Assembly (NCBI GenBank): GCA_022784065.1
Contig: JALFUO010000021.1
Span: forward strand, 1-35,051
Reading direction: 5' to 3'
Source of the DNA: Bacteroidales bacterium
GTDB taxonomy: Bacteria; Bacteroidota; Bacteroidia; Bacteroidales; Bacteroidaceae
DNA length: 35,051 bases
Shown: positions 1 to 35,051 of the stretch, piece after piece
Layout: every line of letters begins with the position of its first letter
How positions within the stretch are numbered: position 1 is the stretch's first letter
The notes under the pieces: model-generated
The model's input: the letters and a program-made list of their open reading frames with translations, nothing else
Database searches by the model: none
What the model was told of the DNA's origin: nothing
Made by a program: the position numbers and the translations under genes

Positions 1-336
1 GAGAAGTTCTGTTCCGTAACTGGGAGCATTCATATAGTTTTCATCTATAAGGTTACGCGAAGACAGCAAAAGTCTGCTGTCCCTGTTCACGGTAAAACAA
101 AATCCCAAAGGAACGTAAATCTTGTTGAGATATTCCTCCACATCGGACCAGAATAGTTTTACAGCGGCTTCATCGCCATAAAAGTCTTCCTCAAAGGATG
201 ACCTTGTAACTGGCACTGCCACCTTGTAATAACGCATTACATTGTCGCCGGGAATGGCGTTTTGCGACTTGGACGGTGCGGATACAAGTATGCACAGTAA
301 GAAAACGAAAATAAAACTTAACCTTGAATGTTTCAT
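1..336 (-). CDS. Secreted protein of unknown function, N-terminal part only
   Basis: Reading the minus strand from the ATG at 336 gives 112 codons with no stop, running off the window edge, so only the N-terminus is present. Residues 1-25 form a typical signal peptide: K and R near the start, then a hydrophobic run FIFVFLLCILV, then small residues before the mature part. The protein is therefore exported. The mature part is acidic and aromatic (for example FEEDFYGDEAA and KLFWSDVEEYLNKIY) and then LGFCFTVNRD. I do not recognise the family with confidence. It diverges from the WYL operon and is separated from it by about 400 nt. Base composition is intermediate between the AT-rich island and the GC-rich core, so it is unclear on which side of the island boundary it lies. 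Confidence 0.75.
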   Translation of the reverse strand, partial: MKHSRLSFIFVFLLCILVSAPSKSQNAIPGDNVMRYYKVAVPVTRSSFEEDFYGDEAAVKLFWSDVEEYLNKIYVPLGFCFTVNRDSRLLLSSRNLIDENYMNAPSYGTELL

Positions 337-534
337 AGAAGTATGTATTTAGGGAGGTTTTATAAATCCACTTTAAGATTAGCGAGTAGTCAGAACCTCA
401 TTAAGGCTCTACCGCTGATGTGATTTTGTTTCCGCAAATTTGGCGAAACTTTTCAAATATTGCAAGTATCTCTATTGATATTTTTCGGGGGGATCATTAT
501 TGCTTGCAACTCAATAGCATTTACGTAACGCAAT

Positions 535-572
535 ATCCTCCATAATCCAAGCAGCGATTATGGAGGATTTTT
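535..572 (+). terminator. Orphan hairpin resembling an intrinsic terminator
   Basis: A perfect 13-bp stem (535-547 with 556-568, ATCCTCCATAATC against its complement) closes an 8-nt loop and runs into five T on the plus strand. It has the form of a rho-independent terminator, yet no plus-strand gene precedes it in the window. It may end a small RNA or be a leftover from a replaced gene. Confidence 0.5.
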
Positions 573-664
573 GTATCTCTGCCTCAAGAGAAACGCAATG
601 ACGAATAAAACATACGACGGAGCGACGAACAAGAATCCGCATTCTGCCCCAAAAAAATCTCGCC

Positions 665-683
665 TATGCCCACAACGGGCATA
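665..683. promoter_or_regulatory. Inverted repeat, candidate operator of the WYL operon
   Basis: TATGCCC (665-671) and GGGCATA (677-683) form a perfect 7-bp inverted repeat with a 5-nt spacer. It ends 10 nt before the -7 box of the operon. The half-site TATGCC occurs again at 724-729, followed by a shorter palindrome TGCC-GTAT-GGCA (726-737) that spans the start codon. Position and symmetry suit binding of a dimeric repressor. That the WYL protein binds it is inference. Confidence 0.45.
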
Positions 684-693
684 CATATTATAA

Positions 694-701
694 TAACTTT
701 G
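694..701 (+). promoter_or_regulatory. Bacteroidetes-type -7 box for the WYL operon
   Basis: TAACTTTG matches the Bacteroidetes primary sigma -7 consensus TAnnTTTG and lies 30 nt before the ATG at 732. I see no convincing TTTG -33 element at the usual distance. Confidence 0.5.
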
Positions 702-731
702 CAGCCGTAACCTTAAAACTGTATATGCCGT

Positions 732-1646
732 ATGGCACTTAATCAAACAAATAAGCTTGCGTGGATTGTAGAGACCATCTACAAGGCCCGCAAGATAACA
801 TTTGAAGACCTCAACCGCAAATGGATAGACAATGCCGATCTAAGCGGCGGTGAGGAAATGCTGAAGCGGACATTCCACAAATGGAAGTGGAGTATCTTCG
901 ACACTTTTGGGCTTGTAATCGAATGTGAGAAGGCTGCTCCATATCATTATTATATAGAGAATGCAGACGATTTGAAGAGTGGAAGTATCGAGAACTGGCT
1001 GCTAAGTACTTATTCCGTCAGCAATTCTCTTATTGAGAGCAAATCTATAAAGGATAGGATTATACTCGAAGATATACCAAGCGGGCGCGATTATCTTAAC
1101 CCCATCTTAGACGCGATGAAGAAGAACCGCTTCATCCATATCACCTATTACAACTATTGGCATGAGGATAACAGGGACCATTACCTGATGCCTTTGTGCG
1201 TTAAGCTGTTCCGTCAGCGTTGGTATATGGTGGGGCGGATATGGCCATCAGGGCTGGACATTCTTTTCAGCCTTGACAGAATACGAGATTTCCGTCTCTC
1301 GAATCATACCTTCGAGTATCCGAAAGACTTCTCGCCGCAGGAATACTTTGACGGTTGTTTCGGTATCATACCAGACAAGAAATGTAAGGTTGAAGATGTG
1401 CTCCTGAAAGTAAATGCAGGACAAGCCAACTTTATGCGAGACCTGCCCATGATGGAGAACCAACAGGAAATTGAGCGCAATGAAGAATATAGCATCTTCA
1501 AAATACACGTCCGTCCAACCTTCGACTTCCAACAGGAACTGCTCTGGCATCGCGAAGAACTCGAAGTGCTCGAACCCCTCTGGCTTCGCAAGGAAATAGC
1601 AGGAGTGGTTAAAAGAATTTGGAACAAATACAAGGAAGACAAATGA
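732..1646 (+). CDS. WYL-domain transcriptional regulator with N-terminal winged helix
   Basis: The product is 304 aa. Residues 1 to about 75 look like a winged helix-turn-helix (KLAWIVETIYKARKITFEDL then a second helix). Residues about 125-190 are a WYL domain, with W164-Y165-M166 in place of W-Y-L and an LDRI motif at 181-184. Residues about 210-300 fit the WCX-type C-terminal extension. WYL proteins of this layout (BrxR, CapW) are known to control phage-defence operons and are thought to sense a ligand through the WYL pocket. Here it is the first gene of a four-gene operon, and its stop overlaps the next start (ATGA). It probably autoregulates through the palindrome at 665-683; that is inference. 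The domain call is secure, the signal sensed is unknown. Confidence 0.88.
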   Translation: MALNQTNKLAWIVETIYKARKITFEDLNRKWIDNADLSGGEEMLKRTFHKWKWSIFDTFGLVIECEKAAPYHYYIENADDLKSGSIENWLLSTYSVSNSLIESKSIKDRIILEDIPSGRDYLNPILDAMKKNRFIHITYYNYWHEDNRDHYLMPLCVKLFRQRWYMVGRIWPSGLDILFSLDRIRDFRLSNHTFEYPKDFSPQEYFDGCFGIIPDKKCKVEDVLLKVNAGQANFMRDLPMMENQQEIERNEEYSIFKIHVRPTFDFQQELLWHREELEVLEPLWLRKEIAGVVKRIWNKYKEDK

Positions 1647-2131
1647 AAGACTTTGCAGCAATAGACTTTGAGACAGCCAACAACGAGCGTAGTTCTGTAT
1701 GTAGCGTCGGTGTTGTCATCTATCGTGGCGGCATGAAAGTTGATGAGTTCTATTCACTCATCAAACCTGAACCTGAATACTACAATTATTGGTGCACTCA
1801 GGTACACGGGCTTTCTTCTGAAGACACAGAAGATGCTCCGATATTTCCCGATGTATGGAAGCAGATAGAGCCTAAGATAGCCGGGCTTCCTCTTATTGCC
1901 CATAACAAAGCATTCGACGAAAGTTGCTTGAAGGCGGTTTTCCGTGTTTATCAGATGGATTACCCTGATTACGAGTTCCACTGCACATGTATTGCTTCTC
2001 GCAAGGTTTGGCCAGAAGGGCCCCATAACCTCGACATCATAGCCGCACGTTGCGGATATATCTTGGAGAACCATCATCACGCTTTGGCAGATGCAGAAGC
2101 ATGTGCTGCCATTGCCTTACAGATATTATAA
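1643..2131 (+). CDS. DEDDh-type 3'-5' exonuclease
   Basis: I choose the ATG at 1643 (162 aa) rather than an upstream in-frame ATG at 1619. It gives a 4-nt ATGA overlap with the WYL gene, has a purine-rich AAGGAAG just before it, and starts directly at the family's first motif. DnaQ-fold motifs are visible: D8-F-E10, an H-N-x-A-F-D block ending at D92, and H145-x4-D150, so all DEDDh catalytic residues are present. Family members remove nucleotides from 3' ends of DNA or RNA using two metal ions. This one stands alone with no polymerase or helicase domain. Coupling to the WYL and DUF262 genes suggests an auxiliary nuclease of a defence operon; the substrate cannot be read from sequence. WYL plus exonuclease pairs may also travel without the DUF262 genes. 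Confidence 0.9.
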   Translation: MKDFAAIDFETANNERSSVCSVGVVIYRGGMKVDEFYSLIKPEPEYYNYWCTQVHGLSSEDTEDAPIFPDVWKQIEPKIAGLPLIAHNKAFDESCLKAVFRVYQMDYPDYEFHCTCIASRKVWPEGPHNLDIIAARCGYILENHHHALADAEACAAIALQIL

Positions 2132-2139
2132 AATAAGAA

Positions 2140-3957
2140 ATGATAGCCTATACAGCGCTATCTAAACTGATGATTATTATGAGAATAAAGACGTGGGTAA
2201 ATGATACTGTTCGTGAGTTTGCCAGCAAGACGTGGCCACAAAAAACAGTCAGATGTAACTACAATGTTAACTCGTCAAGAATGAGAGACGAAAACCGCTG
2301 GATAAAAATTTCTTCCCCTATTGATGATGATTATATTCATTACGAGATAACACACGAGCATATAGAACTACACTTTGAATACTCCAATTCAAAAGATAAG
2401 GGCATAACCGCCAATGCAGAGTTAGTGGATTATCTTGAGAAACAAACCGAAACGTCAAACCAATATGTATGGACGGATTTCCTTGGCGGAGATTCTGTCA
2501 GGTGCGTTTATATTGAAAAGATCCATGAATGGGATATGCTTGACAAACTCTATGATGTTGTTACTTACTTTGACAAACTGATTTCTGATTATCTCACAAA
2601 TAATCAAATGGCAATCAGCACGTCAAAGATAATCGTAGATAATTCTATCAAGGCTCCGAACTATTCTGTTGAACTGACAACATATCCACTTGAAGAAGTA
2701 TTCAAAAGAAATCTTTCCATTCCTGATTATCAACGTGTTTATTGCTGGGAAGAGAAAAATGTCAAGTGCCTTCTTGATGACTTATTACTTCATTCTGAGC
2801 AACAAAAAACGTCTGATTCTCCTTATCGTTTAGGTACAATAATTTTGCATTATCACGATAATACGTATGATATTATTGATGGTCAGCAAAGACTTGTCAC
2901 TTTATCACTCATTCTTGCCGAACTCGGAATTGAAACATGCCTTTTGGAACAAAAGTTTGATTCCAGTGTAGCAATAGACTATATTGGATACAACAAATAC
3001 CTTGTAGAAAATTTTGTAAGAAAGTATGTTTCTGAAAGAAAGAACTTTCTTACTAACCTACTTCATAACATAGAGCTAAGCGTTCTAATCCTGAATAACT
3101 CATCATTGGATTTAGCATACACCTTTTTCTCCAATGAAAACTCAAGAGGGGTATCGCTGACAGATTACGACCTGCTAAAAGCACATCATCTTAGGTTTAT
3201 TCCTGAAACGTTTGAACAACAATCACGAAAAGCAGCCGAGACCTGGAATCAGATGATAAAGGAAGGTAAGAGTAAAGTTTCTGAGTACGAGCCCATCCCT
3301 GACTATGAGAGAACATTAGACACTTATCTATATAATCTCCGTCAGTGGATGAAAATGGAGTATCATGATACTAAGGATAACGACCGTCATATAAAGAACG
3401 AGTATGAGGCGGCCCCTATAATGCAAGAAGTCCCACCTTTTGGGGAACAATTCTTTTTTAACGAACCTATCCAAGGCGGAACGCATTTCTTCTCTTTTGT
3501 TGAAATTCATCTCGCAAAATATCGTTCTTTCACAAAAACAGCTGTCTACCATAGCATCCATAATAGACTCACCGGCAAAGGGAGCATACAATGGTATAGG
3601 AACACCATCGAAACTTTGCTGTTCGGATATTATGAGAAATTCGGAGAACACTGTTTTGCCGATGCTGCAATTTTAATATCAAGAGTATTATTACAAAACA
3701 GATATAATACTTCAAGAGCCCAGAAAGGCTCGGTATATAAATATGTATCTGATTTGGGTATAATACTAATGATTAATCAAGCGACATCACCAACATTTTT
3801 TCTTGCAGAGATATATAACATAATACGTGACTACCCAATTAAATATCTTCAAGAGATGCTTCCGATACAGCGATCTATGAGAAGGACAATCATTGATATT
3901 AAAAACGAACTCGCTGGTAATATATATGTTGAATCAATTAGAAATCTGAAATTATGA
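2140..3957 (+). CDS. DUF262 (GmrS-like NTPase) protein with extra N-terminal domain, no HNH
   Basis: The product is 605 aa from the ATG at 2140. In-frame ATGs at 2170 and 2179 are possible alternatives, since the first ten codons add no recognisable motif. Residues about 15-160 form an extra domain I do not recognise. DUF262 follows, with I194-PDYQR, then DGQQR at 247-251 (the ParB/Srx-like nucleotide-binding motif of GmrS) and SRGxxLxxxDLLK at about 335-347. The C-terminal third shows no DUF1524 H-N-H signature, unlike its neighbour. In GmrSD and SspE enzymes DUF262 binds and hydrolyses nucleotide and governs a nuclease half. Here it probably works as a partner or sensor for the next gene. 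It lies 8 nt after the exonuclease and overlaps the next start by 4 nt. Confidence 0.85.
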   Translation: MIAYTALSKLMIIMRIKTWVNDTVREFASKTWPQKTVRCNYNVNSSRMRDENRWIKISSPIDDDYIHYEITHEHIELHFEYSNSKDKGITANAELVDYLEKQTETSNQYVWTDFLGGDSVRCVYIEKIHEWDMLDKLYDVVTYFDKLISDYLTNNQMAISTSKIIVDNSIKAPNYSVELTTYPLEEVFKRNLSIPDYQRVYCWEEKNVKCLLDDLLLHSEQQKTSDSPYRLGTIILHYHDNTYDIIDGQQRLVTLSLILAELGIETCLLEQKFDSSVAIDYIGYNKYLVENFVRKYVSERKNFLTNLLHNIELSVLILNNSSLDLAYTFFSNENSRGVSLTDYDLLKAHHLRFIPETFEQQSRKAAETWNQMIKEGKSKVSEYEPIPDYERTLDTYLYNLRQWMKMEYHDTKDNDRHIKNEYEAAPIMQEVPPFGEQFFFNEPIQGGTHFFSFVEIHLAKYRSFTKTAVYHSIHNRLTGKGSIQWYRNTIETLLFGYYEKFGEHCFADAAILISRVLLQNRYNTSRAQKGSVYKYVSDLGIILMINQATSPTFFLAEIYNIIRDYPIKYLQEMLPIQRSMRRTIIDIKNELAGNIYVESIRNLKL

Positions 3958-5840
3958 AATATACTCCTTGTACAATTAATGATGCAGAATATTCAATACC
4001 TCTGTATCAAAGACTTTTTGAGTGGGGATCAGAAAATGTTGCCCAGTTATTAGATGACTTACAAAGTGCGTTTGAAAAGTACATTCATATATCAAGCTCA
4101 ACAATTTCAGAAATCGACCCAACCGAAGGGGATTACTATATAGGAATGCTTACATCTACTGTTGCCGACAAATCAGGTGAGAAATTATATCTTGTTGATG
4201 GTCAGCAGCGCTTTACTGTTATGACCTTAATCGGCTGTGTTATGCAATCTAACGCAAGAGATTCTTGGCGGAAATTCCTTTTGTACAGAGAGAAACCGCG
4301 TTTGTCTTTCATTTCCAGGAAATCAGACGAGCTGTACTTAATCAAATTGATAAACCAAGAGTTTGACTATGAGGGAGAATTGGTGAACTATAAAATGAAA
4401 GAAGCCATTAAGACCGTCAGGGATCATATGGACAAATTTCAAGGCGACAAGGAAGCATTTGCCAACTACATATATAATCATCTTTCATTTTTTATCTCTG
4501 AACTGCCAGAAAAATATGGAGTGCAGGAGCTCAACAAATACTTTGAACGAATGAACAGCTCTGGCAAAGATTTGGAGCATCATGAGATTCTAAAGGTTAA
4601 GATACTCAGCAAACTTGATGGAAATGTTTCTCTTTACATGCAGTTATGGAATAAGATAGCTGATGTGGATACAATATTGCTGCGCAAGAAAGACTATCAA
4701 CAAGAATCGGAAGCCGAATACAATTCCAGGAAGAATAAGGTTCTCATGTCTTCTTTAGCTGATATTGAAGCTTCCCCCGAATTGATTAACAACTTAAAAG
4801 ATGAGGACAACAAAGATGCCCTTCCTATAAAAAATATAGGTATCAGAAATAAGAAACCCCAAGATTTTAGCAACAACCATTTTAACGGTTCCAAAAGCGT
4901 TCTTCGCTTTCCGCAACTGCTATTACTAACACTTTTCCTCTATCTAAAAAACAAGAAAGGCGATGAGTTTTCGCCAAAACTTGAGGATTTCTTTAATCAG
5001 AACAAATTACTTGAAACGTTTCAAAAGCATCTACCTTTTGAGGGCGTTAGTGTAAACAAGGAATGCTTAAAAGAGTTTTTTGAGCATCTTCTTCATTATC
5101 GAGTTGCAATGGACGTATGTTTCGTCAGATCTTTGGAATATGGTTATTCATTAGATATGAATTTACCTGAGGATAATAAGGATTTAAGAGAATTGATGAT
5201 GTTTGAATCATTCCTATATGTGTCATCTTCAAACCTAACATATTACAGATGGTTTGGGTGGCTAATGGCATACGTTATGAATAACAAAAGAATACCTAAC
5301 GCAAAAGAGTTATTCTTGGAGTTGAAAAAGCAAACAGATTCATTGAATAAGCTTCCTAAATACAGTAAATTACACTTTGGAAAAGAAATTAAATACTGGT
5401 TTTGGAGACTTGATTTCTATATATGGCAGCACCGATATGAACTTTTCAAATCAGAAGAAGATGCCTCATATCTGGATATTGCAGAAAACTACGTATTCAT
5501 TAGGAATCGTAGCATTGAGCACATAGCTCCTCAGCATCCAAAGACAGAATCAAAATTGCAGTGGTCAGAAAGTGAAGATGATAACGCGCTGCTCAATAGT
5601 TTTGGTAATCTTGTTATGATTTCTCAAAGCTTGAACTCTGCATTAAGCAATTCCTCTTATGAGGAAAAGAAAGCTCATGTTGAATCCTATTTCAATAGTG
5701 TCAACGGAACGATAGAAAGTCTTAAACTCCTTATGGTATATAAAGACTTCTCAACATGTTGGTCAAAAGATAATATCCCATTACACGGTGAAAAGATGTA
5801 TTCATTCTTGAAAAATGACATAACACCTGACGTAGAATAG
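3954..5840 (+). CDS. DUF262 + DUF1524 (GmrSD/SspE-like) restriction nuclease
   Basis: The product is 628 aa and its start overlaps the previous stop (ATGA). The N-terminal DUF262 has I15-PLYQR, an IGMLTS segment and DGQQR at 82-86, followed by MNSSGKDLxxxxxLK. The C-terminal DUF1524 HNH nuclease is clear: S520-IEHIAPQ with H523, then FGNLVMI (550-556), L-N-S and a downstream KK. This matches the fused GmrSD layout of type IV modification-dependent restriction enzymes, and SspE of phosphorothioate systems. Those enzymes cleave DNA under control of DUF262 NTP hydrolysis. No modification genes (dnd, ssp, methylase) are adjacent, so a stand-alone sensor of modified phage DNA fits best; the target is inference. 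AT-rich composition suggests transfer. Confidence 0.88.
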   Translation: MKYTPCTINDAEYSIPLYQRLFEWGSENVAQLLDDLQSAFEKYIHISSSTISEIDPTEGDYYIGMLTSTVADKSGEKLYLVDGQQRFTVMTLIGCVMQSNARDSWRKFLLYREKPRLSFISRKSDELYLIKLINQEFDYEGELVNYKMKEAIKTVRDHMDKFQGDKEAFANYIYNHLSFFISELPEKYGVQELNKYFERMNSSGKDLEHHEILKVKILSKLDGNVSLYMQLWNKIADVDTILLRKKDYQQESEAEYNSRKNKVLMSSLADIEASPELINNLKDEDNKDALPIKNIGIRNKKPQDFSNNHFNGSKSVLRFPQLLLLTLFLYLKNKKGDEFSPKLEDFFNQNKLLETFQKHLPFEGVSVNKECLKEFFEHLLHYRVAMDVCFVRSLEYGYSLDMNLPEDNKDLRELMMFESFLYVSSSNLTYYRWFGWLMAYVMNNKRIPNAKELFLELKKQTDSLNKLPKYSKLHFGKEIKYWFWRLDFYIWQHRYELFKSEEDASYLDIAENYVFIRNRSIEHIAPQHPKTESKLQWSESEDDNALLNSFGNLVMISQSLNSALSNSSYEEKKAHVESYFNSVNGTIESLKLLMVYKDFSTCWSKDNIPLHGEKMYSFLKNDITPDVE

Positions 5841-5964
5841 GTTTTATAAACGCAAGTCGGTTGCTTACCGAGAAAATAATGAATATTATACGCAATGCAA
5901 GAAATTTCGCATTCCAATTAAAAAAAGACATGCATTGGTGCCCATATAAGGCATACCCAATAGC

Positions 5965-5972
5965 TATCTTTG
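5965..5972 (+). promoter_or_regulatory. Bacteroidetes-type -7 box before the small protein
   Basis: TATCTTTG matches TAnnTTTG and lies 43 nt before the ATG at 6016, in the gap after the DUF262/DUF1524 gene. A TTG at 5935-5937 is somewhat too far away to be a standard -33 element. Confidence 0.55.
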
Positions 5973-6015
5973 CATTGTCGGATAAGACAATTTGTATCAC
6001 TTAAATTTAATCATT

Positions 6016-6246
6016 ATGGCACTCTGGAAAATTTCAGTAAAGACGAGCGGAACGGTTAATGGCGTCCGTCTCGAAAAGGGCATGTCGGTAGAATGTGTCA
6101 CTACTTCTACAAGTAATCCACTGCAGACTAATCTCACTAAGAACAAACCAATGATTGGGCAACTGTTCATGAACAAGTATGGTGTTGACCTCGAAAAGGC
6201 AGGATTGATTAGTATGGGCCGTCTTTCTTGCGAAAAGATTGGATAA
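6016..6246 (+). CDS. Small protein, probably DUF6140 family
   Basis: The product is 76 aa from the ATG at 6016. An in-frame ATG at 5992 would add eight residues but lies only 20 nt from the -7 box and gives a poor N-terminus. The protein starts MALWKISVKTSGTVNG, continues with RLEKGMSVECVT, has a middle NPLQTN and a C-terminal KYGVDLEKAGLISMGRL. I recognise the pattern as that of short Bacteroidetes proteins labelled DUF6140, which have no known function. It has no signal peptide, membrane segment or catalytic motif. It has its own promoter and a strong terminator, so it is a one-gene unit behind the DUF262 operon. A role linked to that operon is only a guess from position. Confidence 0.75.
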   Translation: MALWKISVKTSGTVNGVRLEKGMSVECVTTSTSNPLQTNLTKNKPMIGQLFMNKYGVDLEKAGLISMGRLSCEKIG

Positions 6247-6259
6247 CCTATTTTTGAAC

Positions 6260-6310
6260 AAAACCGATTGGCAATAAGCGTTAAGCCCAAAGCCAATCGG
6301 TTTTATTTTT
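6260..6310 (+). terminator. Intrinsic terminator after the small protein
   Basis: A perfect 13-bp stem, AAAACCGATTGGC (6260-6272) with its complement (6292-6304), closes a 19-nt loop and runs into TTTTATTTTT. It marks the right end of the AT-rich accessory block. Confidence 0.8.
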
Positions 6311-6750
6311 ACCTTTCAGTCTCTTTCTTGTCCTTGATTATCTGCCTAACATTTGTTTAGCCTTCCTCGGCGTCGATACAATTTCCCTATACGTATTTTT
6401 TTACCCCGAAAAACCCTTCAACCATTCAGCCGCGCCCCAAACGCATTGTTTTTGAGCCGCTTGCCGCTGAATGGTTTGAGGCGCAAACCTTTCAGAACTA
6501 TTCATCTTTGGCTGCTTCGGCATAGCCCAAGCAAACTTGGCTTCCGCGCTCGCCTTGTACAAAGGTGAATGTATATGAAAGGTTTTATTTGCCGCGGCAC
6601 AGGCCGGCACAAGTCCGCAATTCTCTTAGCAACGCCCTATCATTATCACACGTGACAATCTGTGCGCACACGGCAGACAGATTTTATTTCCTCAGAGATA
6701 TTTTTTACTCTCAGCAAGATAATTTTCACTATCTGATAAGAAAAAGTCTA

Positions 6751-6906
6751 TTACAAAGTTTGTAATATATGTTACAAAGTTTCTAACACATGTTACAAAG
6801 TTTGTAATGCTTGTTACAAACTTTGTAACAAAAAATGTCTTATAGGGTAGTGAAAAATATCAAGGAGAAAGGAAAAATTTGCTCCGAGAAAGGAAAAATT
6901 TGCTCC
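6751..6906. repeat. 21-bp periodic palindrome array, copy 1
   Basis: Four copies of the 15-bp palindrome TTACAAAGTTTGTAA (one with one changed base, one with the centre inverted) start at 6751, 6772, 6793 and 6814, exactly 21 bp apart. After a 51-nt step come two direct copies of a purine-rich 21-mer beginning GAGAAAGGAAAAA (6865-6885 and 6886-6906). Copy 2 at 18115-18270 has the same length and register. The element lies about 200 nt before the PAP2 gene. Confidence 0.85.
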
Positions 6907-7067
6907 GAGGAAATAAAAACTATCACGGCAGGAAATTCAACTTTCTTTGCATAAGATAGGCTGCGGTTCGGCAATTAGAGCAAGCTCTATTGCACTCGCC
7001 TTGCACTATCTTTGCGGATAATCGCATCTATCTGCTATGAAAAACAGCGTTTCAAACGAAAAAAACG

Positions 7068-7075
7068 TAACTTTG
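7068..7075 (+). promoter_or_regulatory. -7 box before the PAP2 gene
   Basis: TAACTTTG, 34 nt before the ATG at 7110, fits TAnnTTTG. A second match, TATCTTTG at 7007-7014, may be an alternative upstream promoter. Neither has a clear -33 TTTG at the usual spacing. Confidence 0.45.
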
Positions 7076-7109
7076 CAAGGCGTTATGCGCTAAAAGCCCA
7101 TATTCTTAA

Positions 7110-7808
7110 ATGCTCGAAACGCTCAGACATATCGACCAAACGCTCACGCTTTTCCTCAACGGCAGCCAGTCGCTGTTTCTCGACGGAGTGGCGGCAACGG
7201 CCACGCAGACAGCAACTTGGATACCTGTGGCTGTTGTGTTGCTTTATGTCTTGATTCGCAACAACAACCTGCGGGCCGTAGGGACAATCCTGCTCGCCAT
7301 CGCGCTGAGCATTCTCCTGGCCGACCAAGGCGCATCGTCGGTGTGCAAGCCGCTCTTCGGACGGCTTCGCCCCACGCATGAACCTTCTATCATGTATGCC
7401 ATCGACGTGGTGAACGGTTATCGCGGCGGCAAGTTCGGCTTTATCTCGAGCCACGCCGCCAACACCTTCGCCGTGGCTACGCTGCTCACGCTCCTCGTAC
7501 GCGGCAGGCGGCTCGCCATCGTGCTGTTCGGCTGGGCGTTGCTCAACTGCTGGACGCGCGTGTACCTCGGCGTACACTACGTGGGCGACCTCGCCTGCGG
7601 CGCCATGTGGGGCACGCTCGTTGCCACGGGCATCTACTTCGCCGCCAAACGCCTCTGCCCCACCCTCGCCGCCGACAGCCGCCTCCGGGGCTGCCACGCC
7701 GGTTTCACGAAAGGCGGTTACAGCTGCGCCACCGTGGAACTGCTGGAACTGGGTATGCTGGCAACGGGGTTCTACATCGTATTCAAGGCATTATTCTTCG
7801 CATCATGA
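7110..7808 (+). CDS. PAP2-family membrane phosphatase
   Basis: The product is 232 aa with several hydrophobic segments (about 36-50, 56-72, 118-142, 160-178). All three PAP2 signatures are present: K80-x6-R87-P88, a S113-S-H115 block in place of PSGH, and R150-x5-H156-x3-D160. Such enzymes dephosphorylate lipid phosphates in the membrane, with the active site facing the periplasm. In bacteria the usual substrates are undecaprenyl diphosphate, phosphatidylglycerophosphate or lipid A phosphates, and sequence alone does not separate these. The stop overlaps the next start (ATGA), so it is translationally coupled to the BASS transporter. The C-terminal tail after about residue 185 is a low-complexity extension with one more hydrophobic stretch. 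Confidence 0.88.
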   Translation: MLETLRHIDQTLTLFLNGSQSLFLDGVAATATQTATWIPVAVVLLYVLIRNNNLRAVGTILLAIALSILLADQGASSVCKPLFGRLRPTHEPSIMYAIDVVNGYRGGKFGFISSHAANTFAVATLLTLLVRGRRLAIVLFGWALLNCWTRVYLGVHYVGDLACGAMWGTLVATGIYFAAKRLCPTLAADSRLRGCHAGFTKGGYSCATVELLELGMLATGFYIVFKALFFAS

Positions 7809-8761
7809 ATCAAAAACTGATACGGTTTGTGAAAGACTGGACGCTGGCAATATCTATCGTGATGGGTATGCTGGCGTATTTCGCGTTTGCCGCCTGCCCG
7901 CTCTTCGACGGCGTGCGCCCTTATGCCGAACCTACAGTGGCTATCGTGCAGCCCACGCTGCTCTTCCTGATGCTTTTCTTCACGTTTTGCAAGATATCGG
8001 TGCGCGACCTGCGCCTGCGACGCTGGCACGGCGTGCTGCTCGCCACGCAGCTGCTCTGCTTCGCCGCCACAGCCGCCGCCGTGCTGCTCATGCCGCGGAG
8101 CGGCGGGCGCGTCATCATGGAGGCTGCCATGCTCTGCTTCATCTGCCCCACCGCCACGGCCTCGGCCGTAGTGACCACGAAGCTGCGCGGCGACGCGGCG
8201 GGCATCACTGCCTATCTCGTCATGATCAACATCGCCGTGGCGGTGTGCTTCCCGCTCATCGTACCGATTATCCACCCCGAGACGGGCAGCAGTTTCGTTC
8301 CGGCGTTTCTGCTGATATTGGCCAAGGTGTTCCCCACGCTGATTCTGCCTTTCATCTCGGCGCAGTTGGTGCGGGAGTTCCTGCCGGGCTTTGTAAGGAA
8401 AGTGGCCGCCGTGCCCAACCTCGTGTTCTACCTTTGGGCGGTGTCGCTCGCGCTGGCCATCGCCGTAACCACGCGCATCATCGTGCACAGCGACTTCGGG
8501 CTGGCGGTTGACTGCGGCATCGCGCTCTCGTCGCTCATTGCCTGCGCCGTGCAGTTCTTTATCGGCCGGAAAATCGGCATTCGCTATGGCAGCCGCATCG
8601 CCGCCTGCCAGGCCTTCGGGCAGAAAAACACGACGCTCGCCATCTGGATGGGCTACACCTTCCTCACGCCCGCCACTTCCATAGCGGGCGGCTTCTACAG
8701 CATCTGGCACAACGTCTACAACTCGTGGCAACTCTATAAGGAAAACCGGGCTAATAAATGA
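7805..8761 (+). CDS. Bile acid:sodium symporter (BASS/SBF) family transporter
   Basis: The product is 318 aa from the ATG at 7805, which overlaps the PAP2 stop by 4 nt. An upstream extension of this frame reads through PAP2 in the wrong frame and is discarded. There are about nine or ten hydrophobic segments. Two conserved polar stretches interrupt helices, CPTATASAVVTTKLRG in the middle and QKNTTLAIWMGYTFLTP near the end. These resemble the crossed discontinuous helices that bind sodium in BASS proteins. Family members import bile acids, pantoate, pyruvate or other organic anions with sodium; the substrate is not predictable here. No bile-salt hydrolase is nearby. Coupling to a PAP2 enzyme is unusual enough to note. 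Confidence 0.82.
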   Translation: MNQKLIRFVKDWTLAISIVMGMLAYFAFAACPLFDGVRPYAEPTVAIVQPTLLFLMLFFTFCKISVRDLRLRRWHGVLLATQLLCFAATAAAVLLMPRSGGRVIMEAAMLCFICPTATASAVVTTKLRGDAAGITAYLVMINIAVAVCFPLIVPIIHPETGSSFVPAFLLILAKVFPTLILPFISAQLVREFLPGFVRKVAAVPNLVFYLWAVSLALAIAVTTRIIVHSDFGLAVDCGIALSSLIACAVQFFIGRKIGIRYGSRIAACQAFGQKNTTLAIWMGYTFLTPATSIAGGFYSIWHNVYNSWQLYKENRANK

Positions 8762-8841
8762 CCGCCTATATTCTATCGGATAGAATTAGAGAGAACTATA
8801 AGCATTATTAAACCAAAGCACAACCAAATAATCAGATATAT

Positions 8842-10020
8842 ATGAATTTCAAGCATTTGTTATTGGCAATCTTTGCCGCAGGCGCACTCTCCGCCGCCGC
8901 AGAAGAACCGGCGGACGGCCTCGCAACACAGGGCGGCATCGAAGCCGACACTACCGAAACGAAAACTTCAAAAACCGGCATTATCGCCAAAACGAAAGAG
9001 AAGCTCAAAAGCATTGAGGACAAACTCAAATTCGGCGGCTACATCATTGGAAAATATTCTTACAATGACCGCGAGGCACAGGCCACAGACGGCGGTTTCG
9101 ACCTGCGCTTCATACGCCTCTATGCTAACGGTTACTGCTTCAAAGACTTCTACTATCGCTTCCAGCTCGAGGTGAACGGTGCGCCGGGCGTAGACAAAGG
9201 GCCGCGCATCGTGGACGCGTTTGTGGAATGGCAGCACTGGAACTTCTTCCGCGTAAAACTAGGACAGTTCAAGCGCTCATTCGGTTTTGAAAACCCTTAC
9301 AGCCCGCTCAACGTGGGTCTTGGCTCTTACTCGCAGGCCACGATGAAACTCGCCTCCATCAACGACCGCATCGGCGAGCACAAGAGTTCGGGCCGCGACC
9401 TCGGTCTGCAATTCCAGGGAGACGGCATCAAGGGCAAGAAGGAAGGGCACTACTGGCTGCACTATCAGGTGGGCGTGTTCAACGGACAGGGCATCAACCA
9501 CACCGATAAGGACCACGCCAAAGACTTCATCGGCGGCCTGTGGATACGTCCTATCAAAACGCTCGAAATCGGCGGTTTCGGCTGGATTGGGCAGTACACG
9601 AACGAAAATTTCAAAGAAAAAGAAGCTGAAAAGCAACTCAAAAGCACCGACCGCAAGCGCTGGGGCGCAGGCTTGAAATACGAGGACAAATGGACGCTAC
9701 GCAGCGAATACATGTATTCCTACGGCGGCGTGGTGACGGACAAGACGCGGCCGTTCCACTCGGACGCGTGGTACGTGACCCTGGGCGCGCCGATTTTCAA
9801 AAATTTCAAGGTTTACGGCCGCTGGGACTGCTACCGCGACGCGCACACTTGGGCTTCGCTGAAAACGGATTACGGGTTCTCGGCCAACTACACGCTCGGC
9901 AAGAACCTTATCTTCCAGTTCAACTACACCTTCACCGACGACCGCTCCGCCCGCAACACCGCCAAGCCCCTCGACTCGCACTACAACACGCTCGACGTGC
10001 AAGTGACCGCAAGGTTTTAA
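8842..10020 (+). CDS. Outer-membrane porin, phosphate-selective porin O/P type
   Basis: The product is 392 aa. Residues 1-20 are a signal peptide (LLLAIFAAGALSAAA). A short acidic and helical linker (about 25-65) is followed by alternating amphipathic strands rich in aromatic residues and glycine, and the chain ends in a strand terminating ...VTARF. A C-terminal phenylalanine is the usual signal for outer-membrane barrel assembly. Strand sequences such as GGYIIGKYSYNDR, RFQLEVNG and RVKLGQFKRSFGFENPY are typical of the Porin_O_P family. It probably forms an anion-preferring pore, though phosphate selectivity cannot be read from sequence. It lies 80 nt after the BASS gene and 58 nt before cytidine deaminase on the same strand. 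Confidence 0.85.
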   Translation: MNFKHLLLAIFAAGALSAAAEEPADGLATQGGIEADTTETKTSKTGIIAKTKEKLKSIEDKLKFGGYIIGKYSYNDREAQATDGGFDLRFIRLYANGYCFKDFYYRFQLEVNGAPGVDKGPRIVDAFVEWQHWNFFRVKLGQFKRSFGFENPYSPLNVGLGSYSQATMKLASINDRIGEHKSSGRDLGLQFQGDGIKGKKEGHYWLHYQVGVFNGQGINHTDKDHAKDFIGGLWIRPIKTLEIGGFGWIGQYTNENFKEKEAEKQLKSTDRKRWGAGLKYEDKWTLRSEYMYSYGGVVTDKTRPFHSDAWYVTLGAPIFKNFKVYGRWDCYRDAHTWASLKTDYGFSANYTLGKNLIFQFNYTFTDDRSARNTAKPLDSHYNTLDVQVTARF

Positions 10021-10078
10021 TATTTAGCAATTCATTGCGGCGGGCCAGTGAGGCCGCCACATCTAAATAATATCTATC

Positions 10079-10558
10079 ATGAAGAACGAAGTATTGAGCA
10101 TCCATTATCGGGAATGTAAGGTAGAGGAACTGCCTCCCCATCTGTGCGAACTGGTGCAAAAGGCAAAGGAAGCCTGTGAAACGAGCTACGCGCCCTACTC
10201 CAAATTCCACGTAGGCGCAGCCCTGCTGCTCGACAACGGGGAGACCGTGACGGGCAGCAACCAAGAGAACGCCTCGTTTCCTGCCGGCACCTGCGCTGAA
10301 CGCTGTGCCGTGTTCTACGCCCACGCCCGCTGGCCAGAGGCTGCCGCGACGCACATCGCCATCGCCGCCATCGACAGCACGGGACAGTTCACCGAAAATC
10401 CCATCACGCCCTGCGGCATCTGCCGCCAAGTGCTCTCGGAAACGCAGAAGCGCGGCGGCAGAAACCTCCACGTGCTGCTCTACGGCAGAAACGGAGTGCG
10501 CATCATCGAAAACATTGACGACCTGCTGCCCTTCTCCTTCGACCTCGACGCAGAATAA
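10079..10558 (+). CDS. cdd: Cytidine deaminase
   Basis: The product is 159 aa. It hydrolyses cytidine and deoxycytidine to uridine and deoxyuridine in pyrimidine salvage. The zinc site is complete: C72-A73-E74 (E74 is the proton shuttle) and P111-C112-G-I-C115. The substrate-binding stretch YSKFHVGAALL and the following N-Q-E-N-A-S are also present. Use of three cysteines and this length fit the small tetrameric CDA class. It is cytoplasmic. A hairpin terminator follows closely, so this gene ends the transcription unit that starts at PAP2 or at the porin. Confidence 0.93.
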   Translation: MKNEVLSIHYRECKVEELPPHLCELVQKAKEACETSYAPYSKFHVGAALLLDNGETVTGSNQENASFPAGTCAERCAVFYAHARWPEAAATHIAIAAIDSTGQFTENPITPCGICRQVLSETQKRGGRNLHVLLYGRNGVRIIENIDDLLPFSFDLDAE

Positions 10559-10567
10559 ACAGAACCG

Positions 10568-10616
10568 AAATGCCCGGAATATCTATTGAGTAGGATGTTC
10601 CGGGCATTTCCTTTGA
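10568..10616 (+). terminator. Hairpin terminator after cdd
   Basis: A perfect 12-bp stem, AAATGCCCGGAA (10568-10579) with its complement (10598-10609), closes an 18-nt loop. The following T tract is short (TTTCCTTTG), so termination may be partial. Confidence 0.65.
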
Positions 10617-10688
10617 AGCCCAAATCGCCAATTCTACACAAAGAACGTGCTATTTCACTAAAAAAGCATAATTATCTGCTATAAGAAA

Positions 10689-10712
10689 AAACTAAATTCT
10701 AATGTTTAGTTT
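10689..10712. promoter_or_regulatory. Inverted repeat upstream of the efflux operon
   Basis: AAACTAAA (10689-10696) and TTTAGTTT (10705-10712) form a perfect 8-bp inverted repeat with an 8-nt spacer. It ends 8 nt before the -7 box, where the -33 region would lie. It fits an operator for a dimeric repressor. An AT-only terminator for the upstream unit is the alternative reading. Confidence 0.45.
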
Positions 10713-10720
10713 TTTTGCAG

Positions 10721-10728
10721 TAACTTTG
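10721..10728 (+). promoter_or_regulatory. -7 box of the RND efflux operon
   Basis: TAACTTTG matches TAnnTTTG and lies 97 nt before the first ATG at 10826, leaving a leader of about 90 nt. Confidence 0.6.
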
Positions 10729-10825
10729 CATGCGAATTATGGCACTTTCAGCCGACAAAAAGGCAAAAGCCGTTCTAAAAAGAAACAACTAAACAACACA
10801 TCATTATTTTCAAAATTATCAAATT

Positions 10826-11998
10826 ATGAAGAAAACCGCTTTATGGGCTTTGGCCGCTCTGCTTTTCGCAAGCTGCGGACAAAAATCACAAAACATCGGC
10901 GAAGCCGGCAACGACTACGCCGTGGTGACGCTGCAACCCAAAGACGTTGAACTCAACACTGCCTACCCCGCCACGATTAAGGGTATGCAGGACATCGAAA
11001 TCCGTCCGAAAGTATCGGGCTACCTCACCCAGCTCCTCGTGGACGAGGGCGCAACCGTGCGTAAAGGGCAGCCGCTCTTTAAGATAGACGACGTGCAGTA
11101 TCGCGCCGCCGTGAACCAGGCAATAGCCTCCGTGAACGTGGTGAAAGCAAACATCAACACGCAGAAGCTCACGGTGGAAAACAAAAAGATGCTCCACGCC
11201 AAGCAGATTATCTCCGACTACGACCTGCAAACCGCCATCAACCAGCTCGCCTCGCTCGAAGCACAGCTGCAACAGGCAGAGGCCGCGCTGCAAAGCGCAC
11301 GCGACAACCTGCGCTACTGCACCGTGACCAGCCCCGGCGATGGCGTGGTGGGCGTAATCCCCTACCGCGTGGGTAGCCTCGTGAGCGCATCGAGCGCACA
11401 GCCCTTGACCACCGTGTCGAGCATCAACGAGATGTACGTTTACTTCTCCATGACCGAAAAGCAGCTCCTCGCCCTCACCCGCGAACAAGGCGGCCTGAAC
11501 GAAGCCATGAAGAACATGCCGCCCGTGACGCTCGTGCTCTCCGACGGCACGACGTACAGCGAAACGGGTAAGGTGAGCACCATCAGCGGCGTGATTGACC
11601 CGCAAACGGGCGCCGTGCAGATGCGCGCCACCTTCAGCAACGCTCAGCACGTGCTCCGCTCCGGCGGCACGGGGTCGGTGCTGATGCCCAACAACCAGAA
11701 GGGCGCTATCGTTATCCCGCAAAAGGCTACTTACGAAATCCAGAACAAGAAGTTCGTCTATGTCGTAGACAGCAAGAACAAGGTGCAGAGCCGCGAAATC
11801 GAAGTGCTCGTGCAAAACGACGGACAGAACTACGTTGTGAGCAGCGGCCTGAAGGTCGGCGAGCGCATCGTGGTGGACGGCGTGAACAAACTTAAAAACG
11901 GCATGGACATTAAGCCCATCACCCCCGAGCAGGCCGACAAGAACGTGCAGCAGCAAAAGCAGGCACTCAAAGACGGCAAGATGCCCGGACAAAACTAA
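10826..11998 (+). CDS. RND efflux periplasmic adaptor lipoprotein (AcrA/MexA type)
   Basis: The product is 390 aa with a lipoprotein signal peptide and lipobox LFASC, putting the lipidated cysteine at 17. Order of parts: a beta-barrel start, a first lipoyl half (IRPKVSGYLTQLLVDEGATV), a long coiled-coil hairpin rich in Q and A (about 95-165), a second lipoyl half (CTVTSPGDGVVGVIPYRVGSLV), then barrel and membrane-proximal domains. This is the standard HlyD/AcrA plan. It bridges the inner-membrane pump (next gene) to the outer-membrane factor, in the periplasm and anchored to the inner membrane. It is the first gene of the operon. No regulator gene is adjacent. Confidence 0.93.
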   Translation: MKKTALWALAALLFASCGQKSQNIGEAGNDYAVVTLQPKDVELNTAYPATIKGMQDIEIRPKVSGYLTQLLVDEGATVRKGQPLFKIDDVQYRAAVNQAIASVNVVKANINTQKLTVENKKMLHAKQIISDYDLQTAINQLASLEAQLQQAEAALQSARDNLRYCTVTSPGDGVVGVIPYRVGSLVSASSAQPLTTVSSINEMYVYFSMTEKQLLALTREQGGLNEAMKNMPPVTLVLSDGTTYSETGKVSTISGVIDPQTGAVQMRATFSNAQHVLRSGGTGSVLMPNNQKGAIVIPQKATYEIQNKKFVYVVDSKNKVQSREIEVLVQNDGQNYVVSSGLKVGERIVVDGVNKLKNGMDIKPITPEQADKNVQQQKQALKDGKMPGQN

Positions 11999-12091
11999 GG
12001 CGCGGCACGCCGCACACAATATTATATATATACGCGTGCGCGCGAACCGCTGGATTATTCCATATTTAGTTTATCTAATATATAACGCACT

Positions 12092-15000
12092 ATGCAATTA
12101 GACAGATTTATCAATCGCCCGGTGCTTTCCACCGTGATTTCTATAGTGATTGTCATACTGGGTGTGCTCGGTTTGGTGTCACTGCCTATTACACAATACC
12201 CCGACATTGCGCCGCCCACCGTGGAGGTCAGCACGACCTACACGGGTGCTAACGCGCAAACCGTGCTCAACTCCGTGATTGCGCCGCTCGAAGAGCAAAT
12301 CAACGGCGTGGAAAACATGGACTACATGAGTTCAACCGCCACAAACACCGGTTCGGCTTCCATCGACATCACTTTCAAGCAGGGCACCGACCCCAACATG
12401 GCAGCCGTGAACGTGCAAAACCGTGTGGCTAAGGCGCAAGGCCTGCTGCCGTCCGAAGTAACGCAGGTCGGCGTGATTACGCAGAAGCGCCAGACTTCAA
12501 TGCTCGTTATCTTCTCAATCGTTGACGAAGCCGATAAGTACACACCCGACTTTATCGAAAACTACGCCAAGATCAACATCATCCCGCAGGTGCAGCGTAT
12601 CGCCGGCGTGGGCGATGCCATGGTGATGGGCGCAGACTACTCGATGCGCATTTGGCTCGACCCGCAAAAGATGGCGGAATACCAGCTCATGCCTACCGAC
12701 ATCTCGGCCGTGCTTGCCGAGCAAAACGTAGAAGCAGCGCCGGGTAGCATCGGCGAGCGCGAAAACCAGACCTTTACTTATACGCTCCGCTACAAAGGCC
12801 GCCTGAGCGAGGTGAGCGACTTCGAGAACATGGTGATCCGCTCCAACCCCGACGGCACGCTGGTGCGCGTAAAGGACGTGGCCCGCGTGGAGCTCGGCCG
12901 CACGACGTACTCATTCACCGGCAAGGTGAACGGCCACAGGGCTGTGTCGTGTATCGTGATGCAGATTGCCGGCTCCAACGCCACGCAGATTGTCAACGAC
13001 GTAACCGCCCTCCTCGAAGAGTGTAAAAAAGATTTGCCCGACGGCATGGACATCAAGGTGGCACAGAGCGTGAACGACTTCCTCTTCGCCTCTATCCACG
13101 AAGTAATCAAGACCTTGATCGAGGCATTTATCCTCGTGTTCATCGTGGTGTTTATCTTCCTGCAAGACTTCCGCTCCACGCTTATTCCCGCCATTGCCAT
13201 ACCCGTGGCATTGATCGGTACGTTCTTCGCGCTCTACCTCATCGGTTTCTCCATCAACTTGCTGACGCTCTCGGCCATGGTGCTCGCCATTGCCATCGTT
13301 GTGGACGATGCCATCGTCGTTGTGGAAGGCGTGCACGCGAAACTCGACCAAGGGTACACCTCTTCGCGCAAGGCCTCTATCGACGCGATGCGCGAGTTGG
13401 GCGGCGCTATCGTTTCGATTACGCTCGTCATGATGGCAGTGTTCGTGCCCGTGAGCTTCATGTCGGGCACGGCCGGAACGTTCTACCGCCAGTTCGGTCT
13501 GACCATGGCCATCGCCATCGGCTTCTCCGCTCTGAACGCCCTTACCCTCTCCCCCGCCCTCTGCGCCATCTTGCTCAAACCGCATAAGAAGGAAGAAGAA
13601 ACTACCTTAAAGGAACGCCTCGGCACTGCCTACAAAGCCGCTGCCGAAACCTACGCCGAAGGCTACAAGGGCGCATTTGCCCGCATCATGAAGCCGGGCG
13701 TTATCATCACGCTGATTGTCATCGCTATCCTCGGCATGATTTTCGGCGGCTTCAACTTCACGGGCCATCCCATCATCGCCGCCATCATGACGATTATCGC
13801 CGTAACGGCAGTGATAGGCCTCAGCACCAAGACGTTCCAAAAGAAATTCAACGAGACCTACGACCGCATATTGCAGAAGTATAAAAAAGCCGTGCTCTAC
13901 TTTATCCAGCACCGCGTGCTCTCGCTCAGCATCACGGGCGGCTTTATCGCCCTGCTCATTTGGCTGATGTCTGTCACGCCGACGGCAATGGTGCCCAACG
14001 AAGACACGGGTACGATTATGGGTGTCGTGACGATGCCTGCCGGTACGTCGCAGGACCGCACCGATGCTTACCTGCAACGCGTGGACAGCCTCGTGCGCTC
14101 AGTGCCTTGCGTAGAGTTGAGCACCATGATTTCGGGCTACAGCTTCATCGGCGGCCAAGGCCCGTCTTACGGCTCGTTTATCATCAAGCTGAAAAAGTGG
14201 GAAGAACGCGGCATGACCGAAAGTTCAACCATTGTCTTTGCCAACCTCTACCTCCGCGCCCGCGAAGTGTTTAAGGACGCGCAGGTGCTCTTCTTCCAGC
14301 CGCCTATGGTGACGGGTTACGGCGCGACCAACGGCTTTACGCTCAACCTGCAAGACCGTACCGGCGGCGACCTCAATAAGTTCTACGAAGTGGCTAAGAC
14401 CTTCCTCGCCGACCTTGAAAAGCGTCCCGAAATCGAGTCTGCGCAGACCAACTTCAGCCCGAACTTCCCGCAGTACCTTATCGACATCGACGCAGCCAAG
14501 TGTAAGCGCGCCGGCATCTCGCCCAAAACTATCCTTACCACGCTGCAAGGCTACTACGGCGGACTTTACAGTTCCAACTTCAACCGCTTCGGTAAGATTT
14601 ACCGCGTGATGGTGCAGGGCGAGCGCAAGGACCGCACCAACATCGAGAGCCTGCATAAGATTAAGATCAAGAACGGCAACGAGATGGCGCCGATTACGGA
14701 GTTCATGACCATTACCCCGACCTTCGGCCCCGACAACATCAACCGCTTCAACATGTACACGGCCATCTCTGTAAACGGTAACCCGGCTTCGGGCTATACC
14801 TCGGGTCAGGCAATTAAGGCCATCGAAGAAGTGGCTGCCCAGAGCCTGCCGCAAGGCTACTCGTTCGAGTTCTCCGGCCAGTCGCGCGAAGAGCAAAAAA
14901 GCGCCGGCAGCACCACGGCAATCGTGTTCCTGCTCTGCTTCGTCTTCATCTACCTCTTGCTTTCCGCCCAGTACGAGAGCTACGTGTTGCCCCTCGCCGT

Positions 15001-15529
15001 GCTGCTCTCTGTGCCTTTCGGCTTGGCAGGTTCCTTCATCTTTATCCAGTTCTTCGGCAGCCTCAGTTACCTGCCCGGCATGTTGGGCTCATTTATGGGC
15101 ATGATATTCGGCAGCGCATCCAATAATATCTATGTGCAGATTGCCTTGATTATGCTTATGGGCCTCTTGGCGAAAAACGCCATCCTGATTGTAGAGTTTG
15201 CGCTCGACCGCCGCAAGATGGGCATGAGCATCACGTGGGCCGCCGTGCTCGGCGCCGGTGCCCGTCTGCGTCCTATCTTGATGACCTCGCTCGCCATGAT
15301 TATCGGCCTCTTGCCCTTGATGTTTGCCAGCGGCGTAGGCGCCAACGGTAACCACTCGCTCGGTATCACGGCCATCGGCGGCATGCTCATCGGCATGATA
15401 TTCCAAATCTTCATCGTCCCCGTGCTCTTCGTCGTGTTCCAGTATCTCCAAGAAAAGGTTAAGCCTATGGTTTGGGAAGACATCGACAACACCGACGCGC
15501 AGGCCGATATCGAACAATATTCTAAATAA
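12092..15529 (+). CDS. RND multidrug efflux pump, inner-membrane permease (AcrB/MexB type)
   Basis: The product is 1145 aa. It begins with the classic MQLDRFINRPVLSTVISIVI first helix and has the HAE1 porter domains. The proton-relay aspartates D405-D406 in TM4 (VVDDAIVVVEG) are intact. The second half repeats the plan (NEDTGTIMGVVTMPAG, then SAQYESYVLPLAVLLSVPFGL and LLAKNAILIVEFA). It exports hydrophobic and amphiphilic compounds using the proton gradient, as a trimer with the adaptor and outer-membrane factor. The family is usually about 1030-1060 aa. The extra length comes largely from the TM6-TM7 loop, where residues about 534-585 hold two additional hydrophobic segments. Confidence 0.95.
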   Translation: MQLDRFINRPVLSTVISIVIVILGVLGLVSLPITQYPDIAPPTVEVSTTYTGANAQTVLNSVIAPLEEQINGVENMDYMSSTATNTGSASIDITFKQGTDPNMAAVNVQNRVAKAQGLLPSEVTQVGVITQKRQTSMLVIFSIVDEADKYTPDFIENYAKINIIPQVQRIAGVGDAMVMGADYSMRIWLDPQKMAEYQLMPTDISAVLAEQNVEAAPGSIGERENQTFTYTLRYKGRLSEVSDFENMVIRSNPDGTLVRVKDVARVELGRTTYSFTGKVNGHRAVSCIVMQIAGSNATQIVNDVTALLEECKKDLPDGMDIKVAQSVNDFLFASIHEVIKTLIEAFILVFIVVFIFLQDFRSTLIPAIAIPVALIGTFFALYLIGFSINLLTLSAMVLAIAIVVDDAIVVVEGVHAKLDQGYTSSRKASIDAMRELGGAIVSITLVMMAVFVPVSFMSGTAGTFYRQFGLTMAIAIGFSALNALTLSPALCAILLKPHKKEEETTLKERLGTAYKAAAETYAEGYKGAFARIMKPGVIITLIVIAILGMIFGGFNFTGHPIIAAIMTIIAVTAVIGLSTKTFQKKFNETYDRILQKYKKAVLYFIQHRVLSLSITGGFIALLIWLMSVTPTAMVPNEDTGTIMGVVTMPAGTSQDRTDAYLQRVDSLVRSVPCVELSTMISGYSFIGGQGPSYGSFIIKLKKWEERGMTESSTIVFANLYLRAREVFKDAQVLFFQPPMVTGYGATNGFTLNLQDRTGGDLNKFYEVAKTFLADLEKRPEIESAQTNFSPNFPQYLIDIDAAKCKRAGISPKTILTTLQGYYGGLYSSNFNRFGKIYRVMVQGERKDRTNIESLHKIKIKNGNEMAPITEFMTITPTFGPDNINRFNMYTAISVNGNPASGYTSGQAIKAIEEVAAQSLPQGYSFEFSGQSREEQKSAGSTTAIVFLLCFVFIYLLLSAQYESYVLPLAVLLSVPFGLAGSFIFIQFFGSLSYLPGMLGSFMGMIFGSASNNIYVQIALIMLMGLLAKNAILIVEFALDRRKMGMSITWAAVLGAGARLRPILMTSLAMIIGLLPLMFASGVGANGNHSLGITAIGGMLIGMIFQIFIVPVLFVVFQYLQEKVKPMVWEDIDNTDAQADIEQYSK

Positions 15530-15546
15530 TCAAAGTATAGACTGGA

Positions 15547-15658
15547 TAGTGAACAAGTAGACAAGTAAACGAGTGAACAAGACAAGTATCTCGTGTAAAA
15601 TATAATTAGCAGGACATTTCTGTCTCGTCTACTCGTTTACTCGTAAACTCGTCTACTA
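15547..15658. repeat. Octamer-built hairpin repeat, copy 1
   Basis: Two 38-nt arms (15547-15584 and 15621-15658) are imperfect inverted repeats. Each is made of 8-nt units of the form AGTnnACR and ends in AGACA. The 36-nt loop carries TAATTAGCAGGACAT. It ends 9 nt before the ATG at 15668. Homologous copies are at 21631-21743 and 33170-33280. Confidence 0.85.
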
Positions 15659-15667
15659 ATAAAAAAC

Positions 15668-17050
15668 ATGATTATGAAAAAAATCCTCTTCATCCTCGCC
15701 GGCACGCTTGTGCTGGCAGGATGTAAATCCTATAAAAACTACGAGCGTCCGCAAAACATCGCCGACACTGCCAACGAGCAGCTGTTCCGCGATGTGCAGG
15801 GCACGGACACGATGAACTTCGGCAATATGCCGTGGCGCGAAGTCTTTACCGACGCGCAGCTGCAGCTGCTCATCGAGAAGGCCCTCGCTCAAAACACCGA
15901 CCTGCAAAAGGCTGACCACAACATCCAAAAGGCACGCATCGGCCTGAAAGTTTCCAAACTTTCCTATCTGCCCACACTCGCCGTTGCCCCCCAAGGACAA
16001 ATCTCAAGTTTCGACGGCGGCAAGGCCACCAAGACCTACACGCTTCCCCTTTCCCTCTCTTGGGAACTCGGCTCGTGGGGTTCGCTGCGCAATAACCGCA
16101 AGAAAGCCGGCGTGGACACGCTCATCGCCGCCAGCGCAAAGCAAGCCACGCAAACGGCCATAGTGTCAGCCGTTGCCAACCTCTACTACACGCTGCAAAT
16201 GCTCGACGAGCAACTGCGCACCACCAAAGAGACCGTAGTGATTTGGCAGAAAAACGTCAACGCTATGGAGGCTATGCAACAGGCAGGCCTTACCACTAAC
16301 GCCGCAGTTGCGCAGGCTCGCGCCAACTTCTACGAACTGCAAACCACGATTCCCACGCTCGAGCACAGCATTCGCCAGAGCGAGAACGCGCTCTGCGTGA
16401 TCCTCAACGAAGCCCCACACCCCATCGCCCGCGCCGCCTTCAACGCCGATGCCCTCCCCGCCAGCCTCTCCGCCGGCGTGCCGATGCAGATGCTTTCCTG
16501 CCGTCCCGACGTGAAGATTGCCGAACTGCAGCTCGCCTCTGCGTTCTACAACACCAACATCGCGCGCTCCGCTTTCTATCCCTCCCTCACCCTCTCGGGC
16601 GTGGCGGGCTGGACCAATAGCGCCGGGTCGATAGTGATGAACCCCGCCAAGTTCATCGCCAACGCCGTGGGCAGTCTCGTGCAACCTCTCTTTGCGCAAG
16701 GCAAGCTCCGCGCACAATACAAGATTGCAAAGATTGAGCAGGAAAGCCTCACGCTCGACTTCCGCAACACGCTGCTCTCCGCAGGCCAGGAAGTGTCGGA
16801 CGCTTTGAGCGCCTACCAGACCGCCATCGCCAAGGCCGAGAAGCGCCAGCTCGAAGTGGAGCAACTGGAACAAGCCCTCGACAAGACGCTCTTCCTCTTC
16901 TCCCACGGCAACACGACGTCTTATCTCGAGACGCTCACAGCCCAGCAGTCGCTTCTCAGCGCAAAACTCTCGCTCATCTCCGACAAGTACGACAAGCTCC
17001 AGGCCGGCATCAGCCTTTACCAGGCTCTCGGCGGCGGACGCGACAAATAG
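15668..17050 (+). CDS. RND efflux outer-membrane factor (TolC/OprM, NodT family lipoprotein)
   Basis: The product is 460 aa from the ATG at 15668; the second ATG at 15674 (MKKILFILAG) is equally plausible. The signal peptide ends in lipobox LAGC, so the protein is lipidated at C19. Two OEP repeats follow, each a long helical hairpin with a beta segment. Helix sequences such as NTDLQKADHNIQKARIGLKV and LSWELGSWGSLRNNRKKAG are typical. As a trimer it forms the outer-membrane channel and periplasmic tunnel for the pump encoded just upstream. A repeat hairpin fills most of the 138-nt gap before it and could uncouple its expression from the pump gene. Confidence 0.93.
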   Translation: MIMKKILFILAGTLVLAGCKSYKNYERPQNIADTANEQLFRDVQGTDTMNFGNMPWREVFTDAQLQLLIEKALAQNTDLQKADHNIQKARIGLKVSKLSYLPTLAVAPQGQISSFDGGKATKTYTLPLSLSWELGSWGSLRNNRKKAGVDTLIAASAKQATQTAIVSAVANLYYTLQMLDEQLRTTKETVVIWQKNVNAMEAMQQAGLTTNAAVAQARANFYELQTTIPTLEHSIRQSENALCVILNEAPHPIARAAFNADALPASLSAGVPMQMLSCRPDVKIAELQLASAFYNTNIARSAFYPSLTLSGVAGWTNSAGSIVMNPAKFIANAVGSLVQPLFAQGKLRAQYKIAKIEQESLTLDFRNTLLSAGQEVSDALSAYQTAIAKAEKRQLEVEQLEQALDKTLFLFSHGNTTSYLETLTAQQSLLSAKLSLISDKYDKLQAGISLYQALGGGRDK

Positions 17051-17073
17051 CCTAACCTTAATCTAATAATAAT

Positions 17074-17862
17074 ATGATCAGTCCCTTAGCATACGTAGAC
17101 CCCTCGGCAAAACTCGGCAACAATGTCGAGATTAAGCCCTTTGCCTACATCGACAAGAACGTCACCATCGGCGACAACTGCGTCATCATGCCCTACGCCT
17201 CCATCATGGAAGGCACCACGATGGGCAGCGGCAACAAGGTGTACCAGAACGCCGTAATCGGCGCAGAACCGCAAGACTTCCACCACGTGCCCGGCACGCG
17301 CTCGGCAGTCATCATCGGCAACGACAACTGCATCCGCGAGAACGTGGTCATCGCCGGCGGCACCGACCCCGACACAGCCACTGTAATCGGCAACGGCAAC
17401 TTCCTGATGGACAAGGTGCACATCTGCCACGACGCGCACATTCACAACCGCTGCGTGCTCGGTATCGGCGTGAGCGTAGCCGGCAACTGCGAAATCTTCG
17501 ACTGCTCCATTCAGAGTAGCGGCGCTATGATACAGCAGCATGTGCGCGTGGGCAAGTTTTCACTCGTGCAGAGCGGCTGCCGCGTGCAGCACGACGTGCC
17601 GCCCTACGCTATCCTCGGCGGCAACCCCGCCGCCTACCACGGCGTGAACGCCGTCATCTTGCAGCACGAAGGTCTGACGGAGCGCATCCTGCGCCACATC
17701 GCCAACGCCTACCGCCTCGTCTACACGGGCAACTTCAGCCTCGAAGACGCCGTGATTAAGATTGGCGAGCAAATCCCCGCAAGCATTGAAATCGACGAAA
17801 TCGTCAGCTTCATCAAGGCTGCCAAGCACGGCATCGTGCGCAACCGCAAGGCCGACGATTGA
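17074..17862 (+). CDS. lpxA: LpxA-like acyl-ACP:UDP-N-acetylglucosamine O-acyltransferase
   Basis: The product is 262 aa, the usual LpxA length. The N-terminal two thirds are left-handed beta-helix hexapeptide repeats (for example AKLGNNVEIKPFAYIDKNVTIG). An LMDKVHICHDAHIHNRC block lies where E. coli LpxA carries its catalytic histidine, QHDVPPYAILGGNPA closes the helix, and a C-terminal helical domain follows. LpxA starts lipid A synthesis by acylating UDP-GlcNAc in the cytoplasm. It lies 23 nt after the efflux outer-membrane gene and before a strong terminator, so it is probably the fourth gene of the efflux operon. Bacteroidales usually carry lpxA beside lpxC-fabZ. The location here hints at a second paralogue whose acyl or sugar preference may differ. 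Confidence 0.78.
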   Translation: MISPLAYVDPSAKLGNNVEIKPFAYIDKNVTIGDNCVIMPYASIMEGTTMGSGNKVYQNAVIGAEPQDFHHVPGTRSAVIIGNDNCIRENVVIAGGTDPDTATVIGNGNFLMDKVHICHDAHIHNRCVLGIGVSVAGNCEIFDCSIQSSGAMIQQHVRVGKFSLVQSGCRVQHDVPPYAILGGNPAAYHGVNAVILQHEGLTERILRHIANAYRLVYTGNFSLEDAVIKIGEQIPASIEIDEIVSFIKAAKHGIVRNRKADD

Positions 17863-17881
17863 TATCCGAAGCCACACACGC

Positions 17882-18100
17882 TCAAACGCTTAAAGAGGCT
17901 GTGCCGTAAGCAATTACGGCGCAGCCTCTTTCTTTGTATCCTGTGAAATATTGCCATTCGGACATCGGCAGCCCCTCAGCCGTCAGGGCTAACACATCCT
18001 TGCACGCGGCGTAAGGCGGGGCGCATTTACGAAGCCCGAGCAAAATGTTACGAGCAGCAATATAATTCTTACCGCCATATATGAAATTTTTCACGGCCAT
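17882..18100 (-). CDS. Possible small protein, doubtful
   Basis: An open frame of 72 aa on the minus strand starts MAVKNFIYGGKNYIAARN and contains LTAEGLPMSEWQYFTGYKE, a reasonably protein-like composition. Against it: the C-terminal 15 residues read through the terminator hairpin of the upstream operon, there is no clear promoter, and the frame stays open upstream through repeat DNA. I do not recognise a family. It may be a remnant. Confidence 0.25.
   Translation of the reverse strand: MAVKNFIYGGKNYIAARNILLGLRKCAPPYAACKDVLALTAEGLPMSEWQYFTGYKERGCAVIAYGTASLSV
17892..17936 (+). terminator. Strong intrinsic terminator after the efflux-lpxA operon
   Basis: An 18-bp stem (17892-17909 with 17914-17931) has one G-U wobble and a GCAA tetraloop, and is followed by CTTTG. 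It begins 30 nt after the lpxA-like stop. Confidence 0.85.
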
Positions 18101-18114
18101 ACGGCAAAAGTTTA

Positions 18115-18270
18115 TTACAAAGTTTGTAACACGTATTAGAAAGCTTGTAACACATGTTAGAAACTTTGTAACAAGCATTACAAAGTTTGTAATAAAAATT
18201 ATCTTATATGACAGGAAAAAATTGCAAGGAGAAAGGAAAAAATATAAAGGGGAAAGAGAAAAATATGTCT
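18115..18270. repeat. 21-bp periodic palindrome array, copy 2
   Basis: Palindromic 15-mers related to TTACAAAGTTTGTAA start at 18115, 18136, 18157 and 18178, exactly 21 bp apart. After a 51-nt step come purine-rich 21-mers at 18229 and 18250, and a third unit may start at 18271. All offsets equal those of copy 1 at 6751-6906. The two inner units carry paired changes (TTAGAAAGCTTGTAA, TTAGAAACTTTGTAA). Confidence 0.85.
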
Positions 18271-18309
18271 GAGAAAAAACGCCTTTCCCGTAAGAAAATA
18301 TCAAAAACT

Positions 18310-18340
18310 TTTGCATTACAATAAAGTTTCAGTAATTTTG
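18310..18340 (+). promoter_or_regulatory. nagB promoter, near-consensus Bacteroidetes type
   Basis: TTTG at 18310-18313 and TAATTTTG at 18333-18340 are separated by 19 nt, which fits the TTTG / n17-23 / TAnnTTTG consensus. This is the best promoter match in the window. It starts 40 nt after the 21-bp periodic element. Confidence 0.75.
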
Positions 18341-18415
18341 CATATCGGAGTTTGCACCCGGCAAACACACGTTTCCGACTAAAACCTTTTAACTTACATC
18401 ATAAATTACACGATC

Positions 18416-19207
18416 ATGAGAGTAATCATTGAACCGGACTATGAAAAACTGTCGCAATGGGCGGCAGATTATGTTGTGAACAAGATCAACGCCGCTAAGC
18501 CCACGGCCGAAAAGCCTTTCGTGCTGGGTCTGCCCACGGGTTCCTCGCCCATCGGCATGTACAAGGCACTCGTGAAGGCCAACAAGGAAGGACGCGTGAG
18601 CTTCAAGCACGTGCTGACTTTCAACATGGACGAATATGTGAACCTCCCCGAGGAACACCCTGAGAGCTACCACTCTTTCATGGCCACCAACCTCTTCAAC
18701 CACATCGACTGCCCGAAGGAAAATATCCATATCCTCAACGGCAACGCCGAAGACCTCGAAGCTGAATGCGCACACTACGAACAGATGATCGTTGAAGCAG
18801 GCGGCATCGACCTCTTTATCGGCGGCATCGGACCCGATGGACACATCGCTTTCAACGAGCCGGGCAGTTCGCTCACGAGCCGCACGCGCCAGAAGACGCT
18901 GACCACGGATACGCGCGTGGCCAACTCGCGCTTCTTCGGCGGCAACCCCGACAACGTGCCCGCACATGCCCTCACCGTAGGCGTTGGCACCGTGATGTCG
19001 GCCAAGGAAGTGCTCATCCTCTGCAACGGCCACAACAAGGCACGCGCCTTGCAGGCAGCCGTTGAAGGCCCCGTTACGCAGATGTGGACCATCTCTGCCC
19101 TTCAGATGCACCAGCACGGCATCATCGTCTGCGACGAAGCAGCCTGCGAGGAAATCAAGCACGGCACGTACAAGTATTTCAAGGACATCGAAAAAGACAG
19201 CCTCTAA
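18416..19207 (+). CDS. nagB: Glucosamine-6-phosphate deaminase
   Basis: The product is 263 aa. It converts glucosamine-6-phosphate to fructose-6-phosphate and ammonia in the cytoplasm, feeding amino-sugar catabolism. The phosphate-binding loop LGLPTGSSP is present, and the catalytic residues D72, D141, H143 and E148 fall at the same numbers as in the E. coli enzyme (FNMDEY and [14 protein letters not shown]). The allosteric region is less certain. It is transcribed alone: its own promoter at 18310-18340 and an intrinsic terminator right after the stop. A sulfatase-maturating enzyme follows, and both would serve use of host glycans such as mucin or glycosaminoglycans. Confidence 0.96.
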
Positions 19208-19225
19208 GCCGTCGCCATTAATAAC

Positions 19226-19260
19226 GAAAAAGGGCAGACCATGCGCGTCTGCCCTTTTTC
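19226..19260 (+). terminator. Intrinsic terminator after nagB
   Basis: A perfect 14-bp stem, GAAAAAGGGCAGAC (19226-19239) with its complement (19247-19260), closes a 7-nt loop and has a T run in the 3' arm. The matching A run on the 5' arm could let it act in both directions. Confidence 0.88.
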
Positions 19261-19278
19261 ATTAACCCCCGAAAGCCC

Positions 19279-20505
19279 GTGGACGCCCAGTTTTCCCCCA
19301 CCCTGCCCGTTTATGTCATGGCGAAGCCTGCCGGCGCGCTGTGCAACCTGCGCTGCGACTATTGCTATTATCTGGAAAAGAGGCACCTGTATCGGCAGCC
19401 GCAGAAAACGATGATGCCCGGCGACGTGCTCGAAACCTACATACGCGACTATATCGCCCTGCACGCTGAGGGCACGCAGGTGGAGTTCGTGTGGCACGGC
19501 GGGGAACCGCTCCTGCAGCCTTTAAGTTTTTTCATGAACGTGCTTCGGCTGCAAAAGAAGTACGCCGGCGGCAGGCAGATTATCAACGCGCTGCAAACCA
19601 ACGGCACGCTCATCACGCCGGAACTGGCGCACTTTTTCCATGAGCACAATTTCCTCATCGGCCTCTCTATCGACGGCCCGCAGGGGCTCCACGACCGTTA
19701 CCGCCGCAGCCGTTCGGGGCGCGGCTCATGGCAACAGGTGATGAAGGGCATCGGGTTGCTGAACCGCTACGGCGTGGAGTGGAACGCCATGGCGGTAGTG
19801 AACGATGCCACGGCCGCCGACCCGCTCGGTTTCTATCATTTTTTCAAAGAAATAGGTTGCCGCTACATTCAGTTCACCCCCGTTGTGGAACGCCTGTTGC
19901 CGCACGCCGACGGCCGCAGCCTTGCCTCGCCCATCGAGTACGGGCAGGCGGAACTTGCGCCCTTCTCGGTAACGCCCGAAGCGTGGGGCGAATTTCTCTG
20001 CACCTTGTTCGACGAATGGGTACAGAACGACGTGGGCGAATATTTCGTGCAGATTTTCGACGCCACGTTGGCGGGCTGGATGGGCGTGCTGCCGCCCGTG
20101 TGCAGCATGGCGCGAACCTGCGGCCACGCCACGGCTATGGAGCACAACGGCGACCTTTACGTGTGCGACCACTACGTGTTCCCGGAGTTCAGGCTGGGCA
20201 ACATCATGGAGCGTCCGCTTGCTGAATTGACGCGGCAGCAGTCGCTTAAAGACTTCGGGGCAAACAAGGAGCGGCTACTCACGCGCCAATGCCGCGAATG
20301 CGAATATCTATTTGCCTGCCACGGCGAATGTCCGCGCAATCGCTTTGCCCTTTCTGCCGACGGCGAGCCGGGCCACAACTATCTCTGCGCCGGCTATCGC
20401 CGCTTCTTCAAGCACGCCGCGCCTTACATGGACTTCATGAAGCGCAAACTGATGCACGGCGAAGCGCCTGCCGACGTGATGGAATGGGCAAGGAAAAGGG
20501 GATAA
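19279..20505 (+). CDS. Anaerobic sulfatase-maturating enzyme (radical SAM, SPASM)
   Basis: The product is 408 aa from a GTG at 19279. The alternative ATG at 19318 would remove the conserved LPVYVM start, so GTG is preferred. The radical SAM cluster cysteines are C22, C26 and C29 (CNLRCDYC). The C-terminal SPASM domain supplies the auxiliary-cluster cysteines (CSMARTCGH, LYVCDHYVFPE, CRECEYLFACHGECPRN, NYLCAGY). Such enzymes oxidise an active-site Cys or Ser of sulfatases to formylglycine without oxygen, and the sequence follows Bacteroides ChuR closely. It acts in the cytoplasm before sulfatase export. No sulfatase gene is in the window, so it must act on products encoded elsewhere. Only 18 nt separate it from the nagB terminator, and I see no clear promoter. 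Confidence 0.93.
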   Translation: MDAQFSPTLPVYVMAKPAGALCNLRCDYCYYLEKRHLYRQPQKTMMPGDVLETYIRDYIALHAEGTQVEFVWHGGEPLLQPLSFFMNVLRLQKKYAGGRQIINALQTNGTLITPELAHFFHEHNFLIGLSIDGPQGLHDRYRRSRSGRGSWQQVMKGIGLLNRYGVEWNAMAVVNDATAADPLGFYHFFKEIGCRYIQFTPVVERLLPHADGRSLASPIEYGQAELAPFSVTPEAWGEFLCTLFDEWVQNDVGEYFVQIFDATLAGWMGVLPPVCSMARTCGHATAMEHNGDLYVCDHYVFPEFRLGNIMERPLAELTRQQSLKDFGANKERLLTRQCRECEYLFACHGECPRNRFALSADGEPGHNYLCAGYRRFFKHAAPYMDFMKRKLMHGEAPADVMEWARKRG

Positions 20506-20538
20506 ACATGGTGTTGATTATTTCAGATAAAAACCATT

Positions 20539-20911
20539 AAAAACCGCTTGTTCTGTGTGGCCTATCGGCTTGCCTTATCGGACAGTCCCCGAGCCTGTGA
20601 GCCTGTCGGCTCCCGTCTCGCGTCCTCTCCGCTAAGGCGGCGGTCGGTGCCCGCCCGCCCCACACAGAACAAGGGAAAAACAAGGAAAAACCCGTTCCCA
20701 ATGATAAACCAGTCCGTGGCTATTTCAACGGCATCAAGGTCTCACGGGTTTTTAATGGTTTTTTCCTTGCGGCGTTTGAAGCGGGCGGGAACCGACCGCA
20801 GCCGCTGGGAATTAAGGGCGAGCGCGAGCCGATATTATATAAAGGCTCGCAGGCTCGGCATTAAGCCCGGCGGCGTAGCCCAAGGGGCTTCAAACGAAGC
20901 AAGCGGTTTTT
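20539..20911. repeat. Nested palindromic element, about 370 nt
   Basis: The ends are a 12-bp inverted repeat, AAAAACCGCTTG (20539-20550) and its complement (20900-20911). Inside are CTTGTTCTGTGTGG (20547-20560) paired with 20660-20673, an 18 of 19 match between 20638-20656 and 20781-20799, CGTTTGAAGC (20773-20782) paired with 20887-20896, and a hairpin around 20823-20850. It lacks a coding frame. It could be a non-autonomous mobile repeat or a structured RNA. Confidence 0.7.
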
Positions 20912-20970
20912 CAAGGTTTTTCTCTAATCTCTTTGGATAATTTCACCCCTCGCACCAAAATCAAACAAAC

Positions 20971-21003
20971 AAAAAGCGGCGAGCATCAATGCTCGCCGCT
21001 TTC
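20971..21003 (-). terminator. Intrinsic terminator of the DUF3127 gene
   Basis: AAAGCGGCGAGCAT (20973-20986) pairs with its complement (20989-21002). On the minus strand the hairpin is followed by TTTTTGTTTG. It begins 25 nt after the stop of the gene. Confidence 0.8.
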
Positions 21004-21028
21004 GCGTATCAATATTTTGCACTAAAAA

Positions 21029-21442
21029 TCAGAAGGGAAGGTCGTCCTCTGCGGCACCTCCTGCAACTTCGGGCTGCGGTGCGGCAGCAGGAGCGGCAGG
21101 CTGCTGGGGCTGCGGAGCATAAGCCTGAGGCTGGGGCGCAGCTGCGGGAGCAGCGGCTACGGCGTTGGGGTCAACGCGCACCACGCGCCAAGCGCGGATA
21201 TCGTTGTACCAGCGGCCGTTGAACTCACGGGCATCGATGTCGAACGATACCGTAAGTTCCTCGCCCACTTGGATATTAAACTCGCGCAGGCGATCTTCAC
21301 CGAACACGTTAAACACGCATTTGCGCGGATACTGCTCGTGGGTTTCGATTACGAACTCCTGCGTCTTCCAGCTGTTGCCCGTGCGCTGCGACACGCCGCC
21401 GCGCGGCTCCAAGGCTGCAATGATTTTACCTGTAATTTCCAT
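21029..21442 (-). CDS. DUF3127 protein, SSB-like OB fold with acidic tip
   Basis: The product is 137 aa. Residues 1 to about 90 match DUF3127, a Bacteroidetes family related to single-stranded DNA-binding OB folds (MEITGKIIAALEPR start, WKTQEFVIET, FNIQVGEELTVSFDI, FNGRWYNDIRAWRV). The rest is an A/P/Q-rich disordered tail ending EDDLPF, the same acidic-aromatic tip that SSB uses to recruit partner proteins. It therefore probably binds single-stranded nucleic acid and docks replication or repair proteins; this is inference from the tail and fold. It diverges from dnaN, which fits a replication role. A weak -7-like TAATTTCG lies upstream on the minus strand (21486-21493). Confidence 0.85.
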   Translation of the reverse strand: MEITGKIIAALEPRGGVSQRTGNSWKTQEFVIETHEQYPRKCVFNVFGEDRLREFNIQVGEELTVSFDIDAREFNGRWYNDIRAWRVVRVDPNAVAAAPAAAPQPQAYAPQPQQPAAPAAAPQPEVAGGAAEDDLPF

Positions 21443-21600
21443 GGATATAATATATAATGTGTAGTTGTGATTTGAATTTTCTCGGCGAAATTACTATTTT
21501 CTTTTTGTTTCGTGTGCTTTTTGACGTAAGAAAAACCGACGCTTCCTTATTTTTTTGTACTTTTGCGAGCAGGTATCATATAAGCAAAGCATAGATTCGA

Positions 21601-21608
21601 TACCTTTG
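21601..21608 (+). promoter_or_regulatory. -7 box upstream of dnaN
   Basis: TACCTTTG fits TAnnTTTG. TACTTTTG at 21558-21565 is a second candidate. Neither has a clear -33 partner. Transcription from either would include the octamer hairpin in the dnaN leader. Confidence 0.45.
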
Positions 21609-21630
21609 CAACGAAATAAAACTAACGATT

Positions 21631-21743
21631 TAGTAAACAAGTAAACGAGTGAACAAGTAAACAAGACAGAGATGTCTTGCTAATTTATAATTTACATGAG
21701 AAACTTGTCTCGTCTACTCGTTTACTTGTCTACTCGTCTACTA
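21631..21743. repeat. Octamer-built hairpin repeat, copy 2 (inverted core)
   Basis: The 38-nt arms are 21631-21668 and 21706-21743, made of AGTnnACR units. The 37-nt loop holds the same core as copies 1 and 4 but as its reverse complement (GATGTCTTGCTAATTTA), so the element is inserted in the opposite orientation. It ends 33 nt before the dnaN start. Confidence 0.85.
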
Positions 21744-21776
21744 AAATAACTAACAACAAAATACCTAATTTCCATT

Positions 21777-22898
21777 ATGAAATTCACCATTCCCAGCTCC
21801 CTGCTTTCGGCACGCCTTCAGACCATCGGCCGCGTGATTGTGCAGAAGAACACGATGCCCATCCTCGACAGTTTCATGTTTGACATACAAGGTTCGCGCC
21901 TCGTGGTCACGGCCGGCGACAACGAAACGGTGCTGACGACCGCCATCGACGTGACCGACTGCGACTCCGACATTCGATTCGCCGTGAACGCCCGCAACAT
22001 TCAGGACGCCATCAAGGAACTGCCCGACCAGCCGCTGGAATTTTACGTCAACAACCAAACGCTCGAAATCACGCTCGTTTATCAGAACGGACAATATAGA
22101 ATTATGGGACAGAGTGCCGATGAGTATCCCACGCCTGCCGGAGAAGAAGGCGAGACCACGGAACTCCACATCGACGCGCAACGTCTGCTCCACTGCGTGA
22201 GCCGTACCATTATCGCCACAGCCAAAAACAATATCCGCGAAATCATGAACTGCATCAACTTCGACCTCGGAGAAGGTGCGCTCAACGTGGTGGCCACCGA
22301 CGGCAACGTGCTCTCGCTGAGCAAAGCCCTCGGCATGGACGAACAGGCCGCCGGCGGCTTTATCCTCCCCCAAAAGCCCGCAGGACTGATTAAGACGGTG
22401 CTGGCAAAGGAACAGGGCGACGTGTGCATTCGCTTCGGCTCGCGCTGCGCCAGCTTCGAGAGCGAAAGCTATCGCCTGCAATGCCGCCTCGCGGAAGGGC
22501 GCTTCCCCAACTATCGCGCCGTCATTCCCCAAGATAACCCCAACGTGCTGACCATCAACCGCGCCGCACTGGCAAGCACCCTGCGCCGCGTGGGCGTGTT
22601 CTCGAGCGAAACGCAATTCTACAAGCTCGACATCGGCGGCAGCAACATCACCATTTCCTGCCGCGACCTCGACCTCGCGCTCGCCGCCGAGGAAAGCCTG
22701 CTCTGCCAGTACGAAGGCAATCCGCTCAGCATCGCCTTCCCCTGCCAGGTGCTGCTGGAATTGGTGAACAACGTGGAGTCGGAAGAAATCACGCTCCGCA
22801 TGGGCGACCGCAGCCGCGCCGTGCTCATTCAGCCCGCAGAGCAGAAAGAGGGCGAGGAACTGCTGATGCTCCTCATGCCCGTAATCCTCAACGAATAA
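21777..22898 (+). CDS. dnaN: DNA polymerase III beta subunit (sliding clamp)
   Basis: The product is 373 aa, the normal length. It has three repeated clamp domains, with MKFTIPSSLLSARLQTIGRV at the start, NTMPILDSFMFDI in domain I and the C-terminal LLMPVILNE. The dimer encircles DNA and tethers polymerase III and other clamp-binding proteins. Here it is not beside dnaA but heads a run with an epsilon-like exonuclease, coaBC, porD-like, recN, a TPR gene and rpoD on the same strand. A hairpin repeat lies in its leader. Confidence 0.96.
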   Translation: MKFTIPSSLLSARLQTIGRVIVQKNTMPILDSFMFDIQGSRLVVTAGDNETVLTTAIDVTDCDSDIRFAVNARNIQDAIKELPDQPLEFYVNNQTLEITLVYQNGQYRIMGQSADEYPTPAGEEGETTELHIDAQRLLHCVSRTIIATAKNNIREIMNCINFDLGEGALNVVATDGNVLSLSKALGMDEQAAGGFILPQKPAGLIKTVLAKEQGDVCIRFGSRCASFESESYRLQCRLAEGRFPNYRAVIPQDNPNVLTINRAALASTLRRVGVFSSETQFYKLDIGGSNITISCRDLDLALAAEESLLCQYEGNPLSIAFPCQVLLELVNNVESEEITLRMGDRSRAVLIQPAEQKEGEELLMLLMPVILNE

Positions 22899-22943
22899 GA
22901 GAGGCGCACAGCCCGCGCCCCGCACGCTTAAAACTTTATCGGA

Positions 22944-23714
22944 ATGAAGCTCAATCTGAACCGCCCCATCGTGTTTTTCGACATCGAAGCCACGGGGCTG
23001 AACATTGCCACCGACCGCATCGTAGAACTCTGCTACATCAAGCTCCTGCCCGACGGCTCTCAGGAAGAGCGCACCCTGCGCTTCAACCCCGGCATTCACA
23101 TCTCGGCAGAAGCAACGGCCGTGAATGGCATAACTGATGCCGACGTGGCGCACGAGCCGCACTTCCGCGACCTCGCCCCCGAATTGGAGAAAGTGTTTGC
23201 GGGCTGCGACCTCGCTGGCTTCAACTCCAACAGCTTTGACATACCGATGCTCGTCGAGGAGTTTATCCGCGCGGGCATCAACTTCGACATCACGGGCTGC
23301 AAGTTCGTGGACGTGCAAAACATCTTCCACAAAATGGAGCAGCGCAACCTCGTGGCGGCCTATAAGTTTTATTGCCAGAAAAACCTCGACGACGCGCACA
23401 CCGCCCTGGCCGACACCCGTGCCACGCTCGAAGTGCTCGAAGCGCAACTCGACCGCTACGCCGACACGCTGAAAAACAACGTGGACTACCTCGCCGACTT
23501 CTCGCGCCGCAACCGCAACGTGGACCTCGCCGGCCGCATCGTGCTCAACGAGCAGGGCGTGGAAACCATCAACTTTGGAAAATATCGCGGCCGCCCCGTG
23601 GCAGAAGTGCTGCGCCGCGACCCCGGCTACTATGCCTGGCTGATGCAAGGCGACTTCACGCAAAACACGAAGCAGGCCTTTACCCGCATCAAACTCCGGG
23701 AGGGAATTTTTTAG
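22944..23714 (+). CDS. DnaQ-like 3'-5' exonuclease (DNA polymerase III epsilon type)
   Basis: The product is 256 aa. DEDDh motifs are complete: D13-I-E15, the FNSNSFDIPML block supplying the second Asp, and DAHTALADTRAT supplying His and the last Asp. After the nuclease domain (to about residue 180) comes a C-terminal segment INFGKYRGRPVAEVL...YYAWLMQGDF, a short module often found at the end of Bacteroidetes epsilon-like proteins. It probably proofreads or edits DNA ends with the replisome, supported by its place 45 nt after dnaN. Whether it binds the polymerase alpha subunit cannot be seen. Confidence 0.9.
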   Translation: MKLNLNRPIVFFDIEATGLNIATDRIVELCYIKLLPDGSQEERTLRFNPGIHISAEATAVNGITDADVAHEPHFRDLAPELEKVFAGCDLAGFNSNSFDIPMLVEEFIRAGINFDITGCKFVDVQNIFHKMEQRNLVAAYKFYCQKNLDDAHTALADTRATLEVLEAQLDRYADTLKNNVDYLADFSRRNRNVDLAGRIVLNEQGVETINFGKYRGRPVAEVLRRDPGYYAWLMQGDFTQNTKQAFTRIKLREGIF

Positions 23715-23746
23715 ACAGATGCGCCCAACACGCTTTTTCCCATACA

Positions 23747-24964
23747 ATGCACAATCTCAAAGGCAAACATATCGTCCTCGGCATCACGGGCAGCATCGCC
23801 GCCTATAAGGCCTGCACGCTTATCCGCCTCTTCGTGAAGGCGGGGGCGGAGGTTCAGGTGGTTATCACGCCTGCCGGAAAAGAATTTATCACGCCCGTAA
23901 CACTGTCTGCCCTGACTTCTAAACCCGTTGTCAGCGAGTTTTTCTCGGGCAAAGACGGCTCGTGGCACAGCCACGTAGATCTCGGGCTCTGGGCCGATGC
24001 CATGGTAATCGCTCCCGCCACAGCCGCCTCAATAGCCAAGATGGCGCACGGCGTGGCCGATAACATGCTCATCACGACCTACCTGTCCATGAAAGCGCCC
24101 GTCTTTATCGCACCGGCAATGGACTTGGACATGTTCGCCCACCCGAGCACGCAGGATAATCTGGCGCAACTCAAGCGGTATGGCAATATTATAATAGAGC
24201 CTGCCGAGGGCGAACTCGCCAGCCACCTCGTGGGCAAGGGACGCATGGCAGAGCCGGAAGACATTTTCACCTTTGTAGGCAAACGCCTCGCCGAAAAGCA
24301 AGCCCCGGAAACCTTGCGCCTCAACGGCAAGACCGTGCTCGTGACCGCCGGGCCGACGATTGAGAAAATCGACCCCGTGCGCTATATCAGCAACTTCTCG
24401 ACCGGCAAAATGGGCTACGCCATAGCCGATGCCTGCGCGGAGCAAGGCGCGAGAGTAATACTTATATCAGGACCGGTAAACGGACTGGAAACCAGATATA
24501 AAGGCATAGAGAAAATTAACGTAGTGAGCGCAAGCGATATGTACGAGGCTGCAACGAAAGCCTTCCCTTCTTGCGATGCCGCGATACTTTGCGCCGCCGT
24601 GGCAGACTATACCCCCGCCCGCTGCGCCGAACAAAAAATAAAGACGCACGCCGCCACGGCTCTCGAACTCACGCCGACGCAGGACATCGCCGCAGCCCTC
24701 GGGCGAATGAAAACGGCGGATCAGCGGCTCGTAGGCTTCGCGCTCGAAACGAACGACGAGCAAGAGCACGCCCGCGCCAAACTCAAAAAGAAAAATCTCG
24801 ACTTCATCGTGCTTAACTCCCTGCGCGACCCTGGTGCGGGCTTTGCCTGCGATACGAATAAGGTAACCATGCTCTTCGCCGACGGCAAAACCTTAGACTT
24901 CCCCCTAAAAGACAAGCACGAAGTAGCCAACGACTTAACTGACCAACTATGCGCCTTGTTCTAA
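23747..24964 (+). CDS. coaBC: Bifunctional phosphopantothenoylcysteine decarboxylase / phosphopantothenate-cysteine ligase
   Basis: The product is 405 aa from the ATG at 23747 (MHNLKGKHIVLGITGSIAAYKA); the frame is open further upstream but there overlaps the exonuclease. The N-terminal CoaC half is an FMN flavoprotein with the catalytic His in SWHSHVDLG and a PAMDLDMF motif, the variant of PAMNxxMW. The C-terminal CoaB half has LVTAGPTIEKIDPVRYISN and FSTGKMGYAIADA for nucleotide binding, plus CAAVADYTP. Together they make 4'-phosphopantetheine from phosphopantothenate and cysteine for coenzyme A. Its end overlaps the next gene by 16 nt. Confidence 0.95.
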   Translation: MHNLKGKHIVLGITGSIAAYKACTLIRLFVKAGAEVQVVITPAGKEFITPVTLSALTSKPVVSEFFSGKDGSWHSHVDLGLWADAMVIAPATAASIAKMAHGVADNMLITTYLSMKAPVFIAPAMDLDMFAHPSTQDNLAQLKRYGNIIIEPAEGELASHLVGKGRMAEPEDIFTFVGKRLAEKQAPETLRLNGKTVLVTAGPTIEKIDPVRYISNFSTGKMGYAIADACAEQGARVILISGPVNGLETRYKGIEKINVVSASDMYEAATKAFPSCDAAILCAAVADYTPARCAEQKIKTHAATALELTPTQDIAAALGRMKTADQRLVGFALETNDEQEHARAKLKKKNLDFIVLNSLRDPGAGFACDTNKVTMLFADGKTLDFPLKDKHEVANDLTDQLCALF

Positions 24965-25860
24965 GACTGACATTCTTTCTCCTCGCTTCTTTCGCGGCGG
25001 CACACCATGCCGGCGCACAGGAAATCGATGCCCGCATCAATATCAATTACAAGAAGATACAAGGCTCTTCTACCAGCGTGTTCGAAACGCTCAAGACCGC
25101 GCTCACGGAGTTCATCAACGAACGTCAGTGGACCACGCTGCAATTCAAGCGCAACGAGCGCATCAACTGCAACTTCAACATCACCGTGAACGCTTACGAC
25201 GAGGCGGCCAACAGTTTCGAGTGCGCCCTCATGGTGCAAAGCAACCGCCCGGTGTTCAACTCCAACTACACCACCACGGTGTTCTCTACAAACGACCCCA
25301 ACTTTAATTTCAACTATCAGGAGTTCGACCAAATAGAATTCCGCTCCGACGTGCTCGACAACAACCTCACGGCGGTCATTGCCTATTACGTGTATCTAAT
25401 GATTGGCATGGACCTCGACAGCATGTCGCCGCTCGGAGGGACGGAAGTATTGAAGATGGCGCAGAATATCGTGAACAACGCGCAAAGCCTCGAGTATAAA
25501 GGCTGGAAAGCCTTCGAGGACTCTAAAAACCGCCACGCAATCATCACCGACATGCTCGACGGCGGTATGGAGCCTTTCAGGCGAATGCAATACAAATACT
25601 ATCGCGAGGGTCTCGACGTTATGGCAGAGAACGCCGAACGCGGACGCGCCGGCATCACAGCCGCCATGGAGTTGCTCCAAAAGGCACGCGAGAACAAGTC
25701 GATGAGTATGCTGCCCGAATTGTTCACGGAGTACAAGCGCGACGAACTGGTTAGCATCTACAATAAAGAGAAGGCCAACGCGCAAGAACGCCTCACGGTT
25801 TCGGAAATCCTTTCCAGAATAAATCCTTCGCAAAACTCCTATTGGCGCAAAATGAAATAG
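24949..25860 (+). CDS. porD: DUF4835 protein, PorD-like type IX secretion component
   Basis: The product is 303 aa with a signal peptide (RLTFFLLASFAAAHHAGAQ). The mature protein follows the DUF4835 pattern: IDARININYKKIQGS, FINERQWTTLQFKRNERINCNFNI, and a C-terminal VSEILSRINPS. In Porphyromonas gingivalis this family is PorD, linked to type IX secretion, and it sits between coaBC and recN in many Bacteroidetes, as here. It is periplasmic or outer-membrane associated. The overlap with coaBC and 1-nt spacing to recN make it part of a tight operon. No other type IX gene is in the window, so its role here rests on the family. Confidence 0.85.
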   Translation: MRLVLRLTFFLLASFAAAHHAGAQEIDARININYKKIQGSSTSVFETLKTALTEFINERQWTTLQFKRNERINCNFNITVNAYDEAANSFECALMVQSNRPVFNSNYTTTVFSTNDPNFNFNYQEFDQIEFRSDVLDNNLTAVIAYYVYLMIGMDLDSMSPLGGTEVLKMAQNIVNNAQSLEYKGWKAFEDSKNRHAIITDMLDGGMEPFRRMQYKYYREGLDVMAENAERGRAGITAAMELLQKARENKSMSMLPELFTEYKRDELVSIYNKEKANAQERLTVSEILSRINPSQNSYWRKMK

Positions 25861-25861
25861 C

Positions 25862-27523
25862 ATGTTCAAAAGCCTATCTATAAATAATTATGCCCTGATT
25901 GACCGGCTCGACATCAGCGTGGAGCCGGGTTTTACCGTCATTACGGGTGAAACGGGCGCGGGCAAGAGCATCATGCTTGGCGCACTCGGCATACTGCTCG
26001 GCGGACGGGCCGAAGCGCGTGCCGTAAGGACAGGCGCGGCAAAGTGCGTGGTAGAGGCGGCGTTCGACGTGAGCGCGCTCGGCATACAAGGCTTTTTTGA
26101 CGAAAACGATATAGACTTCGACGGCGAAGAATGTATTTTGCGCCGCGAGGTAACGGCGGCAGGCAAAAGCCGCGCCTTCATCAACGACACCCCCGTGCCC
26201 GCCGCGCGGCTCAAAGAACTCGGCGCACTGGTCATCGACATTCATTCGCAGCACCGCAACCTGCTCATCGGACGCGAGGACTACCTGCTCGACACGCTCG
26301 ACATCGTGGCTGCCAACTCCGCAGAAAAAGCAGCCTATGCAGAGGCTTTCGCCCAGTGGCGCAAGGCTGAGGAAGATTTGAAGGCACTGCGCCTGCAAGC
26401 CGAAAAGGGACAGACCGACGGCGACTATCTCAAATTTCAATTAACGCAAATCCAAGAAGCCGCCCTCCTACCCGACGAGCAGGAAGACCTGGAAAAGGAA
26501 AACGCGCTCTTGGAACATGCCGAGGAAATCAAGGCTTCGCTCGGCTCGGCCGCCTTCGCCATCAACGGCAGCGACGGCGAACGCCTCGCCGAACTGCGCC
26601 GCGCCGCGCAGCAGCTGGAAAGCATCGCTGCCCACCTGCCTGAAGCCGCCGCGCTCGCCGAACGCCTCGAAAGCGCACGCATCGAAATAGGCGACATCGC
26701 CGACGAACTCGAAAGACAGGGCGAGGGCATCGACTTCAACCCCGCCCGCGCCGAACAGGTGGCGAGCCGCCTCAACCTTATCTACGACCTGCTGCAAAAG
26801 CACCGCGCCGCAAGCATCACTGAACTGCTTGCCCTTGCCAAAGACTGGGAGGAACAGCTCAACCGCTTGGAAAACATGGAAAGCCTCTTGGAGGAAAGCC
26901 AACGCCGCTGCGCCGCCCTGCTCGCAGACCTGCGCAAGAAGGGCAGCGTCCTTACCGCCACGCGCGGCAAGGCGGCGAACATCGTGGAGCAGTCGCTCAC
27001 CGAAAGCCTGCACACGCTCGGAATGCCCAACGTGAGCATTCGTTTCTCACTCCAGCCGCGCGAAGTGCCCGCCGCCTGCGGCATGGACACGCCCGTGTTC
27101 CTCTTCTCTGCCAACAAGAACGTGCCGATGCAGCCGGTCAGCGAGATTGCCTCCGGCGGCGAGATTGCCCGCGTGATGCTCGCCCTGAAAGGATTGATAG
27201 CCCGCCATAAAAACCTGCCCACGATTATCTTCGACGAAATCGACACGGGCGTATCGGGCACTATGGCGGAGCGCATGGCAGTGATGATGGGCGAAATAGC
27301 GAAGCACTGCCAGGTGCTCTGCATCACCCACCTGCCGCAAATCGCCGCAAAGGGCAATGCCCATTTCCGCGTGCATAAGGAAGAAAACGAAACGGGTACC
27401 ACGAGCCATATCTCCCGCCTCTCGCCCGAGGAGCGCGTCCGAGAAATCGCCACGATGCTGAGCGGCGCGGAAATCTCCGAAGCCGCCGTGAGCAACGCCA
27501 AGGCGCTGCTCGGCATGCCATAA
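25862..27523 (+). CDS. recN: DNA repair protein RecN
   Basis: The product is 553 aa, standard length. It is an SMC-like ATPase with Walker A (GETGAGKSIML, about 29-39), a long coiled coil in the middle (rich in E, A, L and Q, about 160-370), the ABC signature ASGGEIARVMLAL and Walker B LPTIIFDEIDTGVSG near the C-terminus. RecN acts early at double-strand breaks, holding DNA ends together for RecA-dependent repair, in the cytoplasm. It starts one nucleotide after porD. Confidence 0.96.
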   Translation: MFKSLSINNYALIDRLDISVEPGFTVITGETGAGKSIMLGALGILLGGRAEARAVRTGAAKCVVEAAFDVSALGIQGFFDENDIDFDGEECILRREVTAAGKSRAFINDTPVPAARLKELGALVIDIHSQHRNLLIGREDYLLDTLDIVAANSAEKAAYAEAFAQWRKAEEDLKALRLQAEKGQTDGDYLKFQLTQIQEAALLPDEQEDLEKENALLEHAEEIKASLGSAAFAINGSDGERLAELRRAAQQLESIAAHLPEAAALAERLESARIEIGDIADELERQGEGIDFNPARAEQVASRLNLIYDLLQKHRAASITELLALAKDWEEQLNRLENMESLLEESQRRCAALLADLRKKGSVLTATRGKAANIVEQSLTESLHTLGMPNVSIRFSLQPREVPAACGMDTPVFLFSANKNVPMQPVSEIASGGEIARVMLALKGLIARHKNLPTIIFDEIDTGVSGTMAERMAVMMGEIAKHCQVLCITHLPQIAAKGNAHFRVHKEENETGTTSHISRLSPEERVREIATMLSGAEISEAAVSNAKALLGMP

Positions 27524-27557
27524 GACATTTTTAGCAACACACTAACCTATCGGTACT

Positions 27558-29276
27558 ATGACATTGAAAAACTGCATATTAAGGTTATTCGTTTTTTCTA
27601 TCTCCCTCCTACTCCCCACGGCCTTGCTTGCCGCCGGCAAGCTGCCCAAGACCGCGCCGCGTGCCTTGGTGAAGGTGACGACTTACGACGCTTCGGGCAA
27701 CAGGTTGGGCGAGGGCATCGGCTTTTTCATCGATGAGAGCGGCACCGCGCTCGCGCCCTTCGCGCTCTTCGACAAGGCTGCGCGCGCCGAGGCGGTGACC
27801 GTGAAAGGCGAGCGGCTGGAAGTGACGCGCATTCTCGGAGCAGCCAGCCTCTACGATATGGTGAAATTCCGCGTGGCTGTGAAGAAAGGCAAGACGGTCT
27901 GCCTGCCCCTCGCGCAAAACGCCGCAGCCACGGGCACGGAACTTGCCCTCCTACGCTATCTTCCCGGAGGAAAATACGACGGCGCCGCGGCCTACATCGT
28001 CAAGTCTGATGATTTTGAAGCATATAAGTATTACGGCACTTCCGCTCCTAACGACAGCACGGCATTTGGCTGTCCCTTGGTAAATCCTGAAACGGGAGAG
28101 GCCGTGGCCATCGTGCAGCGCAACACGCTGAAAGATGCCACGGGGGCCTGCGCCATTGACGTGCGCTTCGCCCACGGGCTCACCATCGGCAGCACCGCTT
28201 CGCTGCAACGCGACTTGCGCAGCATCTTAATCCCCAAAGCGCTCCCCGAAAAGCGCGAAGACGCTCTGACATATATATATACTATGTCGGCCACGGACTC
28301 TCTACAACGCGCCGCCGCGCTGACGGATTACATCGCCGCCTTCCCCGCAGACGCTGAGGGCTACGTCAATCTCGCCGCGTTCGAGGCGCAATATAATCAC
28401 AGGGCTCAGTGTGACGCGCTGTTCCAGAAGGCATTGGCGCTGGCCGCCGAGGCAAAGGATTCTACGATGAAGGCTGACGCGGTGCATTATAATTATAGCA
28501 AACTCATCTATGCCGCCGCCGTGGAGCAGAATGACACGGCCTGCGGCTGGACGCTTGCCCACGCCGCCGCCGAAGCCCGCGCCGCCTATGCCGCCCTGCC
28601 CGAGCCGCTCTATCTGGTGCAGGAGGGCAACTGCCGTTTCGCGCAGAAGGACTACGCCGCCGCGCATCGGCTCTATCTCGATGCGTGCAGCGACAAGTCG
28701 TTCGCCTCTGCCGCCACTTTTTTCTCCGCCGCACGCGCCCTTGAACTCTCGAAAGGCGACAGCGAGCAGGTCATCGCCTTGCTCGACAGCACGGTGGCGC
28801 ACATTCCGCAGCCTTGCTCCGTGCGCGATGCGCAATACTATCTCGAACGCTCGCAGCGCCTCGTGCGCGCCGGCCGCTTCCGCGATGCCGTGGCCGATTA
28901 TAATGTGTACGAACAGGTAATCGGGCCGCGCAATCTCAACGATAAGTTTTACTATCTGCGCGAACAGGCAGAACTGCAAGGGCGCATGTACCAGCAGGCG
29001 CTTGACGACATTCGCAGTGCCATATCAGCCAACCCCGCCGAACCCTACTACGCGCTCGAGGAACTGCTAATCCTCATTCGCACCGCGCAGTTTGAGGAAG
29101 CCTATGCGCAGGCAGCCGCCCTCCTGAAACGTCTGCCCGACGATGCCGATTGCCACAAGTTCTACGGCATTGCCTGCATCGAGACGGGACGCCGCGCCGA
29201 GGGCATGGAGCATTTGCAGAAGGCACGCGAACTGGGCGACGCCACGATTGATGCCATTATCGAAAATTATAAATGA
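27558..29276 (+). CDS. Exported protein: degenerate trypsin-like domain plus TPR repeats
   Basis: The product is 572 aa with a signal peptide (LFVFSISLLLPTALLAA). Residues about 30-225 resemble a trypsin/HtrA-like barrel (GEGIGFFIDESGTALAPFALF, then FGCPLVNPETGEAVAIV). The catalytic His and Ser positions appear to be lost: the GxSG site reads FGCP. Residues about 240-570 are TPR-like helix pairs (AEGYVNLAAFEAQYNHRAQCDALFQKALAL, then repeats to HKFYGIACIETGRRAEGMEHLQKA). It is probably a periplasmic scaffold. It lies between recN and rpoD, 6 nt before rpoD, so its transcription likely runs into the sigma factor gene. I cannot assign a pathway. Confidence 0.75.
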   Translation: MTLKNCILRLFVFSISLLLPTALLAAGKLPKTAPRALVKVTTYDASGNRLGEGIGFFIDESGTALAPFALFDKAARAEAVTVKGERLEVTRILGAASLYDMVKFRVAVKKGKTVCLPLAQNAAATGTELALLRYLPGGKYDGAAAYIVKSDDFEAYKYYGTSAPNDSTAFGCPLVNPETGEAVAIVQRNTLKDATGACAIDVRFAHGLTIGSTASLQRDLRSILIPKALPEKREDALTYIYTMSATDSLQRAAALTDYIAAFPADAEGYVNLAAFEAQYNHRAQCDALFQKALALAAEAKDSTMKADAVHYNYSKLIYAAAVEQNDTACGWTLAHAAAEARAAYAALPEPLYLVQEGNCRFAQKDYAAAHRLYLDACSDKSFASAATFFSAARALELSKGDSEQVIALLDSTVAHIPQPCSVRDAQYYLERSQRLVRAGRFRDAVADYNVYEQVIGPRNLNDKFYYLREQAELQGRMYQQALDDIRSAISANPAEPYYALEELLILIRTAQFEEAYAQAAALLKRLPDDADCHKFYGIACIETGRRAEGMEHLQKARELGDATIDAIIENYK

Positions 29277-29282
29277 TTTCTT

Positions 29283-30140
29283 ATGAGACAACTCAAAATC
29301 ACGCAGAGCATCACCTCCCGCGAGGGTGATTCTTTGGAACGCTATCTGCAAGAAATCAACAAAGAGCCGATGATTACGCCTGAGGAGGAAGTGGTCCTCG
29401 CTCACCGTATTCACAACGGCGACGAGGAAGCTTTGGAACAGCTCACCAAGGCAAACCTTCGCTTCGTAGTATCAGTGGCAAAGCAATACCAGGGCCAGGG
29501 CCTCGGACTTATCGACCTCATCAACGAGGGCAACGTGGGACTGATCACCGCCGCCAAGAAGTTCGACGAGACGCGCGGCTTCAAGTTCATTTCCTACGCC
29601 GTGTGGTGGATTCGCCAAAGCATTCTGCAAGCGCTTGCTGAGAACAGCCGCCTCGTGTACCTGCCGCTCAATCAGGTGAACAATCTGAGCAAAATCCACC
29701 GCTTCCTCTCCGACTTCGCGCAAAAGAACGAGCGCATGCCGTCGAACGAAGAAATCGCCGAAGCGCTCGACATCGACGTGGAAAAGGTGAAGACCATCAT
29801 GCAATCTTCCGGCCGCCCCACGTCCATGGACGCACCGCTTGCCGACGACGAGGGAAGCTGCCTGCTCGACTTGCTCCAAAGCCGCGATGGCAGCAACACG
29901 GAGCGCGACCTCATCACAGGCTCGCTCATCACGGAGGTATCGGCCGCCGTAAAGAAGCTCCCGGAGCGCGAGCGCAAGGTCGTTGAGATGTTCTTCGGTC
30001 TCAACGGGCCGGAGATGAACCTCGAAGACATCGGCCGCGAGCTCCGTCTAAGCCGAGAGCGCGTGCGCCAGCTCAAAGAGAAGGCCCTCAAACTCCTGCG
30101 CGAGGCACAGGAGGCGAGCATTCTCAAAACGTATCTGTAA
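29283..30140 (+). CDS. rpoD: Primary sigma factor RpoD/SigA, short Bacteroidetes type
   Basis: The product is 285 aa. It lacks a long region 1.1, as is normal in Bacteroidetes. Region 1.2 begins at SLERYLQEINKEPMIT; region 2 has LRFVVSVAKQYQGQGLGLIDLINEGN and FKFISYAVWWIRQSI; region 3 follows; region 4 has the helix-turn-helix NLEDIGRELRLSRERVRQLKEKAL. It directs RNA polymerase to housekeeping promoters, which in this phylum have TTTG and TAnnTTTG elements like those marked here. It lies 6 nt after the TPR gene, so it is probably co-transcribed with it. Confidence 0.95.
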   Translation: MRQLKITQSITSREGDSLERYLQEINKEPMITPEEEVVLAHRIHNGDEEALEQLTKANLRFVVSVAKQYQGQGLGLIDLINEGNVGLITAAKKFDETRGFKFISYAVWWIRQSILQALAENSRLVYLPLNQVNNLSKIHRFLSDFAQKNERMPSNEEIAEALDIDVEKVKTIMQSSGRPTSMDAPLADDEGSCLLDLLQSRDGSNTERDLITGSLITEVSAAVKKLPERERKVVEMFFGLNGPEMNLEDIGRELRLSRERVRQLKEKALKLLREAQEASILKTYL

Positions 30141-30148
30141 GTTGAGTG

Positions 30149-30221
30149 AACAAGTAAACGAGTTTACGAGTAAACAAGACAAGTTAAGTAAACAAGTAAA
30201 CGAGTTTACGAGTAAACAAGA
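30149..30221. repeat. Octamer repeat, copy 3 (direct-repeat variant)
   Basis: Two identical 31-nt blocks built from the same AGTnnACR units lie at 30149-30179 and 30191-30221, 42 nt apart. Each contains the palindrome GTAAACGAGTTTAC. The conserved loop core of the other copies is missing. It fills the gap between rpoD and the response regulator and makes the upstream frame of that gene look open. Confidence 0.8.
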
Positions 30222-30246
30222 TTGCTTAAACATACATTTCCCGATT

Positions 30247-31032
30247 ATGATAACCTGCGCTATTATCGACGACGAGCCTTTGGCCGTGACGCTATTGGAG
30301 AGTTACGTGAAGCGTGTGCCCGAACTTGACCTTAGGGGCAAATACCTCGGTGCACGCGAGGCGCTGGACGCTTTGACTGAAACGCCGGTCGACCTCGTTT
30401 TCCTGGACATACAGATGCCGGAAATTACGGGCCTTGAACTTTCCAGCCAACTCCCAGCCCGGACTTACGTGATCTTCACCACGGCTTACAGCCAATATGC
30501 CATACAGGGTTACCGCACCAACGCCGTGGGCTATCTGCTGAAGCCTATTAGTTTCGCCGATTTCAAGGAGACCTTCGACTTTGCCCGCCGCCGCATCACG
30601 GGGCAAACCATGCCCGACCCAATTGTACCCGCAGAAGAAGCGCAGCCTGCTGCCGCGCCGGCAGAATCCCGCCCCACAGCATCAAAGGAAACGGTGGCGG
30701 CCGACCGTTCTATCTTCGTAAAGAGCGACTACAAGATTATCCGCATCTGCATCGACGATATCATTTACGTGGAGGGGCTTAAAGACTACGTCAAGATACA
30801 TCTCCAGAGCACCGGCCGCGCTGTGCTCAGCCTCACCTCTATGCGCAACATCGAGCAGCTCCTGCCCGAGGACATCTTCATGCGCACGCATCGCTCCTAC
30901 ATCGTGAATATGAGCAAGGTGTCGCTGCTCGAGCGCGGCAACATCGTGTTCGGCGACAAAAATATCCCCGTTTCCGACAGTTACAAAGACCGCGTGCGCC
31001 AGTACGTTGCCGACCGCATGCTCTCGCAATGA
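30247..31032 (+). CDS. LytTR-family response regulator
   Basis: The product is 261 aa from the ATG at 30247 (MITCAIIDDEP); the open extension upstream to 30142 is translated repeat DNA. The receiver domain has D8, D9, phospho-acceptor D54, T78 and K99. A linker rich in A, P and E (about 120-150) leads to a LytTR DNA-binding domain (about 155-255: IFVKSDYKIIRI, DIIYVEGLKDYVKI, FMRTHRSYIVN). Phosphorylation would drive DNA binding to direct repeats at target promoters. The usual partner, a LytS-type sensor kinase, is not adjacent: rpoD lies before it and a repeat cluster after it. It is therefore an orphan or its partner is elsewhere. Confidence 0.93.
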   Translation: MITCAIIDDEPLAVTLLESYVKRVPELDLRGKYLGAREALDALTETPVDLVFLDIQMPEITGLELSSQLPARTYVIFTTAYSQYAIQGYRTNAVGYLLKPISFADFKETFDFARRRITGQTMPDPIVPAEEAQPAAAPAESRPTASKETVAADRSIFVKSDYKIIRICIDDIIYVEGLKDYVKIHLQSTGRAVLSLTSMRNIEQLLPEDIFMRTHRSYIVNMSKVSLLERGNIVFGDKNIPVSDSYKDRVRQYVADRMLSQ

Positions 31033-31069
31033 TACATATATGATATTGTATAGGCGAATTATATTTGGG

Positions 31070-31258
31070 GCGGGCTGAAATGTCGTGCAAACGAGGGCAA
31101 TAGAACTTGCTCGTATTGCCGAGTGCAGCCGACATTATGCAAAGCCCAGTTGTTGCCCATAGCCCAGGGCAACGCCCTGGGTAACGCACGACGCGATTAA
31201 CACATTCGGCATTTCTATGCCGACGGCGCAAAAATACCACGCGTCCCGAGCGCGTAAC
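31070..31258. repeat. REP-like element, copy A
   Basis: This element is about 95 percent identical, without gaps, to 32208-32396 (copy C). It contains a CCCAGGGC-AAC-GCCCTGGG hairpin and begins GCGGGCTGAA. A TTCAGCCCGC at about 31274-31283 gives an inverted end just before the RAYT gene. Confidence 0.85.
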
Positions 31259-31318
31259 CGCAATGCATGGGCATTCAGCCCGCTCCAATCAATAACACGC
31301 AAAAAGAACTTCATCTTT

Positions 31319-31773
31319 ATGCCGCAATCTCTTTCAAAAGTATACTTGCATTTGGTGTTTCATGTAAAGACCAGATGTCCACGCTTGCTTGAAGAAGATT
31401 TGGAAAAGATACATCAGTATATCGGGCAATTAGCAAACGATGCAAATTGCCAAGCCATAAGGGTTGGAGGAACGAAAGACCACGTCCACATCTTATGCCT
31501 GCTATCGCGCGATATAACAATAGCGAAACTCGTTGAAGACATCAAACGAAACAGTAGCCGTTGGATTAAAAGCATAAGGAATGAGTATCGCCTGTTTTGC
31601 TGGCAAAACGGTTACGCCGTGTTCTCCGTGAGCCAGTCTGTGGTGCAAAAACCGCCGAATATATCGACAAGCAGAAAGAACACCACAAGAAGTTTAATTT
31701 CAAAGAAGAATACATCAAATTCTTGCAACTATATCAAATCAATTACAACGACACGTATGTTTTGGAGGATTAG
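31319..31773 (+). pseudogene. REP-associated tyrosine transposase (RAYT/IS200-like), frameshifted
   Basis: The ATG at 31319 opens a Y1_Tnp (HUH) protein: MPQSLSKVYLHLVFHVKTR, then the metal-binding HUH motif in DHVHIL, then WQNGYAVFSVSQSVVQK. At the A5 run 31647-31651 the frame breaks. Adding one base restores a normal C-terminus reading AEYIDKQKEHHKKF and ending YVLED at the TAG 31771-31773, for a total near 151 aa. The restored part carries the catalytic tyrosine (Y-x3-Q), so the product of the uninterrupted frame (ending 31786) keeps HUH but lacks the nucleophile. It is either inactive, rescued by slippage, or affected by a one-base sequencing error. RAYTs move REP sequences, and such repeats flank it on both sides. 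Confidence 0.85.
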
Positions 31774-31825
31774 TTTGCAGATATGATTAAATTATTGAGT
31801 TGGCAAATATCATTGCAACTCATTA

Positions 31826-32097
31826 GGGCGGGCTGTAAGCCCAGTGGTTGCCCATAGCCCAGGGCAACGCCCTGGGTAACGCACGCAGCGATTAATACAT
31901 TCGGCATTTTTGTGCCGACGGCGCAAAAATGCCACGCGCCCCGAGCGCGTAACACACACGCACACCCGCAATGCCACGGGGCGTTGCCCCTCATAAAGCA
32001 GGTTGCCCTTACAGGGCGCGACACTTTAATAAATGCATACGCCCTACCCAGGGCGTTGCCCAGGGCGAAGGGCCGCAATTGGGCTTACAGCCCGCCC
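31826..32097. repeat. REP-like element, copy B, with 18-bp inverted ends
   Basis: GGGCGGGCTGTAAGCCCA (31826-31843) pairs perfectly with 32080-32097, defining a 272-nt unit. Inside, 31842 to about 32000 matches copy C, and a CAGGGCGTTGCCCAGGGC region near 32049-32066 mirrors the hairpin in inverted orientation. It starts 52 nt after the RAYT stop. Confidence 0.85.
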
Positions 32098-32207
32098 CAA
32101 CCATTTGCCATGCGGCGCAAGCAAACGTTCCGCACGGCAGGCTTATAAAAAACGCCCAGTTGTCCCAGTTGCCGCCATAACGGCACGCGGCCTAATATAC
32201 AATCGAG

Positions 32208-32441
32208 GCGGGCTGAAATGTCGTGCAAACGAGGGCAGTAGAGCTTGCTCGTATTGCCGAGTGCAGCCGACATTATGCAAAGCCCAGTTGCTGCCCATAG
32301 CCCAGGGCAACGCCCTGGGTAACGCACAACGCGATTTACACATTCGGCATTTTTGTGCCGACGGCGCAAAAATGCCACGCGCCCCGAGCGCGTAACACAC
32401 ACACCCGCAATGCCACGGGGCGTTGGCCCTCGTAAAGCCAT
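32208..32441. repeat. REP-like element, copy C
   Basis: The first 189 nt match copy A and the part from about 32282 to 32441 matches copy B, with a 4-nt deletion in an AC-rich run. So A, B and C share a common core around the CCCAGGGC hairpin. It ends about 55 nt before the DUF4468 gene. Confidence 0.8.
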
Positions 32442-32495
32442 AGCGGCACGCGACCCCATAACCACACGAAATAAATTCAAACTAATATCCTTTAT

Positions 32496-33152
32496 ATGAA
32501 AACATTTTTCGCAAAAACAGCCCTGTGCCTCATCGCCCTGCTGATGCTTTGCCCCGCAGGCCTCTCGGCACAAAAGAGCGGCAAAGATGCCGACATTTCT
32601 AAATACCTCGCCGGCGCCGTGCCCGTGGAAAACGGTGTCGTGGTGTTCCGCAAGAGCTACAAGGCCGAAGGCAAGACTAAGGAGCAACTCTATGCCCTGC
32701 TGAAAGACTACACTTGGAACAAGGTGGTCTGCGGCGAGAACAAACTGCCGCAGGCACGCATCACCGAGGCCGACAGCACCACGGGCGTCATTGCCGCCAG
32801 CATGGAGGAATATCTTTATTTCAAGAAAAAGGCATGGGTCACCCACTACGCCCGCCTCTACTACCAACTCGTGTTTACCGTGCGCGACGGCGGCTTCGAT
32901 GCCATGATGCGCAACATCCATTATTGCTACGACGCCGAATCTATGCCCAACGGACAGCCCTCCAGCTTCCGCGCCGAGAACTGGATCACCGACAAGGAAG
33001 CCCTCTCCAAGGACGGCACGAAACTCACGCGCATCGGCGGCAAGTTCCGCCGCTTTACCATCGACCGCAAGGACGAGCTCTTCACCGGCGCCGCCCGTGC
33101 TGCCGGAGCCCTGAAGAAAGTGGTCAAGATGGTTGAGGCAGAGGAAGAGTAA
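32496..33152 (+). CDS. DUF4468-type exported protein
   Basis: The product is 218 aa with a signal peptide (ALCLIALLMLCPAGLSAQ). The rest fits the DUF4468 family of Bacteroidetes, which has a TBP-like fold (VVVFRKSYKAEGKTKEQLYALLKDYTW, then ITEADSTTGVIAASMEEYLYF, then YYQLVFTVRDGGFDAMMRNIHYCYD). The function is unknown; it is probably a periplasmic or surface-associated soluble protein. It is flanked by repeat DNA on both sides and appears to be a single-gene unit. Confidence 0.78.
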   Translation: MKTFFAKTALCLIALLMLCPAGLSAQKSGKDADISKYLAGAVPVENGVVVFRKSYKAEGKTKEQLYALLKDYTWNKVVCGENKLPQARITEADSTTGVIAASMEEYLYFKKKAWVTHYARLYYQLVFTVRDGGFDAMMRNIHYCYDAESMPNGQPSSFRAENWITDKEALSKDGTKLTRIGGKFRRFTIDRKDELFTGAARAAGALKKVVKMVEAEEE

Positions 33153-33169
33153 GATTTGCAGACTATTTA

Positions 33170-33280
33170 TAGTAAACAAGTAAACAAGTATACGAGTAAA
33201 CAAGACAAGTAACCTTATAAATAATAATTAGCACGACATCTCTGTCTCGTCTACTCGTTTACTTGTCTACTCGTCTACTA
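33170..33280. repeat. Octamer-built hairpin repeat, copy 4
   Basis: The 38-nt arms are 33170-33207 and 33243-33280, made of AGTnnACR units ending AGACA. The 35-nt loop carries TAATTAGCACGACATCTC in the same orientation as copy 1. It ends 34 nt before the guaA start. Confidence 0.85.
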
Positions 33281-33314
33281 AAATAAACATAAAACATCAT
33301 TCACCCTATCCCAT

Positions 33315-34871
33315 ATGCAACAGCAAAAAATCATTATCCTCGATTTCGGTTCGCAAACCACGCAGCTCATTGGCCGCCGCGTGCGCGAGCTGGACACTTT
33401 CTGCGAAATCCTGCCCTACAACAAGTTTCCGCACGATGACGACTCCGTCATCGGTGTCATTCTCTCCGGTTCGCCTTACAGCGTTTACGACCCCGAGGCT
33501 TTCAAGGTGGATCTTAGCCGCATTCGCGGACGCCTGCCTATCCTCGGCATCTGCTACGGCGCACAATACATGGCGCACACTTACGGCGGACGCGTGGAAC
33601 GCGCCGAGAGCCGTGAGTACGGGCGGGCGCACCTTTGCACCTTCGACCGTGAGAACCCGCTCTTTGAGGGCTTTGCCGACAACTCGCAGGTATGGATGAG
33701 CCACGGCGACACCATCACCGCCCTCCCCGAGGGCTTCCGCACCATCGCCTCGACCGAAAAGGTCATCAACGCCGCCTATCAGGCTGAGGGCGAGAAGCTG
33801 TGGGGCGTGCAGTTCCACCCCGAGGTGTTCCATAGCCTGCAAGGCAGCCTCTTGCTGCGCAACTTCGTGGTAGGCATCTGCGGCAGCCGACAAGACTGGA
33901 GCCCCGCCTCGTTCGTGGAGACAACAGTCAATGAACTTAAAGCCCAGCTCGGCAACGACCGCGTAATCCTCGGTCTCTCGGGCGGCGTGGACAGTTCCGT
34001 AGCCGCCGTGCTCCTCAACCGCGCCATCGGCGACCGCCTCACCTGCATCTTCGTGGACCACGGCATGCTCCGCAAGAACGAGTTCCGCGACGTGATGCGC
34101 GACTACGAGTGCCTCGGCCTCAACGTTATCGGCGTGGACGCTTCCGAGAAGTTCTTCTCCGAACTCGCCGGCGTGACCGATCCGGAGCGCAAGCGCAAGA
34201 TTATCGGCAAGGGCTTCGTCGACGTGTTCAACGCCGAGGCCCGCAAAATCACCGATGCCAAGTGGCTGGCGCAGGGCACCATCTACCCCGACCGCATCGA
34301 AAGCCTCAACATCACGGGCAAAGTCATCAAGAGCCACCACAACGTGGGCGGCCTGCCCGAGGAGATGCACTTGCAGCTCTGCGAACCGCTCAAATGGCTC
34401 TTTAAGGACGAAGTGCGCCGCGTGGGCCGCCAGCTCGGAATGCCCGAGCACCTCATCACGCGCCACCCCTTCCCCGGCCCGGGCTTGGCAGTGCGCATTC
34501 TCGGCGACATCACGCCCGAGAAGGTGCGCGTGCTGCAAGATGCCGACGATATCTTTATCCGCGGGCTGCGCGAATGGAAAACCGTCGATGCCGAAGGCCG
34601 CGAGCAGAGCCTTTACGACCAAGTTTGGCAGGCGGGCGTGGTGCTCCTGCCCGTGAAGAGCGTGGGCGTGATGGGCGACGAGCGCACTTACGAGCGTGCC
34701 GTGGCGCTGCGCGCCGTGACCAGCACCGACGCCATGACGGCCGACTGGGCGCACCTGCCTTACGAGTTTATGGCAAAGGTGTCGACCGACATTATCAACC
34801 ACGTGCGCGGCGTGAACCGCGTTTGCTACGACATCTCCTCAAAGCCGCCTTCGACGATTGAGTGGGAGTGA
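33315..34871 (+). CDS. guaA: GMP synthase (glutamine-hydrolysing)
   Basis: The product is 518 aa. It turns XMP, ATP and glutamine into GMP in the cytoplasm. The N-terminal class I amidotransferase domain has nucleophile C80 in LGICYGAQ and the His-Glu pair in [10 protein letters not shown]. The ATP pyrophosphatase domain has the P-loop [12 protein letters not shown]. The C-terminal dimerisation domain has [14 protein letters not shown] and ends KPPSTIEWE, as in known GuaA proteins. The leader contains an octamer hairpin repeat and no purine riboswitch that I can recognise. Confidence 0.96.
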
Positions 34872-34956
34872 AAATCGTGGCTGAAGCACCTTTATCCACA
34901 GCAATGTGACAGAAAGGTGAAGGCAGCACGAATCAATAAGATAATCATATAGTTAG

Positions 34957-35003
34957 GCCACCATTTGAGCTCTTTGGAAAGGGCGCAAGTGGTGGCTTTC
35001 TCA
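34957..35003 (+). terminator. Possible terminator after guaA
   Basis: GCCACCATTTG (34957-34967) pairs with CAAGTGGTGGC (34986-34996) with one mismatch and is followed by TTTCTC. The stem lies about 85 nt after the guaA stop. The T tract is weak. I see nothing else in the last 180 nt. Confidence 0.45.
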
Positions 35004-35051
35004 TTAATGGAAATCTGTGGATTCGAGTAGGCCGTCCCCTCAAAACGTCCC

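Follow-up and report, generated by a model that had tools for sequence, protein, structure and literature searches.

The first 6 kb of a 35,051-nt stretch of Bacteroidales DNA (the window) carry an operon that places a WYL regulator and an exonuclease, a two-gene unit that recurs elsewhere in the same order, in front of two DUF262 proteins that are probably a type IV restriction pair. Our preferred reading, to which we give a probability of roughly 55%, is that of an inducible pair of the TgvAB kind, in which the WYL protein would be an autoregulated switch and the exonuclease would clear the inducer. A sequence-only reading had proposed a phage-defence operon here, and the analysis supports that likely role.

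An ORF analysis recovered the four genes across the same interval, positions 732−5840 (table 1), and the operon layout proposed from the sequence stands: ATGA overlaps join genes 1 and 2 and genes 3 and 4, with an 8-nt gap between genes 2 and 3. Pfam agreed with the earlier domain calls, finding WYL (7.7e-9) and WCX (9.4e-9) in the first protein (P0001), RNase_T (1.9e-17) in the exonuclease (P0002), GmrSD_N (1.2e-27) and DUF7834 (2.5e-20) in the third protein and GmrSD_N (3.8e-26) and GmrSD_C (3.1e-16) in the fourth. The third protein has DUF7834 and, at its N-terminus, a further domain of about 150 aa, both additions to the earlier description. The WYL protein had no NCBIfam match, and Pfam found no HTH in its residues 1−120; the exonuclease matched NCBIfam models of the DnaQ type below their cut-offs. 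For gene 3 a later ATG is a possible start, at codon 11 or 14, from where two relatives begin. The contig starts at window position 1, where the view 5′ of the operon ends. GC content is 0.444 for the WYL gene, 0.456 for the exonuclease and 0.361 and 0.356 for the two DUF262 genes, against 0.561 for positions 7001−35051, so the earlier point that the operon differs in composition from the core holds. There is also a step in GC inside the operon, between the WYL−exonuclease half and the DUF262 pair.

Table 1. Features of the operon and of the region 5′ of it (window positions).
Feature	Position	Strand	Details and basis
Inverted repeat, terminator-like, 5′ of operon	535..568	.	perfect 13-bp arms; repeat search
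Candidate WYL operator	665..683	.	TATGCCC-ACAAC-GGGCATA, 7-bp arms, 5-bp spacer; repeat search, motif scan
Candidate −7 box	694..701	+	TAACTTTG; sequence against Bacteroidetes promoter consensus
WYL-WCX regulator	732..1646	+	304 aa; ORF and Pfam
Stand-alone DEDDh 3′−5′ exonuclease	1643..2131	+	162 aa from ATG 1643; FET, AHNKAFD and HALADA motifs; ORF and Pfam
A protein (TgvA-like), DUF262-DUF7834, no nuclease domain found	2140..3957	+	605 aa; ORF and Pfam
Extra N-terminal domain of A	2140..2610	+	predicted alpha/beta; weak match, type III secretion chaperone/YbjN folds
DUF262 (GmrSD_N) domain of A	2695..3192	+	Pfam
DUF7834 domain of A	3226..3828	+	Pfam
B protein (TgvB-like), DUF262-DUF1524	3954..5840	+	628 aa; ORF and Pfam
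DUF262 (GmrSD_N) domain of B	3984..4604	+	Pfam
DUF1524 (GmrSD_C) nuclease domain of B	5433..5687	+	H523/N552/N561; Pfam and alignment

The sequence-only reading took the second DUF262 partner as the mark of an undescribed system. This does not hold, as such pairs have been published as TgvAB from Vibrio cholerae VPI-2 (PMC11411939) and GrwAB (PMC12137116), each described as a two-gene system in which one protein carries the nuclease (DUF1524 in GrwAB). The window likewise has two adjacent genes, each with a DUF262 domain containing QR, DGQQR and FxxxN motifs, and as in TgvAB only the second protein has a DUF1524 domain with H..N..H/N (here H..N..N); the gene numbers VC1767 and VC1766 place the nuclease-less gene first in TgvAB too. 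GrwAB, with its nuclease gene first, has the reverse order. TgvAB is described as acting against phages whose cytosine is hypermodified and is reported to sit inside a type I restriction-modification (R-M) operon (PMC11411939), and relatives of the window pair do so as well, in the order HsdM, HsdS, A, B, HsdR at three loci (L049, L054 and L075) and, as annotated, R, M, S, A, B on a Vibrio aerogenes plasmid. The window differs from TgvAB in the WYL and exonuclease genes in front, in the extra N-terminal domain of A and in having no R-M genes in view, and the likeness is set by features rather than by TgvA sequence, so that homology to TgvA is indirect.

Relatives of the pair recur in several phyla. 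Counting the window and the proteins from type I R-M operons, Pfam calls GmrSD_N in 46 of 46 A proteins and DUF7834 in 45, and A precedes B in all 45 pairs kept (left out of the set were L040, L094, the second half of L063 and the window's own locus, L045). DGQQR and H523/N552/N561 are invariant in the 38 aligned B proteins, window included; those of L041−L044, L048, L058, L063 and L068, truncated or split, were left out. The best structural matches for the DUF262 part of A are SspE and DndI, then BrxU, which like GmrSD are DUF262 proteins; GmrSD-type enzymes are described as single proteins, whereas the window has a second DUF262 partner. The N-terminal domain of A reached a best Z-score of 7.0, below the level we trust. 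A search of viral contigs with A (P0003) gave no relative. We also ran the suggested comparison with defence-system models: in PADLOC the two DUF262 proteins matched mainly Orf5, HEC-06 and SspE, the exonuclease PDC-S48 and CRISPR-associated DEDDh models, and the WYL protein WYL and, more weakly, Cas3c. We take PglZ, BrxC and methyltransferase genes to be the markers of BREX, and Pfam found none among the four genes, on a contig that ends at position 1. We reject the idea of an entirely new defence system, given the testable TgvAB features of the pair and the relatives in TgvAB-type operons. Genes 3 and 4 are thus probably a TgvAB-like two-protein, modification-dependent pair, very likely a type IV restriction system on these features, whose probable target is phage DNA with chemical modifications.

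The regulator resembles BrxR (PMC9122601) and CapW (PMC9122588), described as WYL regulators upstream of defence genes, in both position and WYL plus WCX domains. BrxR sites are reported to be inverted repeats with a 5-bp spacer (PMC9122601), the spacing also found in the candidate operator of the window. Of 41 distinct regions upstream of WYL genes, 7 contain a reduced form of this palindrome, GCC[AC]-N5-[TG]GGC, where random stretches of those loci would give 0.75; it stands 58−64 nt before the start in six of them and at 111 nt in one. All seven loci also carry the exonuclease; the motif is absent from the other 34 regions, at least seven of which are in exonuclease loci. It occurs in one of seven regions of the second sample described below (L287) and is missing from plasmid pE2-28. 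The motif was picked after some of these regions had been inspected, and is therefore a lead only. In the window the candidate operator precedes the sequence TAACTTTG, a candidate −7 box by the Bacteroidetes promoter consensus. It is likely, by analogy with BrxR and CapW, that the WYL protein regulates its own operon, and it may do so from this site.

To place the first two genes, 295 genomes were searched with the exonuclease. The first sample comprises 50 of the 51 matches at E ≤ 2e-50 besides the window, the remaining one (G019, the same as L038) being omitted. In 7 of the 50, a WYL gene of the P0001 type directly precedes the exonuclease on its strand (L190, L191, L192, L197, L198, L204 and L234). 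Among 26 further matches in genomes outside the first search, the second sample, it does so in three (L278, L282 and L295) and is two or three genes upstream in another two (L286 and L287). In neither sample does a WYL gene directly follow the exonuclease on the same strand (0 of 76). The two genes are thus a recurrent unit in the order seen in the window. Four distant loci, chosen for having both genes on one contig, have the exonuclease followed by the WYL gene (L253−L256), directly so in L253−L255, while L240−L249 lack an exonuclease by choice of loci, since they were selected for WYL and for not already being fetched as exonuclease loci. In an 82-row tree of the exonuclease, WYL is immediately upstream in 13 rows, 12 of which fall within one 37-row part (support 86); this trait changes state at least 10 times on the tree. 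The distances for WYL are correlated with those for the exonuclease (Mantel r 0.70, n = 18, and 0.69, n = 13; p 0.0002), a pattern that host phylogeny could also produce. Most exonuclease loci have neither an adjoining WYL gene nor a type IV gene in view, which we count against our preferred reading. Viral contigs gave one relative of the WYL protein and three of the exonuclease; one of the three (L128) has a gene for DNA polymerase III alpha and may be of host rather than viral origin.

What stands behind the unit varies. Plasmid pE2-28 of Prevotella sp. E2-28 carries, as annotated, WYL, 3′−5′ exonuclease, DUF262 and DUF262 genes; its WYL protein and exonuclease are 55% and 77% identical to those of the window, and its DUF262 proteins match only over parts of DUF262, at 22−34%. 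This was the only one of four annotated plasmids with an exonuclease match to have both WYL and DUF262 genes adjoining (two further matches were in records without annotation). In genome G151 the unit precedes a DUF262 pair in GrwAB order, and G200 has a distant version of unit and pair. Counted by locus, pairs in this order follow the unit directly in L190 and L252 and four genes later in L192 (WYL and exonuclease identities to the window of 50% and 75% in L190, 29% and 72% in L192 and 24% and 26% in L252, the last a distant version at these values). The GrwAB order, assigned also in L260, rests on motifs, as Pfam makes no DUF1524 call in L190 or L192 and its match in L252 is below cut-off. 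A TgvAB-like pair accompanies the unit in the window and, with extra genes between, in L076; L038 and L047, the latter near a contig end, have such a pair with the exonuclease only. In L128, McrB-like AAA and McrC genes follow the unit, which has one extra gene between WYL and exonuclease. The neighbours of L204 and L234 are a Schlafen AlbA_2 protein and a PDDEXK_4 protein, respectively, while L191 (recA and helicase) and L197 and L198 (dnaE) have no defence gene in view, the L198 neighbours being judged by size and layout only; none of DUF262 or McrBC was seen near the unit in L282 or L295.

The recurrence predicted for the four-gene set is therefore only partly borne out: it is seen on pE2-28, in G151 and distantly in G200, but a WYL gene lies within three genes upstream of the pair in only 6 of 48 pair loci (once on the opposite strand), and the exonuclease does so in only 3 of 47 besides that of the window (L038, L047 and L076; the count leaves out matches of PolC size in two Streptococcus loci, L055 and L057). 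These counts rule out a fixed four-gene unit; most relatives of the pair found here have neither gene within that distance. Nor is the WYL−exonuclease half specific to this pair: it is also found beside other pairs and at loci that have no defence gene in view, and so is not dedicated to this system. It may speculatively be a portable sense-and-erase cassette, a WYL protein released by ssDNA or oligonucleotides plus an exonuclease that would destroy the inducer, set before unrelated type IV systems (TgvAB-like, GrwAB-like and McrBC) and other genes, a broad reading that we hold loosely.

In the mechanism we prefer, A and B would act jointly: their NTP-using DUF262 domains would recognize DNA that is modified or foreign in some other way, and B would cut it with its DUF1524 (His-Me finger) domain, by analogy with relatives in which DUF262 is reported to sense modified DNA with NTP, DUF1524 to cut and both partners to be needed (PMC11411939, PMC12137116). 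The WYL protein would repress the operon through the promoter palindrome, by analogy with BrxR and CapW, until a nucleic-acid ligand arising from infection or DNA damage releases it. The co-translated DEDDh exonuclease would then destroy this ligand, presumably the 3′ ends of ssDNA or oligonucleotides, and so set a threshold and switch the response off. Exonuclease I itself belongs to the DEDD class. For the WYL protein PafBC, the reported ligand is ssDNA, and adding exonuclease I in vitro sharply lowers transcription (PMC11804915), although PafBC is a heterodimeric activator of DNA-damage genes. CapW is described as repressing its own operon, with opening by a ligand proposed (PMC9122588); against our reading, CapW-mediated induction was dispensable for protection in the published assay. 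The nearest published case that we found to the arrangement of WYL and exonuclease genes is the upec-117 CBASS operon, which has capW and a predicted 3′−5′ exonuclease, cap18, and in which a catalytically dead cap18 is reported to keep phage protection (PMC9122588); three genes part the two there, whereas the window genes overlap. No WYL−exonuclease cassette was described among the matches listed in open-licence literature (titles and abstract starts), and PMC4012209 nowhere mentions exonuclease or DEDDh.

An effector role, in which the exonuclease would degrade phage DNA starting at the ends or nicks that B makes, is the strongest alternative, though a doubtful one. An exonuclease lies directly upstream (gap of 62 nt or less) of a GmrSD-family gene in 3 of 50 loci (L190, L193 and L211) and 1 of 26 (L300), against about 0.03 expected by chance at 1.13 GmrSD_N matches per genome (112 in 99 genomes) and an assumed 2,900 genes; in L193, L211 and L300 the partner is a single GmrSD-type protein, and L211 and L300 have no P0001-type WYL gene in view upstream; L193 is close to the start of its contig. 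At these counts type IV enrichment is weak as a general rule for the exonuclease, L300 being the only second-sample locus where a DUF262 or McrBC gene is in view. Most relatives of the pair do without an exonuclease, TgvAB and GrwAB are reported to consist of two genes, and the cap18 mutant still protects. Taken together, the CapW ligand model and the PafBC/exonuclease I and cap18 results make it more likely, by analogy, that the exonuclease serves in control than that it is an effector; that it is an eraser of the inducer in particular is a tentative assignment, short of an even bet.

The WYL−exonuclease unit could instead be an independent DNA-damage or housekeeping operon behind which the restriction pair landed, to be expressed by read-through. 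The loci with recA and helicase or dnaE beside the unit point this way, as does the difference in GC between the two halves, and no type IV gene is in view after any of the five exonucleases with a nearby WYL gene in the second sample (L278 is cut by a contig end). We consider this unlikely, because the four-gene order also occurs on pE2-28 and in G151, with pairs alike only over DUF262, and distantly in G200, and because four of the five exonucleases nearest that of the window on the tree adjoin type IV genes, partly owing to locus choice. A modification-independent defence, with the pair sensing something else, is very improbable: the N-terminal domain of A is clearly common to only 3 of 45 other A proteins and DUF7834 has no known function in Pfam, but GmrSD, BrxU, SspE, TgvAB and GrwAB are all reported to respond to DNA modification.

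Under the preferred reading of an inducible TgvAB-like pair, what looks new is the WYL−exonuclease front end rather than the pair, whose kind is already known. The available part of the CapW paper (PMC9122588) names no ligand for the opening of defence-linked WYL repressors, and the association of such a regulator with an exonuclease of its own suggests that the ligand is a nucleic acid. The two genes may act as an on/off control of the restriction pair, which would place TgvAB-like restriction in a transcriptionally controlled form.

The TgvAB-like pair, a nuclease-less DUF262 gene followed by a DUF262-DUF1524 gene, was also found with WYL genes in other loci. In two Streptococcus loci (L055 and L057), the WYL gene lies 7 nt ahead of the pair, and no stand-alone exonuclease was seen in either. 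A MoxR-type AAA gene and a VWA-domain gene separate the WYL gene from the pair in L048. On a Segatella copri plasmid (L250), which carries such a pair and WYL genes, IS elements appear to interrupt the first gene of the pair and one WYL gene.

Other genes lie beside the WYL and exonuclease genes. In two loci the neighbour is a Schlafen AlbA_2 protein that carries a HATPase_c_4 domain, and in L192 a Tubulin/FtsZ-family gene has the WYL-exonuclease unit on one side and a DUF262 pair on the other.

Coordinates of the features described (L-numbers, loci with relatives of the operon genes)
Feature	Location	Context
WYL gene and TgvAB-like pair	L055 6061-10236	Streptococcus
WYL gene and TgvAB-like pair	L057 6055-10203	Streptococcus
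MoxR-type AAA and VWA-domain genes	L048 3814-6797	
Tubulin/FtsZ-family gene	L192 7087-8283	
Schlafen AlbA_2 + HATPase_c_4 protein	L204 2878-4419	near WYL, exonuclease genes
Schlafen AlbA_2 + HATPase_c_4 protein	L286 8217-9878	near WYL, exonuclease genes
DUF6140 protein gene	window 6016-6246	3' of operon
TTACAAAGTTTGTAA-type near copies	window about 6750-6830	
Third GmrSD_N match	G000:C10:7788-8162	genome of the window

In the window, visual inspection shows an inverted repeat resembling a terminator after the DUF6140 gene. The AT-rich stretch preceding the GC-rich core holds a short palindromic unit in several imperfect copies, also recognized by eye. Elsewhere in the same genome, there is one GmrSD_N (DUF262) match in addition to the window's own pair.
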